A stretch of 64,000 nt of DNA from an uncultured Cryomorphaceae bacterium. GTDB taxonomy: Bacteria; Bacteroidota; Bacteroidia; Flavobacteriales; Schleiferiaceae. The position numbers and the translations under genes were made by a program. Below, piece after piece: positions 1 through 64,000 of the stretch. Positions within the stretch are counted from its first letter, which is position 1, and each line of letters starts with the position of its first letter. The notes under the pieces were generated by a model. The model searched no databases. It worked only from the letters and a program-made list of their open reading frames with translations, and had not been told where the DNA came from. The stretch covers positions 2,558,068-2,622,067 of the forward strand of contig CAKZJV010000007.1 in the NCBI GenBank assembly GCA_937120475.1, read 5' to 3'.

Positions 1-1516
1 TAGCCATATCAATACCGTAGCAATCGGGGTAGCGAATTTGCGGGGCTGATGAAATTATCACAATCTTTTTGGGGCCGAGGCGGTCCAGTATGCCTAAAAT
101 ACTTTGCCTCAAAGTAGTGCCCCGTACAATGCTATCGTCAATAACCACCAGGTTATCATCGGGTTTTACGGTTTCGTAGGTAATGTCGTAAACATGTGAA
201 ACCAAGTCGTCACGGCTGCTGTCTTCCGTAATGAAAGTGCGCATTTTAACGTCCTTCCAGGCAATTTTTTCCACACGGGGGCGAATAGAGAGTAACTCTT
301 CCAGCTTTTGGCTATCCAGTTCGCCTTCATGCTTTAATATTTTATCGCGCTTTACCCGGTTGAGGTAAGTTTCCATACCCTTTACCATACCGTAAAAGGA
401 TATTTCAGCGGTATTGGGAATAAAGGAAAAGACCGTGTGGCGCAGGTCGTGATCCACTTCTTCCAAAATGGCCGGACAAACCCGTTGGCCGAGCTCAATG
501 CGTTCGCGGTAAATGTCAGAATCATTGCCGCGTGAAAAGTAAATGCGTTCAAAGGAGCAGGCTTTGCGCTCCAAAGGTTTACGGATTTGTTCCAGCGAGG
601 CCTTGCCACTCTTCTTAATTATCAAGGCGTGGCCGGGCGTTACTTCCTTAATCTCCTTAAAGGGAACATTAAAGGCGGTTTGAATAACCGGGCGTTCCGA
701 GGCCACTACGGTTACTTCATCATCATCGTAAAAGAAGGCGGGGCGAATGCCGGAAGGGTCGCGTAATACAAAAGCGTCCCCATGACCAAATAAACCCGCC
801 ATGGCGTAGCCACCGTCCCATTTTTTGGCACTTTTACGTAAAATCTTGGCGATATTCAGCTCATCGGCAATATGCTGGCTGATGTCTTTTTTGGCTAAAC
901 CGCTTTTTTTGTATTTGCGATAAAGCTTTTCGTTCTGTTCATCTAAAAAGTGGCCGATCTTTTCCAGTATGGTTACCGTGTCAGCTTTTTCCTTGGGGTG
1001 CTGGCCCAGGTCAACCAGGTGGCTGAACAACTCATCTACGTTGGTCATGTTAAAGTTACCGGCCAGTATGAGGTTGCGGGTTACCCAGTTATTTTGCCGC
1101 AAAAAGGGGTGGCATTGCTCAATAGAATTACCTCCATAGGTGCCATAACGCAGGTGCCCCAGGTACAACTCCCCTACGTAGGGCAGGTTTTGCTTTAACC
1201 AGGCCGGGTCTTTCAGTTTTTCACGATCCTCACCAATACCATCGTTGATGCGCTCGTTCACGCGTTGAAAGAGATCCTGAATAGGGGTTTTGTCGTTGGA
1301 GCGGTAGCGACTTATGTAGCGCGTTCCGGGGGGCATATCCAGCTTAATGTTGGCCAGCCCTGCACCGTCCTGCCCACGGTTGTGCTGTTTCTCCATAAGC
1401 AGGTACATTTTATTAACCCCGTACAGGGCTGTACCGTACTTTTCCAGGTAGTAATCCAGTGGTTTTTTGAGTCGCACAAGTGCTATTCCGCACTCGTGTT
1501 TAATGGCATCGCTCAT
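1..1516 (-). CDS. purF: Amidophosphoribosyltransferase (PurF family), 3' end cut off
   Basis: My own translation of the minus strand gives 505 codons from the ATG at 1514-1516 to the window edge. The family makes phosphoribosylamine from PRPP and glutamine, the first step of purine synthesis. An N-terminal nucleophile glutaminase domain starts at Cys9 after an eight-residue propeptide (MSDAIKHE-CG), followed by a QHNRGQDGAG block and GHLRYGTYGG. The phosphoribosyltransferase PRPP loop is VVIDDSIVRGTT at about 457-468. The form is longer than the classic 470-500 residues: linkers are inserted, and about 100 or more C-terminal residues probably lie outside the window. The classic PDSS-type segment reads PNTAEISFYG here. 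Bacteroidota often carry such a long, divergent PurF form, so its activity as the main PurF is inferred. It lies downstream of the kynurenine genes on the same strand. Confidence 0.9.
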   Translation of the reverse strand, partial: MSDAIKHECGIALVRLKKPLDYYLEKYGTALYGVNKMYLLMEKQHNRGQDGAGLANIKLDMPPGTRYISRYRSNDKTPIQDLFQRVNERINDGIGEDREKLKDPAWLKQNLPYVGELYLGHLRYGTYGGNSIEQCHPFLRQNNWVTRNLILAGNFNMTNVDELFSHLVDLGQHPKEKADTVTILEKIGHFLDEQNEKLYRKYKKSGLAKKDISQHIADELNIAKILRKSAKKWDGGYAMAGLFGHGDAFVLRDPSGIRPAFFYDDDEVTVVASERPVIQTAFNVPFKEIKEVTPGHALIIKKSGKASLEQIRKPLERKACSFERIYFSRGNDSDIYRERIELGQRVCPAILEEVDHDLRHTVFSFIPNTAEISFYGMVKGMETYLNRVKRDKILKHEGELDSQKLEELLSIRPRVEKIAWKDVKMRTFITEDSSRDDLVSHVYDITYETVKPDDNLVVIDDSIVRGTTLRQSILGILDRLGPKKIVIISSAPQIRYPDCYGIDMA

Positions 1517-1550
1517 GAAGAAAACTCCTTACTTGGGTGAGCTTGCAAAT

Positions 1551-2603
1551 TTACGGGTTTTTAGTCACCCTTTCTTCCGCTTTATTGGAGTTATCTATAG
1601 TGAAACGGCTTTTATCAATGTTCAACCATTCTAGGGTGGAGTTACAGAAGATGTCTTCCACCACGGATGGGTCCAAGTTCATTTCGTTAATAAACTGTCC
1701 TATTTCCAGGTCGCCTAGCGGAAAGGGATAGTCGGAACCCAGGGTTACCCTTTTAGAGCCTTGCATATCCAGTATGTATTGCAACATTTTGGGGTCATGG
1801 GTAATACAGTCCACCCAAAAATCACCGATGTAAGCCCGTGGATTTACGTTGTTATGGATGGCCACCAGGTCCGGGCGGCAATTAAAACCATGCTCCACCC
1901 GGCCAATGGTAGGTAAAAAAGAGCCTCCGGCATGGGAAAAGCATACCCTTAGTTGCGGCAATTTTTCAAATACACCACCGAATATCATCGAACAAACGGC
2001 CCGGGAAGTTTCGGCAGGCATACCTACCAGCCAGGGAAGCCAGTATTTACGCATGCTTTCCATGCCCATCATATTCCAGGGGTGCACCATCACGGCCATG
2101 TCCAACTCCTGGCAAGCCTCGAATATGGGGAAAAACTCGGGTTCGCTGAGGTTCTTATCGTTAATATTGGAACCGATCTGCACACCTAACAGACCGATTT
2201 CCTTGCAACGTTCCAATTCTTTAATGGCCTCTTCGGCATCTTGCATAGGAAGTGTACCTAAGCCTAAATAATTTTGAGGGTAATCGTGACACAACCGGGC
2301 AATGTCATCGTTGAGGTATTCCGCCAGGGCACGGGTGTCACGCGCCTTAGCCCAATAGGAAAACATAACCGGTATCGTACACACTACCTGTACCTGGGTA
2401 TCAAACTTCTGGTAATCTTTAATACGTATTTCAGGGTCCCAACAATTGGGTTGTATCCGCCTGAAAAACTTATCGCCCTGCATCATGTTGGCAGAGCCAT
2501 CGGCATTATGGATCAGGTGTATAAACTCTCCGTACCCGAATTTTTCCGCAAAATTGGGAAGTTTTTTGGGCAGGATGTGGGTGTGCATGTCAATCTTCAG
2601 CAT
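1551..2603 (-). CDS. 2-amino-3-carboxymuconate-6-semialdehyde decarboxylase (ACMSD)
   Basis: Amidohydrolase-superfamily zinc enzyme (350 residues; family about 335) that decarboxylates ACMS, diverting the kynurenine pathway away from quinolinate and NAD towards 2-aminomuconate semialdehyde. The metal and catalytic set is complete: H7 and H9 in DMHTH, H174 in MVHPWN, H224 in CFSHAGGS and D291 in TLGSDYP. These match the known ACMSD ligand pattern closely, including the spacing. It follows the 3-hydroxyanthranilate dioxygenase gene by 16 bp, and that enzyme makes its substrate, so the two form a functional pair. The ATG at 2603 is preceded by a -7-like box (2608-2615). The C-terminal 25 residues are polar and probably not part of the fold. 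Cytoplasmic. Confidence 0.93.
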   Translation of the reverse strand: MLKIDMHTHILPKKLPNFAEKFGYGEFIHLIHNADGSANMMQGDKFFRRIQPNCWDPEIRIKDYQKFDTQVQVVCTIPVMFSYWAKARDTRALAEYLNDDIARLCHDYPQNYLGLGTLPMQDAEEAIKELERCKEIGLLGVQIGSNINDKNLSEPEFFPIFEACQELDMAVMVHPWNMMGMESMRKYWLPWLVGMPAETSRAVCSMIFGGVFEKLPQLRVCFSHAGGSFLPTIGRVEHGFNCRPDLVAIHNNVNPRAYIGDFWVDCITHDPKMLQYILDMQGSKRVTLGSDYPFPLGDLEIGQFINEMNLDPSVVEDIFCNSTLEWLNIDKSRFTIDNSNKAEERVTKNP

Positions 2604-2607
2604 ACTG

Positions 2608-2615
2608 CAAAATTA
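2608..2615 (-). promoter_or_regulatory. -7 box TAATTTTG 4 nt before the ACMSD start
   Basis: A perfect TAnnTTTG box lies between the stop of the dioxygenase gene and the ACMSD ATG, with only CAGT between box and ATG. No good -33 TTG was found at the expected distance. If active it would give a leaderless or nearly leaderless mRNA. Chance occurrence cannot be excluded because the gene also fits in an operon. Confidence 0.35.
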
Positions 2616-2619
2616 GGGA

Positions 2620-3150
2620 TTAACCGCTAAAGCGCTCATCGGCTTCCATCACTTGGCCGCAGTTATCGCAGGTTCGCATTTCCTCGGAATTGTAAAATTC
2701 CTTAAAGCGGGGCAAAAAGTCTTTTTCAATGTTTTCCAGCGGAAAGAAGGTTTCATGCAGCTTATGGTTGCAATTATCACAAAACCACATCAAGCCATCG
2801 GTATGTTGGCCTTCACGCACCCTTTCCACCACCAGGCCTATGGAGCCGGCCTCGCGAATGGGCGAGTGGGGAACTTTGGGTGGTAATAAAAACATATCGC
2901 CCGGCCCCAGCTTCATTTCCACGGCTTTACCGTTTTCCTGGATTTTTACCGTAATGTGACCCTCCAACTGGTAAAAAAGCTCTTCGGTTTCATTGTAGTG
3001 ATAATCTTTTCGGGCATTGGGGCCGCCTACAATCATTACTATATAGTCGGTACCTTCGGGATAGAGATTTTTGTTACCTACCGGGGGTTTTAATAAGTCG
3101 CGGTTATCCTCAATCCATTGTTGAAGGTTAAAGGGTTTTGCTATGGCCAT
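2620..3150 (-). CDS. 3-hydroxyanthranilate 3,4-dioxygenase
   Basis: Cupin-fold non-heme Fe(II) extradiol dioxygenase (176 residues) that opens the ring of 3-hydroxyanthranilate to give ACMS. Iron ligands H51, E57 and H95 are present with family spacing, as are the substrate-binding arginines R47 and R99 and the acidic E109. The C-terminal rubredoxin-like metal site of the bacterial enzymes is kept as two CxxC pairs (C124/C127 and C161/C164). It is the first gene of a minus-strand run with ACMSD and probably purF. No kynureninase or kynurenine monooxygenase gene is in the window, so the upstream steps must be encoded elsewhere. Starts at the ATG at 3148-3150. Confidence 0.95.
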   Translation of the reverse strand: MAIAKPFNLQQWIEDNRDLLKPPVGNKNLYPEGTDYIVMIVGGPNARKDYHYNETEELFYQLEGHITVKIQENGKAVEMKLGPGDMFLLPPKVPHSPIREAGSIGLVVERVREGQHTDGLMWFCDNCNHKLHETFFPLENIEKDFLPRFKEFYNSEEMRTCDNCGQVMEADERFSG

Positions 3151-3168
3151 ACATTATTGGGTTTGCCA

Positions 3169-3200
3169 CTAAGGTAGAAAAGAAAGCTTGTATCGAACAA
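3169..3200 (-). promoter_or_regulatory. Candidate promoter of the kynurenine genes, with an inverted repeat
   Basis: On the minus strand a TTG (3200-3198) is followed after 21 nt by TACCTTAG (3176-3169), one mismatch from TAnnTTTG. The -33 region overlaps an imperfect inverted repeat, GCTTG-N7-CAAGC (3186-3202), in the 111-bp divergent spacer shared with the aldo/keto reductase. The repeat could be an operator; this is inference. Confidence 0.4.
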
Positions 3201-3261
3201 GCCTTCCCCGGCTGGGGTTCAGTAAAAACTTATCTTTCAAACAAGTAAATCTACACGCAAT

Positions 3262-4254
3262 ATGAATTACAGAAATTTAGGAAGGTCTGGCTTGCGAGTA
3301 AGTGAACTGAGCTTTGGCTCGTGGATCACTTTCGGCAACCAGATTAATTCCGACACCTCCAAAGAGCTGATGAAAACGGCTTATGATGCCGGGATCAACT
3401 TTTTTGACAATGCCGAACTGTATGCCGAGGGGCGCAGTGAGGAAGTGATGGGTAAAATATTGAAAGATTTTGGGTGGAGGCGTGATTCGTACATCCTTTC
3501 GTCCAAAGCTTTTTTTGGGATTAAGGGTCTGAAGGATTCCAAACCCACCCAAAAAGGAAATAATCGCAAACACCTCACCGAAGCATGCCACCAGGCTTTG
3601 GAAAGATTACAAGTAGAATACCTGGACCTTTTCTTTTGCCACCGGCCGGATAAACTGACACCCATTGAAGAAACGGTGCGAACCATGAATACGCTTATTG
3701 AGCAAGGCAAGATTTTTTACTGGGGAACCAGCGAATGGAGTGCCCAGGAAATTATGGAGGCCCACATGGTAGCGAGAGAGCATCATTTGATTGGACCCAC
3801 TATGGAGCAGCCCCAATACAATATGATGTGGCGTGATAAAATGGAAAACGAGTTTTTACAGATATTCAAAACGGTGGGAATGGGAACCACCGTATGGTCG
3901 CCCCTGGCCAGTGGTTTGTTAACCGGGAAGTACAACGATGGTATTCCGGATGATGCTCGCCTGAACCGGGGTGAGCTCAGCTGGTTGAAAGACCGTAGCC
4001 TGGTAGAAGAAAACATTGAAAAAGTGCGGAAACTAACTGCTCTGGCGAAGGAGTTAGGCCTTTCCATGCCGCTGTTGGCGTTGGCCTGGTGCCTGAAAAA
4101 TGAAAACGTGAGCACGGTGATTTTAGGGGCCTCCAAAACGCTTCAGTTGGAAGAAAACCTGAAAGCTTCGGAGGCCAAAGAAAAGCTGACCGATGAGGTG
4201 ATGGTAAAGATCGAATCCATTTTGGATAACCAACCGGAGTTGCCACCTTTTTAG
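3262..4254 (+). CDS. Aldo/keto reductase, potassium-channel beta-subunit-like subfamily
   Basis: A 330-residue NADPH-dependent oxidoreductase with an (alpha/beta)8 fold. The N-terminus (MNYRNLGRSGLRVSELSFG) is typical of the Kv-beta/YghZ-like branch. The catalytic tetrad can be read as D49, Y54, K82 and H127 (in FFCHRPD). The C-terminal cofactor-binding part is present (VSTVILGASKTLQLEENL). The physiological substrate cannot be told from sequence. It is transcribed away from the 3-hydroxyanthranilate dioxygenase gene, so a link to the semialdehydes of the kynurenine branch is possible but unproven. Its stop codon overlaps the end of the convergent cupin gene by 4 bp. Confidence 0.9.
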   Translation: MNYRNLGRSGLRVSELSFGSWITFGNQINSDTSKELMKTAYDAGINFFDNAELYAEGRSEEVMGKILKDFGWRRDSYILSSKAFFGIKGLKDSKPTQKGNNRKHLTEACHQALERLQVEYLDLFFCHRPDKLTPIEETVRTMNTLIEQGKIFYWGTSEWSAQEIMEAHMVAREHHLIGPTMEQPQYNMMWRDKMENEFLQIFKTVGMGTTVWSPLASGLLTGKYNDGIPDDARLNRGELSWLKDRSLVEENIEKVRKLTALAKELGLSMPLLALAWCLKNENVSTVILGASKTLQLEENLKASEAKEKLTDEVMVKIESILDNQPELPPF

Positions 4255-4763
4255 CGGGTCAGTTGGTGGATGATCTTTTCGTGCTGAGGAAATTCAGCTA
4301 GCAACTGATCCCTTTCCGCCATTTCAAAATCGGCAAAGTCAAAACCGGGGGCTACGGTGCAACCCACCAGGCACCATCCTTCGCTTGAAGTTAGCTGAGA
4401 ACCGAACCACACCCCGGCCGGTACGGTAGCCTGGAAAACTTCACCCGTCTCCAGGGAGGCGCCCAAACGGATTTCTTCGTATTCCCCATTGGGGTGGATC
4501 ATGGAAACAGTAATGCCGGAACCCTGGTAAAAGTGCCAGGTTTCATCGGACTGGATGCGGTGAAAAGCGGAAAAATTACCAGCCGTTAAAAGAAAATAGA
4601 TGGCGGTAGCAAAAGACCGCTCACCCCCAAAACGACCCGGTAGTGCAGAGTGGGCAATATTTTCTTTGGAGCGATAGGTTTCGCGGTAGAAGCCACCTTC
4701 AGGGTGGGGCTGTAAGTCCAGTTTTTGAACCCAGTAAGAGTAATCTTTTATGGAGGCCGTCAT
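4251..4763 (-). CDS. Cupin-superfamily protein, DUF985 type
   Basis: About 170 residues with the DUF985 (Cupin_5) signature: an early LQPHPEGGFYRETYRS block, then an AIYFLLTAGNFSAFHRIQSDETWHFYQG-type stretch whose His and Glu lie where cupins hold a metal or substrate, and an APGFDFADFEMA block near the end. The reaction is not established for the family, so no function is assigned. I place the start at the ATG at 4761-4763; a TTG two codons upstream (4769) is also possible. A -7 box lies at 4784-4791. Convergent with the aldo/keto reductase, divergent from the helicase. Confidence 0.85.
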   Translation of the reverse strand: MTASIKDYSYWVQKLDLQPHPEGGFYRETYRSKENIAHSALPGRFGGERSFATAIYFLLTAGNFSAFHRIQSDETWHFYQGSGITVSMIHPNGEYEEIRLGASLETGEVFQATVPAGVWFGSQLTSSEGWCLVGCTVAPGFDFADFEMAERDQLLAEFPQHEKIIHQLTR

Positions 4764-4783
4764 TTTCAATTGCGCTTTGCGAT

Positions 4784-4791
4784 CAAAATTA
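4784..4791 (-). promoter_or_regulatory. -7 box TAATTTTG for the cupin gene
   Basis: Perfect TAnnTTTG on the minus strand, 20 nt before the ATG at 4763. No clear -33 TTG was identified. It lies in the short spacer between the divergent cupin and helicase genes. Confidence 0.35.
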
Positions 4792-4818
4792 CAGGATCAG
4801 ACTTATATTGAGCGTATC

Positions 4819-7245
4819 ATGAGTTTTACCAAAGCCGAAAAGTGGTTTAAAAGCAAAAAGTGGCGGGTTTTTCCCTTTCAGGAAGAGGCCTGGCAAGCCT
4901 ATGCCGATGGTTTTTCCGGCATTGTAAATGCGCCCACCGGCAGTGGTAAAACCTATTCGCTACTGTTGCCCATCTTGCTCTCCGCCAAAAAGAATGCAAG
5001 TGATAAAGGGGTAAAAGCGATTTGGATTACACCCATCCGGGCTTTGTCCAAAGAGATAAAACAATCCGCTGAGCGGGCCATTGAAGGGATGCAACTGAAC
5101 TGGACGGTGGGTGTACGAACGGGCGATACCAGCACCGCAGAGCGCAACCGCCAGAAAAAGCAAATGCCCGACTTGCTCATCACCACTCCCGAAAGCCTGC
5201 ACTTGCTCTTGTCCACCAAGGGCTACCCCAAAATATTCAAGCACCTAGCGGCTGTGGTGGTGGACGAATGGCATGAACTCATGGGCTCCAAGCGGGCCGT
5301 ACAAATGGAGCTGGCTTTATCGCGCTTAAAGGCGATGCAAACGGGTTTACGGGTTTGGGGAATTTCGGCCACCATCGGCAATATGGAGGAGGCTATGGAA
5401 GTATTGCAGGGTTTGGAGGTTGAAGGTTCAAAGCGAAAGGTAATAAAGGCCGATATTAAGAAGGAGGTAGAGGTTGAAACCATTTTACCGGATCAGGTGG
5501 AAACCTTACCGTGGGCGGGTCACCTGGGCATTCGCATGCTGAAAAAGGTGATTCCGGTTATTGAAGCCAGTGAAAGCACGCTCATTTTTACCAATACCCG
5601 TTCGCAAGCCGAAATCTGGTATCAGCGGTTGCTAGAGGTAGCCCCCGATTTGGCCGGGGTTATCGCCATGCACCACGGTTCCATTAGCCGTGATTTGCGC
5701 TTTTGGGTGGAAGATGCCCTATACACCGGCCAGTTGAAAGTGGTGGTGTGCACTTCGAGCCTGGATCTGGGGGTGGACTTTCGCCCGGTGGAATGTGTTA
5801 TACAAGTGGGTAGCCCAAAGGGTGTGGCGCGCTTTCTTCAGCGGGCCGGACGCAGTGGCCACCGCCCGGGGGCGGTAAGCCGTATCTATTTTGTGCCTAC
5901 CCATACCCTGGAACTGGTGGAGGCGGCTGCTCTCAGGCAGGCCATCAAGGAAGATTTGATGGAAAACCGTATTCCTTACATCCGTTCTTTTGATGTATTG
6001 ATACAGTATATGATTACCCTGGCCGTATCGGAGGGTTTTGAAGCCAAAGCACTGCTGGATGAGGTTCGGCAAACCTTCTCGTTTCAGTCCGTTTCGGATG
6101 AAGAGTGGCAGTGGTGCCTGGATTTTATTACCAGCGGTGGTAAATCTCTTTCCGGTTACGATGAATTTCACAAAGTGGAAAGGGAAGACGGGCTTTACAA
6201 GGTTACCAGTCGCAGAACGGCCCAGCGGCATCGTATGAGCATGGGCACCATTGTGAGCGATGCCATGATCAAGGTGAAATTTCAGTCTGGGGGATTTTTA
6301 GGAACTATTGAAGAGTGGTTTGTGACCAAACTCAAACCGGGTGATGTATTCTGGTTTGCCGGACGTAACCTCGAGCTGATCCGCATAAAAGGAATGGAGG
6401 CCCAGGTACGGCTTTCCAATTCAAAAAGCGGAAAGGTCCCCAGCTGGCAAGGCGGGCGAATGCCCTTATCGGCCAAAATGGGGGCCATGCTCAGGCGTAA
6501 AATGAACGAAGCTTTTATTACCGACCGGGAAGATCCGGAATTGCGACTGATAGAGCCGCTGTGGCAGTTGCAAAAAGAACGTTCGGTAATCCCCAGGGAT
6601 GGAGAATTCCTGATTGAAAAATTTCAAAGCAAAGAAGGGTATCACGTTTTCTTTTATCCCTTTGAAGGCCGCCTGGTACACGAGGGTATGGCCACTTTGC
6701 TGGCGTACCGTATTTCACTTTTTAAACCCCTTACTTTTTCCATCGCCATGAATGATTATGGGTTCGAGTTACTGGCTTCCTCTTCCATTCCTATTGAGGA
6801 GGCCTTGGACTCCGATATTTTTACGCTGGCTGACCTGCGGGAAGATATTATGCAAAGTGTGAATGCCGTGGAAATGGCGCGCAGGCGTTTTCGCGATATT
6901 GCCAGTATTGCCGGCTTGGTATTTACCGGTTATCCGGGCCAGCCGGTTAAGGACAAACACTTACAATCATCCACGCAATTGATTTTTAATGTATTCCAGG
7001 ATTACGAACCAGATAATTTACTGTTGCAGCAGGCCTACGAGGAAGCCCTTGATTTTCAACTGGAGGAAGGCCGTTTAAGGATGGCTTTGGAACGAATTCA
7101 TGAGCAGGAAATTATTATAAAAACCCTGGAGGCACCTTCCCCGTTTTCCTTCCCGATCATGGTAGATCGTTTATCGCGTGAGCGGCTCAGTTCAGAGAGT
7201 ATGGAAGAACGGGTTCAGAAAATGAAAATGGAGTGGGAGGACTGA
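4819..7245 (+). CDS. Ligase-associated DEXH-box DNA helicase (Lhr-like)
   Basis: Superfamily 2 helicase of 808 residues. Motif I is APTGSGKT (Lys44), motif II is the DEXH variant DEWH at 149-152, motif III is SATIG, and the second RecA domain has TSSLDLGVDF and QRAGRSGH (motifs V and VI). A long C-terminal extension follows, as in Lhr-type enzymes. This subfamily normally sits beside an ATP-dependent DNA ligase, a metallo-beta-lactamase-fold exonuclease and a phosphoesterase, and is thought to act in DNA repair. None of these partners is next to it here. I chose the ATG at 4819 (MSFTKAEKWF) over an upstream ATG at 4750, because the longer form would overlap the divergent cupin gene and adds residues unlike the family. 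Confidence 0.92.
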   Translation: MSFTKAEKWFKSKKWRVFPFQEEAWQAYADGFSGIVNAPTGSGKTYSLLLPILLSAKKNASDKGVKAIWITPIRALSKEIKQSAERAIEGMQLNWTVGVRTGDTSTAERNRQKKQMPDLLITTPESLHLLLSTKGYPKIFKHLAAVVVDEWHELMGSKRAVQMELALSRLKAMQTGLRVWGISATIGNMEEAMEVLQGLEVEGSKRKVIKADIKKEVEVETILPDQVETLPWAGHLGIRMLKKVIPVIEASESTLIFTNTRSQAEIWYQRLLEVAPDLAGVIAMHHGSISRDLRFWVEDALYTGQLKVVVCTSSLDLGVDFRPVECVIQVGSPKGVARFLQRAGRSGHRPGAVSRIYFVPTHTLELVEAAALRQAIKEDLMENRIPYIRSFDVLIQYMITLAVSEGFEAKALLDEVRQTFSFQSVSDEEWQWCLDFITSGGKSLSGYDEFHKVEREDGLYKVTSRRTAQRHRMSMGTIVSDAMIKVKFQSGGFLGTIEEWFVTKLKPGDVFWFAGRNLELIRIKGMEAQVRLSNSKSGKVPSWQGGRMPLSAKMGAMLRRKMNEAFITDREDPELRLIEPLWQLQKERSVIPRDGEFLIEKFQSKEGYHVFFYPFEGRLVHEGMATLLAYRISLFKPLTFSIAMNDYGFELLASSSIPIEEALDSDIFTLADLREDIMQSVNAVEMARRRFRDIASIAGLVFTGYPGQPVKDKHLQSSTQLIFNVFQDYEPDNLLLQQAYEEALDFQLEEGRLRMALERIHEQEIIIKTLEAPSPFSFPIMVDRLSRERLSSESMEERVQKMKMEWED

Positions 7246-7500
7246 AAAATTTGCGATGAAACAGTTACTAAATGGCGGGAATTTTCAAGCAAAAATTTCG
7301 TGAGAATGCAGACAGCTACTTTGCAGGACCTTAACTTTTTTCGTTTGGGAATTTAAAAGGTTCAATACCCGCTTTCTCAAATCACTTACTATTTCGCGGC
7401 TACCGGCCCCAGTGTGTTTTTGATACTTTTAACGCGATGGGTAACATCCGCAGTAGCCGAAAGCGTATATAGTAGGCAAAATTTGAAACTTAATTAATCT

Positions 7501-8511
7501 ATGAAAAAATCAATCCTGGCAATCGTTGCGATTGCCACAACCTTAGCCTGTTCTAAAGAGGTGCAAAATCAACAACAACCTGATCGCAACCAAAAAAAAG
7601 AACAACAAAGTCAACCTTATTCCACCTATGAAACCTTTAGCCTTCCCCCTGAGGATGAAATGGCCGATATTTTTGAAAGCTTCCTAACGGAGGATGCCGA
7701 AAACATCAATGGTTCCTACAGCATCAACGAAGCGATATGGATGCTGGAAGGCTCTACGAATTATTATTTCAGAAAGAAGCTTTTTGGATATGATGAAGTG
7801 GAGATGACTGCTCACAGCTATGATCTTAACTTGGTAGATAACACCGTTGAGGCGGTTGATATTAAACTGGTATCCGAAGGACTGGTAAGTGAGATCATTA
7901 GTGAAATAGGGAGTGAGTCTAACGCCTTGCAGGTGGCAGACGTAAGAGTACTCGATTTAAGTGAAGGTGGTATCAGCATCGAGGTGCTGGTTTATGTGGC
8001 ACGGAATATCAGCTACTTTCCCACCACTCTTCCCACTAATGCCACAGCGGGTCGTGATTCCTATTCCAGTATTGACTGTTATGGCAACACTACCCCCAAT
8101 TCCGGATTTGATTACACGGAGAAGTTAGCCTACAACAAAGTGTTGAATAATTCAGACATTCCTTACCACTTGTATCATTACGGTGTTAATGTAGTATCCT
8201 ATAAGGATGATTATGCGTATGGCCCGCCTAACGTGGACGGAAGTTATATCTATAACCGGATAAATGATATTTTCCCCGGTAACGGTAGTTCTGCTTGTGT
8301 AGAGGCTAACGAGATAAATGGCTACAGGGACCAGGCCTATGCGGATGCCACCGGCCTTTTAAATTCCGGTGAGCATGTATTTGTATTGGACATGGAATGG
8401 GATGCCTACTTATGCGGTGGTTGTTCCAGCCTGTTTTGGAGATATCACGAAATAAAAACAGGAGATGTAGCTTACCACAGTGCAGCTCCCGATTATGCAG
8501 CTTACTTTTAA
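7501..8511 (+). CDS. Uncharacterised lipoprotein
   Basis: 336 residues, family not recognised. The N-terminus MKKSILAIVAIATTLACSK is a lipoprotein signal with lipobox LAC (Cys17), followed by a Gln/Lys-rich linker (about 20-40). The remainder is acidic, with a Ser/Tyr/Asn-rich central part. Cysteines are few: one near the middle (SIDCYGN), one in SSACVE and a CGGC pair close to the end that could form a disulfide or metal site. The C-terminus is rich in His, Tyr and Ala. No T9SS sorting domain is seen, so it is probably anchored to a membrane by lipid. A 255-bp spacer precedes it and a strong hairpin terminator follows it. Confidence 0.8.
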   Translation: MKKSILAIVAIATTLACSKEVQNQQQPDRNQKKEQQSQPYSTYETFSLPPEDEMADIFESFLTEDAENINGSYSINEAIWMLEGSTNYYFRKKLFGYDEVEMTAHSYDLNLVDNTVEAVDIKLVSEGLVSEIISEIGSESNALQVADVRVLDLSEGGISIEVLVYVARNISYFPTTLPTNATAGRDSYSSIDCYGNTTPNSGFDYTEKLAYNKVLNNSDIPYHLYHYGVNVVSYKDDYAYGPPNVDGSYIYNRINDIFPGNGSSACVEANEINGYRDQAYADATGLLNSGEHVFVLDMEWDAYLCGGCSSLFWRYHEIKTGDVAYHSAAPDYAAYF

Positions 8512-8534
8512 AAGCTTATAATTTATAGATTTAG

Positions 8535-8567
8535 CAGGTTCTGGGTTTAAACCCAGAACCTGTTTTT
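8535..8567 (+). terminator. Perfect 28-bp palindrome plus T-tract
   Basis: CAGGTTCTGGGTTT and its exact complement abut with no loop spacer (8535-8562), followed by TTTTT (8563-8567). This is a strong intrinsic terminator for the upstream lipoprotein gene. The next start codon begins 8 nt after the palindrome (8570), so the hairpin also lies against the translation start of the next gene. Confidence 0.85.
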
Positions 8568-8569
8568 GT

Positions 8570-10021
8570 ATGAAAAAGTGTTTAGCGATACTCATTCTCA
8601 GTGTAGGGCCCTTTCTGTGTAAAGGCCAGCTGCCGGTTACCAACGAGCGGCTCTATAGCACCCCAAGCCATGATGCTACTTTTGCCGGAGCCAGCGTTAA
8701 CGGATCATTATATTTTACGGTTGGCCGGTTTTCGGGCTACCTTCAAGGTGCAAACCTCGGCACCACCCTTTACAAATGTGATTTAAACCTGAACAAGCAG
8801 GACTCCATTATATTCCCGGGTTTTTTACCACAAAACCAAAGTGTGATAAACCATATGGAGTCGATTGGCGATACGCTGCTGGGAGTGCTGGTTCAGAACA
8901 ACGCCAGTGCTCCGCGCGGGGGCGGGTTGTTGATTCTGGACACCCTGCTGAACTTACGGCAATACTTTCACCTTGACTTTGGTCAGGATACGGCCTTTTT
9001 CAGCCTTGAAGATTTTTGGGTAGGTGACCAGGAGGTGGTGCTGTCAGGTGCTTTACAGCTGCTTTCCAATAACCGGTACTTTCCATTCGTAGTCTCTTTT
9101 GATAAGCAGAATGGTCAGATACGGAACAGGCGAATGTTGCCGGAGTTTCCACAGATGTTATTTTCCTCCCTCCTCAAAACGGATAGCGGTTTTGTGGCCG
9201 GTGGTGGTGGTGCGGATAATTCTTTTAACCTCATCCAGTTCAATGATTCCCTGGGGGTAGATAGCATTTATGATTTCCGTACCAACTATCCGCTATTGGC
9301 CTATTACAGTAATACCAGCCTGTACCCCAAGCCTTCGGGGCGGGGGTTTTATGCCCTTGGCAGGCGCGTGTCTAACTTATCCCTTTTGAATTATGTTCCG
9401 GGTATTACACCGGTAAAAGTCGATACCTTCCCGGTTGCAGACCGGGTTTGGGTGGGTAACGGCAACTTTGCCAGCGGTGAGAACCACTCATTTTACCTGG
9501 CAGGCAGCAAAGATCCATTGGCATTGGAGGGCCAGTTCAAGCCCGGTGAATCCCGTGATATTGTAGTTTATAAAACCGATACATCCGGCCATGTGCTTTG
9601 GACCAGTGAATTACTCGGTCAGCGATACTACCTCACTACGCAAATAGTACCGGCTGCGGAGAGGCTATTTGTTTTTTCCATTAAATACGATTGGGACACC
9701 TACGCCCAGTCTTTCACGGATGTTTCAGTAATCAGCCTGGATTCCACCGGTCATATAATAAGTGAGAAGGAGTTTAGCACCGCGGTAAATAGGGTTTCGC
9801 TTTTCCCCAATCCAGCTAAAGAGAAATTGCGCATTCGGGGGGTCCCTGAAAAGTCACATTTAGCACTATCCTTCTATACTTTGGAAGGTAAAGAGGTTAA
9901 GAACCTGAACGTTGGGCTAAGCCGGGAGGTAACAATAGGAGACCTTTGGCCGGGTATTTACGGTTATGTTCTATCTTTTGACGACCACCGGGTTTTTGGT
10001 AAGCTGGTGAAAGTGCGGTGA
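8570..10021 (+). CDS. Secreted protein with T9SS type A sorting domain
   Basis: 483 residues. A Sec signal peptide (MKKCLAILILSVGPFLCKGQ) is followed by about 385 residues rich in beta-strand-like segments with repeated short Gly/Asp turns, which suggests a beta-propeller-like or repeat fold; this is inferred from pattern only. The last 75 residues are a typical T9SS C-terminal sorting domain, opening with VSLFPNPAKEKLRIRG and continuing FYTLEGKEVKNLN, then GIYGYVLSF and GKLVKVR. T9SS cargo is exported across the outer membrane and often attached to the surface. Enzymatic function is not recognisable. Start at the ATG at 8570, directly after the preceding terminator. Confidence 0.85.
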   Translation: MKKCLAILILSVGPFLCKGQLPVTNERLYSTPSHDATFAGASVNGSLYFTVGRFSGYLQGANLGTTLYKCDLNLNKQDSIIFPGFLPQNQSVINHMESIGDTLLGVLVQNNASAPRGGGLLILDTLLNLRQYFHLDFGQDTAFFSLEDFWVGDQEVVLSGALQLLSNNRYFPFVVSFDKQNGQIRNRRMLPEFPQMLFSSLLKTDSGFVAGGGGADNSFNLIQFNDSLGVDSIYDFRTNYPLLAYYSNTSLYPKPSGRGFYALGRRVSNLSLLNYVPGITPVKVDTFPVADRVWVGNGNFASGENHSFYLAGSKDPLALEGQFKPGESRDIVVYKTDTSGHVLWTSELLGQRYYLTTQIVPAAERLFVFSIKYDWDTYAQSFTDVSVISLDSTGHIISEKEFSTAVNRVSLFPNPAKEKLRIRGVPEKSHLALSFYTLEGKEVKNLNVGLSREVTIGDLWPGIYGYVLSFDDHRVFGKLVKVR

Positions 10022-10155
10022 AAGAAAGACGAAGCCAGAAGTATTATTTTAAATTATTTTTAATGAACCTTTAAACAAAACTTGCCGTGGAGGGTTTCTC
10101 AGGCAGAAAGGTTAAAAAACGATAACAAGACCTTTTAAAACTAAATTGATACACT

Positions 10156-10737
10156 ATGAAAAAGCTTTTATTTTCAATGATTTTAGGTGTTGGCCTGGTA
10201 GCAGGTGGAACACTATCGGCCCAAAAAACTAACCTTGGCGTAAACCTGGCCACTGGCTTGCCATTGGGTGATTTTAGCGATGGCGGAGCAGGTTTTGGCA
10301 TTGGAGGTGGAGCCTCACTGGACTACTATTTCAACGATAAGTTTAATATTGGTGTAGAAGCTCAGTTCTTAAATTTCAACTATTCCGACCTGGACGCTTC
10401 ACTGGGTATTATTCCTATCCAGTTAACCGGGGCCTATCACCAGGATATTACCGATGAGATGGAGCTTTACGGTGAGCTGGGCGTGGGTTATTTTCTCTTA
10501 ACGGGTGACGTAGCCGACTTATTTATCGACAGCGGATACTTAGGCTTTTCTCCACGCGTGGGGTTAGCTTATGAACTTACCGATCGTCTGTTCCTGGATC
10601 TGAATGTGAATTACTCTATGATTCTTTCCGAAAAAACGGAAACCGTGGACCAGGGAGGAATAGAGGTAACCACTGAGCAAGCTAATATTGCCTATTTAGG
10701 CATCAATTTAGGTCTTTTGGTTACCATTGGTGACTAA
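10156..10737 (+). CDS. Outer membrane beta-barrel protein
   Basis: 193 residues with a cleavable signal peptide (MKKLLFSMILGVGLVAGGTLSAQ). The mature part consists of alternating strands with Gly and aromatic residues (FGIGGGASLDYYF, FNIGVEAQFLNF, ELYGELGVGYFLL, LFLDLNVNYSMI, YLGINLGLLVTIG), typical of small 8-strand OmpX/OmpA-like barrels common in Bacteroidota. The C-terminus ends with a strand, as outer membrane barrels do. No specific ligand can be inferred. It is a single-gene unit ended by a hairpin terminator shared with the convergent SCO gene. Confidence 0.85.
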   Translation: MKKLLFSMILGVGLVAGGTLSAQKTNLGVNLATGLPLGDFSDGGAGFGIGGGASLDYYFNDKFNIGVEAQFLNFNYSDLDASLGIIPIQLTGAYHQDITDEMELYGELGVGYFLLTGDVADLFIDSGYLGFSPRVGLAYELTDRLFLDLNVNYSMILSEKTETVDQGGIEVTTEQANIAYLGINLGLLVTIGD

Positions 10738-10764
10738 GACCAGTCCTTGAAAATTTTCAATATT

Positions 10765-10787
10765 AAGCCACCTTCGGGTGGCTTTTT
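10765..10787 (+). terminator. Intrinsic terminator
   Basis: AAGCCACC-TTCG-GGTGGCTT with a stable TTCG tetraloop, followed by TTT. It lies between the barrel gene and the convergent SCO gene and can serve the plus strand best. Confidence 0.9.
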
Positions 10788-11461
10788 CATTTTTCAGCTT
10801 CTTTCTTAAGAATCGCAATATCTTCAATCAGCCGGTCCACATCCTCCTCGGAAGTACCATCGTAAAAGCCGCGGATTCGTTTGGAGGGGTCCACCAATAC
10901 AAAGTTTTCGGTGTGGATAAAGTCGCTTTCATCACCCTGGCCACCTTCGTCAAAAATCGCGAAGTACGACTGCCGCGCCAGTTTATAGATTTGAGGTTTA
11001 TCACCGGTAAGGAGCTGCCATTTCCCCCGGATAGCACCTTGTAGTTCGGCATACTCGCGCATTACCGGAACAGAGTCTATTTCGGGGGTAACACTGTGGG
11101 AAACCAGCACAAACTGGGGGTCTTCGGCAAAAACTTGCTGAAGCCTGCGTTTTTGAACGGCCATATCCTTACAAATGCCTGGGCAGGTGGTAAAGAAAAA
11201 GTCGGCTACGTATATTTTCCCTTGCAGTTGGGTTTCGGTAATGGTATCTCCGTATTGATTCACAAGGCTAAAAGGAAGAACACGATGGTTGCGACCCTTG
11301 TCCTGTAATTCAGGATCTACCAAACGTTCGTCCAGCTCCGATGGATTGTAAACCGGCAAATGACGCTCAGGCTTTAGGATGTAATAACTGCTAATAAGCC
11401 CTATTACAAAAATCAGTAATACACTTACCAGTTTGAGCCAGTCGCTTTTTTGGATTTTCAT
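10787..11461 (-). CDS. SCO1/SenC-family copper chaperone
   Basis: 224 residues with an N-terminal membrane anchor (about 8-29) and a thioredoxin-like domain. The copper-binding pair is C93 and C97 in FFFTTCPGICKDM, and a histidine later in the domain (SDFIHTENF) is the usual third ligand. The family delivers copper to the CuA site of cytochrome c oxidase or protects thiols in the periplasm. No oxidase genes are adjacent, so the role is taken from the family. Starts at the ATG at 11461. A near-consensus -7 sequence, GAAATTTG, lies 4 nt upstream. Confidence 0.92.
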   Translation of the reverse strand: MKIQKSDWLKLVSVLLIFVIGLISSYYILKPERHLPVYNPSELDERLVDPELQDKGRNHRVLPFSLVNQYGDTITETQLQGKIYVADFFFTTCPGICKDMAVQKRRLQQVFAEDPQFVLVSHSVTPEIDSVPVMREYAELQGAIRGKWQLLTGDKPQIYKLARQSYFAIFDEGGQGDESDFIHTENFVLVDPSKRIRGFYDGTSEEDVDRLIEDIAILKKEAEK

Positions 11462-11508
11462 TCCGCAAATTTCTGCATTGAAAGCTTAAACTAAAATTCA
11501 GAGAGCCT

Positions 11509-11516
11509 TATTTTTG
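11509..11516 (+). promoter_or_regulatory. -7 box TATTTTTG upstream of the coiled-coil lipoprotein
   Basis: Perfect TAnnTTTG, 27 nt before the ATG at 11544. The nearest TTG (11478-11480) is 28 nt away, longer than usual, so the -33 half is weak. Confidence 0.4.
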
Positions 11517-11543
11517 CCATCCATTAATTAAATCTACAGAAGT

Positions 11544-11969
11544 ATGAAAAAGGTTTTCGCATTGTTGGTATTATTTATAGCTATGGCCTGCCAAAACCAG
11601 CAGCAGGAGTTGGAAGAACAAAAGTCCGAGGTGCTGGAAGTTCACGACCGTACCATGGAGAAGCGTGGTAAGCTGATACAAACCAAAAGTGAGTTGGATT
11701 CTTACATGACGGTAGCAGAAGACAGTGCCTCTAACCTGTACAGTGCTATAAATGGTTTACAGATGGCTGATGAAGCAATGATGAACTGGATGCGTAATTT
11801 TGAGTCACCCGATGAAAAAGGGGGTACGGATGCTGAAAAGATCGAGTACCTGAAGGAGGAGAAGAAAAAGATAAAGGAGATTGAAGAACAAACCCAAAAG
11901 GCATTGGAAAAAGCTGAAAAAGTAGCTTCTAACTATGCACAGCGGGCCGGTGAAGCTGAAGAGCAATAG
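11544..11969 (+). CDS. Small coiled-coil lipoprotein, unknown function
   Basis: 141 residues. The signal MKKVFALLVLFIAMACQ gives a lipid-modified Cys16. Two charged helical stretches follow (about 17-65 and 100-141), rich in Glu, Lys and Gln with heptad-like spacing, separated by a segment NLYSAINGLQMADEAMMNWMRNF that could pack as a hydrophobic helix. Probably a periplasmic helical hairpin. Similar short lipoproteins are common in Bacteroidota, without known role. The last 41 bp overlap the convergent DUF3050 gene. Confidence 0.8.
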   Translation: MKKVFALLVLFIAMACQNQQQELEEQKSEVLEVHDRTMEKRGKLIQTKSELDSYMTVAEDSASNLYSAINGLQMADEAMMNWMRNFESPDEKGGTDAEKIEYLKEEKKKIKEIEEQTQKALEKAEKVASNYAQRAGEAEEQ

Positions 11970-12723
11970 CATCCCAAAAGCGCAGGCGGGCTTCCAGGGC
12001 TTTGTAAGCAGCTTGATGCGCTTCCAGCCATAGGGTTTCGTCATTGCCGCACAGGTCGGCTATCATCTGGTGGGCCATGGGGCCATGCTCATCGCCATCC
12101 ACCTCAATGTGGCGCTGAAGGTAATAGATAAAGGCATTCAACTTGCCGGGAGCCTTGGTATCCAGGTCTTTAACAATTTCAGTGAAAAGGTCTGGTATCA
12201 GGTCTTCACGGCCGAAGGTGAAAGCCGCAGCAATTTCGTGCACCTTACCACTTTTTATAATTTCCAGGGTAGCTTTCAGGAACTCCTGTACCGGCCTGGA
12301 GAGTTCGGCCACATTGTATTTAACCATACTCTTGTAGGAGTAACCCTTTTCAATAAGCTTAACAAAGTGTACCACTCTTGAAATATCGGCACCGCATTGA
12401 TTCATACCGGCCAGGTACATCTCGTAGTGGCTGGATGGTTTGCCGTTAATATCCTGGTCACTTTCCTCGCAAAGTACAATCTCGTTGATGAGCCTTCGTG
12501 CCACCGGGCTTTTGCTGGGTATCCAGGCTTCTGATGTGGAGGTGAGCCGAATTTGTAAGGCCTTGAGAAGGGCCATGAAGTCCCAAACGGCAAACACATG
12601 GTTTTCCATGAATAGCCGCAGGTCGTCCAGTGAATTGAGATGACTGTAAAGTTGGTGCTCTAGTAATTGCTTCCTTAAAGGGGCTATCTTTTGCTGGATA
12701 GCCAGAATGTGGTAATCCGTCAT
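11929..12723 (-). CDS. DUF3050 family protein (heme-oxygenase-like fold)
   Basis: 264 residues, almost all helical. The N-terminal part (HILAIQQKIAPLRKQLLEHQLY, then MENHVFAVWDFMALLKALQ) and the patterns EIVLCEESDQD and RHIEVDGDEHGPMAH fit DUF3050, which is related to heme-oxygenase-like di-metal proteins. The conserved Glu and His residues in HIEVDGDEHG could be metal ligands. The reaction is unknown. It is the last gene of the suf transcription unit, overlapping the start side of DUF2480 by 4 bp, which suggests translational coupling. Its 3' end overlaps the lipoprotein gene on the other strand by 41 bp. Confidence 0.8.
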   Translation of the reverse strand: MTDYHILAIQQKIAPLRKQLLEHQLYSHLNSLDDLRLFMENHVFAVWDFMALLKALQIRLTSTSEAWIPSKSPVARRLINEIVLCEESDQDINGKPSSHYEMYLAGMNQCGADISRVVHFVKLIEKGYSYKSMVKYNVAELSRPVQEFLKATLEIIKSGKVHEIAAAFTFGREDLIPDLFTEIVKDLDTKAPGKLNAFIYYLQRHIEVDGDEHGPMAHQMIADLCGNDETLWLEAHQAAYKALEARLRFWDAIALQLHRPAVHS

Positions 12724-13226
12724 TTTTGCTTGTAGATGGGTACGGTGGAGCAGGCTTCACCGAACATAATGCTTTTAGCAAGCGGCTGTAAAAGGCTTAC
12801 CATTTTCAGGTAGGCCTGCGGGGGTATGGGAAGGTTTCCGCACCCTTTGAGAATAATGCGTTTGTCTTGGTAGGGAGACCAATCTTCCTTTTGCAGGGAT
12901 TCTTCCATCAACAGGCTTTCCAGTACCTCGGGGCTGCCGTAAATCACTCTTTTGGCGTAGGGGGCCAGGGCACTGCCTAAAAGCATATAGGCCCATTGGG
13001 GGATGATGGCATCGGCCGTGCAGGATACAGAAACAAAAGCACCTTCATATTGGCTCCAGTCGTGTTCCTTGACGGCTTGGCGAAAGTCTTTTTCCCTGAG
13101 GATCACACCTTCGTAAAGCCAGGGAGCAATATCCAGGTTCTTTCGCTCACCCGGAGGGTAGTAATCCTGCGGGTCCAGCGTAATCAACTGGCTTTGCGCC
13201 ACTCTATTTACAATCTCTTCGGCCAT
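12720..13226 (-). CDS. DUF2480 family protein
   Basis: 168 residues matching the DUF2480 pattern: MAEEIVNRVAQSQLITLDPQDYYP at the start, GVILREKDFR, and DAIIPQWAYMLL in the middle. This family is typical of Bacteroidota and regularly lies in the suf cluster after sufE and the DUF59 gene, as here, so a role in iron-sulfur assembly or delivery is inferred from context only. Three cysteines are present (VSCTADA, KGCGN, EACST), one of them near the C-terminus. It starts 3 bp after the DUF59 gene ends. Confidence 0.85.
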   Translation of the reverse strand: MAEEIVNRVAQSQLITLDPQDYYPPGERKNLDIAPWLYEGVILREKDFRQAVKEHDWSQYEGAFVSVSCTADAIIPQWAYMLLGSALAPYAKRVIYGSPEVLESLLMEESLQKEDWSPYQDKRIILKGCGNLPIPPQAYLKMVSLLQPLAKSIMFGEACSTVPIYKQK

Positions 13227-13229
13227 AGC

Positions 13230-13550
13230 TTATAAAAACCCGAGTTCCAGTTTGGCTTCTTCGCTCATCATCTCTTTGGTCCAGGGCGGGTCAAAGGTCA
13301 ATTCCAGTTCCACCTCATTAACATCATCGATAGATCGTACTTTTTCCTTCACCTCTTCGGGTAAGGATTCGGCCACCGGGCAGTTGGGTGAGGTAAGAGT
13401 CATCAATATTTTAATGTCCTGATCGGTGCTTACCTGTACGTCATAAATGAGGCCTAGCTCGTAAATATCCACCGGTATTTCGGGATCATAAATGGTGCGC
13501 AGAACCTCCACCACCTGTTCGCCTATTGCCTGCAATTCCGCGTCTGTCAT
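13230..13550 (-). CDS. DUF59/MIP18-family iron-sulfur assembly protein (SufT-like)
   Basis: 106 residues, the normal length for a stand-alone DUF59 domain. Features are YDPEIPVDIYELGLIYDV in the first half, the motif TLTSPNCPVAESLPEEV containing the conserved Cys, and a C-terminal VELELTFDPPWTKEMMSEEAK. Members help mature iron-sulfur proteins, and its place between sufE and DUF2480 in the suf operon agrees with that. Cytoplasmic. Confidence 0.92.
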   Translation of the reverse strand: MTDAELQAIGEQVVEVLRTIYDPEIPVDIYELGLIYDVQVSTDQDIKILMTLTSPNCPVAESLPEEVKEKVRSIDDVNEVELELTFDPPWTKEMMSEEAKLELGFL

Positions 13551-13608
13551 GCTTTGGTTTTAATGTTTTAAAGTTTCAAGATTTTAAGGTTGCCTTCAAA
13601 CCTTCCAA

Positions 13609-14025
13609 TTACCTGGCTTGCAAAGCCAGTGCATAGTATTTCATTTGCTTGATCATACTCGCAAGGCCATTGGCCCTGGTCGGTGAAAGGTGTTCTTTCA
13701 ACCCGATTTCATCGATAAAGCTCATATCCGCCTCCACAATTTTTTGGGCCGGATGGTTGCTCAGTACGCGTATCATCAGTGCAATCAGTCCTTTGGTTAA
13801 AATAGCATCACTATCCGCTGTGAACACCACTTTTTCCCCGTTATCCTCTGCGTGCAGCCAAACCTGACTTTGACAACCCTTAATCAGGTTTTCATCCTGC
13901 TTGTAAGCTTCGTCAATAAGCGGTAGTGATTTCCCCAGCTCAATCAGGTACTCGTACTTCTCCATCCAGTCCGAAAACATTCCGAACTCATCCACAATTT
14001 CGCGCTGTGTATCCTGTATGCTCAT
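13609..14025 (-). CDS. sufE: SufE, sulfur acceptor for SufS
   Basis: 138 residues, typical length. The acceptor cysteine is C51 in IKGCQSQVW. The protein takes persulfide sulfur from the cysteine desulfurase SufS and passes it to the SufBCD scaffold. The end of the protein (SPTRANGLASMIKQMKYYA) is also typical. Encoded in the suf operon between the methyltransferase and DUF59 genes; 58 bp of AT-rich spacer separate it from DUF59. Confidence 0.95.
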   Translation of the reverse strand: MSIQDTQREIVDEFGMFSDWMEKYEYLIELGKSLPLIDEAYKQDENLIKGCQSQVWLHAEDNGEKVVFTADSDAILTKGLIALMIRVLSNHPAQKIVEADMSFIDEIGLKEHLSPTRANGLASMIKQMKYYALALQAR

Positions 14026-14106
14026 GTTAGTGAAGTTGTTGCAAATATCTGAAAGAGTTGAGGCGTAACCAAAGTTTATAGATAAGGCTAAAGCCGGAAT
14101 AAAAAA

Positions 14107-15024
14107 TTATTTACCGCTGATGATGTGGGCATGACTCACGGCTATTTCGGCCGGGGTATAACCATCAAAGTCTTTATGAAGCTTCATTTGCTGTACCGCT
14201 CCAGGCTCACCGTTTCGCATGCTTATATCTATGATTTCAATACCCAGTTGCTTGTACATGTTTTGATAATCGCGCAGGCGAAGCCTGTTTTGGGGTTGTA
14301 CCGTATTGTCAATACGGGCCCACTGTTTTTCGCTGTATTGCAGGAAATTATAAATGTTTATGGAGTCATCTAGGTGGGCAAAGTGGTCGGACATATCAAT
14401 AAAGTGGCTCATAATGCCTCCGGCTTTGAGAATTCTCTGGAACTCTTTCAGGATGGGCTTCAGGATAGCGGGATAAATATGCTCGAAAGTGTTGTTGCTG
14501 CAAACCAGGTCAAACTCTTCCGCTTTAAAACCGGTATCACGGGCATCCCTAACCTGCAGGCTAAGGTGGAGACCTTTAAGTAATTGCTCCTTGTTCAGGT
14601 TTGCATCGTCAAGCTTCTTCAGGGCCTGTAATCTTTCCGGAAGAATGTAGGGGTCCAGCATTTGCAGTTTTCCCTCCCGTTGCCATTCCAGGAACTTTTG
14701 GATGGTTTGATGGATGCCCTTCCTTTTCATCAAGGCACTTACATCAATTGATGTTACGGTATCAGCACCGGCCAAAAAGAGGCTCACCGGAATTACCGGG
14801 TACCAACCGGAGCCCAGCTCAAGAGCTTTAAAACCTTCGGTTTTGCCGTGCTTGCGAAAGTACATGAGGTGGTCCTCGGCATGGATGAGCTTATCGGTAA
14901 AGTAGGTATCTGAAAGTTGTACGCCCTTGGTTACATACTTCTGGAACAGGAAGTTAATATTCTGACTGGCCGGTAACCACGAGATAACCTTTTGAATGAT
15001 GGCCTTGAGGATCCATTTTTTCAT
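14107..15024 (-). CDS. SAM-dependent methyltransferase inside the suf operon
   Basis: About 305 residues. The class I SAM-binding motif is ALELGSGWYPVIP (about 70-85), with the acidic end of strand 2 in SIDVS and a motif IV-like DLVCSNNTFEHI. The C-terminal half has an MSHFIDMSDHF segment also seen in other class I enzymes. The substrate is unknown. The ATG at 15024 is preferred over a GTG two codons upstream because a perfect -7 box ends at 15030. It sits between sufS and sufE, where no methyltransferase is needed for the known pathway, so it may be an insertion or a linked accessory function. Confidence 0.85.
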   Translation of the reverse strand: MKKWILKAIIQKVISWLPASQNINFLFQKYVTKGVQLSDTYFTDKLIHAEDHLMYFRKHGKTEGFKALELGSGWYPVIPVSLFLAGADTVTSIDVSALMKRKGIHQTIQKFLEWQREGKLQMLDPYILPERLQALKKLDDANLNKEQLLKGLHLSLQVRDARDTGFKAEEFDLVCSNNTFEHIYPAILKPILKEFQRILKAGGIMSHFIDMSDHFAHLDDSINIYNFLQYSEKQWARIDNTVQPQNRLRLRDYQNMYKQLGIEIIDISMRNGEPGAVQQMKLHKDFDGYTPAEIAVSHAHIISGK

Positions 15025-15029
15025 GCGCA

Positions 15030-15037
15030 CAAAGGTA
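15030..15037 (-). promoter_or_regulatory. -7 box TACCTTTG 5 nt before the methyltransferase start
   Basis: Perfect TAnnTTTG followed by TGCGC and the ATG at 15024. It suggests an internal suf-operon promoter giving a leaderless message. No strong -33 element was found. Confidence 0.35.
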
Positions 15038-15046
15038 AACCGTAAA

Positions 15047-16294
15047 TTAACGCAGCATGCTCACCGCTTTTTGCAGTGCTTCCATCATCCGGTCAATTTC
15101 ACCGGTGGTGTTGTACAGGCCGAAGGAAGCCCGCAACGTACCGGGAATGTCAAAAAAGTCCATGATGGGTTGGGCACAGTGATGGCCGGTACGCAGGGCT
15201 ATGCCCATTTGGTCAAGTAGTACACCCACGTCATAAGGGTGTAAACCTTCGATAAGAAACGAAATAGCTCCGGCTCTCTGGCGGGCTTCACCGATAAAGC
15301 GCATACCTTCTATTTCAGCCATACGCTTTAGGGCATGGCTTATAAGTTGTTCTTCGTGTGTAGCAATCCGGTCCAGCCCGATTTCATTCAAAAAATCGAT
15401 AGCAGCACCCATAACGATAGCTCCTTCAATATGGGGTGTTCCTGCCTCAAACTTGTGCGGCAGACCTGCGTAGGTGGTTTTCTCAAATGATACACTCTCG
15501 ATCATTTCTCCGCCACCGCGATAGGGAGCCAGGTCTTCCAGTATTTTTTCTTTGCCATATAGAACACCGATACCGGTGGGGCCATAGGCTTTATGGCCGC
15601 TGAAGGCGTAAAAATCTACATCCAGTGCTTGCACATCAATAGCGGTGTGCGGGGCGGCCTGGGCACCATCCACAAAAACCCATGCCCCGGCATCATGCGC
15701 CAGGCGGGTCATTTCTTGCACAGGATTAACCGTACCCAACGCATTGGAAATATGGTTGAAGGTTACCAGACGCGTATTTTCACTGAGCAGGGCCCGGTAT
15801 TCCTCCATCACTATTTCGCCCTGCTGGTTAATGGGTATTACTTTCAAGGTGGCACCGGTGCGCTCGCAAAGTATTTGCCAGGGAACAATGTTGCTGTGAT
15901 GCTCCAGGGCCGAAACCAGAACCTCATCACCCTTGCGAAGAAGGTTACTACGCTCCATGGCAATGGATACCAGGTTAATACTATCGGTAGTACCCTGGGT
16001 AAAGATTACCTGGTGCGGCTCCGCAGCCCGTATATGTTGTTGTATTTTATGGCGACTTTCCTCCAGGGCCACCGTAGCTTTTTGGCTCAAATGGTGTACT
16101 CCGCGGTGCACATTGCTGTTAATGGTGGAGTAGTAGTCGGTAATAGCGTTAATTACTGCCAGGGGTTTTTGTGTGGTGGCTGCATTGTCAAAATATACCA
16201 ACGGCTTCCCATTTACTTCCTGGTGGAGTATGGGGAATTGCTCCCTGATTTTTACTACGTCCAAAGTTTTTTCTTGCAAAGAGCTGTCCATCAT
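15047..16294 (-). CDS. sufS: SufS cysteine desulfurase
   Basis: 415 residues, a group II PLP-dependent desulfurase. The PLP lysine is K235 in FSGHKAYGPTG; the persulfide-carrying cysteine is C373 in RTGHHCAQPIM. The cofactor pocket includes FDNAATTQKP near the N-terminus, SALEHHSN and FVDGAQAAPH. It removes sulfur from cysteine and hands it to SufE. Its ATG overlaps the sufD stop by 4 bp (translational coupling). Confidence 0.97.
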   Translation of the reverse strand: MMDSSLQEKTLDVVKIREQFPILHQEVNGKPLVYFDNAATTQKPLAVINAITDYYSTINSNVHRGVHHLSQKATVALEESRHKIQQHIRAAEPHQVIFTQGTTDSINLVSIAMERSNLLRKGDEVLVSALEHHSNIVPWQILCERTGATLKVIPINQQGEIVMEEYRALLSENTRLVTFNHISNALGTVNPVQEMTRLAHDAGAWVFVDGAQAAPHTAIDVQALDVDFYAFSGHKAYGPTGIGVLYGKEKILEDLAPYRGGGEMIESVSFEKTTYAGLPHKFEAGTPHIEGAIVMGAAIDFLNEIGLDRIATHEEQLISHALKRMAEIEGMRFIGEARQRAGAISFLIEGLHPYDVGVLLDQMGIALRTGHHCAQPIMDFFDIPGTLRASFGLYNTTGEIDRMMEALQKAVSMLR

Positions 16295-17610
16295 AATTCA
16301 AAGTCCAGGTTAACACCCAGCTTATGGGCAATTTGCCGATTCAGTTTTTTGCGAAGCTCCTGGATTTTAACATTGCGCAGTCCATCGTTGGCAAAAGCAT
16401 ACAACAACAGTGCTTTTCCTTCCTTTTCGGGAATTCCACGGGATTGCAGGTAGAAGAGGGCATCTTCATCCAACTGACCAATGGTACAACCGTGTGAGCA
16501 TTGTACGTCATCGGCATAAATTTCCAACTGGGGCTTAGTATCTATCGAGGCTTTGTCGGTGAGGAGAATATTATTATTTTCCTGGAACGCATTGGTCTTT
16601 TGGGCGTGTGGGTGAACCATCACCTTGCCGTTAAATACCCCGTGTGCCGAACCATCGTATATCCCTTTGTACAACTCATTGCTCAGGCAATTCGGGATTT
16701 TGTGATCCACCAGGGTATGGTGGTCGCAAAGCTGACCATCACCGATAATAGTAATCCCGTCCATATTGGTTTCGGTATGTTCGCCTTGCAGGAAAATGTT
16801 GAGGTTATTACGGATGAATTTGTTGCCAAAGGAAAAGGTGCCGATGGTAACATTGCTCTTTTCCTGTTGAATGACGGAAGTACTGTCGATGAGGGAAGCC
16901 TGCAGATTGTCGTTTTGCACTTTGTAGTAAAACAGGCGCGAGGCTTTGTGGGCAAAAATTTCCGTAGCTACATTAGTTAGCACGGGCAGTTCACTCAACG
17001 ATTGATGGCGCTCCACAATTTGTACCTCGGCATTTTCTTCCACCACCACCAGGTTGCGGGGTTGCATCATTACCTCCTTGTCCTGCCGGGTGGTAAAAAA
17101 GACCATTTCCACCGGCTTATCAGCCGTTTGTCCCTTTTTAATGCGGATAAAAGCACCTTCACGTGCAAAGGCGGTATTAATAGCGGCCAATGATTCTTCA
17201 GCAGGCAGCGCCTTATTGAAGTATTCCTCCAGCAGTTGAGGGTTTTTAGCCATCATGCTGTTGAAGGTGCAAACATCAAAACGGTCGTGGGTGGTTTCGC
17301 TTAACCACGAGCTGAAAACACCATCTACAAACACCAGTTTATAGGTGTCCATATCACTCAGGAAATAACGTTTTACGTCTTTAAAATCAATAGCGTTATC
17401 TCCTTTTTGAAAAATGCGATAGTCGTGTTTGAGGATAGGGTTGAGGTTGGTGTACTTCCACTCCTCATTCCTTTTGGTGGGAAACCCTTTTTCCTCAAAG
17501 GTTTTAAAAGCCTTCTGACGGATTTTGTGGATAGGCGTTTTAGCCTGTCCGTTCAAGTCGTTTTCAAATAGGATGAACGATGATTCTAACTTATCCTTGA
17601 GTTGCTCCAC
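16291..17610 (-). CDS. sufD: SufD, FeS scaffold complex subunit
   Basis: 439 residues, beta-helix core as in SufB. Conserved features include the RNEEWKYTNL segment near the N-terminus, the HPHAQKTNAFQENNNILL segment and the end DDVQCSHGCTIGQLDEDALFYLQSRGI, which holds the Cys/His residues of the SufB-SufD interface. SufD works with SufB and SufC to assemble iron-sulfur clusters. The start codon at 17610 is GTG (VEQLKDKL), with no ATG nearby upstream. Lies 13 bp after sufC. Confidence 0.95.
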   Translation of the reverse strand: MEQLKDKLESSFILFENDLNGQAKTPIHKIRQKAFKTFEEKGFPTKRNEEWKYTNLNPILKHDYRIFQKGDNAIDFKDVKRYFLSDMDTYKLVFVDGVFSSWLSETTHDRFDVCTFNSMMAKNPQLLEEYFNKALPAEESLAAINTAFAREGAFIRIKKGQTADKPVEMVFFTTRQDKEVMMQPRNLVVVEENAEVQIVERHQSLSELPVLTNVATEIFAHKASRLFYYKVQNDNLQASLIDSTSVIQQEKSNVTIGTFSFGNKFIRNNLNIFLQGEHTETNMDGITIIGDGQLCDHHTLVDHKIPNCLSNELYKGIYDGSAHGVFNGKVMVHPHAQKTNAFQENNNILLTDKASIDTKPQLEIYADDVQCSHGCTIGQLDEDALFYLQSRGIPEKEGKALLLYAFANDGLRNVKIQELRKKLNRQIAHKLGVNLDFEL

Positions 17611-17623
17611 GGTGTATGCTTTT

Positions 17624-18376
17624 TTAGTGGGTGCTGGCCTCTTTCAACCAGTCGTATCCTTTTTCTTCCAGTTCCAATGCCAGGTTTTTATCACCTGACC
17701 TTACAATTTTTCCCTTGTGCAGCACGTGTACCACATCCGGAACAATATGGTCCAGCAAGCGCTGGTAGTGGGTAATCACAATTACCGCGTTATTCTTGCT
17801 CCTTAGTTTGTTTACACCGTTGGCCACTATGCGCAGTGCATCAATGTCCAGGCCGGAATCCGTTTCATCCAAGATGGCCAGTTTAGGCTCAAGCATCGCC
17901 ATCTGGAAGATTTCATTGCGCTTTTTCTCACCTCCCGAAAACCCTTCGTTCAGGGAGCGGCTTAAAAAGCCTTTATCCATTTCCAACAGGGCCATCTTTT
18001 CACGCATTTTCTTAAGCATCTCATTGGCGGGCATAGGCTCCATACCCTGCGCCTTGCGGGTTTCGTTAATGGCTGTTTTAAGGAAGTTGGTTACGGTTAC
18101 CCCGGGAATTTCGATGGGGTACTGAAAGGACATGAAAATACCCTTGTGGGCTCTTTCGTCCGGTGACAGGTCCATAATGTCTTCCCCTTCAAAGTCGATA
18201 CGGCCCTGTGAAACTTCATACTCTTCACGACCGGCAATAACCGAGGAAAGGGTACTTTTTCCCGAACCATTGGGGCCCATTATGGCGTGTACTTCACCGG
18301 CCTTCACTTCCAGGTCAATTCCATTTAATATTTCAGTGCCGTCAATACCGGCATGGAGGTTATTTATTTTTAACAT
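17624..18376 (-). CDS. sufC: SufC ATPase
   Basis: 250 residues, ABC-type ATPase of the suf system. Walker A is GPNGSGKST; the signature region is SLNEGFSGGEKKRNEI, and Walker B with the extra Asp is LAILDETDSGLDID, the variant typical of SufC. The H-loop is VITHYQR. It binds SufB and SufD and powers cluster assembly. It begins shortly after the inserted four-helix-bundle gene. Confidence 0.97.
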   Translation of the reverse strand: MLKINNLHAGIDGTEILNGIDLEVKAGEVHAIMGPNGSGKSTLSSVIAGREEYEVSQGRIDFEGEDIMDLSPDERAHKGIFMSFQYPIEIPGVTVTNFLKTAINETRKAQGMEPMPANEMLKKMREKMALLEMDKGFLSRSLNEGFSGGEKKRNEIFQMAMLEPKLAILDETDSGLDIDALRIVANGVNKLRSKNNAVIVITHYQRLLDHIVPDVVHVLHKGKIVRSGDKNLALELEEKGYDWLKEASTH

Positions 18377-18385
18377 TATAAGGTT

Positions 18386-18832
18386 CTAATGTTTTAAGGG
18401 TTTAATGCTTAAAGCTTTTTTGCTTGTATATTCTTCTTGATCTTCTTTAAACTTCCAGCCGGGTAACTCCGTAGAAGCCAGGTAATTCATAAAGGAGCTG
18501 ATGCCTTTGCTCAGTAGCTTACAGGCAGCGAGCTTTGCTTCTAATTCGTCTTCAGATATGTAATCGCGATCGTAGATTCGGTATAGTTGAGAGCGAAATT
18601 CTCCCGCTGAGCCTTTGGCAATAGATAAAAAGTTTAAGAATTCTTTTTTGCCATTTCTTTCAAAGCCTTCAGCGATGTTATCCATAACGGAGCCTATTGA
18701 ACGGTCTGCCTGACCACATAATTTGAAATCCGAGCCAAGCGAGGTGCTCTTTTTTAGATGGTAAAACCAAAGAGATAACTCCCGGGCCTGTTGCCAAATC
18801 CTTAAATCTTCAAACGCCTCAATCTTACTCAC
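18386..18832 (-). CDS. Four-helix-bundle protein (23S rRNA intervening-sequence type) between sufB and sufC
   Basis: 148 residues. The pattern FEDLRIWQQARELSLWFYHL, then GSVMDNIAEGFERNGKKEFLNFLSIAKGSAGEFRSQL, matches the small four-helix-bundle family first seen in intervening sequences of 23S rRNA genes and common as isolated genes in Bacteroidota. The RRN-type helix surface is basic and nucleic-acid binding has been proposed for the family; function is unproven. The gene separates sufB from sufC, which are normally adjacent, and lies between AT-rich spacers of about 10 and 45 bp. An inserted gene is the simplest explanation. Confidence 0.9.
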   Translation of the reverse strand: MSKIEAFEDLRIWQQARELSLWFYHLKKSTSLGSDFKLCGQADRSIGSVMDNIAEGFERNGKKEFLNFLSIAKGSAGEFRSQLYRIYDRDYISEDELEAKLAACKLLSKGISSFMNYLASTELPGWKFKEDQEEYTSKKALSIKPLKH

Positions 18833-18877
18833 CTTAACTGCTTTACAACCTTTTTACATTAAAGCTTTACAACACAA

Positions 18878-20317
18878 TTAACCTACCGAGCCTTCCAGGC
18901 TAATTGCCAATAGCTTTTGTGCTTCCACGGCAAACTCCATAGGTAATTGGTTCAAAACATCTTTGCAGTATCCGTTTACAATCAGGGCGATGGCTTCCTC
19001 TTCACCAATACCACGTTGGTTGCAATAAAAAATCTGGTCTTCACCGATTTTGGAGGTGGTAGCCTCATGCTCCACTTTGGCGGTTTTATTCTTGGTTTCG
19101 ATGTAAGGGAAGGTGTGTGAGCCACAACTGCTACCCATCAAAAGGGAATCACATTGTGAAAAGTTGCGGGCATTCTCAGCTCGTGGGCCAATCTTCACCA
19201 GCCCACGATAGCTACCGTTGCTTTTGCCCGCACAAATACCCTTGCTGATGATGGTACTTTTAGTGTTTTTTCCCAGGTGGATCATCTTGGTTCCGGTATC
19301 CGCCTGCTGATAATTATTGGTAACGGCTACGGAGTAAAACTCGCCTACCGAATTTTCACCTTTCAAAATACAGGAAGGATATTTCCAGGTAACGGCTGAA
19401 CCGGTTTCCACCTGCGTCCAGGATATTTTGGCGTTGCGTTCGCAAATACCGCGCTTGGTTACGAAGTTATAAACGCCTCCTTTACCATTCTTATCACCCG
19501 GATACCAGTTTTGCACGGTGGAGTATTTAATTTCGGCATCGTCCAGGGCAATGAGCTCTACTACTGCGGCATGTAGTTGATTTTCATCACGCATAGGAGC
19601 GGTGCAACCTTCCAGGTAGCTAACGTAACTTGCCTCGTCAGCAATGAGCAAAGTACGTTCAAATTGCCCCGTACCAGCTTCATTAATGCGGAAGTAAGTA
19701 CTCAGCTCCATCGGGCATCGAACACCCTTGGGGATGTAGCAGAAAGAGCCATCGGTAAAAACGGCTGAGTTTAAGGCTGCGTAAAAATTGTCGGATTTGG
19801 GAACCACGGTACCAAGGTATTTCCGTACCAAATCGGGGTGTTCCTGTATAGCTTCCGAAATAGAACAAAAGATGATACCCAGTTCGGAGAGTTTTTCCTT
19901 AAAAGTGGTTTTTACCGAAACAGAATCCACTACTACGTCCATAGCTACTCCCGAAAGACGTTTTTGTTCGTCCAGGGAAATACCCAGCTTTTCAAAGGTT
20001 TTCAGCAATTCGGGATCTACCTCATCGAGGCTGTCCAGTTGTTTTTTCTTTTTGGGGGCTGCATAATAGGAGATAGCCTGAAAATCAGGCGATGAATAAT
20101 TCACATTCGCCCAGTTGGGCTCCTTCATTTTTTCCCATTTACGAAAAGCGTCCAACCGCCAATCGGTCATCCATTCCGGCTCGTTCTTTTTAGCGGAAAT
20201 AAAGCGGATGATTTCTTCATTGAGCCCGGGAGGGGCTTTATCCGATTCAATGTTGGTGTAAAATCCGTATTTATATTCCGATCCGGTTACTTCCTGTAAT
20301 AACTGTTCTTCGCTCAT
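18878..20317 (-). CDS. sufB: SufB, FeS scaffold complex subunit
   Basis: 479 residues from the ATG at 20317 ([20 protein letters not shown]). An upstream alternative at 20371 would overlap sufA by 25 bp and adds unlike residues, so it is rejected. Typical SufB segments include [50 protein letters not shown] and, near the end, [28 protein letters not shown]. The conserved cysteines used for cluster assembly and sulfur transfer are present. SufB is the scaffold on which clusters are built. Confidence 0.97.
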
Positions 20318-20346
20318 GCTACTTCTTTCTTCTCTTTCTTTTGGAT

Positions 20347-20676
20347 TTATACGGCAAAACTCTCTCCACAACCGCAGGTGCGGGATGCATTGGGATTGTT
20401 GAAGCTGAAGCCTTTTCCATTTAAGCCACCGCTGTATTCCAGTGTGGTGCCAATCAGGTATAAAAAACTTTTTTTATCAATAAGTATGCGAACTCCCTGA
20501 TCTTCAAAAAGTTTATCGGTTTCTTTTATTTCCGTATCCAAATTGAGTTTATAGGAAAGACCGCTGCAACCACCGCTCGTCACTCCTACCCGAACGTAAG
20601 AGCTCTCCGGGGCATGACCTTCCTCCCGCATTAAAGCCTCCAGCTTACTTTTGGCTGAATCAGAAACCTTTATCAT
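20347..20676 (-). CDS. sufA: SufA/IscA-type iron-sulfur carrier
   Basis: 109 residues, A-type carrier. The three conserved cysteines are in GGCSG (about residue 35) and the C-terminal CGCGES pair. It accepts clusters from SufBCD and delivers them to target proteins. First gene of the suf operon, with a -7 box at 20703-20710. Starts at the ATG at 20676. Confidence 0.95.
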
Positions 20677-20702
20677 TTATTTGGAATTAGTATAAATAAA
20701 AG

Positions 20703-20710
20703 CAAAATTA
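20703..20710 (-). promoter_or_regulatory. -7 box TAATTTTG for the suf operon
   Basis: Perfect TAnnTTTG on the minus strand, 26 nt before the sufA ATG. The position 20 nt further upstream is ATG rather than TTG, so the -33 element is weak; regulation by another factor is possible. Confidence 0.5.
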
Positions 20711-20817
20711 CGAAATATGATTCAGGCTGCCATAGAAGTGTGGTTCTACCTATCAATGCATAAACTAAATGGATGGTGGCGTTGAAAAGATAAAGGTTTC
20801 CAGGGGTTTAATTCCTC

Positions 20818-20825
20818 TATCTTTG
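20818..20825 (+). promoter_or_regulatory. -7 box TATCTTTG for the repeat surface protein
   Basis: Perfect TAnnTTTG, 27 nt before the ATG at 20853. The -33 position is GG-TTTC rather than TTG. It lies in the 176-bp spacer shared with the divergent suf operon. Confidence 0.4.
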
Positions 20826-20852
20826 TAGATTAGGTGTAACCTTTCCCTGAAA

Positions 20853-23800
20853 ATGAGGGTCTTTAAACCGAAATACAAGCTTGCTTTTTTCCTGTTGCTG
20901 TTTTTTATGGGCGGCCCTAAATGGGTACTGGCTTGTGAGCCCAAAGTGAACCTGGGCGGACAAATTAGTTTTTGCTCCGGAAATTCACTCACCCTGAATG
21001 CCTCTTACCCTTCCTCGGTGTACTTCTGGAGTACGGGGGCTGTCACCCCGACAATTACCGTAACAACGTCCGGAACCTATTGGGTTTCAGTAACCAATAG
21101 TTGTGGTACTACTATGGACACCATCGAGGTGTTTGTGGATACACCGATTGACCCTCAACTGGGCAAGGATACTTCCTTTTGCAGCGGCTCCGGCCTGTGG
21201 CTCACCCCGGCTTATTCGCCTTCCTACCAATACACCTGGCAGGATGGAACCCGGGATTCGGTTTTCTACGTAAACCAGCCCGGAACTTACCACGTAACGA
21301 TCAATAACTCTTGTGGGGTTTTTCGGGATACTATTCAAATTAGCGAGGATTTGCCCGCCAACCTCAACCTGGGGGCGGATGTGGTGCGTTGCAGTTCCGG
21401 GCCGGCCACTCTCGATGCAGGTTGGCAGCCCTCACCCATACGGTGGAATAACGGGACCAGAGGTCGTTACCTCACCGTGCATACCGATGGAAAGTATTGG
21501 GCCACCATTAGCAATGCCTGCGGAAAATTTACCGATACGGTAGAGGTGTACTACTCTAAGGGGCCCAGCCTGAATTTAGGGGGCACCATACCACTTTGCA
21601 CCGGTGGTAGCATAACCCTCGATCCCAAAGCCGGTACCAAGCCGTCATACCTTTGGAGTACCGGTGCCCAAACACCTACGTTAACAGTAAGCAGCCCCGG
21701 GGTTTACTGGTTGAGGCTTACCGATGCCTGTGGTGTTTTTTACGATACGGTGAACGTGGTGGCCTCCGGCCCCGCCCAGGTGGACCTGGGTGCCGACACT
21801 ATTTTATGTGATGGGCATTGGTTATCACTGGATGCCGGATTTCCGGGCAGCACTTTTTTATGGAGCAACGGCTTCAGGTCGCAATCTATAACCGTAAATA
21901 AGGCAGGAGACTATTGGGTGGCGGTAAATAATGGATGTGGTTATCGCTATGACACTATCAGCATTACCGCGGTTTATCCACCTAAAGATACTATTCCGGA
22001 CACGTTGACCATTTGCCAAAACGGGACACGCACCATGAATGCGACCGATTGGGGCCCGGGTACCTCCTATACCTGGGACGATAATTCTCAAAACCAAACC
22101 AGGGTAATTCAAAGTACTGGAAAATACTGGGTTACCAGCTTTAACGCCTGTGGAAGCTACACGGATACTTTTAACGTAAAATACGACTTCCCTTATACCT
22201 TCAGCTTGGGCCCTGATACGATTCTTTGCGACACCAGCCTTACCTTATCTTTACCTTTTACTCCAACCCCTTATGATACGATTCATTGGTCCAACGGTAT
22301 AGATGATGAACCGGCTATTAAGGTGGGTAGTTCGGCTGTTTACTGGGTGGAGGTGAAAAACGCCTGCGGCAGCTTTTACGACACCATTGAAGTGATCTTT
22401 ACCAGACCACCAAATACGATAAAGGCCAGTACTAACAACTCTATATGCATCAATCAGGTAGAGCAGTTGTGGGTGGATTATCAACCTGGAACCTCGTATT
22501 TATGGAGCACCGGGGATACTACTTCTACAATCTCCATCACACAGGCCGGGGTATATTGGGTAGTGGTGGAAAATGCCTGCGGTATTTATGAGGATACTGT
22601 AAATATTGATATGGATTACCCCATAAACTTTGATCTTGGCCCTAACGATACCATTTGCGAGGGGCAGTTTAAAATCCTGAATCTCTCCTTTGCCCAGGCT
22701 GACTCCATTTGGTGGAACATCGGTTCCAACGATGCTGTGCTTCTTCCGGATACAGCCGGACTATATGTAGTGGAGCTGTACAATTCCTGTGGGAAATTTA
22801 CCGACAGCATTCGCCTTACGGTAAATTTATTGCCGGATAAACTATTGAAACCGGTTTCTTTTTGCCACGACACTTCTGTTGTGTTGAACGTGGCCCAACC
22901 TCAGGCCAAATCCTACCGATGGAATACCGGGGCGCAAACCTCCAGCATTACGGTTTCACAGGGAGGCTGGTACTATGTGGATATCACAAACGACTGTGCA
23001 ACGATAAGAGACTCCGTATTTGTATTGGAGCAGCATTACATTCCCGCCATTGACTTAGGAAAAGACACTATTTTTTGTGAGGGCTTGCTGGTTCTTGATC
23101 CGGGGTATTTTCCCGGAGCCACCTATACCTGGCAGGGCACTTTACGCAAGCGAACATTGAATGTTTTCCGCTCCGGAACCTACTTTGTAGAGGTCAAAAA
23201 CTCCTGCAATACCCAATGGGATACCATTAACGTATTGGTTACCGGCCCACCTAAATTAAGCCTGGGTACCGAAGTGCGCTTTTGTTACACCAATACTTTT
23301 ACCCTGGATGCTCATAACCCCGGTTGCGATTACCTGTGGAATACCGGAGCTCAAACCCGAACGATTAATGTAGATACCAGTGGTACCTACTGGTGCACCA
23401 TCAGTAACCGTTGCGGGACTCTTACTGATTCAGTGGATGTAATAGTGGAGTTTGATCTGGATGAACTGGATCTGGGGCCTGATACCATGATCTGTTCTGG
23501 TAATACTCTAACGCTCCATACCGGCTTTCCCGATCTTAAAACCATTTGGCAGGACGGTTCTGGAAATGAATCTTTTACCGTAGATCAAACCGGTTTGTAT
23601 TGGGTCAGGGTATTCAATACCTGCGGCCGTTGGGACGACAGCATTTTTGTGGAGGTAAGAGGAGTGCCGGAATTTGACCTGGGTCGTGATACGGGAATTT
23701 GTGCGGTAAACGGAGAGCTTTACCTGGAAGGCCCGGAAGGAATGCAACAGTATTTGTGGAGTGATGGAAGCCAGGAGAGGAGCACTACTTTCAAAGGCCC

Positions 23801-24575
23801 CGGAGAACACTGGCTCACCGTATTCAATGGGTGCTTTTTTTATACCGACACCATAAAGGCCGACCTGGAATATCCCCTGGTAATTGATTTAGGTCCCGAC
23901 AGCAGTTTTTGTGAAACCGAAAGCTACACATTGGATGCAGGGGAAAGGAGGTACCCCGTGTTATGGGAAGATGGCAGTTTCGGGCGTTACCGGCAGGTGA
24001 ATGAAAGCGGCACCTACATAGCCAGGGTAAAGAACAGTTGCGGAAATTTTTACGACACGGTACAGGTAGCTTTTCACGAAATTCTGGAGCCTGGCTTGGA
24101 AGATACGCTCATCTGCCGGGGTGATTTTGCCATAGCCGACCTGAGCGGGCTAGGTTATGATTTTGAGTGGTTTGATGGCTCCCGCCAGGAAAAAAGAAGG
24201 TTTTACTTTGAAGGGATTTACCCTTTAACCATTTACAATAAGTGTGGCACCTTTAACCGGGAATACGACATCACGGTATCCAATTGCGATTGTCCCCTCT
24301 TTATCCCCAACAGTTTTACGCCCAATGGTGACGGATTGAACGATGATTTTGGGGTGGGGCACAGTTGTATGCTGAAGGATTTCCGCCTGGAAATATTCGA
24401 CCGCTGGGGAATGCTGGTTTTCTCCACTTCGGACCCTGAAGTTCGCTGGGATGGTACTTTTAACGGAAGTAATTTGCAATCAGCAGTTTACTCCTTCAAG
24501 CTATACTACGAATGGAACGTTTACCAACTGGATCGTAATACCACCCGAACCGGAACCATTACCTTGCTGCGCTAG
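20853..24575 (+). CDS. Giant repeat surface protein with gliding-motility-associated (T9SS type B) C-terminal domain
   Basis: 1240 residues. Signal peptide about 1-27 (ending WVLAC). The mature protein is about 16 tandem repeats of roughly 70 residues, each running LGxDTxxC, then LDAG, YxWSTGxxTxxITVxxxGTYWVxVxNxCGxxxDTIxV. The two cysteines of each unit could form a disulfide. The end (CPLFIPNSFTPNGDG and following, about the last 95 residues) is the gliding-motility-associated C-terminal domain used as a T9SS type B sorting signal. It is likely exported to the cell surface as an adhesin or motility-linked fibre. Repeats have diverged (for example unit 10 lacks CG), so this is an old array. 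The function is inferred from architecture. Confidence 0.9.
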   Translation: MRVFKPKYKLAFFLLLFFMGGPKWVLACEPKVNLGGQISFCSGNSLTLNASYPSSVYFWSTGAVTPTITVTTSGTYWVSVTNSCGTTMDTIEVFVDTPIDPQLGKDTSFCSGSGLWLTPAYSPSYQYTWQDGTRDSVFYVNQPGTYHVTINNSCGVFRDTIQISEDLPANLNLGADVVRCSSGPATLDAGWQPSPIRWNNGTRGRYLTVHTDGKYWATISNACGKFTDTVEVYYSKGPSLNLGGTIPLCTGGSITLDPKAGTKPSYLWSTGAQTPTLTVSSPGVYWLRLTDACGVFYDTVNVVASGPAQVDLGADTILCDGHWLSLDAGFPGSTFLWSNGFRSQSITVNKAGDYWVAVNNGCGYRYDTISITAVYPPKDTIPDTLTICQNGTRTMNATDWGPGTSYTWDDNSQNQTRVIQSTGKYWVTSFNACGSYTDTFNVKYDFPYTFSLGPDTILCDTSLTLSLPFTPTPYDTIHWSNGIDDEPAIKVGSSAVYWVEVKNACGSFYDTIEVIFTRPPNTIKASTNNSICINQVEQLWVDYQPGTSYLWSTGDTTSTISITQAGVYWVVVENACGIYEDTVNIDMDYPINFDLGPNDTICEGQFKILNLSFAQADSIWWNIGSNDAVLLPDTAGLYVVELYNSCGKFTDSIRLTVNLLPDKLLKPVSFCHDTSVVLNVAQPQAKSYRWNTGAQTSSITVSQGGWYYVDITNDCATIRDSVFVLEQHYIPAIDLGKDTIFCEGLLVLDPGYFPGATYTWQGTLRKRTLNVFRSGTYFVEVKNSCNTQWDTINVLVTGPPKLSLGTEVRFCYTNTFTLDAHNPGCDYLWNTGAQTRTINVDTSGTYWCTISNRCGTLTDSVDVIVEFDLDELDLGPDTMICSGNTLTLHTGFPDLKTIWQDGSGNESFTVDQTGLYWVRVFNTCGRWDDSIFVEVRGVPEFDLGRDTGICAVNGELYLEGPEGMQQYLWSDGSQERSTTFKGPGEHWLTVFNGCFFYTDTIKADLEYPLVIDLGPDSSFCETESYTLDAGERRYPVLWEDGSFGRYRQVNESGTYIARVKNSCGNFYDTVQVAFHEILEPGLEDTLICRGDFAIADLSGLGYDFEWFDGSRQEKRRFYFEGIYPLTIYNKCGTFNREYDITVSNCDCPLFIPNSFTPNGDGLNDDFGVGHSCMLKDFRLEIFDRWGMLVFSTSDPEVRWDGTFNGSNLQSAVYSFKLYYEWNVYQLDRNTTRTGTITLLR

Positions 24576-24590
24576 CCCAATTGCTTTTGA

Positions 24591-24598
24591 TAATTTTG
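24591..24598 (+). promoter_or_regulatory. -7 box TAATTTTG 4 nt before thiL
   Basis: Perfect TAnnTTTG followed by CGGC and the thiL ATG at 24603. A TTG lies at 24564-24566, 24 nt upstream, slightly long. The distance implies transcription starting at or beside the ATG. Confidence 0.4.
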
Positions 24599-24602
24599 CG
24601 GC

Positions 24603-25658
24603 ATGAGCGAAAAACCCAATGAAGAGTTTACTCCTATTTCCGAACTGGGAGAGTTTGGACTGATCAACAAGCTTACTGAAAGGTTCCCCCTGCGGAATGC
24701 CTCCTCCATTAAAGGTGTTGGTGACGATGCAGCCGTGATTGAAGTGCTGGATAAACAAACCGTAATCACTACCGATATGCTGGTAGAAGGTGTGCATTTC
24801 GATTTTACCTACGTGCCGCCCCAGCACCTGGGTTATAAAGCGGTGGTGGTGAATCTTTCAGACATCTACGCCATGAACGCCCGGCCTACCCAGATAACGG
24901 TGAGCCTGGCCGTATCCAATAGGTTTAGCCTTGAGTTTATTGAAAAAATATACGAGGGAATACGCGCGGCTTGTAGCGTGTATGAGGTTGACCTGGTGGG
25001 AGGTGATACCACTTCCAGCTACTCCGGCTTAATGATTAGCATTACTGCCATTGGGCAGGCCGATGAAAAAGACATAGTTTATCGTAGCGGAGCCAAAGAA
25101 AACGATGTGCTGGTGGTATCCGGTGATTTGGGCGGTGCTTACATGGGTTTGCAGTTGTTGGAGCGCGAAAAGTCTGTTTTTGAATCCGATCAAAATATGC
25201 AGCCGCAATTGGAAGGCCATGAATATGTTTTACAGCGGCAACTCAAACCGGAAGCGCGCAAGGACGTACCTGAAATACTGGAAGCTTTAGGCGTAAAGCC
25301 AACGGCTATGATCGACATCTCCGATGGCCTGAGCTCCGAAATTTTACACCTCTGCAAACAATCGGGAGTGGGTATGCGCCTGCATGAAGATAAAATCCCC
25401 ATTGACCCGATGGTGTATAAGCTTTGCGAGGAGTTTGACCTGACCACCACAACGGTGGCCCTGAGTGGTGGTGAGGATTATGAGCTCCTGTTTACCATTG
25501 ATTTAGGCGATTACGAGAAAATAAAGGGAAACCCCAACTTTACGGCTATCGGTCATGTGGTTCCCGAGTCGGAAGGAGCCAATCTTTTTACCCGTGATGA
25601 TAAAGCCATACGCCTCACTGCCCAGGGTTGGGATGCGATGTTGCGCGCTGATCACTAG
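24603..25658 (+). CDS. thiL: Thiamine-monophosphate kinase
   Basis: 351 residues. ThiL phosphorylates thiamine monophosphate to the active cofactor thiamine diphosphate with ATP. Family motifs: ELGEFGLINKL near the start, GVGDDAAVIE (about 39-48), TTDMLVEGVHFDF, NLSDIYAMNARP, LVGGDTTSS, and a C-terminal DISDGLSSEIL and SGGEDYELLF. The glycine-rich and acidic motifs bind ATP and Mg. No other thiamine genes are adjacent. It ends 3 bp before the convergent hydrolase gene. Confidence 0.95.
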   Translation: MSEKPNEEFTPISELGEFGLINKLTERFPLRNASSIKGVGDDAAVIEVLDKQTVITTDMLVEGVHFDFTYVPPQHLGYKAVVVNLSDIYAMNARPTQITVSLAVSNRFSLEFIEKIYEGIRAACSVYEVDLVGGDTTSSYSGLMISITAIGQADEKDIVYRSGAKENDVLVVSGDLGGAYMGLQLLEREKSVFESDQNMQPQLEGHEYVLQRQLKPEARKDVPEILEALGVKPTAMIDISDGLSSEILHLCKQSGVGMRLHEDKIPIDPMVYKLCEEFDLTTTTVALSGGEDYELLFTIDLGDYEKIKGNPNFTAIGHVVPESEGANLFTRDDKAIRLTAQGWDAMLRADH

Positions 25659-25661
25659 TAT

Positions 25662-26453
25662 TTAAGCTAAAAAGTCACGTAGGGCTTTCAGGAGTTTATC
25701 CTGGTCTTCAATATGGCTCATGTGTCCATTCTCAACCACACAAGGGGTTACCTTTTCAGCCTGAAGCTGTGGTTCTAAGGTTTCAAAAGGTAGAATGGGG
25801 TCGTGCTTTGCGGCAATAAAAAGAACGGGATAGGGCGAAAAATGTAAGAGCACTTCGCGGTCAGGACGTGCCTTCATGCCCTCCAAAGCGGCTACTATAC
25901 CCTGAGGTGAAGTCTTCAGGGCCTCCTTTTCTGCACGGCTTACCTGTTCCCTGAAGGCGGTGCGGTTTTTAGGCCGGAATAAATGTGGAATGCTCTGCCG
26001 CACAAAACTTTGCGGGTTTTGCTTTACCAATACGATGGCCCGGTCACGATCCCTCTTTTTGGTTTCCGAATCAGCCCGGGTGGTAGAATTTTGTAATACG
26101 AGACCTCTGATATTGTCCGGAAATTTTTCAGCCAGCGCAAGGGCCACATAACCGCCCATGGAGTGGCCCACCAAAAAATACTTGCGTAAGCGGAGTTCAT
26201 CCAGCAGGGCTTTAACCACTTCGGCCATTTCTTCCATGGTATGCACGTAACCCAGGTTGTCGGATTCACCGTGACCAGGCAGATCAATGGTAATGGTGCG
26301 GTACTTTTTAGGAAGCCCTTCAATCAGGTTGGTCCACATCCATTGATTTTCCAAAAAGCCATGTAAAAAAACCACGGCAATACCAGAACACTGGTCGGTA
26401 TAACTAAAATAAGCAGACCGAAATTGAAATACGCCTTTCCTTGGTTTGTGCAT
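25662..26453 (-). CDS. Alpha/beta-fold hydrolase
   Basis: 263 residues. The nucleophile is S98 in VGHSMGG; the oxyanion region is FLHGFLENQ (about 29-37); the acid is the Asp of AAKHDPILP, and the general base the His of NGHMSHIED. Substrate not predictable; such enzymes are often esterases. In a minus-strand run with the methyltransferase and aminopeptidase genes, starting 1 bp after the methyltransferase stop. Confidence 0.9.
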   Translation of the reverse strand: MHKPRKGVFQFRSAYFSYTDQCSGIAVVFLHGFLENQWMWTNLIEGLPKKYRTITIDLPGHGESDNLGYVHTMEEMAEVVKALLDELRLRKYFLVGHSMGGYVALALAEKFPDNIRGLVLQNSTTRADSETKKRDRDRAIVLVKQNPQSFVRQSIPHLFRPKNRTAFREQVSRAEKEALKTSPQGIVAALEGMKARPDREVLLHFSPYPVLFIAAKHDPILPFETLEPQLQAEKVTPCVVENGHMSHIEDQDKLLKALRDFLA

Positions 26454-26454
26454 A

Positions 26455-27198
26455 TTATTTTATTGCCACCAGTCCACAAACCGGCTGATAAGTGAGGAAT
26501 TCATCCCAATAAGTTTCCGGAAAGCTGGTTTTTCCGTCCCTGGATAACAAGGCTTTTTTCCAGTGAAATGAGCTGAAACCACAGGCCTCAAAAACATCTT
26601 TGTGAAGTTCGGGCTTCAGGAAATAGTTTTCCAGTTGAAAAACGCTGCCATCTTCATTATAAAATGTATAAACTATGGGGTCACCATCCTTATGACCATT
26701 GGGGCAATGCTTGGTAAACCCATAGGAGCGGTAACGACTATCGGAATGAGTAAAATCAGCAGGGTTATTGTTGAAGCCGATAAAGTGACCGCCCGGTTTA
26801 AGGTTGTTGTAAATGGCTCGGGCAAAATCAGCCAGCTCTTCTTTAGTGGTGCTGTAATTCAAAAGATACGAGCCAACCACAATATCAAATTCATCAAGAG
26901 GCCCCAGGCGGGCTACATCAGATACATAATAGGTACACCCCAGGGGATTTCGCTTTTCTTCACCTTCAGCCAGCCGGATCATTTCTGTTGAAAGATCAAC
27001 TCCCACTGCTTTATCAGCCCCCGCACGTTTGATCTTTCTGGTGTAAATACCCTCACCACAGGCCAGGTCGAGTACTTTTTTCCCGTTCAGATTACCCATA
27101 AGCTCAAACAGGGTATGGGCCTCTATGTGTTGCCGGAAACCCAGTAGTTTGGACTCCTTATACTCTCCGGCTATCTGGTCATACTCGGTTTTGGCCAT
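26455..27198 (-). CDS. SAM-dependent methyltransferase
   Basis: 247 residues. Class I SAM motifs: KKVLDLACGEGIYTRKI (motif I, about 40-55), AVGVDLSTEMIRLA (strand 2 acidic end), and DIVVGSYLLNYSTT (motif IV). The start MAKTEYDQIAGEYKES is common in this group. The substrate is unknown. Transcribed with the neighbouring hydrolase and aminopeptidase genes. Confidence 0.88.
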   Translation of the reverse strand: MAKTEYDQIAGEYKESKLLGFRQHIEAHTLFELMGNLNGKKVLDLACGEGIYTRKIKRAGADKAVGVDLSTEMIRLAEGEEKRNPLGCTYYVSDVARLGPLDEFDIVVGSYLLNYSTTKEELADFARAIYNNLKPGGHFIGFNNNPADFTHSDSRYRSYGFTKHCPNGHKDGDPIVYTFYNEDGSVFQLENYFLKPELHKDVFEACGFSSFHWKKALLSRDGKTSFPETYWDEFLTYQPVCGLVAIK

Positions 27199-27210
27199 GG
27201 TGTTTGGGGT

Positions 27211-28506
27211 TTAGCTGTTCATATACTCTTCTATTTCTTCCACCTCCTTGGGTATGGCAGCAGTCATGTTGAGGTTTTCCTTTTCACCAACAATGATATC
27301 GTCCTCTATCCGGATGCCGATACCCTCCTCGGGAATATAGATACCGGGTTCGCAGGTGAAGGCATTACCCACTTCCATTTTAGCGGTCCAGTGGCCTACG
27401 TCATGTACATCCAATCCTATGTAGTGAGAGGTGCCGTGCATAAAATACTTCTTATAGGCAGGCCAGTCCGGGTTTTCATTCTTCACGTCCGTTTTATCGA
27501 TCAGGCCCAATTGAAGCAGCTCATCCGTCATCAGCTTACCCACTTCCTTATGGTATTCATGCAATTGGTTACCGGGGCGCAGCATTCCCAAAGAGGCTTT
27601 TTGCACCCGTAAAACAGCATTGTACACCTGTTTTTGCCGGTCGGTAAAGCGGCCGTTTACCGGAAATGCCCGGGTAACGTCAGATGCATAATTAGCGTAC
27701 CAGCAGCCACAATCAAAAAGCACCAGTTCACCATGATTACAGGTGTCATTGTTTTCAATGTAGTGCAACACACAAGCGTTTTCACCGGAGGCAATAATGG
27801 GGTCGTACGAAAAGCCATCGGCTTGATTGCGAATGTATTCATGCAAAAATTCAGCTTCCAGTTCATATTCTTTAACCCCCGGTTTCATAAACTTGAGTAC
27901 CCGGTTAAAAGCTTTGGCGTTGATGGTGGAAGCCCTTTGCATGAGGTTAACCTCTTCGCTTGACTTTACCGAGCGGATGGTATGCATAATGGGAGCACTG
28001 CGCTCGTAGTTGTGCAAGGGATATTCAGCTTGCAACCATTCCCTGAAACGGTCATCGCGCGTTTGTACCTGCGAAGTGTTGCGCAGGTGTTCATTACTGT
28101 TCAGGTACACATTTTCGGCCTGACTCATCAGGTTCTTCAAAGTACTGTTCAGATCCTTGAGCCACATAATATTTTCAATACCTGAAACTTCGGTACCTTC
28201 TTCTTTATCCAATTTGGCCCCTTCCCAGCGGGCAATATGTTCGTTCGTTTCCTTCAAGAACAAAATTTCCCGGTGTTTGGCATCGTAGGCATCCGGGAAA
28301 ATAACCAGTACCGTTTCTTCCTGGTCGGCACCACAAAGGTGAAAGAGGTCCTTGTTCTGAATAAATTTAAGAACACCATCCGCATTACTGGGCATAATGT
28401 CGTTGGAATTGAAAATGGCAATGGACCTGGGCTTTAGATGGCTTACGAAGCGTTTGCGATTCTCGGTAAAAAGACGGGAGGGTATTTTGTTGTATTTCAT
28501 AAACAT
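27211..28506 (-). CDS. pepP: Xaa-Pro aminopeptidase (M24B)
   Basis: 431 residues, metallopeptidase that removes an N-terminal residue preceding proline. An N-terminal creatinase-like domain precedes the pita-bread domain. Metal ligands: the Asp of LVLFDCGCWYANY, Asp of SDVTRAFP, His of HGTSHYIGLDVHD, Glu of TCEPGIYIPEEG and Glu of GIRIEDDI. Start is the ATG at 28506; a second ATG lies two codons on. A complete promoter lies immediately upstream. Confidence 0.93.
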   Translation of the reverse strand: MFMKYNKIPSRLFTENRKRFVSHLKPRSIAIFNSNDIMPSNADGVLKFIQNKDLFHLCGADQEETVLVIFPDAYDAKHREILFLKETNEHIARWEGAKLDKEEGTEVSGIENIMWLKDLNSTLKNLMSQAENVYLNSNEHLRNTSQVQTRDDRFREWLQAEYPLHNYERSAPIMHTIRSVKSSEEVNLMQRASTINAKAFNRVLKFMKPGVKEYELEAEFLHEYIRNQADGFSYDPIIASGENACVLHYIENNDTCNHGELVLFDCGCWYANYASDVTRAFPVNGRFTDRQKQVYNAVLRVQKASLGMLRPGNQLHEYHKEVGKLMTDELLQLGLIDKTDVKNENPDWPAYKKYFMHGTSHYIGLDVHDVGHWTAKMEVGNAFTCEPGIYIPEEGIGIRIEDDIIVGEKENLNMTAAIPKEVEEIEEYMNS

Positions 28507-28517
28507 TAATTGGCGCG

Positions 28518-28548
28518 CAAAGTTAGAAATCTATGGAAAGGGGTTCAA
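28518..28548 (-). promoter_or_regulatory. Bacteroidota-type promoter for pepP
   Basis: Minus strand TTG (28548-28546), exactly 20 nt, then TAACTTTG (28525-28518). Both elements match the consensus. The start of transcription would be about 6 nt before the ATG, so the leader is very short. Confidence 0.7.
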
Positions 28549-28591
28549 AGAATACCTGCTTATTGTATAATCAGTCTAAATAATGATTTTG

Positions 28592-28623
28592 TTTGATGGG
28601 GGAAGCTTTGCACTGTAATTTTG
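28592..28623 (+). promoter_or_regulatory. Bacteroidota-type promoter for sdhCAB
   Basis: TTTG (28592-28595), 20 nt, TAATTTTG (28616-28623); 28 nt before the sdhC ATG. Full consensus at both boxes, and the only clear promoter of the operon. Confidence 0.75.
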
Positions 28624-28651
28624 TTTCTTCTTACTAAAACTCAATTCGAAT

Positions 28652-29326
28652 ATGTCGTCTCAGTCGGGAATCTTTAATTCGTCTATCGGAAGAAAAATCG
28701 CGATGGCGTTGTCTGCCTTGTTTCTCATTATATTTCTGATTCAGCACTTTACGATCAATGTGACTTCCACCTTTAGCCCGGAAACCTTCAATTCCTGGTC
28801 GCATTTTATGGGAACCAACCCTCTGGTGCAATTTGTTTTACAACCGGTGTTATTGTTTGGGGTTACCCTGCATTTCGTATTGGGGTTTATCCTTACCGCC
28901 CGCAACCGTGGGGCTCGTGATGTTAAATACGTCCGGTATAACGGTAATGCCCATTCCAGTTGGATGTCGCGCAACATGATCTGGAGCGGCCTGTTCATCC
29001 TCTTTTTCCTGGGTTTCCACTTTTACGATTTCTGGATTCCCGAAATCAATTATAAATACATTGAAAGGCTTCCGGCCGATGAGACCCGTTATTACCACGA
29101 AGTACAGGAAATGTTTCACAACCCGGTGCGGGTCGTGATCTACGTGCTTTCTTTTATTTTCCTGTCTTTACACCTGCTACACGGCTTTCAATCCTCTTTT
29201 CAATCTATGGGAGCCCGGAATCCAAAGTATTTTCCGGCCATTGAAAAGTTCGGAAAATTGTATTCCATCTTAATACCGGCCGGTTTCATATTTATCGCCT
29301 TGTTCCATTATATAAACTCCTTGTAA
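28652..29326 (+). CDS. sdhC: Succinate dehydrogenase cytochrome b subunit
   Basis: 224 residues with five hydrophobic segments, the fused single membrane subunit of type B complex II that binds two hemes b. Candidate axial histidines lie in [29 protein letters not shown] and LSLHLLHGF. It anchors SdhA and SdhB to the inner membrane and reduces quinone. First gene of the sdhCAB operon, 10 bp before sdhA. Confidence 0.95.
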
Positions 29327-29336
29327 GCTAGTTCCT

Positions 29337-31340
29337 ATGTCAGTATTAGATTCAAAGATACCTTCCGGTCCTATAGCCCAAAAATGGACGAAGCATAAAA
29401 ATGATATTAAGCTGGTAAACCCGGCTAACAAACGAAATATCGATGTTATCGTAATCGGCACCGGTTTAGCCGGTAGCTCAGCCGCAGCTTCATTGGCTGA
29501 AATGGGGTATAATGTAAAAGCATTCTGCTTCCAGGATTCTCCCCGCAGGGCACACTCCATTGCGGCCCAGGGAGGAATCAATGCCGCTAAAAATTACCAG
29601 AACGATGGCGATTCCGTTTATCGCCTTTTTTACGATACGGTAAAGGGGGGCGACTATCGCTCGCGTGAGGCCAACGTATATCGCCTGGCCGAAGTATCTA
29701 CCAATATTATTGACCAGGCCGTGGCACAAGGGGTTCCCTTTGCACGCGATTACGGTGGCCAGTTGGATAACCGCTCTTTTGGAGGGGTTCAGGTGAGCCG
29801 TACTTTTTACGCCAAGGGGCAAACCGGGCAGCAGCTTCTTTTAGGAGCGTATTCGGCCCTTTCCCGCCAGATTTCCAAGGGAAAAGTAAAGATGTATAAC
29901 CGTCATGAAATGATGGATATCGTGATGGTGGACGGTAAGTGCCGTGGGATTATTGCCAAAAACCTGGTAACGGGTGAACTGGAACGCCACAGTGGCCATG
30001 CGGTAGTGATGTGCTCCGGTGGCTATGGAAACGTATTCTTCCTTTCCACCAACGCTATGGGCTCCAACTGTTCGGCAGCCTGGAGAGCACATAAAAAAGG
30101 AGCTTTTTTCGCCAATCCGTGCTATACCCAAATTCACCCCACCTGCATTCCGGTTTCCGGTGAACACCAGTCCAAGCTTACGCTGATGTCCGAATCCCTG
30201 CGTAATGATGGTCGTATATGGGTTCCCAAAAAGAAGGAAGATGCAGAGGCCATACGCCAGGGCAAAAAGAAGCCTACCGAACTCTCTGAAGATGAAAGGG
30301 ATTATTACCTGGAGCGCAGGTACCCGTCCTTCGGTAACCTGGTTCCCCGCGATGTAGCTTCGCGAGCCGCAAAGGAACGTTGCGATGCCGGTTTCGGGGT
30401 TAATAAAACCGGGCAGGCTGTATTCCTGGATTTTGCTTCGGCTATCAAACGATACGGTAAAACAGAAGCCAATATTCAGGGTATCGATAACCCTTCCAAT
30501 GAAAAAATACAAGAGCTGGGAAAAAAAGCGGTGGAAGCCAAATATGGTAACCTCTTTGAGATGTACGAAAAGATTGTGGATGACAATCCGTACGAAACAC
30601 CCATGATGATTTTCCCGGCTGTTCACTATACCATGGGTGGTATTTGGGTGGACTATAACCTGATGACCACCGTTCCCGGACTATATGCGCTGGGAGAGGC
30701 AAACTTTTCCGATCACGGGGCAAACCGCCTCGGTGCTTCTGCATTGATGCAAGGTTTGGCAGACGGATATTTCGTGATTCCTTACACCATTGGTGATTAT
30801 CTGGCAGAAGAAATCCGGACCGGTCCTATTTCGGTGGACGGACCGGAGTTTGAAAGAAGCGAAAAGGAGATGGATGATCGCATCAATCAATTAATAAATA
30901 ATAAGGGTTCCCACTCCGTGGATTTTTTCCATAAAAAACTGGGCAAAATCATGTGGGATGAATGCGGCATGTCGCGTAATGCCGATGGCCTTAAACAAGC
31001 CATGAAAGATATTCGGGCCCTGCGTGAGGAGTTTTGGAAGGATGTTAAAGTACCGGGTAGAAGGGATGGATTTAATCCTGAACTGGATAAGGCCCTGCGT
31101 GTGGCTGATTTCCTGGAGCTGGGCGAATTGATGTGTAAAGATGCACTATCGCGTGAAGAGTCGGCCGGAGGTCACTTCCGTGAAGAATACCAGACGGAAG
31201 AGGGTGAAGCCTTGCGGAGGGATGATGAATACGCTTTTGTTTCGGCCTGGGAGTATAAAGGTGATCCCGGTGAAGCTGAATTACACAAAGAGGAACTCAC
31301 CTTTGAAAATATTGAACTAAAGACCAGAAGTTATAAGTAG
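29337..31340 (+). CDS. sdhA: Succinate dehydrogenase flavoprotein subunit
   Basis: 667 residues. FAD-binding [17 protein letters not shown] near 40; the covalent FAD attachment is the His in [11 protein letters not shown]. Substrate-site sequences include the HPTC motif (HPTCIPVSG) and, further on, [11 protein letters not shown] and [20 protein letters not shown]. Oxidises succinate to fumarate, or the reverse under anaerobic conditions. Longer than the E. coli form, as usual for type B enzymes. Confidence 0.97.
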
Positions 31341-31369
31341 GCGAAGGCCCTGCACATAAATTTACACTT

Positions 31370-32119
31370 ATGGATTTAACATTAAAAGTTTGGCGCCAGC
31401 CCAACGGCAGTACCAAGGGAAAAATGGAAGATTACCAGGTTTCCGGCATTGACGGAGATATGTCATTCCTGGAAATGATGGATATCCTGAATGAGCAACT
31501 GATTGAAAAGGGTGAAGACCCGGTAGCTTTTGACCATGACTGCCGTGAAGGTATTTGTGGTATGTGTTCCATGCAAATAAACGGAGAACCACATGGCCCT
31601 GAAAAGGCTACCACCACCTGCCAGTTGCACATGCGTAAATTCAAGAACGGGGATACCATTTATATAGAACCGTTCCGGGCCAACGGCTTCCCGGTGGTTA
31701 AGGATTTGGCGGTGGATCGTTCTTCATTTGACCGCATCATTCAGGCCGGTGGATATATTTCCGTAAACACCTCCGGAAATACCCTGGATGGTAATGCTAT
31801 ACCGGTAGAAAAGAAAAACGCGGATATGGCCTTTAATGCAGCTACATGCATCGGTTGCGGAGCCTGTGTGGCCGCTTGTCCTAATGCTTCAGCTATGTTA
31901 TTTACTTCAGCCAAGGTATCGCAACTGGCATTGTTACCCCAGGGGAGGGTTGAAGCTTCCAAAAGGGTGCAGAATATGGTGCACCAAATGGATCTTGAAG
32001 GTTTTGGGAACTGCTCCAATGTGGGAGCCTGTGCCGAGGAGTGCCCGAAGGAAATATCCCTTGAGAATATCGCCAGAATGAATCGTGAGTACCTGAGTGC
32101 TTCGATCTCATCCGAATAA
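31370..32119 (+). CDS. sdhB: Succinate dehydrogenase iron-sulfur subunit
   Basis: 249 residues. N-terminal ferredoxin-type [2Fe-2S] ligands in [13 protein letters not shown]-terminal part with [13 protein letters not shown] and [15 protein letters not shown] for the [4Fe-4S] and [3Fe-4S] clusters. Carries electrons from the flavin to the membrane subunit. Ends the operon, followed by a GC-rich terminator. Confidence 0.97.
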
Positions 32120-32142
32120 CTAAAGGCTTTCCCAATTTACCA

Positions 32143-32166
32143 CCCCACCATCCGGTGGGGTTTTTT
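32143..32166 (+). terminator. Terminator of sdhCAB
   Basis: CCCCACC-ATCC-GGTGGGG followed by six T. Strong intrinsic terminator directly after sdhB. Confidence 0.92.
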
Positions 32167-32186
32167 ATTGGCGGGAGAATCTGAAA

Positions 32187-32328
32187 CAAAAAAGCGGAGA
32201 GCCAACGGCTCTCCGCTATATCTTAACAAGGTAAACTTGGAATTTGTAGATTACTAACCCTATTTCCCTAAAAATGAAGAACCCTCGTTAAGAGAAATTA
32301 AAGGTAGTCAAAAAATCCATATACGCAA
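32187..32328 (-). ncRNA. Candidate minus-strand small RNA 1
   Basis: A near-consensus promoter is present on the minus strand: TTG (32328-32326), 19 nt, TACCTTTA (32306-32299, one mismatch from TAnnTTTG). About 105 nt downstream, on the same strand, is a perfect 11-bp hairpin (32193-32217) with a T-run formed by the six A of 32188-32193. The span thus has promoter and terminator but no ORF of gene size. The transcript would start near 32294. Expression is not shown, and the unit is unlike any RNA family I can recognise with certainty. Confidence 0.45.
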
Positions 32329-32349
32329 GTTTTTGAATCGCTTTCTCAA

Positions 32350-32435
32350 TAAAAAAGGCCGCCTAAGAAAGGCGGCCCAACGAAAACTAAAACATAAAAA
32401 TGAAAAAACTTTACAAGCTCTTCACTTCAAATATA
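32350..32435 (-). ncRNA. Candidate minus-strand small RNA 2
   Basis: Minus-strand TATATTTG (32435-32428, perfect -7 box) is followed by about 75 nt and then a 7-bp GC hairpin GGCCGCC/GGCGGCC (32357-32377) with six A on the plus strand (32351-32356), a T-run on the minus strand. The -33 TTG is missing. Part of the body resembles candidate RNA 1: both contain TTCATTTTTA before the hairpin. A tandem pair of related RNAs is inferred. Alternatively the hairpins belong to plus-strand leaders. Confidence 0.4.
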
Positions 32436-32547
32436 TAATAAATTTAGTGTAATTGGTAAAATTCGGGATACAAAAACTGGATGGGCAACGTGCACTTGTG
32501 CCAAAGAAGGTCGAGAAATATCAACTTTTACACAAAGAATTGTGAAT

Positions 32548-32697
32548 TAGGTTTGTAATTTTAAAAATGAAGCGTTAAATTTGTTATATATTTAGGTGTT
32601 AGCGACAATTTACCTAAAACTCCGAAGTTTCTATTAGGTGTTATTTGGTTAGTAATCTTGAAAGGGTCTTACTGTGTAAGGCCCTTTCTTTTTGCCT
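32548..32697 (+). ncRNA. Candidate plus-strand structured RNA or terminated leader
   Basis: TAGGTTTG at 32548-32555 is a perfect -7 box. Downstream come three successive hairpins: TTTAGGT/ACCTAAA (32591-32618), AAACT-CCGA-AGTTT (32617-32630, sharing two bases with the first stem, so the two may be alternatives) and a terminator stem AAAGGGTCTTAC/GTAAGGCCCTTT (32661-32687) followed by CTTTTTG. The next gene starts at 32710. It could be a free RNA of about 130 nt or an attenuated leader of the amidase gene. Confidence 0.4.
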
Positions 32698-32709
32698 TAG
32701 TTTAAGCGT

Positions 32710-33486
32710 ATGGATCAGTTACAAATAAGCCTCGTTCAACCCTATTTACATTGGGAAGAACCGGACTCAAACCGGCAGCACCTCTACCATCTCATTCAAA
32801 ATATAGCGGATACCGACCTCATTATTCTCCCGGAAATGTTTGCCACTGGGTTTACCATGCAACCGTTAGCTTTGGCTGAACCTGAGTCAGGGGCTTCCGT
32901 CAGGTGGATGAAAAAGCTGGCCCGGGAAAAGGAGGCGGCCGTTTGCGGAAGCCTGGTAATTAGTGAAAATAATAAGTTTTACAACCGCTTGTTTTTTGTA
33001 AAGCCTGACGGCAGCTATCATACCTATAATAAAAGGCACCTCTTCACCCTGGCTGGTGAAGAAAAGGTTTACACGGCCGGTAAAGAGCAATTAGTGGTGG
33101 AATATGCCGGGTGGAAAATTATGCCCTTGGTTTGTTACGACCTGCGTTTCCCGGTGTGGTGCCGCAATACCGCAGAGGCAGAGCTAATGATATTTGTCGC
33201 CAACTGGCCTGAAAGAAGGTCGGAGGCCTGGAAGAGTTTACTGAAGGCACGGGCCATTGAAAATATGTGTTATGTTACCGGTGTAAACCGGGTAGGTAAT
33301 GATGGCAATGAGGTTTTCCATTCCGGTGATTCCGGTGTTTATGACGAATTGGGCCAGCTACTTTCTGATTTTGCCCCGGGGCAGGAGCAGGTAAAGACCT
33401 TTACTCTTCAGAAGGAGCAGGTGCATCGCTCGCGGGAGCGGTTTTCTTTTTTGAAGGATCGCGACCTTTTCCGGATTGAGGTTTGA
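32710..33486 (+). CDS. Omega-amidase / nitrilase-family hydrolase (YafV-like)
   Basis: 258 residues. The catalytic triad is E42 (LPEMFATGF), K108 (YNKRHLF) and C142 (LVCYDLRFPVW). This arrangement and the length fit omega-amidases of the carbon-nitrogen hydrolase superfamily, which deamidate 2-oxoglutaramate or 2-oxosuccinamate. Substrate preference is inferred. Preceded by hairpin-rich DNA with a terminator 22 bp upstream. The last 86 bp overlap the convergent Ig-like lipoprotein gene. Confidence 0.9.
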   Translation: MDQLQISLVQPYLHWEEPDSNRQHLYHLIQNIADTDLIILPEMFATGFTMQPLALAEPESGASVRWMKKLAREKEAAVCGSLVISENNKFYNRLFFVKPDGSYHTYNKRHLFTLAGEEKVYTAGKEQLVVEYAGWKIMPLVCYDLRFPVWCRNTAEAELMIFVANWPERRSEAWKSLLKARAIENMCYVTGVNRVGNDGNEVFHSGDSGVYDELGQLLSDFAPGQEQVKTFTLQKEQVHRSRERFSFLKDRDLFRIEV

Positions 33487-35092
33487 TTTTCCACTCCAGT
33501 TCTAAATCCCAGTTAGCCCTTATTTCGATAGGTTCGGAATATTTTAAGATGGGTTCCGGTTGCTTGCGGGTAAAAAAGTCACCGGAGGTCCACCGGTTAT
33601 CCCCGTTTTCATCCACCACCAATTGGGCGGAATACTTTCCGGGTTTATAGTTACGGAGCCTTACCAGGGTAGAGTCGGTAAAACTTTTTTCCATCACCTT
33701 TTCTTTAGAAGGTCCTAAAAGCTGTAGCACGTAGGTAAAGCCAGGCTCGCCCTTAATGGTAAAGTCCAGGTTGCCCAAGTCCTCTCTGTTTAAGGTTTTA
33801 AGCGACCATTCGGATGAATCAGCCGAACGGTTAAACCAGGCGGTAACGGCCCCCGGGCGCATGCTGATTTTAAAGTCAGTAGGGCGTTTAGAAGGCAGAA
33901 GGAATACCTTCATAGGCATTTCAGGCTGGATAAAAGCCTTGGTAGTAAAAGTATCTTTACCGCTGAAAACCAAAAAGGAATCGGGGTAAACCGAGCGAAG
34001 GGGTAGGTTGGAATTGAAAACAATACTGTCCTGAAGCCGTATTTCGGCTGACTCTAAACCGAGCTTCAAGGCTGGCTTTTGATAGTCTCTCAGAAAAAGG
34101 CGGGCCGTGTCATTAATGCCTTCATAACCGGAAATGAGAAAACCAAGTGAATCCGATGCATCGGTAAACCAATAAGTGAGGGTGTCCTTATTTTCACCAA
34201 AGTCCAGGAAAACCGAATCCGGGTTTGCCGGGGCACCCATCCTTTCAATTTTAATATCAGGTACGGCCCTGCTAAAGTTAAAATCGATTTGACCGTAACC
34301 CGAATGGCGCGCCCGGTAGAATTTATAGGTGGGCTCGGATTTAAAGCTGGTCAAACGTAGGGGTGGAAGGCTATCTGAGGTAACGATCAGGGAGTCGTAA
34401 AAGGCAATTTTCTCACCACCGCTATTTAATTTAAAATCGCCCCGCTGATCTTCAAACGCGATGATCATAAAACGGGAAGCCTTCAGGTTCTCCATTTGGA
34501 AGGTACCCGTTTCGCTCAGGTAAGAGTAATAAGTGGGTATTTTTTTATAGGGTAGCGAATCCAATGAAATAGTGTCGGAATTAATCTCGTACAGTGCCAC
34601 CAGCAAGTCCTTATCCGCCTCATTGGTGTAAGCATCGTAAACCTGGCCGGAAAGTTCCAGGCTGTCAATAAAAGTACCCGTACTGAAAACGTACTTGAAA
34701 TTCTTGTTGACGTTACCCTCGGTATAATCGGTTATGGAAGTACCGAAGGATATGGTATAAGTGGTATTCGCCAAAAGGGAGTCCTCCAACTCAATCAATA
34801 TGCGTTTCCCTTTCAATTGTATGTCCGGCTTATTTTCAAGTGGAGGAGATACCAGTATTTGCTGACCGGGACTTTTAAGATTCAGGTATTCATTAAATAC
34901 CAACTCAATGGTATTGCTTTTAAAGCCGGTGCTGAAGTTAGGAGGGAAGGCAGTATCCAACACCGGGGCCAGTGTATCTTTAGGCCCACCTCCGGGACTG
35001 GCCCGGCTGGCACAGGAAGTAAGAAAAGCTTCGAAGAAAATTATTAGCAATCCAAGGGTAAGCAGAGTAAAAAGAAAGCTAAAGCGCTTCAT
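33401..35092 (-). CDS. Ig-like-domain lipoprotein (Big_5 type)
   Basis: 563 residues. The long hydrophobic signal ends in LTSCAS (Cys27), so a lipoprotein. The first domain (about 40-130) has the pattern ...APVLDTAFPPNFSTGFKSNTIELVFNEYLNL and SLLANTTYTISFGTSITDYTEGN, typical of the bacterial Ig-like SbsA/Big_5 fold. The rest is Ser/Asp-rich beta-sandwich-like sequence with no known enzyme motif. The C-terminal 20 residues are a Lys/Ala/Pro/Ser/Glu tail that overlaps the omega-amidase gene on the opposite strand. Conserved in Bacteroidota; role unknown. Confidence 0.85.
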   Translation of the reverse strand: MKRFSFLFTLLTLGLLIIFFEAFLTSCASRASPGGGPKDTLAPVLDTAFPPNFSTGFKSNTIELVFNEYLNLKSPGQQILVSPPLENKPDIQLKGKRILIELEDSLLANTTYTISFGTSITDYTEGNVNKNFKYVFSTGTFIDSLELSGQVYDAYTNEADKDLLVALYEINSDTISLDSLPYKKIPTYYSYLSETGTFQMENLKASRFMIIAFEDQRGDFKLNSGGEKIAFYDSLIVTSDSLPPLRLTSFKSEPTYKFYRARHSGYGQIDFNFSRAVPDIKIERMGAPANPDSVFLDFGENKDTLTYWFTDASDSLGFLISGYEGINDTARLFLRDYQKPALKLGLESAEIRLQDSIVFNSNLPLRSVYPDSFLVFSGKDTFTTKAFIQPEMPMKVFLLPSKRPTDFKISMRPGAVTAWFNRSADSSEWSLKTLNREDLGNLDFTIKGEPGFTYVLQLLGPSKEKVMEKSFTDSTLVRLRNYKPGKYSAQLVVDENGDNRWTSGDFFTRKQPEPILKYSEPIEIRANWDLELEWKIKPQSGKGRDPSKKKTAPASDAPAPSEE

Positions 35093-35150
35093 TCCGTGGT
35101 TTTAATTTGCTGCAAATATTGGCAATTTTTGAGCCAATACAGCTATCTGT

Positions 35151-35846
35151 TCAGGCAGGGGCATACGCCAGGGTAAAAAGCGAAACCTGCGTACCCTTGA
35201 TTTGAAGTAATTGCTGAGCGGCTGCCTCCAGGGTGGCACCGGTAGTAACTACATCGTCCACCAGTAAAATATGACGGTTTTGGAGTGGCGCAGAATCACT
35301 CACCCTAAAAACGGTTTCCACGTTTTTCCAGCGGGCAAAACGCGATTTCCGGGTTTGTGTAGCGGTAGCTTCAACACGGTGAAAACACTGGCTCAAAACA
35401 GGGAGTCCCGAAATTTCCGAAATCCCCTTGGCGATATGCTCACTTTGATTGTAACCTCTTTTCTTTTGCTTAGTGGCGTGCAGCGGGATGGGCATCAACG
35501 CATGGATGTCTTTTAAAAAATCAGTACCAATCCACTCACGGGCAGCCATAGCTCCCAGGCGTTGACCCAACTCAGGAAAGCCCTTATATTTAAGGTGGTG
35601 AATGAGGGATTGCACAATACCGCTTTTTTGAAAGTATAGGAAAGAAGTGGCTTTTTTCAGGGGAATACGACCCGTAAAAAGCTGCGTAACCGGATTTTCA
35701 GCTTGTTGGTAGAAATGAGTTTTTGGGAGCTCCACCAGGCAATTAAAGCACATCAGTTTTTCCTGGTTCACCAAAGGTTGGGTACAACCTAGGCAAACTT
35801 CCGGGTAAAAAATACTCACAAAATCGCGCAACAACTGAACTTTCAA
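35151..35846 (-). CDS. comF: ComF-family phosphoribosyltransferase-like protein
   Basis: 231 residues. N-terminal zinc-finger cysteines (CLGCTQ and CFNC) and a C-terminal PRTase loop ILLVDDVVTTGATLEAA. The family is linked to DNA uptake in some bacteria, but in many others it is of unknown use. The start codon is TTG at 35846 (MKVQLLRDF); no ATG lies in frame upstream. It is divergent from the coiled-coil gene at 35887. Confidence 0.9.
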   Translation of the reverse strand: MKVQLLRDFVSIFYPEVCLGCTQPLVNQEKLMCFNCLVELPKTHFYQQAENPVTQLFTGRIPLKKATSFLYFQKSGIVQSLIHHLKYKGFPELGQRLGAMAAREWIGTDFLKDIHALMPIPLHATKQKKRGYNQSEHIAKGISEISGLPVLSQCFHRVEATATQTRKSRFARWKNVETVFRVSDSAPLQNRHILLVDDVVTTGATLEAAAQQLLQIKGTQVSLFTLAYAPA

Positions 35847-35886
35847 AGCTGAAATTGATTTTTTTTGAAGTCAGAATTTAATCAAA

Positions 35887-36723
35887 ATGAACAATAAAAA
35901 GGAAGTAGATAAAAAAGGAGTGTACTATGTACTACTCCTGGTGCTGGTGGGCTTGCTCATCAGCGGAGGCTTTCTTTATCATTACCAGGAAAAAAAGAAG
36001 GAGCTGGATCTGCACAAAAGGGTGCTGATAGACCGGCTTGCAGAAACCATTGAAGAATACAAGGCCTTAAAAACCGAAAACGACAGCCTTAGTAATGTTA
36101 TTCGCCAGGAACAGGATCAAATGATGAGCCTGATGGACAGCATATCCTACGTAACCGTGAGCAGCCGCGAAAAGCTATTCGACTTTCAATTGGCCTTCGA
36201 TCGCTTGAGGAAAGAACTGACCTCCCTGCGCCTGCAGGTAGATTCATTAAGCCGCATGAACGATAGCCTGGTGGTTGAAAACCAGATGATGAGTTCAAAA
36301 ACTTCGGAGCTGGAAAGTGAAATAGCCCGTAATGCGGGTTTAAAGGTGAATGCCTTGCGGGTGGATGCCATCAATGAAAAATGGGGTGAGCCCAACATTA
36401 CCTCCAGTAATAGCCGTACCGACTATTTGAAGGTTTGCTTTACGGTGGTAAAAAACATCAGGGCCGAAAAAGGGAAATACCCGGTTTACCTGCGGGTAAT
36501 AAACCCGGACCGAACCGTAATGACCGATGGTAACCCTGAAAATTCAATTGAGGTGGCCGGTTCCCGGCTTTTTTATACGTTACAGAAAACCATTGATTTT
36601 CAGGGAGAACTTATTAATGAATGTTACTCTATTATCCGCGAGGACTTTATGGAAGGTACCTACCTTATTGAGCTTTACCTGGAAGGGCAAAAACAGGCTG
36701 CTACCCAAATACTGCTGGATTAA
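35887..36723 (+). CDS. Membrane-anchored coiled-coil protein, unknown
   Basis: 278 residues. A single transmembrane segment (about 14-34, VYYVLLLVLVGLLISGGFLY) after a Lys-rich N-terminus, then a long coiled coil (about 38-155; for example RLAETIEEYKALKTENDSLSNVI) and a C-terminal beta-rich domain of about 110 residues (VCFTVVKNIRAEKGKYPVYLRVINPDRTVM). Not recognised as a known family. It may link a membrane and an envelope component. Its stop overlaps the end of the convergent large barrel gene by 4 bp. Confidence 0.8.
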   Translation: MNNKKEVDKKGVYYVLLLVLVGLLISGGFLYHYQEKKKELDLHKRVLIDRLAETIEEYKALKTENDSLSNVIRQEQDQMMSLMDSISYVTVSSREKLFDFQLAFDRLRKELTSLRLQVDSLSRMNDSLVVENQMMSSKTSELESEIARNAGLKVNALRVDAINEKWGEPNITSSNSRTDYLKVCFTVVKNIRAEKGKYPVYLRVINPDRTVMTDGNPENSIEVAGSRLFYTLQKTIDFQGELINECYSIIREDFMEGTYLIELYLEGQKQAATQILLD

Positions 36724-39700
36724 AAGAAGGCTTTCACCTGTAGGTTTCCCAGATGTATAGGTAAGGTATTTTCACTAATGCGGCCACTGTAGTTAAGGCT
36801 AATCAGCAGATTTTTACGGATGGTACGTTGCAGGGTTAGGTTCCAGGTTCCATTTTCACCGGGCTGTAGCCCTTCCAGCATTTCAAAGGCAGCCGGGTTG
36901 TTGCTGTTCCCGTTAAATGAATTCAGAATATAATTTCCCTGGGCCAGTAATGAGAGGGTTTCAGCCAGGTTATAGTTTAATTCCAAACCGAAGTCCTGGT
37001 TGTTAAGACCAACGTTTTCCTCGCTGGTACTTCCATCCTGATTGCTCCAATTATAAGAAGCGGTTAAAACAAATTTATCGGCTGGTTGGTAAGCCAGGGA
37101 GTTTTCATTGGCCACTTCCTGGATGGCGAAATTCCTGCGGCTGAAATTGCCTGAATTATTGTTTTTATTGATCAGGGCCCCTCGGCTACGAAACAGCAGG
37201 GCCTCCGTAAACTGGTAACGTAAGCCCAAGCTGTTCTCCACCAAAGACCTGCTTTCAACGCCAAAGCTTAGCAGGTTTCTGCTATCGTTACTGCGGTAGG
37301 TATAATCCATCCCAAAGCGCGTAGCGGTACGGTTAAAGAAAAGGGTGTTCCGGAAGTTGTTATTCATAGCCACAATAAGGCTGTCGTCATCAATGGCCTC
37401 AAAGGGATTAAGGTTATTGGCGTTGCCGCGCAGCAACGTTTTACGATCCAGCTGATAGTTGAACAGCACTGAAAAGCGCGCCAGGGTTTTGCGGAGGTCT
37501 TCCTTTTGTTTCCATTGATTGGGGGCATTAAGATTCAGTGTTTCCCCGAATTTATTGAGGCTGGTACGCACAAATTCGTTACTGGGGGTAAAAACCCGAA
37601 CGTAGGTAGCCCTGTCGGGGGTAGGAGCTAACTCAAATTCGTCCAGCTCCTTAAGCCCGTTGCCATTATAATCAGTGTGGGTATAGGTTCCCGTACCCGG
37701 GGGAACTTCCACATAACTGAAATTTCTGCGGGGCTCCGTACCCGCTCCGGATTCGTAAAAGGTGGTGCTGGTTATGGCGTTACCCCAAAAACGCTGGGTA
37801 TAGTTGGCCCGGCTGGTAACCGTGCGCTCCAGGCTCCTTTCTTCGGGTATAAAAACCTTGAGGTTCCTCACGTTGCCAAATACATCCAGGCGGCTGTTGA
37901 AGTTGGTGACCAGGGAGGAGCGCAAACCGTACGTATTCACCACCGAAAAATTCCGGAAACGGCCGTCCACGGCCGTATCATCAAAACGCTGCAGGTAAAA
38001 GATTTCTGCAAAGCTCTCGGAAGTATCACCAATACCCGTAAAAAGCTCGTATTCAATAAAGCGGTAACTGCTGGTCCTTAAGGTATCTGTGCCATCGGCT
38101 ACCCTCCGGTTCAGCTCACCGTAGGAACGGACACCCAGCCAATAATTACGCGTCAGATAATGTGTGAAGTCCAGGTTTTCGCGGAGAAAGTCAGAACTGC
38201 CCAGGCTATCATTGGAAGTTAACCAGGAGGCCTGGAAGTTTCCGAGGTTGCGCGAGTTCTTCAACTGGCCTGAAACCGTATTGCGCCAGGCCTGGAAACC
38301 ATCGAAGGAGAGCCGGTCAATGGCATAGGCTACCCTGGCGCTATCACTTTTTACGCCCATGGTAGCTCCCCCCAACTGCACAGCACCGTTAAAATTGAGC
38401 GGCAGGTTCCAGTCCCGTGCAAATTCTACGTTGCGGATTCGCTCGATAGTGCGGAAGTTTTGTTGGTTGAATTCATAACGAAGATTGGAAAACCATTGAA
38501 CCTCACCCAGCTCCCCCTCAATATCGTAGGCCAGCTTTCCCGCTCCGCCAATATCATTGCCTTCATCCAGGTTTGAAAAGAGGTTAATGTCATTTTTACT
38601 GGCCGCCAGATCCACCCGTAGTTTTTGGTTTTCACCGATAAGGGCTTCCGTTTCTGCCGTAAGTATTTGTAATTGGTTGGGGGCAGTTAACTGTTTGACC
38701 GGTTCGTAGGAACCCTGGGGAATACCGTTTACGGGGGGCACCCACCTGAAAACCCTGCCGTTGGCGTTGTTTTGGGCCGGAATATAGTTTCCCTGGTTAT
38801 TGCCCACAAAGGTGAAACCCGCCTGGTAGAGGATAAGGTTGCTATCCACCGAGTACACCAATACCGAGTCAAAACCCAGGGAGTCGGTTAAGCGATACAG
38901 AACAATGTCGTCTTGAAAGTCTGAAGGTTGTATGGTGCTAACGAGAGCATCATTGAGGTTATCCCCCACATTACTCAAAATTTGTTTTTCACCATCACTG
39001 AGCTCTTGTGTCAGGGGTTGGTTCTTACTGTCTTGCTCGGTATAAAATTGTATGCTGGTCTTCACCCGGTCGCTTTCAAAACCGGTACTTCCGAAAGCTA
39101 CCGAACGCAGGAAATTCTGTTCGGTGTACTGAAACTCTATCACTATGCGGCTTTCCTTGGTAATAGGGCGCAAGGTGGTAAAGGTGATCTCTCCCGCATT
39201 GTAATCCATTACATAATCGTTTTGTTGCCCGCGTTTCATCAGCACCCCGTTAATGTACACCCGTTCTGAGCCGGAAATAATAATCACGAAGCGCTCACCA
39301 TTGGCACCGGTAAGTTTGTAAGGCCCCTGGTTTCCTTCCTGGGCCTGAAAACGGTTACGGGCAAATTTTCCACGTGCTATACCCCCCTGGGCAACGATGG
39401 GGATCTGGCTATCACCGGCCTTCACTTTGGTGAAAACCCCGGCCCCGCTGATACGTTTGTCAAACTGAAGAAAATGATTTTGGGTGGAGGTCATATTGTA
39501 ATCTCCCGCCCTTAGCAGGCCAAAGTCAGGGTTCTCCAGCTCTATATATACGCGGTCAAACTCACGCAATTGCTGCGTATAACCGTCCGATTGAACCGGG
39601 ATATTGTTATCGGTAATGGTAGCCCTGATCTCGGTATTGTTTCCCAGCATTCCCGCCAGTTGAAGGTTAAGAGAGCTGTTGAGTACGGCATCCTGGTTAT

Positions 39701-40148
39701 TACCAACCGAAATACTGCGACTGATACTGCCTTTGGAGTTGAGGCCGTCAAAGGGCTTAAAGGCGGTTTTTTCACCACTCTCGTACAACCTGGGGTTACG
39801 GATATTGGTAATTTCCGGGATAATCAGGCTGGTATCCTTATGCCGGAAACTTTGGTTGAGGTCGAGGTCCAGAAAACGGTAAGTGAGTACCAGAGTATCC
39901 TCCAGCGGTTCGGGAAAGCTTAGAAAACGGTAGGTTTTCCCACTAATACGATATACATAAGGCTGCTCCTCGCCCCTGGTGTTCAAGAGCCGCAGGCTGG
40001 AAAGCTGGATGGGCAGGCTATCGATTAAAACGCTATCGGTACCGGGTAAAAGAAGTTTTTCCCGGTCAGGACTCCAGGCTTGTTGCGCCCGGCTCCCGTG
40101 AGCTACAAGCAGAAAAGCGAGCATGAATATGAAGGGGGTAAACCTCAA
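36720..40148 (-). CDS. Large outer membrane beta-barrel-like protein (about 1142 residues)
   Basis: The protein begins MRFTPFIFMLAFLLVAHGSRAQ when started at the TTG at 40146-40148, a perfect Sec signal peptide. The TTG at 40199 used by the longest ORF adds 17 unlike residues. Many long alternating beta segments rich in Asn, Arg and Tyr follow, with a marked block at about 340-400 containing RVYINGVLMKRGQQNDYVMDYNAGEITFT. I recall similar blocks in large surface or secretion-linked proteins of Bacteroidota, but cannot name this one. The C-terminus KAFF ends like an outer membrane barrel. Function unknown, with a TTG start as a caveat. Confidence 0.8.
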   Translation of the reverse strand: MRFTPFIFMLAFLLVAHGSRAQQAWSPDREKLLLPGTDSVLIDSLPIQLSSLRLLNTRGEEQPYVYRISGKTYRFLSFPEPLEDTLVLTYRFLDLDLNQSFRHKDTSLIIPEITNIRNPRLYESGEKTAFKPFDGLNSKGSISRSISVGNNQDAVLNSSLNLQLAGMLGNNTEIRATITDNNIPVQSDGYTQQLREFDRVYIELENPDFGLLRAGDYNMTSTQNHFLQFDKRISGAGVFTKVKAGDSQIPIVAQGGIARGKFARNRFQAQEGNQGPYKLTGANGERFVIIISGSERVYINGVLMKRGQQNDYVMDYNAGEITFTTLRPITKESRIVIEFQYTEQNFLRSVAFGSTGFESDRVKTSIQFYTEQDSKNQPLTQELSDGEKQILSNVGDNLNDALVSTIQPSDFQDDIVLYRLTDSLGFDSVLVYSVDSNLILYQAGFTFVGNNQGNYIPAQNNANGRVFRWVPPVNGIPQGSYEPVKQLTAPNQLQILTAETEALIGENQKLRVDLAASKNDINLFSNLDEGNDIGGAGKLAYDIEGELGEVQWFSNLRYEFNQQNFRTIERIRNVEFARDWNLPLNFNGAVQLGGATMGVKSDSARVAYAIDRLSFDGFQAWRNTVSGQLKNSRNLGNFQASWLTSNDSLGSSDFLRENLDFTHYLTRNYWLGVRSYGELNRRVADGTDTLRTSSYRFIEYELFTGIGDTSESFAEIFYLQRFDDTAVDGRFRNFSVVNTYGLRSSLVTNFNSRLDVFGNVRNLKVFIPEERSLERTVTSRANYTQRFWGNAITSTTFYESGAGTEPRRNFSYVEVPPGTGTYTHTDYNGNGLKELDEFELAPTPDRATYVRVFTPSNEFVRTSLNKFGETLNLNAPNQWKQKEDLRKTLARFSVLFNYQLDRKTLLRGNANNLNPFEAIDDDSLIVAMNNNFRNTLFFNRTATRFGMDYTYRSNDSRNLLSFGVESRSLVENSLGLRYQFTEALLFRSRGALINKNNNSGNFSRRNFAIQEVANENSLAYQPADKFVLTASYNWSNQDGSTSEENVGLNNQDFGLELNYNLAETLSLLAQGNYILNSFNGNSNNPAAFEMLEGLQPGENGTWNLTLQRTIRKNLLISLNYSGRISENTLPIHLGNLQVKAFF

Positions 40149-40267
40149 ATTTGACGGAAAAACTTTCAATATTAGGTACTTCTTTCCACTTTTGTACAAA
40201 GTTCAATGGATTAACGGGATTACACCTAAATCGTATAAACAGGTGTTACTTTCGAAGCAATCAACGC

Positions 40268-41038
40268 ATGAAAATCATCTCCTATAACGTAAACGGCATC
40301 CGGGCCGCTGCGCGCAAGGGCCTTAACGATTGGATCAAATCTGCCGCGCCCGACCTGATCGGTTTGCAGGAAACCAAAGCACAACCGGACCAGATCGAAA
40401 CCTCCGGCCTGGAAGCCATGGGTTACCAAAGCTTTTTCCACAGTGCTGAAAAAAAGGGGTACAGTGGCGTGGCTATTCTTACCCGTGTGGCTCCGCAAAA
40501 TGTGATAATGGGTTGTGGTATCGACTACATTGACCGTGAGGGCCGGGTGATACGGGCAGATTTCGAGGATTTTTCGTTTATCAGTGTGTACTTTCCTTCC
40601 GGGAGCAGTGGAGACCACCGGCAGGAGGTGAAAATGCAGTTTCTGACCGATTTCCAGAATTACATCGATGAATTGAAAAAAGATCGTCCCAACCTCATTA
40701 TCAGCGGGGATTATAACATTTGCCATAAGCCCATTGATATCCATGACCCAGTGCGTAACGCTACTACATCGGGTTTTTTACCGGAGGAAAGGGAATGGGT
40801 AAGCGGTTTCATCGATAGCGGCTTTATTGACACTTTCCGGGTGTTTAACGAGCAGCCCCATAACTACAGTTGGTGGAGCTATCGCGCTAATGCCCGCGCC
40901 AATAATAAAGGCTGGCGTATCGATTATCACATGGCCTCCGAACCCATGCGAAACAGGCTGCAGAGAGCCGCCATTTTACCACAGGCCATGCACTCGGATC
41001 ATTGTCCGGTAATGTTGGAAATCAGCGCAGATTATTAA
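40268..41038 (+). CDS. xth: Exodeoxyribonuclease III
   Basis: 256 residues from the ATG at 40268 (MKIISYNVNGIRAAARKG). An upstream start at 40151 would be antisense to the signal-peptide region of the convergent barrel gene and is rejected. Family motifs: N7, catalytic Glu in GLQETKAQ (about 35), ISGDYNICH and RIDYHMAS, ending HSDHCPVMLEI. The enzyme cuts abasic sites and removes 3'-blocking groups in base excision repair. Divergent from the large barrel gene. Confidence 0.95.
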   Translation: MKIISYNVNGIRAAARKGLNDWIKSAAPDLIGLQETKAQPDQIETSGLEAMGYQSFFHSAEKKGYSGVAILTRVAPQNVIMGCGIDYIDREGRVIRADFEDFSFISVYFPSGSSGDHRQEVKMQFLTDFQNYIDELKKDRPNLIISGDYNICHKPIDIHDPVRNATTSGFLPEEREWVSGFIDSGFIDTFRVFNEQPHNYSWWSYRANARANNKGWRIDYHMASEPMRNRLQRAAILPQAMHSDHCPVMLEISADY

Positions 41039-41123
41039 CACTGCTCTTTTCTTAACTTTTTAGGCCCAGCGGCTTACAGGGCCTGTGGAGACTCTACTTT
41101 AGCGGTAAGCAAAAATTGTATCC

Positions 41124-42104
41124 ATGCCACGTATTGTCGCGTTTATTATCAGCTTTTTTATTCTGAGTTCCTGCGTTTCCAGTAAGGTTCATAAAGACTT
41201 GCAAGCCAAATGCAAGGCCATTGAACTGGAAAATACCGACCTACGCAAAAGCAACGAAAGCCTAACAACTGCTTTGCAACAAACCGAATCGGAATTGGAA
41301 AAGCTAAAAAAGGAGATGGCTCAAATGAAAAAGGATACGGTTCAGATGGCCTCCAAATACCGTAAGCTTAAGGGTGACTTTGCGGAGCTGAACAAGAGCT
41401 ACGAGTTCCTCCTGGAAAACAACAACGCTTTGCTGGCCAGCAACCAAAGTGAGAATAAAAAACTGATGGATCGCCTGAACAAGCTGCAGGTGGAATTGCA
41501 GGCCAAGGAAGATTCACTGAACACCGAGCAGGACCGCATGGCTTACCTGAGCCAAGAGCTACAGAAGCGCGAAGCGCGGGTGTATGAGCTGGAATCATTA
41601 ATTGCCCGTAAGGATTCCACCGTGAATTACGTGCGCCAGCGCATAGCCGATGCCTTACTCAACTTTAACGGTAAGGGCCTTACGGTGGAGCAACGCAATG
41701 GTAAGGTGTACGTATCGCTCGAAAACAGCTTGCTTTTCGCCAGTGCGAGTTGGACGGTGGACCAGAAAGGAAAAAAGGCCCTGGAGCAATTGGCGGTGGT
41801 GCTGGCGGAAAATCCCGATTTGAACGTAATAGTAGAAGGCCATACCGATAATGATGAGTTAAATGGAAAAACGGCCGTTAAGGACAACTGGGACCTATCG
41901 GTAATGCGGGCCACGTCCATTGTAAAAATACTGACGGCCAACCCTGGGGTTGATCCTGAAAAGATAACCGCTGCCGGGCGCAGTGAATACGTCCCCTTGG
42001 TGCCGAATGACTCACCGGAAGGCAAGGCTAAAAACCGCAGGACGGAAATTATTATTACCCCCGATTTGGGTGAACTGGTGGAGTTGCTGGAAGAGGTGAA
42101 ATAA
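41124..42104 (+). CDS. OmpA-family lipoprotein with coiled coil
   Basis: 326 residues. Lipoprotein signal ending LSSCVS (Cys17), coiled coil of about 150 residues (LENTDLRKSNESLTTALQQTESELEKL onward), then an OmpA C-terminal peptidoglycan-binding domain (NVIVEGHTDNDE, RATSIVKIL, VDPEKITAAGRSEYVPL, NRRTEIIITP). It should tether an outer or inner membrane to peptidoglycan. The acidic pair after the HTD motif is present. Confidence 0.92.
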   Translation: MPRIVAFIISFFILSSCVSSKVHKDLQAKCKAIELENTDLRKSNESLTTALQQTESELEKLKKEMAQMKKDTVQMASKYRKLKGDFAELNKSYEFLLENNNALLASNQSENKKLMDRLNKLQVELQAKEDSLNTEQDRMAYLSQELQKREARVYELESLIARKDSTVNYVRQRIADALLNFNGKGLTVEQRNGKVYVSLENSLLFASASWTVDQKGKKALEQLAVVLAENPDLNVIVEGHTDNDELNGKTAVKDNWDLSVMRATSIVKILTANPGVDPEKITAAGRSEYVPLVPNDSPEGKAKNRRTEIIITPDLGELVELLEEVK

Positions 42105-42458
42105 CTCAGAAGGAAAAGACCAGTCGTATTCCGTAACCGGGATAGCAAAGATTCACGGACGAAGCGGATGATCCTTCCGCAATAGCTACGTTATTATTCA
42201 TGCTCTACCTCAATCGCAAAAAGTAAAACTTCCATGAATTTGGAGTATGATCTTCAGTTCTTTGTGGTCTCTGATCTCACCGTTTTGATGCCTCGGTTCA
42301 TTTTTCTTCAAGAAGCTACAAAACAAGGGCTATTGCTGTCAGGTATTAAAAGCTATGTGTGCCTTTAAAATAGCTAAGCTTATCGAATTCCTACGTGTTA
42401 ATAAGCTTTTTCTTACTATAATTGATATTGGAAACTCACATAATTACTATTAAAGCCA
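42105..42458. other. 354-bp spacer, no gene seen
   Basis: AT-rich. Contains an 8-bp inverted repeat AAGCTTAT/ATAAGCTT (42376-42408) followed by a T-run (TTTTTC), so it could be a weak terminator or leader hairpin, and a short GCGGA...TCCGC repeat near 42160. No consensus promoter box was found close to the gene at 42459. Confidence 0.4.
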
Positions 42459-43601
42459 ATGCGTAATAACGAAAGGCTCCGATTAAAGGAGTTGAAGGAA
42501 TTGGATATTTTGGACACCTTGCCCGAGAAAGAATTCGATGATATCACACAACTTGCCGCTGCCATTTGTGATATGCCTATTGCACTTGTTTCGCTTATCG
42601 ATGATAAAAGGCAATGGTTTAAGTCAAAGGTAGGTTTGGATGTAAATGAAACACCACGTTCTCAGGCTTTTTGTAATCATGCCATCCAAAAGCCGGATGA
42701 GTCTTTTATCGTTGAAGATCCGCTACAGGATGAACGGTTCAGGGACAATCCTTTGGTTACCGGAGATCCTAACATCCGGTTTTATGCGGGATATCCTATT
42801 AAAACCGATAAAGGGCAAGCTTTAGGAACCTTATGTGTTATTGATAATCAGCAAAGAAAACTTAGCCCTGAGCAAAACCGCGCTTTACAGGTGTTAGCGG
42901 ATAAGACCTCCGAACTACTTAATATGAGAAAGCAGGTTAGTACTCAGAAGCGAGAGGTGGAACGCAGTGCAAAGCGACTAAAGAAGTTGACGGACCAGGC
43001 CCCGGGTGCCTTTTATCAATTTGAAATCGATCCGTTGGGAGCCATGTCTTTTTCATTTGTAAGTGATGGCATTAGCCGGATACACCCCGAATTATCCCCT
43101 GAGATTTTATACGAGGATGTTGAAAAGGGTTTCTCGGTAATTCACTCTTTGGATATACAGAGGGTGCGGGAAAGTATAGCCTATTCTTATAAAACCCTTG
43201 AAAACTGGGAGGTTGATTACCGTGTTTTAATGGAGGATGGACATGTAAGATGGCACAGTGCCAGGGCCCGGCCTGAAAAACTGGAAGATGGTACGGTAAT
43301 ATGGTATGGAACCTTTCAGGACGTAACTGAACAAAAAAGTTACGAGGAAGACCTTCGTCAGATATCATTTTCTATTTCCCATGTAATGCGAAGGCCAACG
43401 GCATCTCTGTTGGGCCTGATACAAATTATGGAGGAGGAAGTGACCAATGGTAAGGAGATAAAACAATATTTAAAGCATTTGCGTACGGTTAGCGAGGAAA
43501 TGGACGACTACCTGAGGCAGCTTAATGATTTTTACGAACGTAAAAAAAACGGATCTCCGGAGTCTGTTAAAGACGAGTTTTTCAATGAAAAGCGGACTTG
43601 A
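42459..43601 (+). CDS. GAF-PAS sensor protein with histidine-kinase H-box but no ATPase domain
   Basis: 380 residues. GAF domain about 20-155 (DILDTLPEKEFDDIT to QVLADKTSELL), a coiled linker, PAS domain about 180-290 ending in the typical WYGTFQDVTEQK, and a helical segment at about 295-360. The helical part contains an H-box-like SISHVMRRPTASLLGLIQIM with H308, as in dimerisation/phosphotransfer helices. No N/G boxes of a HATPase domain follow; the gene ends at 43601 and a stop-separated spacer leads to radA. It may sense a signal and act by phosphotransfer or by pairing with another kinase. Confidence 0.85.
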   Translation: MRNNERLRLKELKELDILDTLPEKEFDDITQLAAAICDMPIALVSLIDDKRQWFKSKVGLDVNETPRSQAFCNHAIQKPDESFIVEDPLQDERFRDNPLVTGDPNIRFYAGYPIKTDKGQALGTLCVIDNQQRKLSPEQNRALQVLADKTSELLNMRKQVSTQKREVERSAKRLKKLTDQAPGAFYQFEIDPLGAMSFSFVSDGISRIHPELSPEILYEDVEKGFSVIHSLDIQRVRESIAYSYKTLENWEVDYRVLMEDGHVRWHSARARPEKLEDGTVIWYGTFQDVTEQKSYEEDLRQISFSISHVMRRPTASLLGLIQIMEEEVTNGKEIKQYLKHLRTVSEEMDDYLRQLNDFYERKKNGSPESVKDEFFNEKRT

Positions 43602-43663
43602 ACTTTAATTAGTAAATGTCACTTTGTTTATGGGTGAGAAAACCTCTGAGAATGAATTTTTGA

Positions 43664-45031
43664 TTAACCAAAGAGGTGTTCAAATACCTCTTCAATCTTT
43701 CCGCATTGTATTACTTTAATGCCGTGCTGCCCGGACTTTACCTTGTTGTGGGAGCTCAGTAAAATTTCCTCCATTCCCATCTTTTCCGCTTCACTAATGC
43801 GTTGCTCAATGCGTGATACCGGTCGTATTTCACCGGACAAGCCCACCTCGGCCGCAAAGCAGGTTTTGGAGTACAAGGGCATATCCTCGTTAGAGGATAA
43901 AATAGAAGCCACCACCGCCAGGTCAATGGCCGGATCGTCCACCCGGATGCCCCCGGTAATGTTCAAAAACACATCCTTGGCACCCAGGCGAAAGCCGCAG
44001 CGTTTTTCCAAAACGGCTAAAAGCATGTTCAGCCTGCGGGTGTCAAAACCAGTGGTGCTGCGTTGTGGAGTGCCGTACACCGCTGAGCTTACCAGGGCCT
44101 GTATTTCAATGAGCATAGGGCGTATGCCTTCCAGGGTAGAAGCTATGGCATTACCGCTTAAATCACTATCCCTTTTGGATAATAGTATATCGGAGGGGTT
44201 GCTGATTTCGCGCAGGCCACTGCCCTGCATTTCGTAAATGCCGATTTCGGCCGTGGAGCCAAAGCGGTTTTTATGCGCCCGTAAAATGCGGTAAATATGG
44301 TGGCGGTCGCCTTCAAACTGCAAAACCGTGTCCACCATGTGCTCCAGTATTTTAGGACCCGCCAACTGGCCATCCTTGGTAATATGGCCAATGAGGATAA
44401 GCGGGGTGGCGGTTTCCTTGGCAAACTGTATCATTTCCGAAGCGCACTGGCGAATTTGTGAAACCGAGCCGGGGGCTGAGTCCAGCAATTCTGAGTGCAG
44501 GGTTTGTACCGAATCCAGGATTACAAAATCAGGTTCAGTGAGGGCAATTTGCTGAAAAATTTCCTGGGTTTTGGTAGCGGTAAGCAGGTAGCAATCTTCG
44601 TTCTTAATACCGATGCGTTCGGCCCTCAACCTCACTTGTTGTTCACTTTCCTCACCGGAAACGTAGAGGCATTTTAAGGGGAGGTGCAGGGCCACTTGTA
44701 ACATTAAAGTGGATTTTCCGATACCCGGTTCACCACCTACCAGGGTTACCGATCCGGGTACCACACCACCTCCCAGTACGCGGTCCAATTCATTATCGGT
44801 GGTACCGAAACGTTGGGTTTCATCCGTTTGTAAAGTATTAATGCGATGGGCTTTAGCCGCTTTAAGCGGATTGGAGGATGCCGGATTTTGCCAGGGAGTT
44901 TTGGTGCTGGTGGTGGAAACCACTTCTTCTACAATCGTATTCCACGCATGGCATTTACTGCACTGGCCCATCCACTTGCTGTGTTGGGCTCCGCAGTTCT
45001 GGCAAAAAAAGGAAGTTTTGGTTTTAGCCAT
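43664..45031 (-). CDS. radA: DNA repair protein RadA
   Basis: 455 residues. Zinc finger C10/C13/C24/C27, Walker A GGEPGIGKST with Lys106, the RadA-specific RAHKNRFGS motif and a Lon-like C-terminal domain (GLSGEIRPVSRIEQRI). RadA promotes branch migration during recombination repair. It overlaps the flippase-like gene by 8 bp at its 5' end. Confidence 0.95.
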   Translation of the reverse strand: MAKTKTSFFCQNCGAQHSKWMGQCSKCHAWNTIVEEVVSTTSTKTPWQNPASSNPLKAAKAHRINTLQTDETQRFGTTDNELDRVLGGGVVPGSVTLVGGEPGIGKSTLMLQVALHLPLKCLYVSGEESEQQVRLRAERIGIKNEDCYLLTATKTQEIFQQIALTEPDFVILDSVQTLHSELLDSAPGSVSQIRQCASEMIQFAKETATPLILIGHITKDGQLAGPKILEHMVDTVLQFEGDRHHIYRILRAHKNRFGSTAEIGIYEMQGSGLREISNPSDILLSKRDSDLSGNAIASTLEGIRPMLIEIQALVSSAVYGTPQRSTTGFDTRRLNMLLAVLEKRCGFRLGAKDVFLNITGGIRVDDPAIDLAVVASILSSNEDMPLYSKTCFAAEVGLSGEIRPVSRIEQRISEAEKMGMEEILLSSHNKVKSGQHGIKVIQCGKIEEVFEHLFG

Positions 45032-46049
45032 TGATGTTTAGCTCCGTAAGGTTCTGCGCTTTGCGCCTTCTCCGGATACGATACATAACACCCATGGCCA
45101 CAAAACCAGCGATCAGCGTCATTACCGTTTGCCCGGTATGCACTAAAGTAGCAAAACTGAGCGCATCGGCTTTGGCGATACCGATAATTCCCATGCCCAC
45201 CATCGCGAAATAATGAAAAGTACCAATGCCACCGGGTGATGGAGCCAATATCCCCAAGGCTCCTACAATTACTACGAAAAGACCACTCGAGGGGTCAATA
45301 CCACTGGTGCTGGGAAGTGCAAATACCACGATGTAACTCATCCAGAAATACATGTTCCAGATGAATAAGGTGTGCAGTATAAACGGCACTTTATGTTCGA
45401 TACGTTTAAAGGATTTTAAGCCGTCTTTTATACCCAGCCAAAAATCCTTCACCTTGCCATATACCGGGTGTTCCCTGAATCTTCCCCTGAAAAAATAAAA
45501 AACTAATAAGCCTCCGAAAACAACTATGGCCAGGGTTAATTTCCACCATAGGCCGGAATCTTGATCCTGCCCCACGTCAGCGTTCATGGTGGTTTTAAAA
45601 AACGCCATAATGTTATCGTATTCGAGAACCAGGGTGAGCATAGCCAGGGAGGCCATCATAATAAGGTCGATGATGCGTTCCACGATAACCGTCCCGAAAA
45701 GGCGGTTTACCGGAATTTTGTCCATTTGGTTGAGGGAGGTGCATCTTGCCAACTCTCCGGCTCGCGGTATCAGTGCATTGGTAAAGTAACCCAGTGATAT
45801 GGCGTGTATGGAGTGCCAGGTGTTGACTTTAAAGCCCATAGGCTCAATCAGGTACCGCCAGCGCATACCCCGGCTTACGAAGGCCAGGTAACCCATAACC
45901 ATGCCTGCAATTACGTATTCATACCGGGCACGTTGTAAATCACCCATCAGCTTTTCAAACTCGGTATTGCGAAAAGCCATGTAGAATAAAGTGCCACCTA
46001 CGCCTAAAAAAACGAGGTACTTCAATATACTTTTAACCCTGCTGCTCAA
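45024..46049 (-). CDS. Flippase-like integral membrane protein (UPF0104)
   Basis: 341 residues with about seven or eight hydrophobic segments. Segments such as ARYEYVIAGMVMGYLAFVSRGMRWRYLIEP and FTNALIPRAGELARC match the UPF0104 family, related to the lysyl-phosphatidylglycerol synthase transmembrane domain. The substrate is probably a lipid or lipid-linked molecule. It follows panD by 2 bp, part of a panC-panD-UPF0104-radA run. Confidence 0.88.
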   Translation of the reverse strand: MSSRVKSILKYLVFLGVGGTLFYMAFRNTEFEKLMGDLQRARYEYVIAGMVMGYLAFVSRGMRWRYLIEPMGFKVNTWHSIHAISLGYFTNALIPRAGELARCTSLNQMDKIPVNRLFGTVIVERIIDLIMMASLAMLTLVLEYDNIMAFFKTTMNADVGQDQDSGLWWKLTLAIVVFGGLLVFYFFRGRFREHPVYGKVKDFWLGIKDGLKSFKRIEHKVPFILHTLFIWNMYFWMSYIVVFALPSTSGIDPSSGLFVVIVGALGILAPSPGGIGTFHYFAMVGMGIIGIAKADALSFATLVHTGQTVMTLIAGFVAMGVMYRIRRRRKAQNLTELNING

Positions 46050-46051
46050 GA

Positions 46052-46402
46052 TTAATTCAGGCTATTGGAAGTTTCTTCGGGAAAAATAATGGTAGGCTTA
46101 AAGGTTTTTGCCTCCTTAAAATCCATGGTAGCGTAAGAGATAACAATAACAATATCGCCTGGCTGTACCTTGCGGGCAGCCGGTCCGTTCATCGTAATTT
46201 CACCACTTCCACGGGGGCCGGTAATCACATAAGTGTCCAACCGCTCGCCATTGTTCACGTTTACAATGGAAACCTTTTCTCCCTCGATGATTTGCGCTGC
46301 ATCCATCAGGTCTTCATCAATGGTAATACTACCGATGTAATTCAGGTCTGCACCTGTAATTTTTACGCGGTGTATCTTGGACTTCAGTACCTCAATTTGC
46401 AT
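46052..46402 (-). CDS. panD: Aspartate 1-decarboxylase proenzyme
   Basis: 116 residues. Self-cleaves at G24-S25 in NYIGSITID to make the pyruvoyl cofactor. Forms beta-alanine for pantothenate synthesis with PanC, whose gene lies 14 bp upstream. The acidic or polar C-terminal tail is not part of the core. A -7 box sits 4 nt before the ATG. Confidence 0.96.
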
Positions 46403-46406
46403 GCGG

Positions 46407-46414
46407 CAAAAGTA
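46407..46414 (-). promoter_or_regulatory. -7 box TACTTTTG 4 nt before panD
   Basis: Perfect TAnnTTTG followed by CCGC and the panD ATG, in the 14-bp gap after panC. It could give a leaderless panD message in addition to read-through from panC. Confidence 0.35.
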
Positions 46415-46416
46415 CT

Positions 46417-47259
46417 TTAAAATAATGGAACATTATCGATCAAACGAACCTCACCCATGTAGGCTGCAATGAAGAGGCGGGCACCCTTTTTCTGGCTCCA
46501 CTCTTCAAGGGGTTCAAGGCTTTCCGGGTCAGACACCAGTGCGTATTCCAGCTTTAAATTGCTTTTTTCAAAGCGGGCTTTCAGAGCCTCTTGTAGCTGC
46601 CGGGGGTTAAAGTCACGATAATTTTTTTGAGCCCATTGCAGGGCTTTGTGAATAAAACCGGCCTCCTCTTTTTGCTGTAAAGACATCAATTCATTGCGGC
46701 TGCTTAAAGCCAGGCCTCCCGGGCCTCTTTCTACCGGGTGGCTCACTATTTCCACGTTCAGTTTATGGAGTTGAGTCATGTGCCGGATGATCTGTAACTG
46801 CTGATAATCCTTTTCGCCAAAGTAAGCCCGGGTAGGTTTAACAATGTTAAAAAAGCGTTTTACCACGGTAACTACGCCCTGAAAATGACCCGGCCTGAAC
46901 TGACCTTCCATGTGTCGGTCCAAGCCGTTAAGATCGATTTCTTCGCTTTGAGTACCATTGGGGTAAATTTCTTTTACCGGGGGTAAAAACACCACATCGG
47001 TTTGCGCCTCCCGCAAGAGCTTTAGGTCAACCTCCGGAACCCTTGGATACTTTTGAAGATCCGCGGCATTATTGAACTGTGTAGGATTTACAAAAATGCT
47101 GACTACTACCAGGTCATTTTCCCTCAAGGCGTGTTTAACCAATGACAGATGACCCCTGTGAAGGGCTCCCATGGTGGGTACAAAACCGACCGAATGATTT
47201 TGTTTTTTTTGGTTTTCTATAAAGGAAGTAAGTAATCCTGCCCTTTCAAATACTTGCAT
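46417..47259 (-). CDS. panC: Pantothenate synthetase
   Basis: 280 residues. ATP-dependent condensation of pantoate and beta-alanine. Motifs: [16 protein letters not shown] (HIGH-like), [46 protein letters not shown] and LALSSRN. Located with panD, giving both late genes of the pathway. Divergent from the GT5 gene. Confidence 0.96.
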
Positions 47260-47297
47260 CAGAAGGCCTTTATGCGGTCCAAAGCTAGGACTATATG

Positions 47298-47328
47298 TTG
47301 AATCTTTGTTAAAAAATGAGTATTTTTG
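47298..47328 (+). promoter_or_regulatory. Bacteroidota-type promoter upstream of the GT5 gene
   Basis: TTG (47298-47300), 20 nt, TATTTTTG (47321-47328). The start of transcription would be near 47333, which rules out the earlier in-frame start at 47306 and supports the ATG at 47360. Confidence 0.7.
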
Positions 47329-47359
47329 CTGCTCTTTTGTAGAAAGTAAAAATGTTCTG

Positions 47360-48178
47360 ATGGATTCAAAAAGGATACTCTACGTGAGTCAAGAGATTCA
47401 CCCTTATTTACCCGAAAACGAAATTTCAAAAGCCTCTCTGGACCTCCCCAAAAAGATGAATGATATGGGGCATGAGGTGCGCGTGTTCATGCCGCGTTAT
47501 GGTCTTATAAATGAAAGAAGGCACCAGTTGCACGAGGTGATCCGCCTGAGTGGAATCAATATCATCGTGAATGATATGGACCAACCCCTCATTATTAAAG
47601 TGGCTTCAGTTCCTTCCGCTCGTATGCAGGTATATTTTATCGATAACGAGGAGTTCTTTAAGCGTAAGGCTACCTTCTATAATGAGAGCGGGCAGTTTTT
47701 TAATGACAATGACCAGCGCGCCATCTTCTTTTGCCGCGGGGTAATTGAAACGGTTAAAAAACTGGGATGGGCACCTGATATTATTCACTGCCACGGTTGG
47801 TTGGCCAGTTTTATGCCCCTTTATTTGCGTAAGTTCCACTATGATGATCCGATGTTTGCAGAAAGCAAACTGGTATTTTCCGTATATACTGGTAAAGAGC
47901 AGGAAGTGCCGGCTACGCTTACTGAAAACCTGAGTTTTGACGGTATTAACGGTGAGGACTTGAGCCGCTATGAAAATCCTACCATCGAGAGCCTGAACCG
48001 TGCTGCACTGGCTTACAGCGATGCTGCGGTTATTGCCAGCTCCGATGCTGACCGTGAAACAAAAGATTTTGCGGTGGCCAACGTTAGTAATACCGTTGAC
48101 ATTACCGGTGATGAAAACCCGGCTACCAAAGTGGCGGAGCTCTATGAGCAAATTGCCATGGAGGAATCAGTAGCGTAA
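47360..48178 (+). CDS. Half-length glycogen/starch synthase-like protein (GT5 N-terminal domain)
   Basis: 272 residues, about half a glycogen synthase. The N-terminal Rossmann domain matches (ILYVSQEIHPYLP, HEVRVFMPRYG, PDIIHCHGWLASFMPLY), but the C-terminal GT-B domain that binds the nucleotide sugar is missing, and the stop is not due to a visible frameshift. The donor-binding KxGGL motif, normally KTGGLADV, reads ENEISKAS here. So glycogen synthesis is unlikely; a regulatory or sugar-binding role is possible. Bacteroidota usually carry this short form next to panC, as here, so it is an old family. Start chosen by the promoter at 47298-47328. Confidence 0.85.
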   Translation: MDSKRILYVSQEIHPYLPENEISKASLDLPKKMNDMGHEVRVFMPRYGLINERRHQLHEVIRLSGINIIVNDMDQPLIIKVASVPSARMQVYFIDNEEFFKRKATFYNESGQFFNDNDQRAIFFCRGVIETVKKLGWAPDIIHCHGWLASFMPLYLRKFHYDDPMFAESKLVFSVYTGKEQEVPATLTENLSFDGINGEDLSRYENPTIESLNRAALAYSDAAVIASSDADRETKDFAVANVSNTVDITGDENPATKVAELYEQIAMEESVA

Positions 48179-48191
48179 GCTTAACCTTTTT

Positions 48192-49538
48192 ATGAAGATA
48201 TTGAAGACGAAATTTTTGATGAAGAGAGCCATTATTTTAATGGCTCCTTTTCTTTTTATAGCCTGTGAAAAAGACAACGGGGAAATAGGTCTGCAGCAGG
48301 TTATCGATGGTTTGGCCGGTCTTAACGATACCAGTCTGGAGGTGGTTTCCTATACCCAAAGGGTGGATAGTGTTCTGGTGGCCGTAGATTACCTGAACCA
48401 GATACGCCTGGGTGGCTATTTAGGTGCGCGATTGGCGGGTGCCAGGGTTGATCCTGATTTCGGGCGCGCTGAGGCGGGCATTGTTAGCCAGATGATATTT
48501 AACCAGGTGAACCCGGACTTTGGAGCTAACCCGGTGATGGATTCAGTAAAATTATTCCTGAATTACGCCAACTATTACGGTGATACTACCAAAAGCATGA
48601 GCCTGGAAGTATATGAGCTTACTGAGGGTATTAACCGTGATTCCTCCTATTACTCCAGCTATCAGCCGGTAACCGGACTTAAAATAGGAGAGAAACTGAA
48701 TTTTATGCCGCGTCCTGAAACCCCTATAACCATCGAAGATTCCATCGAAATAACTCCTACTTTGATTATAGATATGGATGCTTCGTACTTCCAGTCGCGT
48801 TTTGCGGATGTAGGCAACGGTGCTTTTGCCAGTTTTGCCAGCAATGAAGATCTGGTGGATTACTTTAAGGGAATTCATGTAAAAGCCGCCTCCGAAGATG
48901 GGTCTATTCTTTACTTCAGCCTGATCAATCCCAACTCCAGGTTGGTGATGTATTACCACAATGATACCGATACGGCCCAGGTGCTGTTAACCTTTGCACA
49001 AGACCGTTCAACCGTACCGATCAGTTTTAGCATTTATTCGCAGGATTACACGACCTACCCCACGGTATTCAATCTCTCAGCCCAGGATACGGTAAACGGT
49101 GAAATGACTACCTATGTGCAAAGTATGGGAGGTGTGGCCACTGTTTTAAAATTTCCTGATTTTGAAAGCCTTCGTACCCAGGAGGGGCTGATAATTAACC
49201 GGGCTTTTATTGAAATTCCTACCGGTGCTTCAGACCCTTCGCCCTCCGCAAATCTTGAAATTCGTGAAATGACTTCCAGTGGCCCCGGGCTATTGATAGA
49301 CGACTTTGCTTTTGGCCAGGGTTTGGCGGATGGTAAGTTAAGAGAAGGTGAACAGGGTGCAAACAAATATGTGTTTGAGATTACCCAACACTTGTTTGGA
49401 GCTATAAACCAAGGCAAAAGCCCTAATTTAGCCGTGGTTCCCGTTAATAAGGGTACCACTGCGAATCAAACCACGCTCAAAGGAGGTAGTGACCCTTCAG
49501 AGCCGGTAAAACTGGTTATTTATTATACAAAATTGTAA
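48192..49538 (+). CDS. DUF4270 lipoprotein
   Basis: 448 residues. Two candidate starts: the ATG at 48192, or the ATG at 48219, which gives a neater signal (MKRAIILMAPFLFIACEKD). The lipid-modified Cys is in FIACEK. Matches the DUF4270 pattern: GLQQVIDGLAGLNDTSLEVVSYTQRVDSV then LGARLAGARVDPDFGRAEAGIVSQ. The family is widespread in Bacteroidota with unknown function, and is often next to the short GT5 gene and glmS, as here. Confidence 0.88.
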   Translation: MKILKTKFLMKRAIILMAPFLFIACEKDNGEIGLQQVIDGLAGLNDTSLEVVSYTQRVDSVLVAVDYLNQIRLGGYLGARLAGARVDPDFGRAEAGIVSQMIFNQVNPDFGANPVMDSVKLFLNYANYYGDTTKSMSLEVYELTEGINRDSSYYSSYQPVTGLKIGEKLNFMPRPETPITIEDSIEITPTLIIDMDASYFQSRFADVGNGAFASFASNEDLVDYFKGIHVKAASEDGSILYFSLINPNSRLVMYYHNDTDTAQVLLTFAQDRSTVPISFSIYSQDYTTYPTVFNLSAQDTVNGEMTTYVQSMGGVATVLKFPDFESLRTQEGLIINRAFIEIPTGASDPSPSANLEIREMTSSGPGLLIDDFAFGQGLADGKLREGEQGANKYVFEITQHLFGAINQGKSPNLAVVPVNKGTTANQTTLKGGSDPSEPVKLVIYYTKL

Positions 49539-49544
49539 TCCTTT

Positions 49545-51389
49545 ATGTGCGGAATAGTTGGTTACCTGGGTGAGCGTAATGCTGTTCCCGTTATTATTAA
49601 CGGTTTAAAAAGATTGGAATACCGTGGCTACGACAGTGCCGGGATATCCATCATCAACGATAAGGGCCTGCAAATGGCCAAGTGCAAGGGAAAAGTAACA
49701 GACCTTGAAAATAAGATCAACGGAAGTTTTAGCGAAGGTAAAATGGGTATTGGCCATACCCGCTGGGCTACCCACGGGGTGCCCAATGATGTGAATGCCC
49801 ACCCTCATACTTCCAACTCAGGTGAGTTGATATTGATCCATAACGGGATTATTGAAAACTATTCATCCGTTAAAGAAGCCCTTCTTTCACGTGGATTTTC
49901 CTTTGAGAGTGAAACCGATACCGAGGTACTGGTTAACCTTATTGAAGACATTAAAAGGAAAGAAGATTTAACCCTCGAAAAAGCCGTCCGTTCCGCTCTT
50001 AACCAGGTAATCGGGGCTTATGCCATAGCCGTTTTCAGCGTAAATAATCCTGATCAGATTGTAGTGGCGAAAAAAGGAAGCCCGCTGGTGGTAGGTATCG
50101 GTGACAACGAATTCTTTATTGCCAGTGATGCCACTCCTTTTCTGGAATACACTAAAAGGGCGGTGTACCTGGAGGATGATGAAATGGCGGTGATCAATAA
50201 AGGGGGTGAACTAAAAGTTCGTTCTATAAAAAGTAATAAGGCCGTTGCCCCTTACGTGCATCAGCTTAAAATGGACCTGGAATCCATTGAAAAAGGTGGA
50301 TATCCGCACTTTATGCTCAAGGAAATTTATGAGCAATCCAAGTCTATTCAAGATACCCTAAGAGGCCGACTGTTGGCTGAGAAGGGGATGATTAAAATGA
50401 GCGGTGTTTTTGATTATCACGATAAATTGTTGAATGCCGATCGGTTTATTATTGTAGGCTGCGGAACCTCATGGCATGCCGGTTTGGTGGCGGAATATAT
50501 ATTTGAAGACCTGGCGCGGGTACCGGTGGAAGTAGAGTACGCTTCCGAATTCCGTTACCGCAATCCTATTATTACAGAAAAAGACGTGGTAATTGCCATC
50601 AGCCAGTCGGGTGAAACGGCTGATACACTGGCGGCTGTAAAGCTGGCTAAGGAGAAGGGAGCTACCATCTTCGGAATTTGCAATGTAGTGGGTTCTTCCA
50701 TAGCGCGTGAAACCCATGCCGGGGCTTACACTCATGCCGGTCCTGAAATAGGGGTGGCTTCTACTAAAGCCTTTACGGCACAGGTAGCTGTACTTTCTTT
50801 AATGGCCCTGGATATCGCCAATAATAAAGGGCTGCTGAGCAAAACACAGTTCAGGCAATACCTCAGTGAGCTGGATGCTGTTCCGGCCAAAATTGAAAAA
50901 ATGCTGGAGAGTGATGCTCAAACCCGCCATATTTCTGAATTGTATAAGGATGCCCGTAACTTCCTTTACCTGGGCAGGGGGTATAATTTCCCGGTGGCCC
51001 TTGAAGGAGCACTAAAGCTTAAGGAGATCAGTTACATCCATGCCGAGGGTTATCCCGCGGCTGAAATGAAGCATGGCCCCATCGCTCTCATAGATGAAAA
51101 TATGCCGGTAGTGGTAATTGCCCCGAAAAGCGGTCAATACGAAAAGATTGTTAGCAATATACAAGAGGTAAAAGCCCGTAATGGTAAGGTAATAGCCATT
51201 GTGAATAACGGTGACTCGGAAATTGCAAAAATGGCCGATCACGTTATAGAGGTGGAAGATACTATGGAGGTGTTTTCACCGCTGATGACCACCATACCTT
51301 TACAATTATTATCGTACCACATTGCCGTAATGCGCGGGTGTAATGTGGATCAGCCGCGTAACCTGGCCAAATCCGTAACGGTGGAATAA
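49545..51389 (+). CDS. glmS: Glucosamine-fructose-6-phosphate aminotransferase
   Basis: 614 residues. N-terminal glutaminase with Cys2 (MCGIVGYLGERN), then two SIS sugar-binding domains (CGTSWHAGLVAEY, SQSGETADTLAAV, ending AKSVTVE). Makes glucosamine-6-phosphate for peptidoglycan and LPS. It begins 6 bp after the DUF4270 gene. No glmS ribozyme or riboswitch was found upstream. Confidence 0.96.
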   Translation: MCGIVGYLGERNAVPVIINGLKRLEYRGYDSAGISIINDKGLQMAKCKGKVTDLENKINGSFSEGKMGIGHTRWATHGVPNDVNAHPHTSNSGELILIHNGIIENYSSVKEALLSRGFSFESETDTEVLVNLIEDIKRKEDLTLEKAVRSALNQVIGAYAIAVFSVNNPDQIVVAKKGSPLVVGIGDNEFFIASDATPFLEYTKRAVYLEDDEMAVINKGGELKVRSIKSNKAVAPYVHQLKMDLESIEKGGYPHFMLKEIYEQSKSIQDTLRGRLLAEKGMIKMSGVFDYHDKLLNADRFIIVGCGTSWHAGLVAEYIFEDLARVPVEVEYASEFRYRNPIITEKDVVIAISQSGETADTLAAVKLAKEKGATIFGICNVVGSSIARETHAGAYTHAGPEIGVASTKAFTAQVAVLSLMALDIANNKGLLSKTQFRQYLSELDAVPAKIEKMLESDAQTRHISELYKDARNFLYLGRGYNFPVALEGALKLKEISYIHAEGYPAAEMKHGPIALIDENMPVVVIAPKSGQYEKIVSNIQEVKARNGKVIAIVNNGDSEIAKMADHVIEVEDTMEVFSPLMTTIPLQLLSYHIAVMRGCNVDQPRNLAKSVTVE

Positions 51390-51414
51390 AACCAAAAGAG
51401 AAGATAAAATCACG

Positions 51415-51446
51415 AAGCCTTCGTAGCAATATGAAGGCTTTTTTAT
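51415..51446 (+). terminator. Terminator between glmS and pth
   Basis: AAGCCTTC/GAAGGCTT (8 bp, 10-nt loop) followed by TTTTT. It lies between the two convergent genes and its T-run overlaps the pth stop. Confidence 0.85.
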
Positions 51447-52009
51447 TGACCGTTGAATTGGGTCATGGTCAACTGAGGCCCGGCTAATACAAAACTTTCT
51501 ATAGCTTCAGTAGCCAGTTGAATACGGGGGCTGAGGGCTTCCTTTTGTTCAGGTGACCATTCCCCCAAAACATAATCCACTTGCATACCCTTGGGGTAAT
51601 CATTTCCAATACCGAAACGAAGCCGTGCATAATCCTGCCGCCCCAATACCTGATTAATGCTTTTCAGTCCATTGTGTCCACCATCGCTTCCCTTGGTTTT
51701 CAGGCGTAAAGCTCCGAAAGGCAAGGCAATTTCATCAACAATAACAAGGGTATGGTGCAAGGGTATTTTTTCTTCCTGTAGCCAGTAATTAACGGCCTTG
51801 CCGCTAAGGTTCATATAGGTGGTGGGTTTGATCAGGTGTATCTGTCTCCCCTTCAGGCTGTAGGAAGTATGGTCGGCATAACGGCCGGGCGCAAAGGAAA
51901 TATTGGATGCCCTGGCCAGGGCATCCAATATCTTGAATCCTATATTATGACGCGTTTCTGAATACTCTGCCCCGATATTGCCTAGTCCGACTATCAGGTA
52001 TTTCTTCAA
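51443..52009 (-). CDS. pth: Peptidyl-tRNA hydrolase
   Basis: 188 residues. Key residues: the catalytic His in TRHNIGFK (about 21), Asn in [10 protein letters not shown] and Asp in VDEIALPFG, plus GGHNGLKSI. It recycles peptidyl-tRNA that dissociates from the ribosome. Lies 11 bp after the L25 gene. Confidence 0.96.
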
Positions 52010-52020
52010 AACCGGAATTA

Positions 52021-52668
52021 TTAAGCTTCAGCAGTAGTTTCTTCACCACCTTCGGCAGCGGCACCTTCAGTAGTGCCTTCTTCACCACCTTCTTCCTCTT
52101 CGTCTTCTTCCAGATCTTCAACCGCGTTACGGGCGTTCTGGATGGTCAAAATTACACGTTGAGGTTCATGGTCAATCTCAAAGCCATCGGTATTTACCTC
52201 GTTTACACGAACAGCCTGACCGATACGTAGTTTTTCAATGTTGATGTCCAGCTTTCCGGGAAGGTTTTCCTCGGTAGCCTTTACGCGTAATTTGCGCAGG
52301 TTTACCTTCAAACGGCCACCGTTACGAACACCACGGGCATTACCGATAAGGTTAATAGGTACCTCAATGGTTACCGGTACACCAGGCTGAAACTGGTAAA
52401 AATCTACGTGCTCCACCTCATCCGTTACGGGGTGGTACTGTACGTCACGAATAACGGCTTTAGTGCTGCCATCCGCAAGCTTGATCTCTACCGTATGTGC
52501 CTCCGCTGTAAAAAGCAAGTCTTTAAAGCTGGTTTCAGGTGTGTAGAAGTGTACGTTTTCATCACCACCGTATATCACACAGGGTACATTACCTTCCCTG
52601 CGAAGCTGTTTCGCAGATTTGGAACCCAGTTCCTCGCGCTTAGTCCCTTCTATGGTTACGACTTTCAT
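52021..52668 (-). CDS. rplY: 50S ribosomal protein L25 / general stress protein Ctc
   Basis: 215 residues, the two-domain Ctc form: L25 domain (about 1-95, [34 protein letters not shown]) plus the beta domain (about 96-185). The C-terminal tail is Glu/Ala/Thr-rich. Binds 5S rRNA. Second gene of the prs-rplY-pth run. Confidence 0.94.
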
Positions 52669-52686
52669 TGTAAATTCGGGTTTATA

Positions 52687-53619
52687 TTACTCTAAAAAAT
52701 GGGAACTGATCGACTCATGATGATGAACCTTTTTCATCACATCGGCAAACAGTTCTGCAATGGATATTACATTTATTTTATCGGGTAAACTGGTGTGCGG
52801 GATGGTATCCGTAATAACCAGTTCATCTAATTTTGATTTTTCAATTCTTTCCAGGGCTTTGCCGGATAAAACTCCGTGGGTGCAATAAGCCCGTACACTT
52901 TTTGCCCCTTTTTGAATCAACATATCGGCCGCCTTGGTGAGGGTTCCGGCCGTGTCGATCATGTCATCGATAAGGATTACATTACGGTTGTTAACGTTAC
53001 CGATAACGGTCATTTTATCGATTATATTAGCCTTTTTGCGCTGTTTGTAGCAAATAACTACCTCGCTTTCCAGCCACTTGGCGTAGTTGTTGGCCCTTTT
53101 AGAACCACCCATGTCGGGTGAAGCTATGGTGAGGTCGGGCATTTGCAACTTTTTAATGTGGGGCACAAACATGGCCGAAGCAAAAACGTGATCTACCGGA
53201 ACCTCAAAGAAACCTTGAATTTGATCTGCGTGAAGGTCCATAGTCATAATACGAGTAGCACCGGCAGCGGTAAGCAGATTGGCCACCATTTTGGCACCTA
53301 TGGGTACTCTTGGCTTATCCTTTCTATCCTGGCGGGCCCATCCGAAATAAGGCATAACGGCAGTAATGTGTTTGGCCGAAGCACGCTTGGCGGCATCGCA
53401 CATCATCAGCATTTCCATAAGGTTTTCGGTGGGGGGCATGGTAGAACCAATCAGGAACACACGACCACCACGAACCGTCTCCTCAAAAGAGGGTTGAAAT
53501 TCGCCATCGCTAAACTCGGTGATTTCCACTTTTCCTACCGGCTGGCCGTAGGCTTGCGCTATTTTAGCTGCCAGGTGGGCCGAGGTTCGGCAAGCAAATA
53601 TTTTGGCTGTTGGTACCAA
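52687..53619 (-). CDS. prs: Ribose-phosphate pyrophosphokinase
   Basis: 310 residues. PRPP synthase: GKVEITEFSDGEFQPSFEE, catalytic His in MDLHADQIQGFF, PRPP loop NVILIDDMIDTAGTL. Makes PRPP for purine, pyrimidine and cofactor synthesis. The start codon at 53619 is TTG; no ATG is available in frame upstream, so this non-standard start is likely real. Confidence 0.95.
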   Translation of the reverse strand: MVPTAKIFACRTSAHLAAKIAQAYGQPVGKVEITEFSDGEFQPSFEETVRGGRVFLIGSTMPPTENLMEMLMMCDAAKRASAKHITAVMPYFGWARQDRKDKPRVPIGAKMVANLLTAAGATRIMTMDLHADQIQGFFEVPVDHVFASAMFVPHIKKLQMPDLTIASPDMGGSKRANNYAKWLESEVVICYKQRKKANIIDKMTVIGNVNNRNVILIDDMIDTAGTLTKAADMLIQKGAKSVRAYCTHGVLSGKALERIEKSKLDELVITDTIPHTSLPDKINVISIAELFADVMKKVHHHESISSHFLE

Positions 53620-53850
53620 GTGCTTAATCCTTTGGAATTGATTGTTTTAAATGCCCTCAAAAAAGGGCTGCAAATGTAAATAATTATTCGTGAAAGAAAG
53701 AAAAATTCCCCTTTCAATGTTAAAAATAGCCGGCCCTGTTTTGGAATTATTGTTTCAGATTGTCTAATTTTGCCGACTGTTTTGAAAGTTGGACTATAGA
53801 GGCATCTTACTTAAGTGCTTCAAACCTCCGACCTTAAGACAATAAATGAA
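53620..53850. other. Spacer holding the prs leader
   Basis: About 230 bp with a minus-strand -7 box TACATTTG (53678-53671), about 50 nt before the prs TTG start, and GCCCT/AGGGC (53653-53668), a 5-bp hairpin at the transcription start. Nothing else is clear. Confidence 0.5.
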
Positions 53851-53865
53851 GCCCAGGTGGCGGAA

Positions 53866-53885
53866 CCTGCCTGTCGGCAGACAAG
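53866..53885. repeat. 20-bp palindromic insert 1
   Basis: CCTGCCTGTCGGCAGACAAG, exactly between bases 15 and 16 of the tRNA-Leu copy. I recall CCTGCCTGCCGGCAGGCAGG-like repeats in Bacteroidota intergenic DNA, so it is probably a mobile palindromic repeat unit. Confidence 0.7.
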
Positions 53886-53893
53886 TTGGTAGA

Positions 53894-53913
53894 CCTGCCT
53901 ACCGTCAGGCAGG
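53894..53913. repeat. 20-bp palindromic insert 2
   Basis: CCTGCCTACCGTCAGGCAGG, after TTGGTAGA of the tRNA-Leu copy. Same length and family as insert 1, 8 nt away. Confidence 0.7.
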
Positions 53914-53956
53914 CGCGTTGGTCTCGGTGACGGTTGTTAAAAAATATTGAAGTTAT

Positions 53957-54038
53957 GCCCAGGTGGCGGAATTGGTAGACGCGTTGGTCTCAAACACCAA
54001 TATCTTCGGATGTGCCGGTTCGAGCCCGGCCCTGGGTA
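53957..54038 (+). tRNA. tRNA-Leu (anticodon CAA)
   Basis: 82 nt. Acceptor GCCCAGG pairs with CCTGGGT; anticodon stem TTGGT/ACCAA with loop CTCAAAC, anticodon CAA for codon UUG. A long variable arm (TATCTTCGGATGT) and T-arm CCGGTTCGAGCCCGG are present, as expected for a class II leucine tRNA. Discriminator A at 54038; CCA is not encoded. A terminator follows at 54045-54079. Confidence 0.95.
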
Positions 54039-54044
54039 CAACAG

Positions 54045-54079
54045 AAGCCTCAGCAATTAAGCTGGGGCTTTGTTTTTTT
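54045..54079 (+). terminator. tRNA-Leu terminator, repeat copy 1
   Basis: AAGCCTCAGC-AATTAA-GCTGGGGCTT with one G-U pair, then TGTTTTTTTG. Repeated at 54159-54193 and 54273-54307 by the tandem array. Confidence 0.85.
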
Positions 54080-54158
54080 GTGAATATCGTTTTGAGATAG
54101 CCGGGCAAGAAGTTTATCCCGAGCGCAGCCGCGGGAAGCCCGGCCCTGGGTACAACAG

Positions 54159-54193
54159 AAGCCTCAGCAATTAAGCTGGGGCTTTGTTTTTTT
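54159..54193 (+). terminator. Terminator, repeat copy 2
   Basis: Exact copy of the 54045-54079 hairpin and T-tract, 114 bp downstream. Confidence 0.85.
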
Positions 54194-54272
54194 GTGAATA
54201 TCGTTTTGAGATAGCCGGGCAAGAAGTTTATCCCGAGCGCAGCCGCGGGAAGCCCGGCCCTGGGTACAACAG

Positions 54273-54307
54273 AAGCCTCAGCAATTAAGCTGGGGCTTTG
54301 TTTTTTT
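54273..54307 (+). terminator. Terminator, repeat copy 3
   Basis: Exact copy of the 54045-54079 hairpin and T-tract, 228 bp downstream. It is the copy with unique flanking DNA, so it may be the original. Confidence 0.85.
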
Positions 54308-54393
54308 GTGAATATCGTTTTAAGACAGCCGTATGGAGGAAGAGCGCCCAAAGCTGCGGGTCTGCTCCAAATCCAGAGGAATGGATTAAAGCG

Positions 54394-54690
54394 TTAATCT
54401 ATTTTTCCTGGTGACGCCTTAATATACCTGCGTTCCACGTAAAAGGTGGCAAATGGCAGGAGTGAAGCCAGCAATATGAAAAGTGAGGGTCCGGTACCAG
54501 GCTTATGGCGGTAAATAAACACCAGGGCGCAGATGCCGTAGATGATAAACAAAAGGCCGTGCAACATACCTACGATGTAATTGGGCTGTGCAATTTCATA
54601 GATGTACTTCAACGGCATGGTTATTCCGAATAGGAGATAACTGATGCCCTCAGCAATGGCAATAACCTTAAAAAAATTGAGAAAAGACAT
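54394..54690 (-). CDS. DUF3817 integral membrane protein
   Basis: 98 residues with three hydrophobic segments. Matches DUF3817: FFKVIAIAEGISYLLFGITMPLKY, MLHGLLFIIYGICALVF, and a final LLASLLPFATFYVERRY. Function unknown. A -7 box TAACTTTG lies at 54720-54727, about 30 nt upstream. Confidence 0.88.
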   Translation of the reverse strand: MSFLNFFKVIAIAEGISYLLFGITMPLKYIYEIAQPNYIVGMLHGLLFIIYGICALVFIYRHKPGTGPSLFILLASLLPFATFYVERRYIKASPGKID

Positions 54691-54719
54691 AAGCTTCGGT
54701 AGGGAGTTATTTTGCCGGG

Positions 54720-54727
54720 CAAAGTTA
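54720..54727 (-). promoter_or_regulatory. -7 box TAACTTTG for the DUF3817 gene
   Basis: Perfect TAnnTTTG on the minus strand, 29 nt before the ATG at 54690. No TTG at the -33 position. Confidence 0.4.
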
Positions 54728-54812
54728 AGGTCTGCACTATTAAGCAGGGTCTTAATGTCGCACGTATTAATTTGCGGATATTTGAAAACTTTTTTGGACC
54801 GTTCCCCAATTC

Positions 54813-55244
54813 ATGGATAAACAACGTAAATACGATATTGCCTACCTTAGAATGGCCTGTGAATGGGCAAAACTTTCCTATTGCAAGCGCAGGCAGGTTG
54901 GAGCTTTAATTGTGAAGGATCGCATGATTATTTCGGATGGGTATAATGGTACCCCCAGTGGTTTTGAGAATATTTGCGAGGACGAGGAGGGGCTCACCAA
55001 ATGGTACGTATTGCACGCTGAGGCCAACGCTATATTAAAGGTGGCGGGGAGTACCCATAGTTGCTGGGGTGCCACACTTTACCTTACCATGTCTCCTTGT
55101 AAAGATTGCAGTAAACTGATCCACCAGGCCGGAATAAAACGTTTGGTGTACATTCAGGGTTATAAAGACGACAGCGGTTTGAGATTTTTAGAAAAAGCCG
55201 GTGTTGATATACAACAGATCACGGATTTAGGCAGTGAAGAATAA
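54813..55244 (+). CDS. Deoxycytidylate (dCMP) deaminase
   Basis: 143 residues, zinc-dependent deaminase. Zinc site H68-A-E70 and C96/C99 (SPCKDC). A possible second zinc or structural site uses C24 and C55. Converts dCMP to dUMP for thymidylate synthesis. Its last 11 bp overlap the start of the protease gene (coupled translation). Confidence 0.94.
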   Translation: MDKQRKYDIAYLRMACEWAKLSYCKRRQVGALIVKDRMIISDGYNGTPSGFENICEDEEGLTKWYVLHAEANAILKVAGSTHSCWGATLYLTMSPCKDCSKLIHQAGIKRLVYIQGYKDDSGLRFLEKAGVDIQQITDLGSEE

Positions 55245-56829
55245 ACTGGTATTACCCATACTTATAGGTTTGGCAGCTACCCTTGGCTTGTTGATAGGGA
55301 TGTTTATGAACTACCCTTCACGCCAGTTTACGCTGGCCCAGGATGAAACGGGTGAGCGTGAGCAGAAAATTCGGCAGATTATCGACTACATTGACTTTGA
55401 GTATGTGGATGATGTAAATACCGATAGCCTGTTGGACATAACCATCACAGACCTTTTGCGCAGGCTTGACCCCCACTCAACTTACATTCCGCTGGATGAA
55501 GTAGCAGCCAACGAAGAAAATATAAAGGGCAGTTTCGAGGGGATCGGTATTGAGTTTCGCATTTTCAGGGATACCCTTACCGTAATTACCGTTTTGGAAA
55601 ACGGTCCTTCGGATAGAGCCGGACTGAAGGCAGGTAACCGTATTCTTTTTGCGGATGGAGAGGCCCTTTTTGGTAGCGAAGTGACCAATCAAAAAGTTAT
55701 TGAACGCCTTAAGGGCGAGGCGGGAAGTAAGGTCAAACTGGATCTTTACGAACCTCAATCGGGGCGTAGTTTTTCAAAAATTGTAAAAAGGGGTGAGGTA
55801 CCACTTAAAAGTGTACAGGCCGCTTTTATGTTAAACGATGAAACGGGTTACATTAAGCTCATTCGCTTTGCTGAAACCAGCGACCGTGAGGTGGAGGAGG
55901 CCATCCGCAAGCTAAAGGCCAAAGGGGTTCATCAGCTGGTTCTCGACCTGCGCGATAATCCGGGTGGACTTTTAGGGGCAGCGCGTGATATAGCCGATAA
56001 CTTTTTGGGAAAGAATAAAATGATCGTTTTTACACGCGACCGGGATGAGCGTAAAAACGAGATTTATGCCACCTCGGAGGGTTTGTTTGAAAAAGGAAAG
56101 CTGGTAGTACTGATCAACGAGGGCTCGGCATCTGCCAGTGAAATTGTGGCCGGGGCGGTTCAGGATAATGACCGTGGAGTACTGGTGGGTCGCAAATCAT
56201 TCGGAAAGGGCTTGGTGCAGGAGGAAATACAGTTGAAAGACGGGAGCCGCATGCGGCTCACTACCCAACGCTATTATACACCCACCGGGCGCAGTATTCA
56301 AAAGCCATATGGCGATTACGATGAAGCCTTTCTCAAAAAGAATGGTTACCACGATGAGCTGCCGCATCAGGATTCATTACGGCTGAAGGTCAATGAATTT
56401 CGCACACCATCCGGTCGAAAGGTATATGGAGGCGGAGGTATTATGCCGGACGTTCAGGTGCCTTTCGATACCTCACGCACGGCTGCCTTGATTTACCACG
56501 TATCGTTGGCCACTAACCTGGACAGCAAAGCCTTTTTATATGTGGATGAAAACCGGGGGAAATTAACGGAATGGAATGTAGAGGAGTTTAAGAAAGACTT
56601 CACGGTGGATGAAACGGTAATAGAGTTCTTTTTTAATGAACAACGGGATATGGTGGAAAAGCTGGATTCAACCACCTATGATGTGCTCACCGCCCGCATA
56701 AAGGCCAGTATAGCTTCCAACCTCTATGGAAACGAAGGGTATATAAAGGTTTACCACTCACACGATCCGATCATACAAGAGGCCCTCCATCAGCTTTCGG
56801 GAGAATATCCCTGGCTGATAAAACCATAA
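55234..56829 (+). CDS. Carboxyl-terminal processing protease (S41)
   Basis: 531 residues. N-terminal hydrophobic anchor (about 4-25), a PDZ domain (about 95-175), and the S41 core with catalytic S300 in NEGSASASE and K325 in SFGKG (spacing 25, as in Prc). Cuts proteins from their C-terminus in the periplasm. Ends at a bidirectional terminator. Confidence 0.95.
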   Translation: MKNKLVLPILIGLAATLGLLIGMFMNYPSRQFTLAQDETGEREQKIRQIIDYIDFEYVDDVNTDSLLDITITDLLRRLDPHSTYIPLDEVAANEENIKGSFEGIGIEFRIFRDTLTVITVLENGPSDRAGLKAGNRILFADGEALFGSEVTNQKVIERLKGEAGSKVKLDLYEPQSGRSFSKIVKRGEVPLKSVQAAFMLNDETGYIKLIRFAETSDREVEEAIRKLKAKGVHQLVLDLRDNPGGLLGAARDIADNFLGKNKMIVFTRDRDERKNEIYATSEGLFEKGKLVVLINEGSASASEIVAGAVQDNDRGVLVGRKSFGKGLVQEEIQLKDGSRMRLTTQRYYTPTGRSIQKPYGDYDEAFLKKNGYHDELPHQDSLRLKVNEFRTPSGRKVYGGGGIMPDVQVPFDTSRTAALIYHVSLATNLDSKAFLYVDENRGKLTEWNVEEFKKDFTVDETVIEFFFNEQRDMVEKLDSTTYDVLTARIKASIASNLYGNEGYIKVYHSHDPIIQEALHQLSGEYPWLIKP

Positions 56830-56831
56830 AA

Positions 56832-56855
56832 AAAACCCCGCTAATGCGGGGTTTT
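56832..56855. terminator. Bidirectional terminator
   Basis: AAAACCCCGC-TAAT-GCGGGGTTTT, symmetrical, serving the protease gene on the plus strand and the acidic lipoprotein gene on the minus strand. Confidence 0.9.
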
Positions 56856-56875
56856 GTCATTAATGAGATTACCGA

Positions 56876-57109
56876 TTAGTGAGCGGCTTCCTCAGTGGTA
56901 GCGGGCTCGGCCTCTTCGGCTTGCATACCGTCATCCATGTCTTCGGTGGCCTCTTCAACAGACTCACCCATTTCTTCAACACCTTCCTCGATGTCTTCAC
57001 CTACTTCTTCCACATCCTCTTCCATTTTTTCACCGGCAGAGTCAGGGTTATTGCAGGCAATAGCTCCTACAAAAAGAAGAGCCAATGCAAATAGATTGAT
57101 TTTTTTCAT
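56876..57109 (-). CDS. Small acidic lipoprotein, unknown
   Basis: 77 residues. Lipoprotein signal MKKINLFALALLFVGAIACN (Cys19), then an almost purely acidic helix with repeated EExx(V/M)EE units (EDVEEVGEDIEEGVEEMGE) and a Glu/Ala/Thr tail. Net charge is strongly negative. Could be a metal or protein-binding surface filament, but no family is known to me. Well separated from glyS by 75 bp. Confidence 0.75.
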   Translation of the reverse strand: MKKINLFALALLFVGAIACNNPDSAGEKMEEDVEEVGEDIEEGVEEMGESVEEATEDMDDGMQAEEAEPATTEEAAH

Positions 57110-57184
57110 AACAGAAACTTGGTTGTTTATTGTGAAATTCGCAGCGAATGTAATGATTTTCTCAACGCATACAGAGGCTGAAAA

Positions 57185-58726
57185 TTATTTTAGTTTCTGA
57201 AGCAGGGTGCTCATTTCCAAATCTTTGCGTAAAAGCCCCGCCAATTCTTTTATGGGTAACCGCTGTTGTTGCATCGAGTCGCGGAAGCGAACCGTAACCG
57301 ATTGATCATTTTTAGTGTCGTGATCTACGGTAATGCACAAAGGAGTACCGATGGCATCGTGCCTGCGGTAACGTTTGCCGATAGCGTCTTTTTCATCGTA
57401 CTGGCAAGGGAAGTCCATTTGCAGGTCGGCCAATATTTCGCGGGCAATTTCCGGTAAGCCATCCTTTTTCAAAAGAGGCAGCACGGCCACTTTAACCGGG
57501 GCTAAAGCCGGGGGAATTTGCAATACGGTACGCTCCGAGCCGTCATCCAACTTTTCCTCTTTATAAGCTGCAGAAAGTATGGCAAGGAACATACGGTCCA
57601 GTCCGATGGAGGTTTCCACCACGTAGGGTACGTAACTCTCATCGATCTCAGGATCAAAGTATTGCAACTTTTTACCGGAATATTCCTCATGGCGCTTCAG
57701 GTCGTAGTCCGTACGGCTATGGATACCTTCCAGTTCCTTAAACCCAAAGGGGAAGTCAAACTCTATATCGGCCGCAGCATTGGCGTAGTGCGCCAGCTTT
57801 TCATGATCGTGAAAACGGTAATATTTCTCATCCAGCCCTAGGGCTTTATGCCATTTCAGGCGTTGCTCCTTCCAGTACTCGTACCATTTCATTTCCTCAC
57901 CGGGGCGCACAAAAAACTGCATTTCCATTTGTTCGAACTCCCGCATGCGGAAGATAAACTGCCGGGCAACAATCTCATTGCGGAAGGCTTTACCGGTTTG
58001 CGCAATTCCAAAGGGAACTTTCATGCGTCCGGTTTTTTGCACATTCAGGAAGTTTACGAAAATACCTTGCGCTGTTTCCGGGCGTAGGTACACTTCGCTG
58101 GACCCTTCAGCCACGGAACCCATACGGGTGCCGAACATCAGGTTGAACTGCCGTACTTCCGTCCAGTTTTTAGAACCCGAAACCGGGTCGGCAATACCTT
58201 TTTCCTCGATCAGAGCTTTTACATCTTCCAGGTCACCCTTATCTAAACTTTGCGCCATGCGCTGTAAAGTAGCATTGGCCTCTTCCAGGTATCCTTTTAC
58301 CCGTGGGTTGGTCTCACGATACATTTGTTCATCAAAGCTCTCGCCAAAGCGTTTAGCCGCTTTGCTAATTTCCTTGTCAGCTTTCTGGCGTAGCTTTTCA
58401 GCGTAATCTTCCAGTAACACATCGGCACGGTAACGCTTCTTAGAGTCCTTGTTGTCAATCAGGGGGTCGTTAAAGGCATCTACGTGGCCGGAGGCCTTCC
58501 AGGTGGTGGGGTGCATAAAAATAGCGGCATCAATACCTACGATATTCTCGTGCATCTGCACCATGGCTTTCCACCAGTAGTCGCGGATATTTTTCTTGAG
58601 CTCGGCCCCGTTTTGCCCGTAGTCGTAAATGGCGGCCATGCCATCGTAAATTTCACTCGAAGGGAAGATGAATCCGTATTCCTTGGCGTGGGCTATTACC
58701 TTTTTAAAGAGATCGTCCTGGTTCAT
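57185..58726 (-). CDS. glyS: Glycyl-tRNA synthetase (dimeric type)
   Basis: 513 residues from the ATG at 58726 (MNQDDLFKKVIAHAKEYG). A 58768 start adds hydrophobic residues unlike the family and overlaps the promoter. Class IIa motifs include RPETAQGIFVNF (motif 2 region) and, near the end, the GLDR motif in ETSIGLDRMFLAIL (motif 3). The C-terminal anticodon-binding domain is present (APVKVAVLPLL). Confidence 0.95.
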   Translation of the reverse strand: MNQDDLFKKVIAHAKEYGFIFPSSEIYDGMAAIYDYGQNGAELKKNIRDYWWKAMVQMHENIVGIDAAIFMHPTTWKASGHVDAFNDPLIDNKDSKKRYRADVLLEDYAEKLRQKADKEISKAAKRFGESFDEQMYRETNPRVKGYLEEANATLQRMAQSLDKGDLEDVKALIEEKGIADPVSGSKNWTEVRQFNLMFGTRMGSVAEGSSEVYLRPETAQGIFVNFLNVQKTGRMKVPFGIAQTGKAFRNEIVARQFIFRMREFEQMEMQFFVRPGEEMKWYEYWKEQRLKWHKALGLDEKYYRFHDHEKLAHYANAAADIEFDFPFGFKELEGIHSRTDYDLKRHEEYSGKKLQYFDPEIDESYVPYVVETSIGLDRMFLAILSAAYKEEKLDDGSERTVLQIPPALAPVKVAVLPLLKKDGLPEIAREILADLQMDFPCQYDEKDAIGKRYRRHDAIGTPLCITVDHDTKNDQSVTVRFRDSMQQQRLPIKELAGLLRKDLEMSTLLQKLK

Positions 58727-58731
58727 GGGCG

Positions 58732-58739
58732 CAAAAGTA
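58732..58739 (-). promoter_or_regulatory. -7 box TACTTTTG 5 nt before glyS
   Basis: Perfect TAnnTTTG followed by CGCCC and the glyS ATG. It supports the 58726 start and suggests a leaderless mRNA. No strong -33 found. Confidence 0.45.
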
Positions 58740-58916
58740 AACAGATTGCTTACTTGGTAAAACATCAATGACGTTAAGAATGAACCAGCATTGTAATTGG
58801 TGAAAAATTAAGGGTTCTCCGCAAACAACATCATCATTACTTATGGAGGCCGTTTCAACGGTATTTCAGCAGAGGCAAAGCATTAAGATGGACCTGCCAA
58901 CTGCAATTTTGACCGG

Positions 58917-59675
58917 CTATTTAACAATATACTCATCGTAAAAACCAAAAAAACCAGCACCACCTGAAACGTTGTTGGGTGTGATGGGCGGAGGGGTACC
59001 ATCAACCACGGGGTTAAATACCTCTTCCCTTTTGAGGTAGTTGAAAATCTCTTCACTCATAAGGGTGAATTTGTGCGAGATAGCCCGGTCCGAGCGGAAG
59101 GTTAAGGTTGTGTTCGACCGGCCTGGTAACGTAAAGAAAGGTGAGGCTTTAAGATAATCATCCAACTCAACCGAGGTGAGTGCCGCATCACCATTTGAAC
59201 TATCCTTTGGATAAGCCTGGTACCGAAGAAAAAGTTTTTCAGCAAGTATATCATCGGAGGTAATACGAATCTCATAAACCAACCGTCCATTGTTATTGGT
59301 ACTATTGGTTATTTCGAGCAGTAAAGGCTTTGGAATATAGGTTGATGCTGCAAGCTGCACCTGGTTATCCAGCTCCGCATGAATATAAAAGTTAGACCCT
59401 CGATTTGTTGCAAGGTCGGAAGTGAAAGCCTGGTCGGAGCCAAGGCTCATAGTATCTCCCTGTGTCTGATTTCGGGATAAGATTACCCGTGCTGTTGTGA
59501 TAGGGCCTTCCGGTTTACGGGGGTTGGTGAATGTACGAGACAACTCGGCCCGGACAGGTTGCTGAGGTTGCAGTATGCAGTTTAACGTGTACTGAGTTTT
59601 ATGGTCAGTTTCTGGTGCTTTACTACAGCTTAAAATACTAAATAGTACCAGATATAAGAGTTGCCTTCTCACCAT
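58917..59675 (-). CDS. DUF4249 lipoprotein
   Basis: 252 residues. Lipoprotein signal ending LSCSK (Cys17). DUF4249 proteins are beta-sandwich lipoproteins that regularly accompany a TonB-dependent receptor in Bacteroidota, as here. Presumed outer membrane partner for substrate capture; the ligand is unknown. Its ATG shares one base with the receptor gene's stop. Confidence 0.88.
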   Translation of the reverse strand: MVRRQLLYLVLFSILSCSKAPETDHKTQYTLNCILQPQQPVRAELSRTFTNPRKPEGPITTARVILSRNQTQGDTMSLGSDQAFTSDLATNRGSNFYIHAELDNQVQLAASTYIPKPLLLEITNSTNNNGRLVYEIRITSDDILAEKLFLRYQAYPKDSSNGDAALTSVELDDYLKASPFFTLPGRSNTTLTFRSDRAISHKFTLMSEEIFNYLKREEVFNPVVDGTPPPITPNNVSGGAGFFGFYDEYIVK

Positions 59676-62005
59676 TATTTGAATTTAAATGACCAGTTTA
59701 TACTCGGAATAAAAACAAAGGGATTGGCACCGATTAAGTTACCATTGGTGTCATAGTCATAGGAAGTATATAAGGGGTTTAGATAAACGTTAAAGAAACT
59801 AATGCTGAAAGTGCGGCTACCGTATTTCTTTTGTGCGATAAAGTTTATCACAAGGTCAAGATGGTGAAAAGGTGGTAATTGAGCATTATTTCGTTGGTCA
59901 ATGTAACCGATAATGCCGCCATTTGAACCGGGGATAGACGGAGCATTAATAAAACTAAGCGGAAACTGGGTATAGTAGCCACTACCATAGGTCCAACTAC
60001 TGCCTATTTCCACTACTTTATCCAGGGAGTTTCGCTTGAAACGAACAATAAAGTCAGATCTGACCGAATGTTCGTGATTGAATTCAAAATTATACGCACG
60101 ACCCTCATTGATCAGTGGTGAGTTGCGAATAGAGCGGGACCAAGTATAACTCATCTTAAATTTGAAGATAGACCAGGCATATTTTAAGCCTGTTTCCAGG
60201 CCATAGGCAAAACCATTTACAGAGGTAAGGTCACTACCAGGAGTACCGGGAGGAAGAATTTCACCCTCAAGATTATAAGCGGTGGAAGGAGCATTGTAAT
60301 TTCGCTCAGAAGCCTGACGCAGTTTTCGGTAAAATGCCTGGATTTGAACATCAAAGGAGCCACGACTGAAAATGGCACCGGCAGCCAGTTGATTATTGAT
60401 TTGTAAAGGAAGATTAGCGCTTGGCATAACCGGAAGGTCAATGGCAGAACCGAAGTTTGCGCTTCGATACCGATGGAAGGTTTGTGAGCTATAATCAAGG
60501 GCCAGAAATAAAGCCGTGCTTTTGGAGCAGGTGTAGGTTAGGTTTACACGGGGTAACGCCAAAAGCTCAGTTTTACCGGGATAGGAAACTAAACTTAAAC
60601 GGCCTCCGGTATTTAAACGAAATGCATTGGTGATTTTCCAGCTAAAGGATAAAAACCCAACCGGGTTATAAACCAATTCACCTTGCGAATTTTGATTATT
60701 GTAGGAAGAAAACCCGTTTGCATTTGAAACTTTAATTTCCGGAGAAAAATAGGTGTGTATGTTTATTTCGCCCCCGAAGGTGAACTTGAAATCAGGAGTT
60801 AAATTCTTATTCCACAAAGCTTCCCACCCAAGATTTACGATCCTGTATTTATAACGAAAAGTATCCTTATTAACGCTTTCACCAGCCGAATTTTTAAAGG
60901 TATAATCCTGGAAAAAACGGTAGTTTGAAGCGAACAGCTTGTGGGTATTGTACCATCCGTTCAGAGGCTGATGTCGATAGGTGAACCCAACTAGCCCGTT
61001 ATGGACATTAAGCTTTCCGTTTGCCAGGAAATTGTTCACCTGTAAAAAGTCAGAGGAAAAATACCCCAATACCTCTAGTTGACGCGTATCGGACAAACGA
61101 TGGTGATATTTAAGTATCATATCGTTAAAGCCAGGCGTAAAATCAGCTATCGGCATACCAAGCGCATCCGCGGTGTTAAAGACCAGCCCGGTGGAAGAAA
61201 ATCGCCCTCCCGCCAATAGTGCTGACGTTCCTTTTTTAACGGGTACGGTAATATGGCCATATACCGAACCTATTCCAAAACCTGCCTCGCCTTGTGTTTT
61301 TTGCAACGAAGCCCTTTTTATTACCGCGTTGATATATCCCGCAGCTCCATTGCCATATTGAATTGGGTAGGCCTCCTTATGGAGGCTCAGTTTTTCGGTA
61401 GCTCCGGGTGGAATAGCTGATATATATCCATAAATATGGGAAGTATTATAAATGGGAAAGCCATCCAACATTACTCCGTTTTGATATTGATCGCTGCCCC
61501 GGATATAGAGGTCTGCGCTGCCGGGCAGCCCTCCCTGAACACCCGGGGTTGATTGCAAAGGTTTCAGGATATCCGGTTCGCCTCCTATTAAGGGCATCTC
61601 AGTTACGTCCTTTGAAGTCACACTGGTACTTAAAACTTCTCTTTGCAATAATTGTGCGGCAGCACTTAATTCGCTATCCCAAATCTTTACTTCTGTAAGG
61701 GTTAATTTTCGAGGCTTCAGGCTTACTGTGAGCAGGGTATCACGAAGAAGACTTACACTGAAAGAGGTGTCATGAAAAGACACATAGCCCACGTTAATAG
61801 TGTAATTCCCCGGCTTTCTTAAAACCATTTGGGCCTGGCCGGTATTATTGGTCGTTATCCATTCGTCATTAATCTGAATACTGGCCAGGGGTAATCCCTG
61901 ATGTGCATCACTACCAGTAATCAGTAGAGAAAGAGAAATTTCCTGGGCACCCATTTCCAGGCTTAAGGAAATAAAGAGGAGTAGTTTGTAAAAACAAAAC
62001 TTCAT
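59675..62005 (-). CDS. TonB-dependent receptor with carboxypeptidase-like N-terminal domain
   Basis: 776 residues. Signal peptide (to about 20), carboxypeptidase-D-like regulatory domain (about 22-95, SLLITGSDAHQGLPLASIQINDEW), plug domain (about 110-230, LQSTPGVQGGLPGSADLYIRGSDQYQNGVMLDG) and the barrel. The end (SINWSFKFK) fits a barrel end. Imports a large ligand or metal complex using TonB energy. No sugar-enzyme or regulator genes are adjacent, so the ligand is open. Confidence 0.92.
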   Translation of the reverse strand: MKFCFYKLLLFISLSLEMGAQEISLSLLITGSDAHQGLPLASIQINDEWITTNNTGQAQMVLRKPGNYTINVGYVSFHDTSFSVSLLRDTLLTVSLKPRKLTLTEVKIWDSELSAAAQLLQREVLSTSVTSKDVTEMPLIGGEPDILKPLQSTPGVQGGLPGSADLYIRGSDQYQNGVMLDGFPIYNTSHIYGYISAIPPGATEKLSLHKEAYPIQYGNGAAGYINAVIKRASLQKTQGEAGFGIGSVYGHITVPVKKGTSALLAGGRFSSTGLVFNTADALGMPIADFTPGFNDMILKYHHRLSDTRQLEVLGYFSSDFLQVNNFLANGKLNVHNGLVGFTYRHQPLNGWYNTHKLFASNYRFFQDYTFKNSAGESVNKDTFRYKYRIVNLGWEALWNKNLTPDFKFTFGGEINIHTYFSPEIKVSNANGFSSYNNQNSQGELVYNPVGFLSFSWKITNAFRLNTGGRLSLVSYPGKTELLALPRVNLTYTCSKSTALFLALDYSSQTFHRYRSANFGSAIDLPVMPSANLPLQINNQLAAGAIFSRGSFDVQIQAFYRKLRQASERNYNAPSTAYNLEGEILPPGTPGSDLTSVNGFAYGLETGLKYAWSIFKFKMSYTWSRSIRNSPLINEGRAYNFEFNHEHSVRSDFIVRFKRNSLDKVVEIGSSWTYGSGYYTQFPLSFINAPSIPGSNGGIIGYIDQRNNAQLPPFHHLDLVINFIAQKKYGSRTFSISFFNVYLNPLYTSYDYDTNGNLIGANPFVFIPSINWSFKFK

Positions 62006-62009
62006 GGGC

Positions 62010-62828
62010 TTAAAACCGATATCTTACTCCTAAGTTGATATAGGCATTTTGCAAGTAAAAATTTTCTTCTTTTAAAACTCTTCCTTTTATCGGTTCCTGC
62101 TGGTCATCACTATACTTATAGTCTCCTTGTCTCGCGGTCAGGTTGTCATAATCCAATATATAATCCCGAACAGTAAAGGATGAAGGAGTAAAAGTATAAG
62201 GTAGTTGATACTCCACTCCAATACTGTAGCCAAAATGTTCGCTAAAATATTCCTCCCATTCCAGGCCCAAGGCAAAAGCTACAAAAACACCTGATCTTTC
62301 ACTCGCGAATTTTTGATACGTGAAATTTGAAGTATCCACTTCCTCTCGGTAAATTTCAATCTGACTGCGCCAGCCCAGGTTTAATGCTAGCAATAAGTTT
62401 AGCGCCTCATTCTGATTTTTATATAATGCATCTAAGGCAATACCAGGCATGATATTCCATTCATTCACCTTAAAAGTGCTGCTTCTTGCAATTGCTACTG
62501 TACTGCCATCGGGCTGGCCTTGGTTTGTGGTTCCGGTGGCGCTTCCCTCGTTTGAAGTTCTTTGAGAAAAATAAACTTCAAGCCTTGGCTTTAGATAAGG
62601 CTTAAATTGATAATCTGTGGAAACACCTACCCGGTAATGGGTGTAGCTGGTATAAAAAGGCTGTTCATAAGAACCCCATGTTGAAACCGGTACGATGCCG
62701 TTTGTAGTAGCCTCGCGATTGTAAAACTGTACGCCCAAACCTGACTTAAGCCCAATGGATAGTTTTTGGGCGCTTGCCACACCGACAATTAAGCATAACT
62801 GAAGGATATAAAAAGTAAAAATTCTCAT
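62010..62828 (-). CDS. Outer membrane beta-barrel protein
   Basis: 272 residues from the ATG at 62828 (MRIFTFYILQLCLIVGVASAQ, a clean signal peptide); a start at 62840 adds four residues and begins in the T-tract of the terminator. The mature part has beta-barrel features such as YRVGVSTDYQFKPYLKPRLEVYF and ends INLGVRYRF. Located 4 bp before the receptor gene, so probably part of the same transport unit. Confidence 0.85.
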   Translation of the reverse strand: MRIFTFYILQLCLIVGVASAQKLSIGLKSGLGVQFYNREATTNGIVPVSTWGSYEQPFYTSYTHYRVGVSTDYQFKPYLKPRLEVYFSQRTSNEGSATGTTNQGQPDGSTVAIARSSTFKVNEWNIMPGIALDALYKNQNEALNLLLALNLGWRSQIEIYREEVDTSNFTYQKFASERSGVFVAFALGLEWEEYFSEHFGYSIGVEYQLPYTFTPSSFTVRDYILDYDNLTARQGDYKYSDDQQEPIKGRVLKEENFYLQNAYINLGVRYRF

Positions 62829-62840
62829 GGCATAAAGCAT

Positions 62841-62872
62841 AAAAGCCAGAACTCCTAATTAGGAGTTCTGGC
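62841..62872 (-). terminator. Perfect 28-bp palindrome plus T-tract
   Basis: On the minus strand, GCCAGAACTCCTAA and its exact complement without loop (62872-62845), followed by TTTT and then an ATG. A terminator for the upstream T9SS gene, directly abutting the next start. Confidence 0.85.
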
Positions 62873-62894
62873 AAGATAATCATCTTAAATATAA

Positions 62895-64000
62895 TTAAAG
62901 TACTTGCAGAAGCTTAGTGACAAAGGTACCGTCCGCAAACTGTAAGCGTACGATATAAGACCCTGTACCTGGAAATATGGAGGTAGGGATTTGCACAAAG
63001 CTTGATTGAGTATAAATAGGTGCAGCAGAAGTATAGATGTTATTTCCGGACATCTGGTACACATAGATATGCATTGGAAATTTATAATCAGGTTCCGGAC
63101 AAGCTTCATAGTCCCAACTAACCCGAAAATACTCTTCGTTAAAACCACCTTCACCAGATACATAGATTGGGTTAGGACTTATACTCAGGTTGTCTTCATA
63201 ACAGCTCATATCTCCCGGATTGTTGTCATCACAAGGGGGAATATTTACAAACTCCAGTGTTTTACAACCTTCATTGGTGATGAAAACGATTTTATAAAAT
63301 CCATCATCCCAGAAAGACATTGGTGACTGAGCGGAGCTTAAGGTTTGATATAACTGGTAATTGCCATTGGCATCTAACCGGTAAATTTTAACCGTTATTA
63401 CAGAAGGGTCAGGCAGGTCGTTAAGGTTGCCAATATAAACATCAACGGCTTGTCCGTCACAAAGACTTCCTTCCTTGCTGAAAATGGGAATCCAGAAGTT
63501 AGGTATTCCATCACCGCGGTCTCCCCACTGCAAATCCCGACAATTACCGCATTGAAATTCGGAATAAACATGGCCAAAAGGATTATCAATAGAGCCAATG
63601 ATATTTCCATTAAGTGTAGCCCCTGATGCATAGTTCCACTTAGTAGCCCCCTGCATATTTGTGTTCAAGTTGGCTTTAATTTGATTTTTTATGGCATCCT
63701 CACGGCTATTTTGATTAGGCCAGTTGTAATGGACCATGCTACCTCGGGTTAACCATTTTCCTATATTTTCATTGCAACACTCTCCCTCATGAAGATCACT
63801 TGGAACCTCCTGCCCGGGAATATAGCCTGCATCCTGAGTAGGTACCTGCCAGTTTAAATAGAAGTTGCTACTAAAGCGAATTTCTCCACGATATTCATTT
63901 CCTGAACCGTTAATGTGACCGGCTATGTTGCTGGCATACACAAAAACGCGAGGAATGTTAGCATGGAGTATTGGCTGGTAAGAGATGTCAATAAACTTAT
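62895..64000 (-). CDS. Secreted protein with T9SS sorting domain, 5' end outside the window
   Basis: The frame is open to the right edge of the window; the first visible residues are KFIDISYQPIL, with no stop before the edge. The GTG at 63941 is not a believable start. The sequence has ten or so cysteines, including CCNE, CGNCR and CDGQ. The end carries a T9SS type A sorting domain (LSISPNPIYVSGEGG, then GTGSYIVRLQFADGTFVTKLLQVL). At least 368 residues. Upstream of the terminator before the TonB cluster; function unknown. Confidence 0.85.
   Translation of the reverse strand, partial: KFIDISYQPILHANIPRVFVYASNIAGHINGSGNEYRGEIRFSSNFYLNWQVPTQDAGYIPGQEVPSDLHEGECCNENIGKWLTRGSMVHYNWPNQNSREDAIKNQIKANLNTNMQGATKWNYASGATLNGNIIGSIDNPFGHVYSEFQCGNCRDLQWGDRGDGIPNFWIPIFSKEGSLCDGQAVDVYIGNLNDLPDPSVITVKIYRLDANGNYQLYQTLSSAQSPMSFWDDGFYKIVFITNEGCKTLEFVNIPPCDDNNPGDMSCYEDNLSISPNPIYVSGEGGFNEEYFRVSWDYEACPEPDYKFPMHIYVYQMSGNNIYTSAAPIYTQSSFVQIPTSIFPGTGSYIVRLQFADGTFVTKLLQVL

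Follow-up and report, generated by a model that had tools for sequence, protein, structure and literature searches.

Candidate small-RNA genes beside sdhB in Owenweeksia-type bacteria, one with a predicted antisense partner among sigma54-type transcripts

The gap between sdhB and an amidase gene in an uncultured Cryomorphaceae bacterium appears to hold a cluster of three small-RNA (sRNA) genes, of which one, unit 2, would act in trans by antisense pairing with an unlinked sigma54-type transcript, in the manner of GibS and without Hfq. We assign this reading a probability of about 0.75. In the proposed mechanism, unit 2 would be transcribed from a housekeeping (TAnnTTTG) promoter, and a 21-27 nt stretch of its core would pair with the very 5' end of the sigma54-type transcript. 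This would block translation of a 118-120 amino acid signal-peptide protein and lower the amount of the transcript. The transcript in turn may take up unit 2 and so relieve other targets, chiefly mRNAs starting ATGAAAAAACTT. The RNAs, their start sites, the sigma54 promoter and the pairing are predictions from comparative sequence analysis.

RNA genes between sdhB and the amidase gene

The window (the whole stretch of DNA that was analysed, 64,000 nucleotides) comes from a genome of 3.65 Mb, G000, which has Owenweeksia and other Cryomorphaceae assemblies among its near relatives. sdhB ends at 32119, and the gap then runs to the start of a plus-strand nitrilase-superfamily amidase gene (PF00795) at 32710. 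The earlier note had seen no useful coding sequence here, and indeed the approximately 540 bases between the sdh terminator and the amidase gene contain no useful ORF. The gap holds four terminator-like sites, as compared to 0.9 expected from shuffled sequences. A DNA search of the genus found the gap at 85% identity in G001 and as blocks of 79-83% identity in G002. The start sites of units 1 and 2 were set 5 nt past the -7 box, following the position of TAnnTTTG in Flavobacterium psychrophilum, where this flavobacterial -7 consensus sits at -12 to -5 (PMC9723704). The features are as follows:

32142-32166, plus strand: intrinsic terminator of the sdh operon (8-bp stem, then TTTTTT), upstream limit of the cluster
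32188-32217, minus strand: unit 1 terminator hairpin and T-run (11-bp stem 32217-32193, TTTTTT 32193-32188)
32188-32294, minus strand: unit 1 putative sRNA, about 107 nt, start predicted from the -7 box
32222-32231, minus strand: unit 1 closing stem, 3' strand CCTTGTTAAG, pairs with 32283-32292
32246-32269, minus strand: unit 1 conserved core AGGGAAATAGGGTTAGTAATCTAC, invariant columns in 16 genomes
32283-32292, minus strand: unit 1 closing stem, 5' strand CTTAACGAGG, pairs with 32231-32222
32299-32328, minus strand: unit 1 predicted promoter (TTG 32328-32326, 19-nt spacer, -7 box TACCTTTA 32306-32299)
32351-32378, minus strand: unit 2 terminator hairpin and T-run (9-bp stem 32378-32357, TTTTTT 32356-32351)
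32351-32423, minus strand: unit 2 putative sRNA, about 73 nt, predicted start G32423 (GAAGAGC...), from the alignment
32380-32411, minus strand: unit 2 core and predicted pairing region AAGTTTTTTCATTTTTATGTTTTAGTTTTCGT, 32 nt, 100% identical in 15 genomes
32428-32435, minus strand: unit 2 predicted promoter, -7 box TATATTTG, TAnnTTTG in 15/15 genomes with nn varying
32576-32583, plus strand: unit 3 predicted promoter, -7 box TAAATTTG, with TATATTTG or TAAATTTG in most relatives
32588-32693, plus strand: unit 3 putative sRNA, about 106 nt, eight aligned copies from seven genomes
32626-32657, plus strand: unit 3 conserved core AGTTTCTATTAGGTGTTATTTGGTTAGTAATC, from the alignment
32660-32693, plus strand: unit 3 terminator hairpin and T-run (13-bp stem, then TTTTT)

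Units 1 and 2 are very likely sRNA genes on the minus strand, as the earlier note had proposed. Both hairpins with minus-strand T-runs are present (32217-32193 and 32378-32357), and so are the two promoter-like regions, TTG-N19-TACCTTTA for unit 1 and TATATTTG for unit 2. These promoters go beyond chance, since the TTG of unit 1 lies exactly 19 nt from the -7 box (TTG-N19-TAnnTTnn) in 11 of 16 genomes and TAnnTTTG of unit 2 is found in all 15 genomes with its two central positions free. The conservation of hairpins and core in relatives, which had been named as support, was looked for and found. Across 15-16 genomes, promoters and bodies are conserved while the terminator stems change in sequence and keep their pairing. 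Units 1 and 2 are kept in 16-20 genomes of one marine family (Owenweeksia and relatives), and the flanking DNA and the terminator stem sequences have diverged where the two units are conserved.

The closing stem of unit 1 is paired in 96.9% of the cells of the alignment, with two-sided changes at three pairs, and its covariation score exceeded those of all shuffles; the sequence of its terminator stem varies among genomes with pairing kept. A GTDB pattern scan found the unit 1 core at 14 exact loci, all in Bacteroidota and all adjoining the amidase gene, and the core had no match in viral contigs. The covariance model of unit 1 matched 17 of 395 genomes of the order, with one copy each and within a single family.

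The identity of unit 2 differs sharply by zone. The TA and TTTG of the -7 box and the core are 100% identical. In contrast, the two free -7 positions (57%), the discriminator (60%) and the terminator region (63%, yet pairing) vary, and the 5' part of the RNA is variable too while the core is invariant. Each lineage has its own terminator stem sequence with the fold unchanged. Thus, unit 2 behaves as expected of an sRNA gene. Transcription is predicted to start on a G in 14 of 15 genomes, and the RNA contains TTTATGTTT with a central A. The core, which is predicted to be mostly unpaired, occurs as a 28-nt sequence (one Y position) with zero mismatches in 20 genomes of the family; three g5 genomes carry a diverged version. 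A conserved promoter of its own and an intrinsic terminator, both expected of trans-acting antisense sRNAs, were thus found for units 1 and 2, and for unit 2 alone there was also a conserved seed, mostly unpaired, that is complementary to an unlinked transcript and co-varies with it.

Two points of the earlier description held in part. The number of units had been given as two; both are present, but a third, on the plus strand at 32588-32693, had been overlooked. The sequence TTCATTTTTA, which had been taken to suggest duplication of one unit into the other, is indeed shared within the window. In most other genomes, however, unit 1 has TTCATTTATA or TTCATTTTAT instead, and otherwise the two bodies are unrelated, so this sequence is no evidence of duplication. 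We rejected the duplication, as the units have just a 10-mer in common within the window.

No Rfam family reached its gathering threshold within 32120-32709 (best score 27.6 bits against a threshold of 80), and E-value thresholds gave only sub-threshold chance matches in the same gap. The scores for MicA, rseX and SorY were weak and far below gathering thresholds.

The sigma54 leader and the expected effects of pairing

A search that allowed up to two mismatches located CGAAAACTAAAACATAAAAA, the complement of the unit 2 core, in 23 of 88 genomes of the family. Apart from unit 2 itself, an exact match occurs in G000, where it forms the leader at G000:C7:1793647 and immediately precedes the start codon of an unlinked gene; within the same mismatch limit, the complement also stands directly before the start codon in G001, G020, G005, G051, G023 and G011. 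The gene downstream encodes a 118-120 amino acid protein with a signal-peptide-like start, and it is flanked by a divergent sigma54-type (NtrC-type) response regulator and a MacB/LolD-like ABC transporter ATPase. This order of regulator, leader and ABC gene is kept in all listed genomes except G011, where the site precedes a homologous protein outside the regulator-ABC locus. The ORF near the site is different and short in G002 and G016. Unit 2 is also carried by G018, G008 and the g5 genomes, and no such regulator locus was found in G008 and g5.

Upstream of the site lies a GG-N10-GC sigma54 motif. Going by the sigma54 consensus, the predicted transcript start falls at the first bases of the site, which would make the site the whole 5' UTR of a transcript beginning ACGAAAACTGAAAC. 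Between the response regulator and its divergent target (L002, about 1570-1640) we also observed two TGTTCR-N4-YGAACA palindromes, kept in most relatives, which are probably binding sites of the regulator.

The pairing run between unit 2 and the leader is 23 nt long in G000. A background of 800 kb of strand from that genome, for which 20 stretches of 20 kb and the window were sampled, contained no run longer than 19 nt. The duplex energy is -27.8 against a shuffle mean of -13.5, and no shuffle of unit 2 reached -27.8. Judged on duplex energy alone, the target comes third among 374 sampled translation-initiation regions, since a U-rich sRNA pairs with many A-rich leaders. We therefore rejected energy alone as a target predictor for being too unspecific, and the case for pairing rests on the long run together with the comparative evidence described below. 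Taken together, these make pairing of unit 2 with the sigma54 leader quite probable. Pairing among units 1, 2 and 3 and the 3' domain of the partner did not exceed shuffles.

Where the small protein is encoded, pairing would take in the entire 5' UTR and in most cases the start codon, which should block translation; repression of that protein by unit 2 has in our estimate slightly better than even odds. The ORF is gone in six genomes (G045, G046, G047, G048, G049 and G050), which keep a site of 21-23 nt, with the ABC ATPase as the next gene about 250 nt on. Thus, control of the small protein is not the only reason for keeping the site, which could plausibly act as a sponge or serve to regulate the whole RNA and the ABC operon. 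Since the site survives, the sigma54 transcript probably also takes up unit 2 through this pairing. We put forward a sponge function of this transcript tentatively; it and repression of the small protein are mutually compatible.

A stricter version, in which the sigma54 transcript only titrates unit 2 when the regulator is active, freeing mRNAs for MKK-type secreted proteins with no repression involved, is the strongest competitor of our reading, although we consider it the less probable one. It would account for the six ORF-less genomes, in which the site stands at the start of a structured RNA, and for AAGTTTTTTCAT, the 12-nt segment that opens the unit 2 core and matches the mRNA start ATGAAAAAACTT. 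As this segment is conserved and remains unpaired with the sigma54 leader in most genomes, other targets must account for its conservation. The best of the sampled G000 leaders belong to MKK signal-peptide genes, and a lipoprotein leader of G020 also fits unit 2. However, these other targets are energy-only predictions, and wherever the ORF is present the site extends across the 5' UTR and in most cases over the start codon, as repression predicts. In the G020 case (L232, G020:C71 about 123040), both the leader and the start of the lipoprotein gene MKKLSSSIALALMVILSSC closely match unit 2, making it a possible extra target. At L082 and L083 (G045 and G046), a unit 2 complement with two mismatches, CGAAAACTAAAACATGCAAA, overlaps the start codon of a gene whose long product resembles a TonB-dependent receptor or similar outer-membrane protein.

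The partner transcript runs into a conserved structured domain, which lies 3' of the ORF in genomes having one. Its closing helix, formed by AAAAACCCCGG with CCGGGGTTTTT, has five pairs with two-sided changes and encloses GTTCAAGTAGCAGAATTTAGGGTTAAATCGGTTAT. We observed the domain at L002 988-1144, minus strand (G000:C7 about 1793134-1793290), and in 15 relatives, with a terminator-like covarying closing helix and an invariant GTTCAAGTAGCAGAA...TCGGTT interior; the four partner loci searched gave no Rfam match. Since several lineages dropped the ORF and kept the RNA, an mRNA may have become a noncoding sponge or partner. On this basis we entertain, as an unlikely extension, a two-RNA switch made of unit 2 and a dual sigma54 RNA (5' site, optional ORF and 3' structured domain with its covarying helix); units 1 and 3 would be additional components of this circuit, which would work without Hfq.

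Unit 3 and readings other than RNA pairing

Unit 3, which has a hairpin close to its 5' end, is probably an sRNA gene as well. It might instead serve the amidase gene as a terminator-type leader (a riboswitch or an attenuator): the amidase ATG at 32710 follows on the same strand 17 nt past the end of the unit 3 terminator at 32693, and the unit is structured and conserved. We consider this doubtful, because several genomes retain units 1 and 2 but have no unit 3 before the amidase gene. Moreover, the two tandem copies in G002 (L043, minus strand, about 1635-1932) have separate promoters and terminators, and unit 3 has GGTTAGTAATCT in common with unit 1, which is encoded on the opposite strand. 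Units 1 and 3 are best treated as separate conserved RNAs to which no target is assigned: a search for targets through 22-nt complements gave nothing above control or consistent, and their shared 11-nt seed GATTACTAACC was not enriched over control. GGTTA-type motifs occur in units 1 and 3 and in the RNA domain at L002 (AGGGTTAGTAATC, TGGTTAGTAATC, AGGGTTAATCGGTTAT) and are possibly a common protein-binding element.

The sequence shared by unit 2 and the leader could also be a DNA or protein-binding element, for example a sigma54 post-promoter element, with no RNA pairing at all, as the site lies directly 3' of the sigma54 promoter, where regulators bind. A DNA element would not be expected to follow pairing rules, and the site does follow them. 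Across 15 genomes, the 20-nt site has six different substitutions, and all six keep pairing via G-U; the rough chance of this is 0.006, 0.03 or 0.1 at a transition weight of 2, 4 or 8, respectively. Furthermore, in genus g9 unit 2 carries an A to G change, and the leaders of G010 and G054 carry T to C at the matching place, so that pairing is stronger with the sRNA of g9 itself than with the other type (-31.1 versus -25.5 and -25.3 versus -20.3, respectively). Site and sRNA are also lost together in G052, where unit 1 and the target gene are kept, unit 2 is gone and leader pairing is lost (-7.8); this genome is 92% complete, so that unit 2 could lie in the missing part, but its usual locus is intact and empty. 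These observations leave the DNA-element explanation very improbable and argue for pairing between unit 2 and the leader. G017 showed neither unit 2 nor a site at the regulator, and the sites are weak in G018 (-20.8, unit 2 present) and in G053 of g9 (-19.4). The leaders at L136 and L137 (G010 and G054, g9) have a hairpin inserted between two unit 2 half-sites, so pairing there would have to bridge a stem.

The alternative offered in the earlier note, two plus-strand leaders with the micro-ORFs MKNPR and MKKLYKLFTSNI, here taken as regulatory and each with a hairpin before it, can be set aside as highly improbable: each micro-ORF ATG follows an A-rich, translation-initiation-like sequence and the plus strand of unit 2 resembles a genuine gene leader, but the latter is explained by the unit 2 RNA being antisense to one, the micro-ORF lengths (5-21 amino acids in unit 1, 4-64 in unit 2) and the sequence past MKKL or MKNP are unconserved, the unit 2 ATG is ACG in G006 with the minus-strand promoter, core and terminator still recognisable, and the hairpin T-runs are on the minus strand only, with TAnnTTTG promoters conserved on that strand. 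The combination of a conserved plus-strand micro-ORF and a terminator, as in leader-peptide attenuators, was not found.

Known systems and the meaning of the cluster

MicA and RybB, proteobacterial envelope sRNAs, are antisense to the translation-initiation regions of exported-protein mRNAs, and they depend on Hfq and have short seeds. Unit 2 would resemble them in being antisense to an initiation region, unlike them in Hfq dependence and seed length. A search for Hfq (PF17209) found none in 13 genomes including G000, with matches in 5 of 14 named genomes used as controls; accordingly, unit 2 pairing would be unaided or helped by another protein.

GibS of Bacteroides thetaiotaomicron provides the experimental precedent for pairing with start-codon regions in Bacteroidetes (PMC7366714). 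Like unit 2, it is intergenic and trans-encoded, with a long single-stranded conserved seed, an intrinsic terminator and no Hfq, and its seed pairs across the start codons of its targets in a phylum without Shine-Dalgarno sequences, as is predicted for unit 2 (PMC7366714). The likeness drawn here is one of mode: GibS is about 145 nt long, has its seed within the 5' part and acts on metabolic targets (PMC7366714), whereas unit 2 is about 73 nt long with a central core of 21-27 nt and a predicted sigma54-transcript target. Rfp18 of F. psychrophilum, compared by description, is likewise a conserved trans-acting Flavobacteriales sRNA with secreted-protein targets, and its deletion lowered two metalloprotease mRNAs; it differs in being strongly structured and pairing through its third stem-loop (PMC9723704). 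In Campylobacter, a trans-acting sRNA is reported to be similarly countered by a complementary RNA, but that antagonist is cis-encoded (PMC8687705), whereas unit 2 is predicted to pair with an unlinked sigma54 transcript, which is protein-coding in some genomes. Thus, the kind of sRNA is already known from GibS and Rfp18, and the families described here are absent from Rfam. Our literature search found no paper on sRNAs of the Owenweeksia-type family or of this locus.

Little is known of trans-acting sRNAs in Bacteroidota, and the 13 genomes examined for Hfq yielded none. The cluster offers an sRNA with a long invariant core and a predicted partner that obeys RNA-pairing rules across several genera, together with a natural joint loss of unit 2 and site and intermediates in which the ORF is lost and the pairing site kept. 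All three units and the target are present in Owenweeksia hongkongensis (G005), a cultured type strain (PMC3570807), and thus the predicted RNA switch is directly testable. If the two-RNA switch is true, this family would provide a case of an mRNA turned noncoding sponge or partner of an sRNA.
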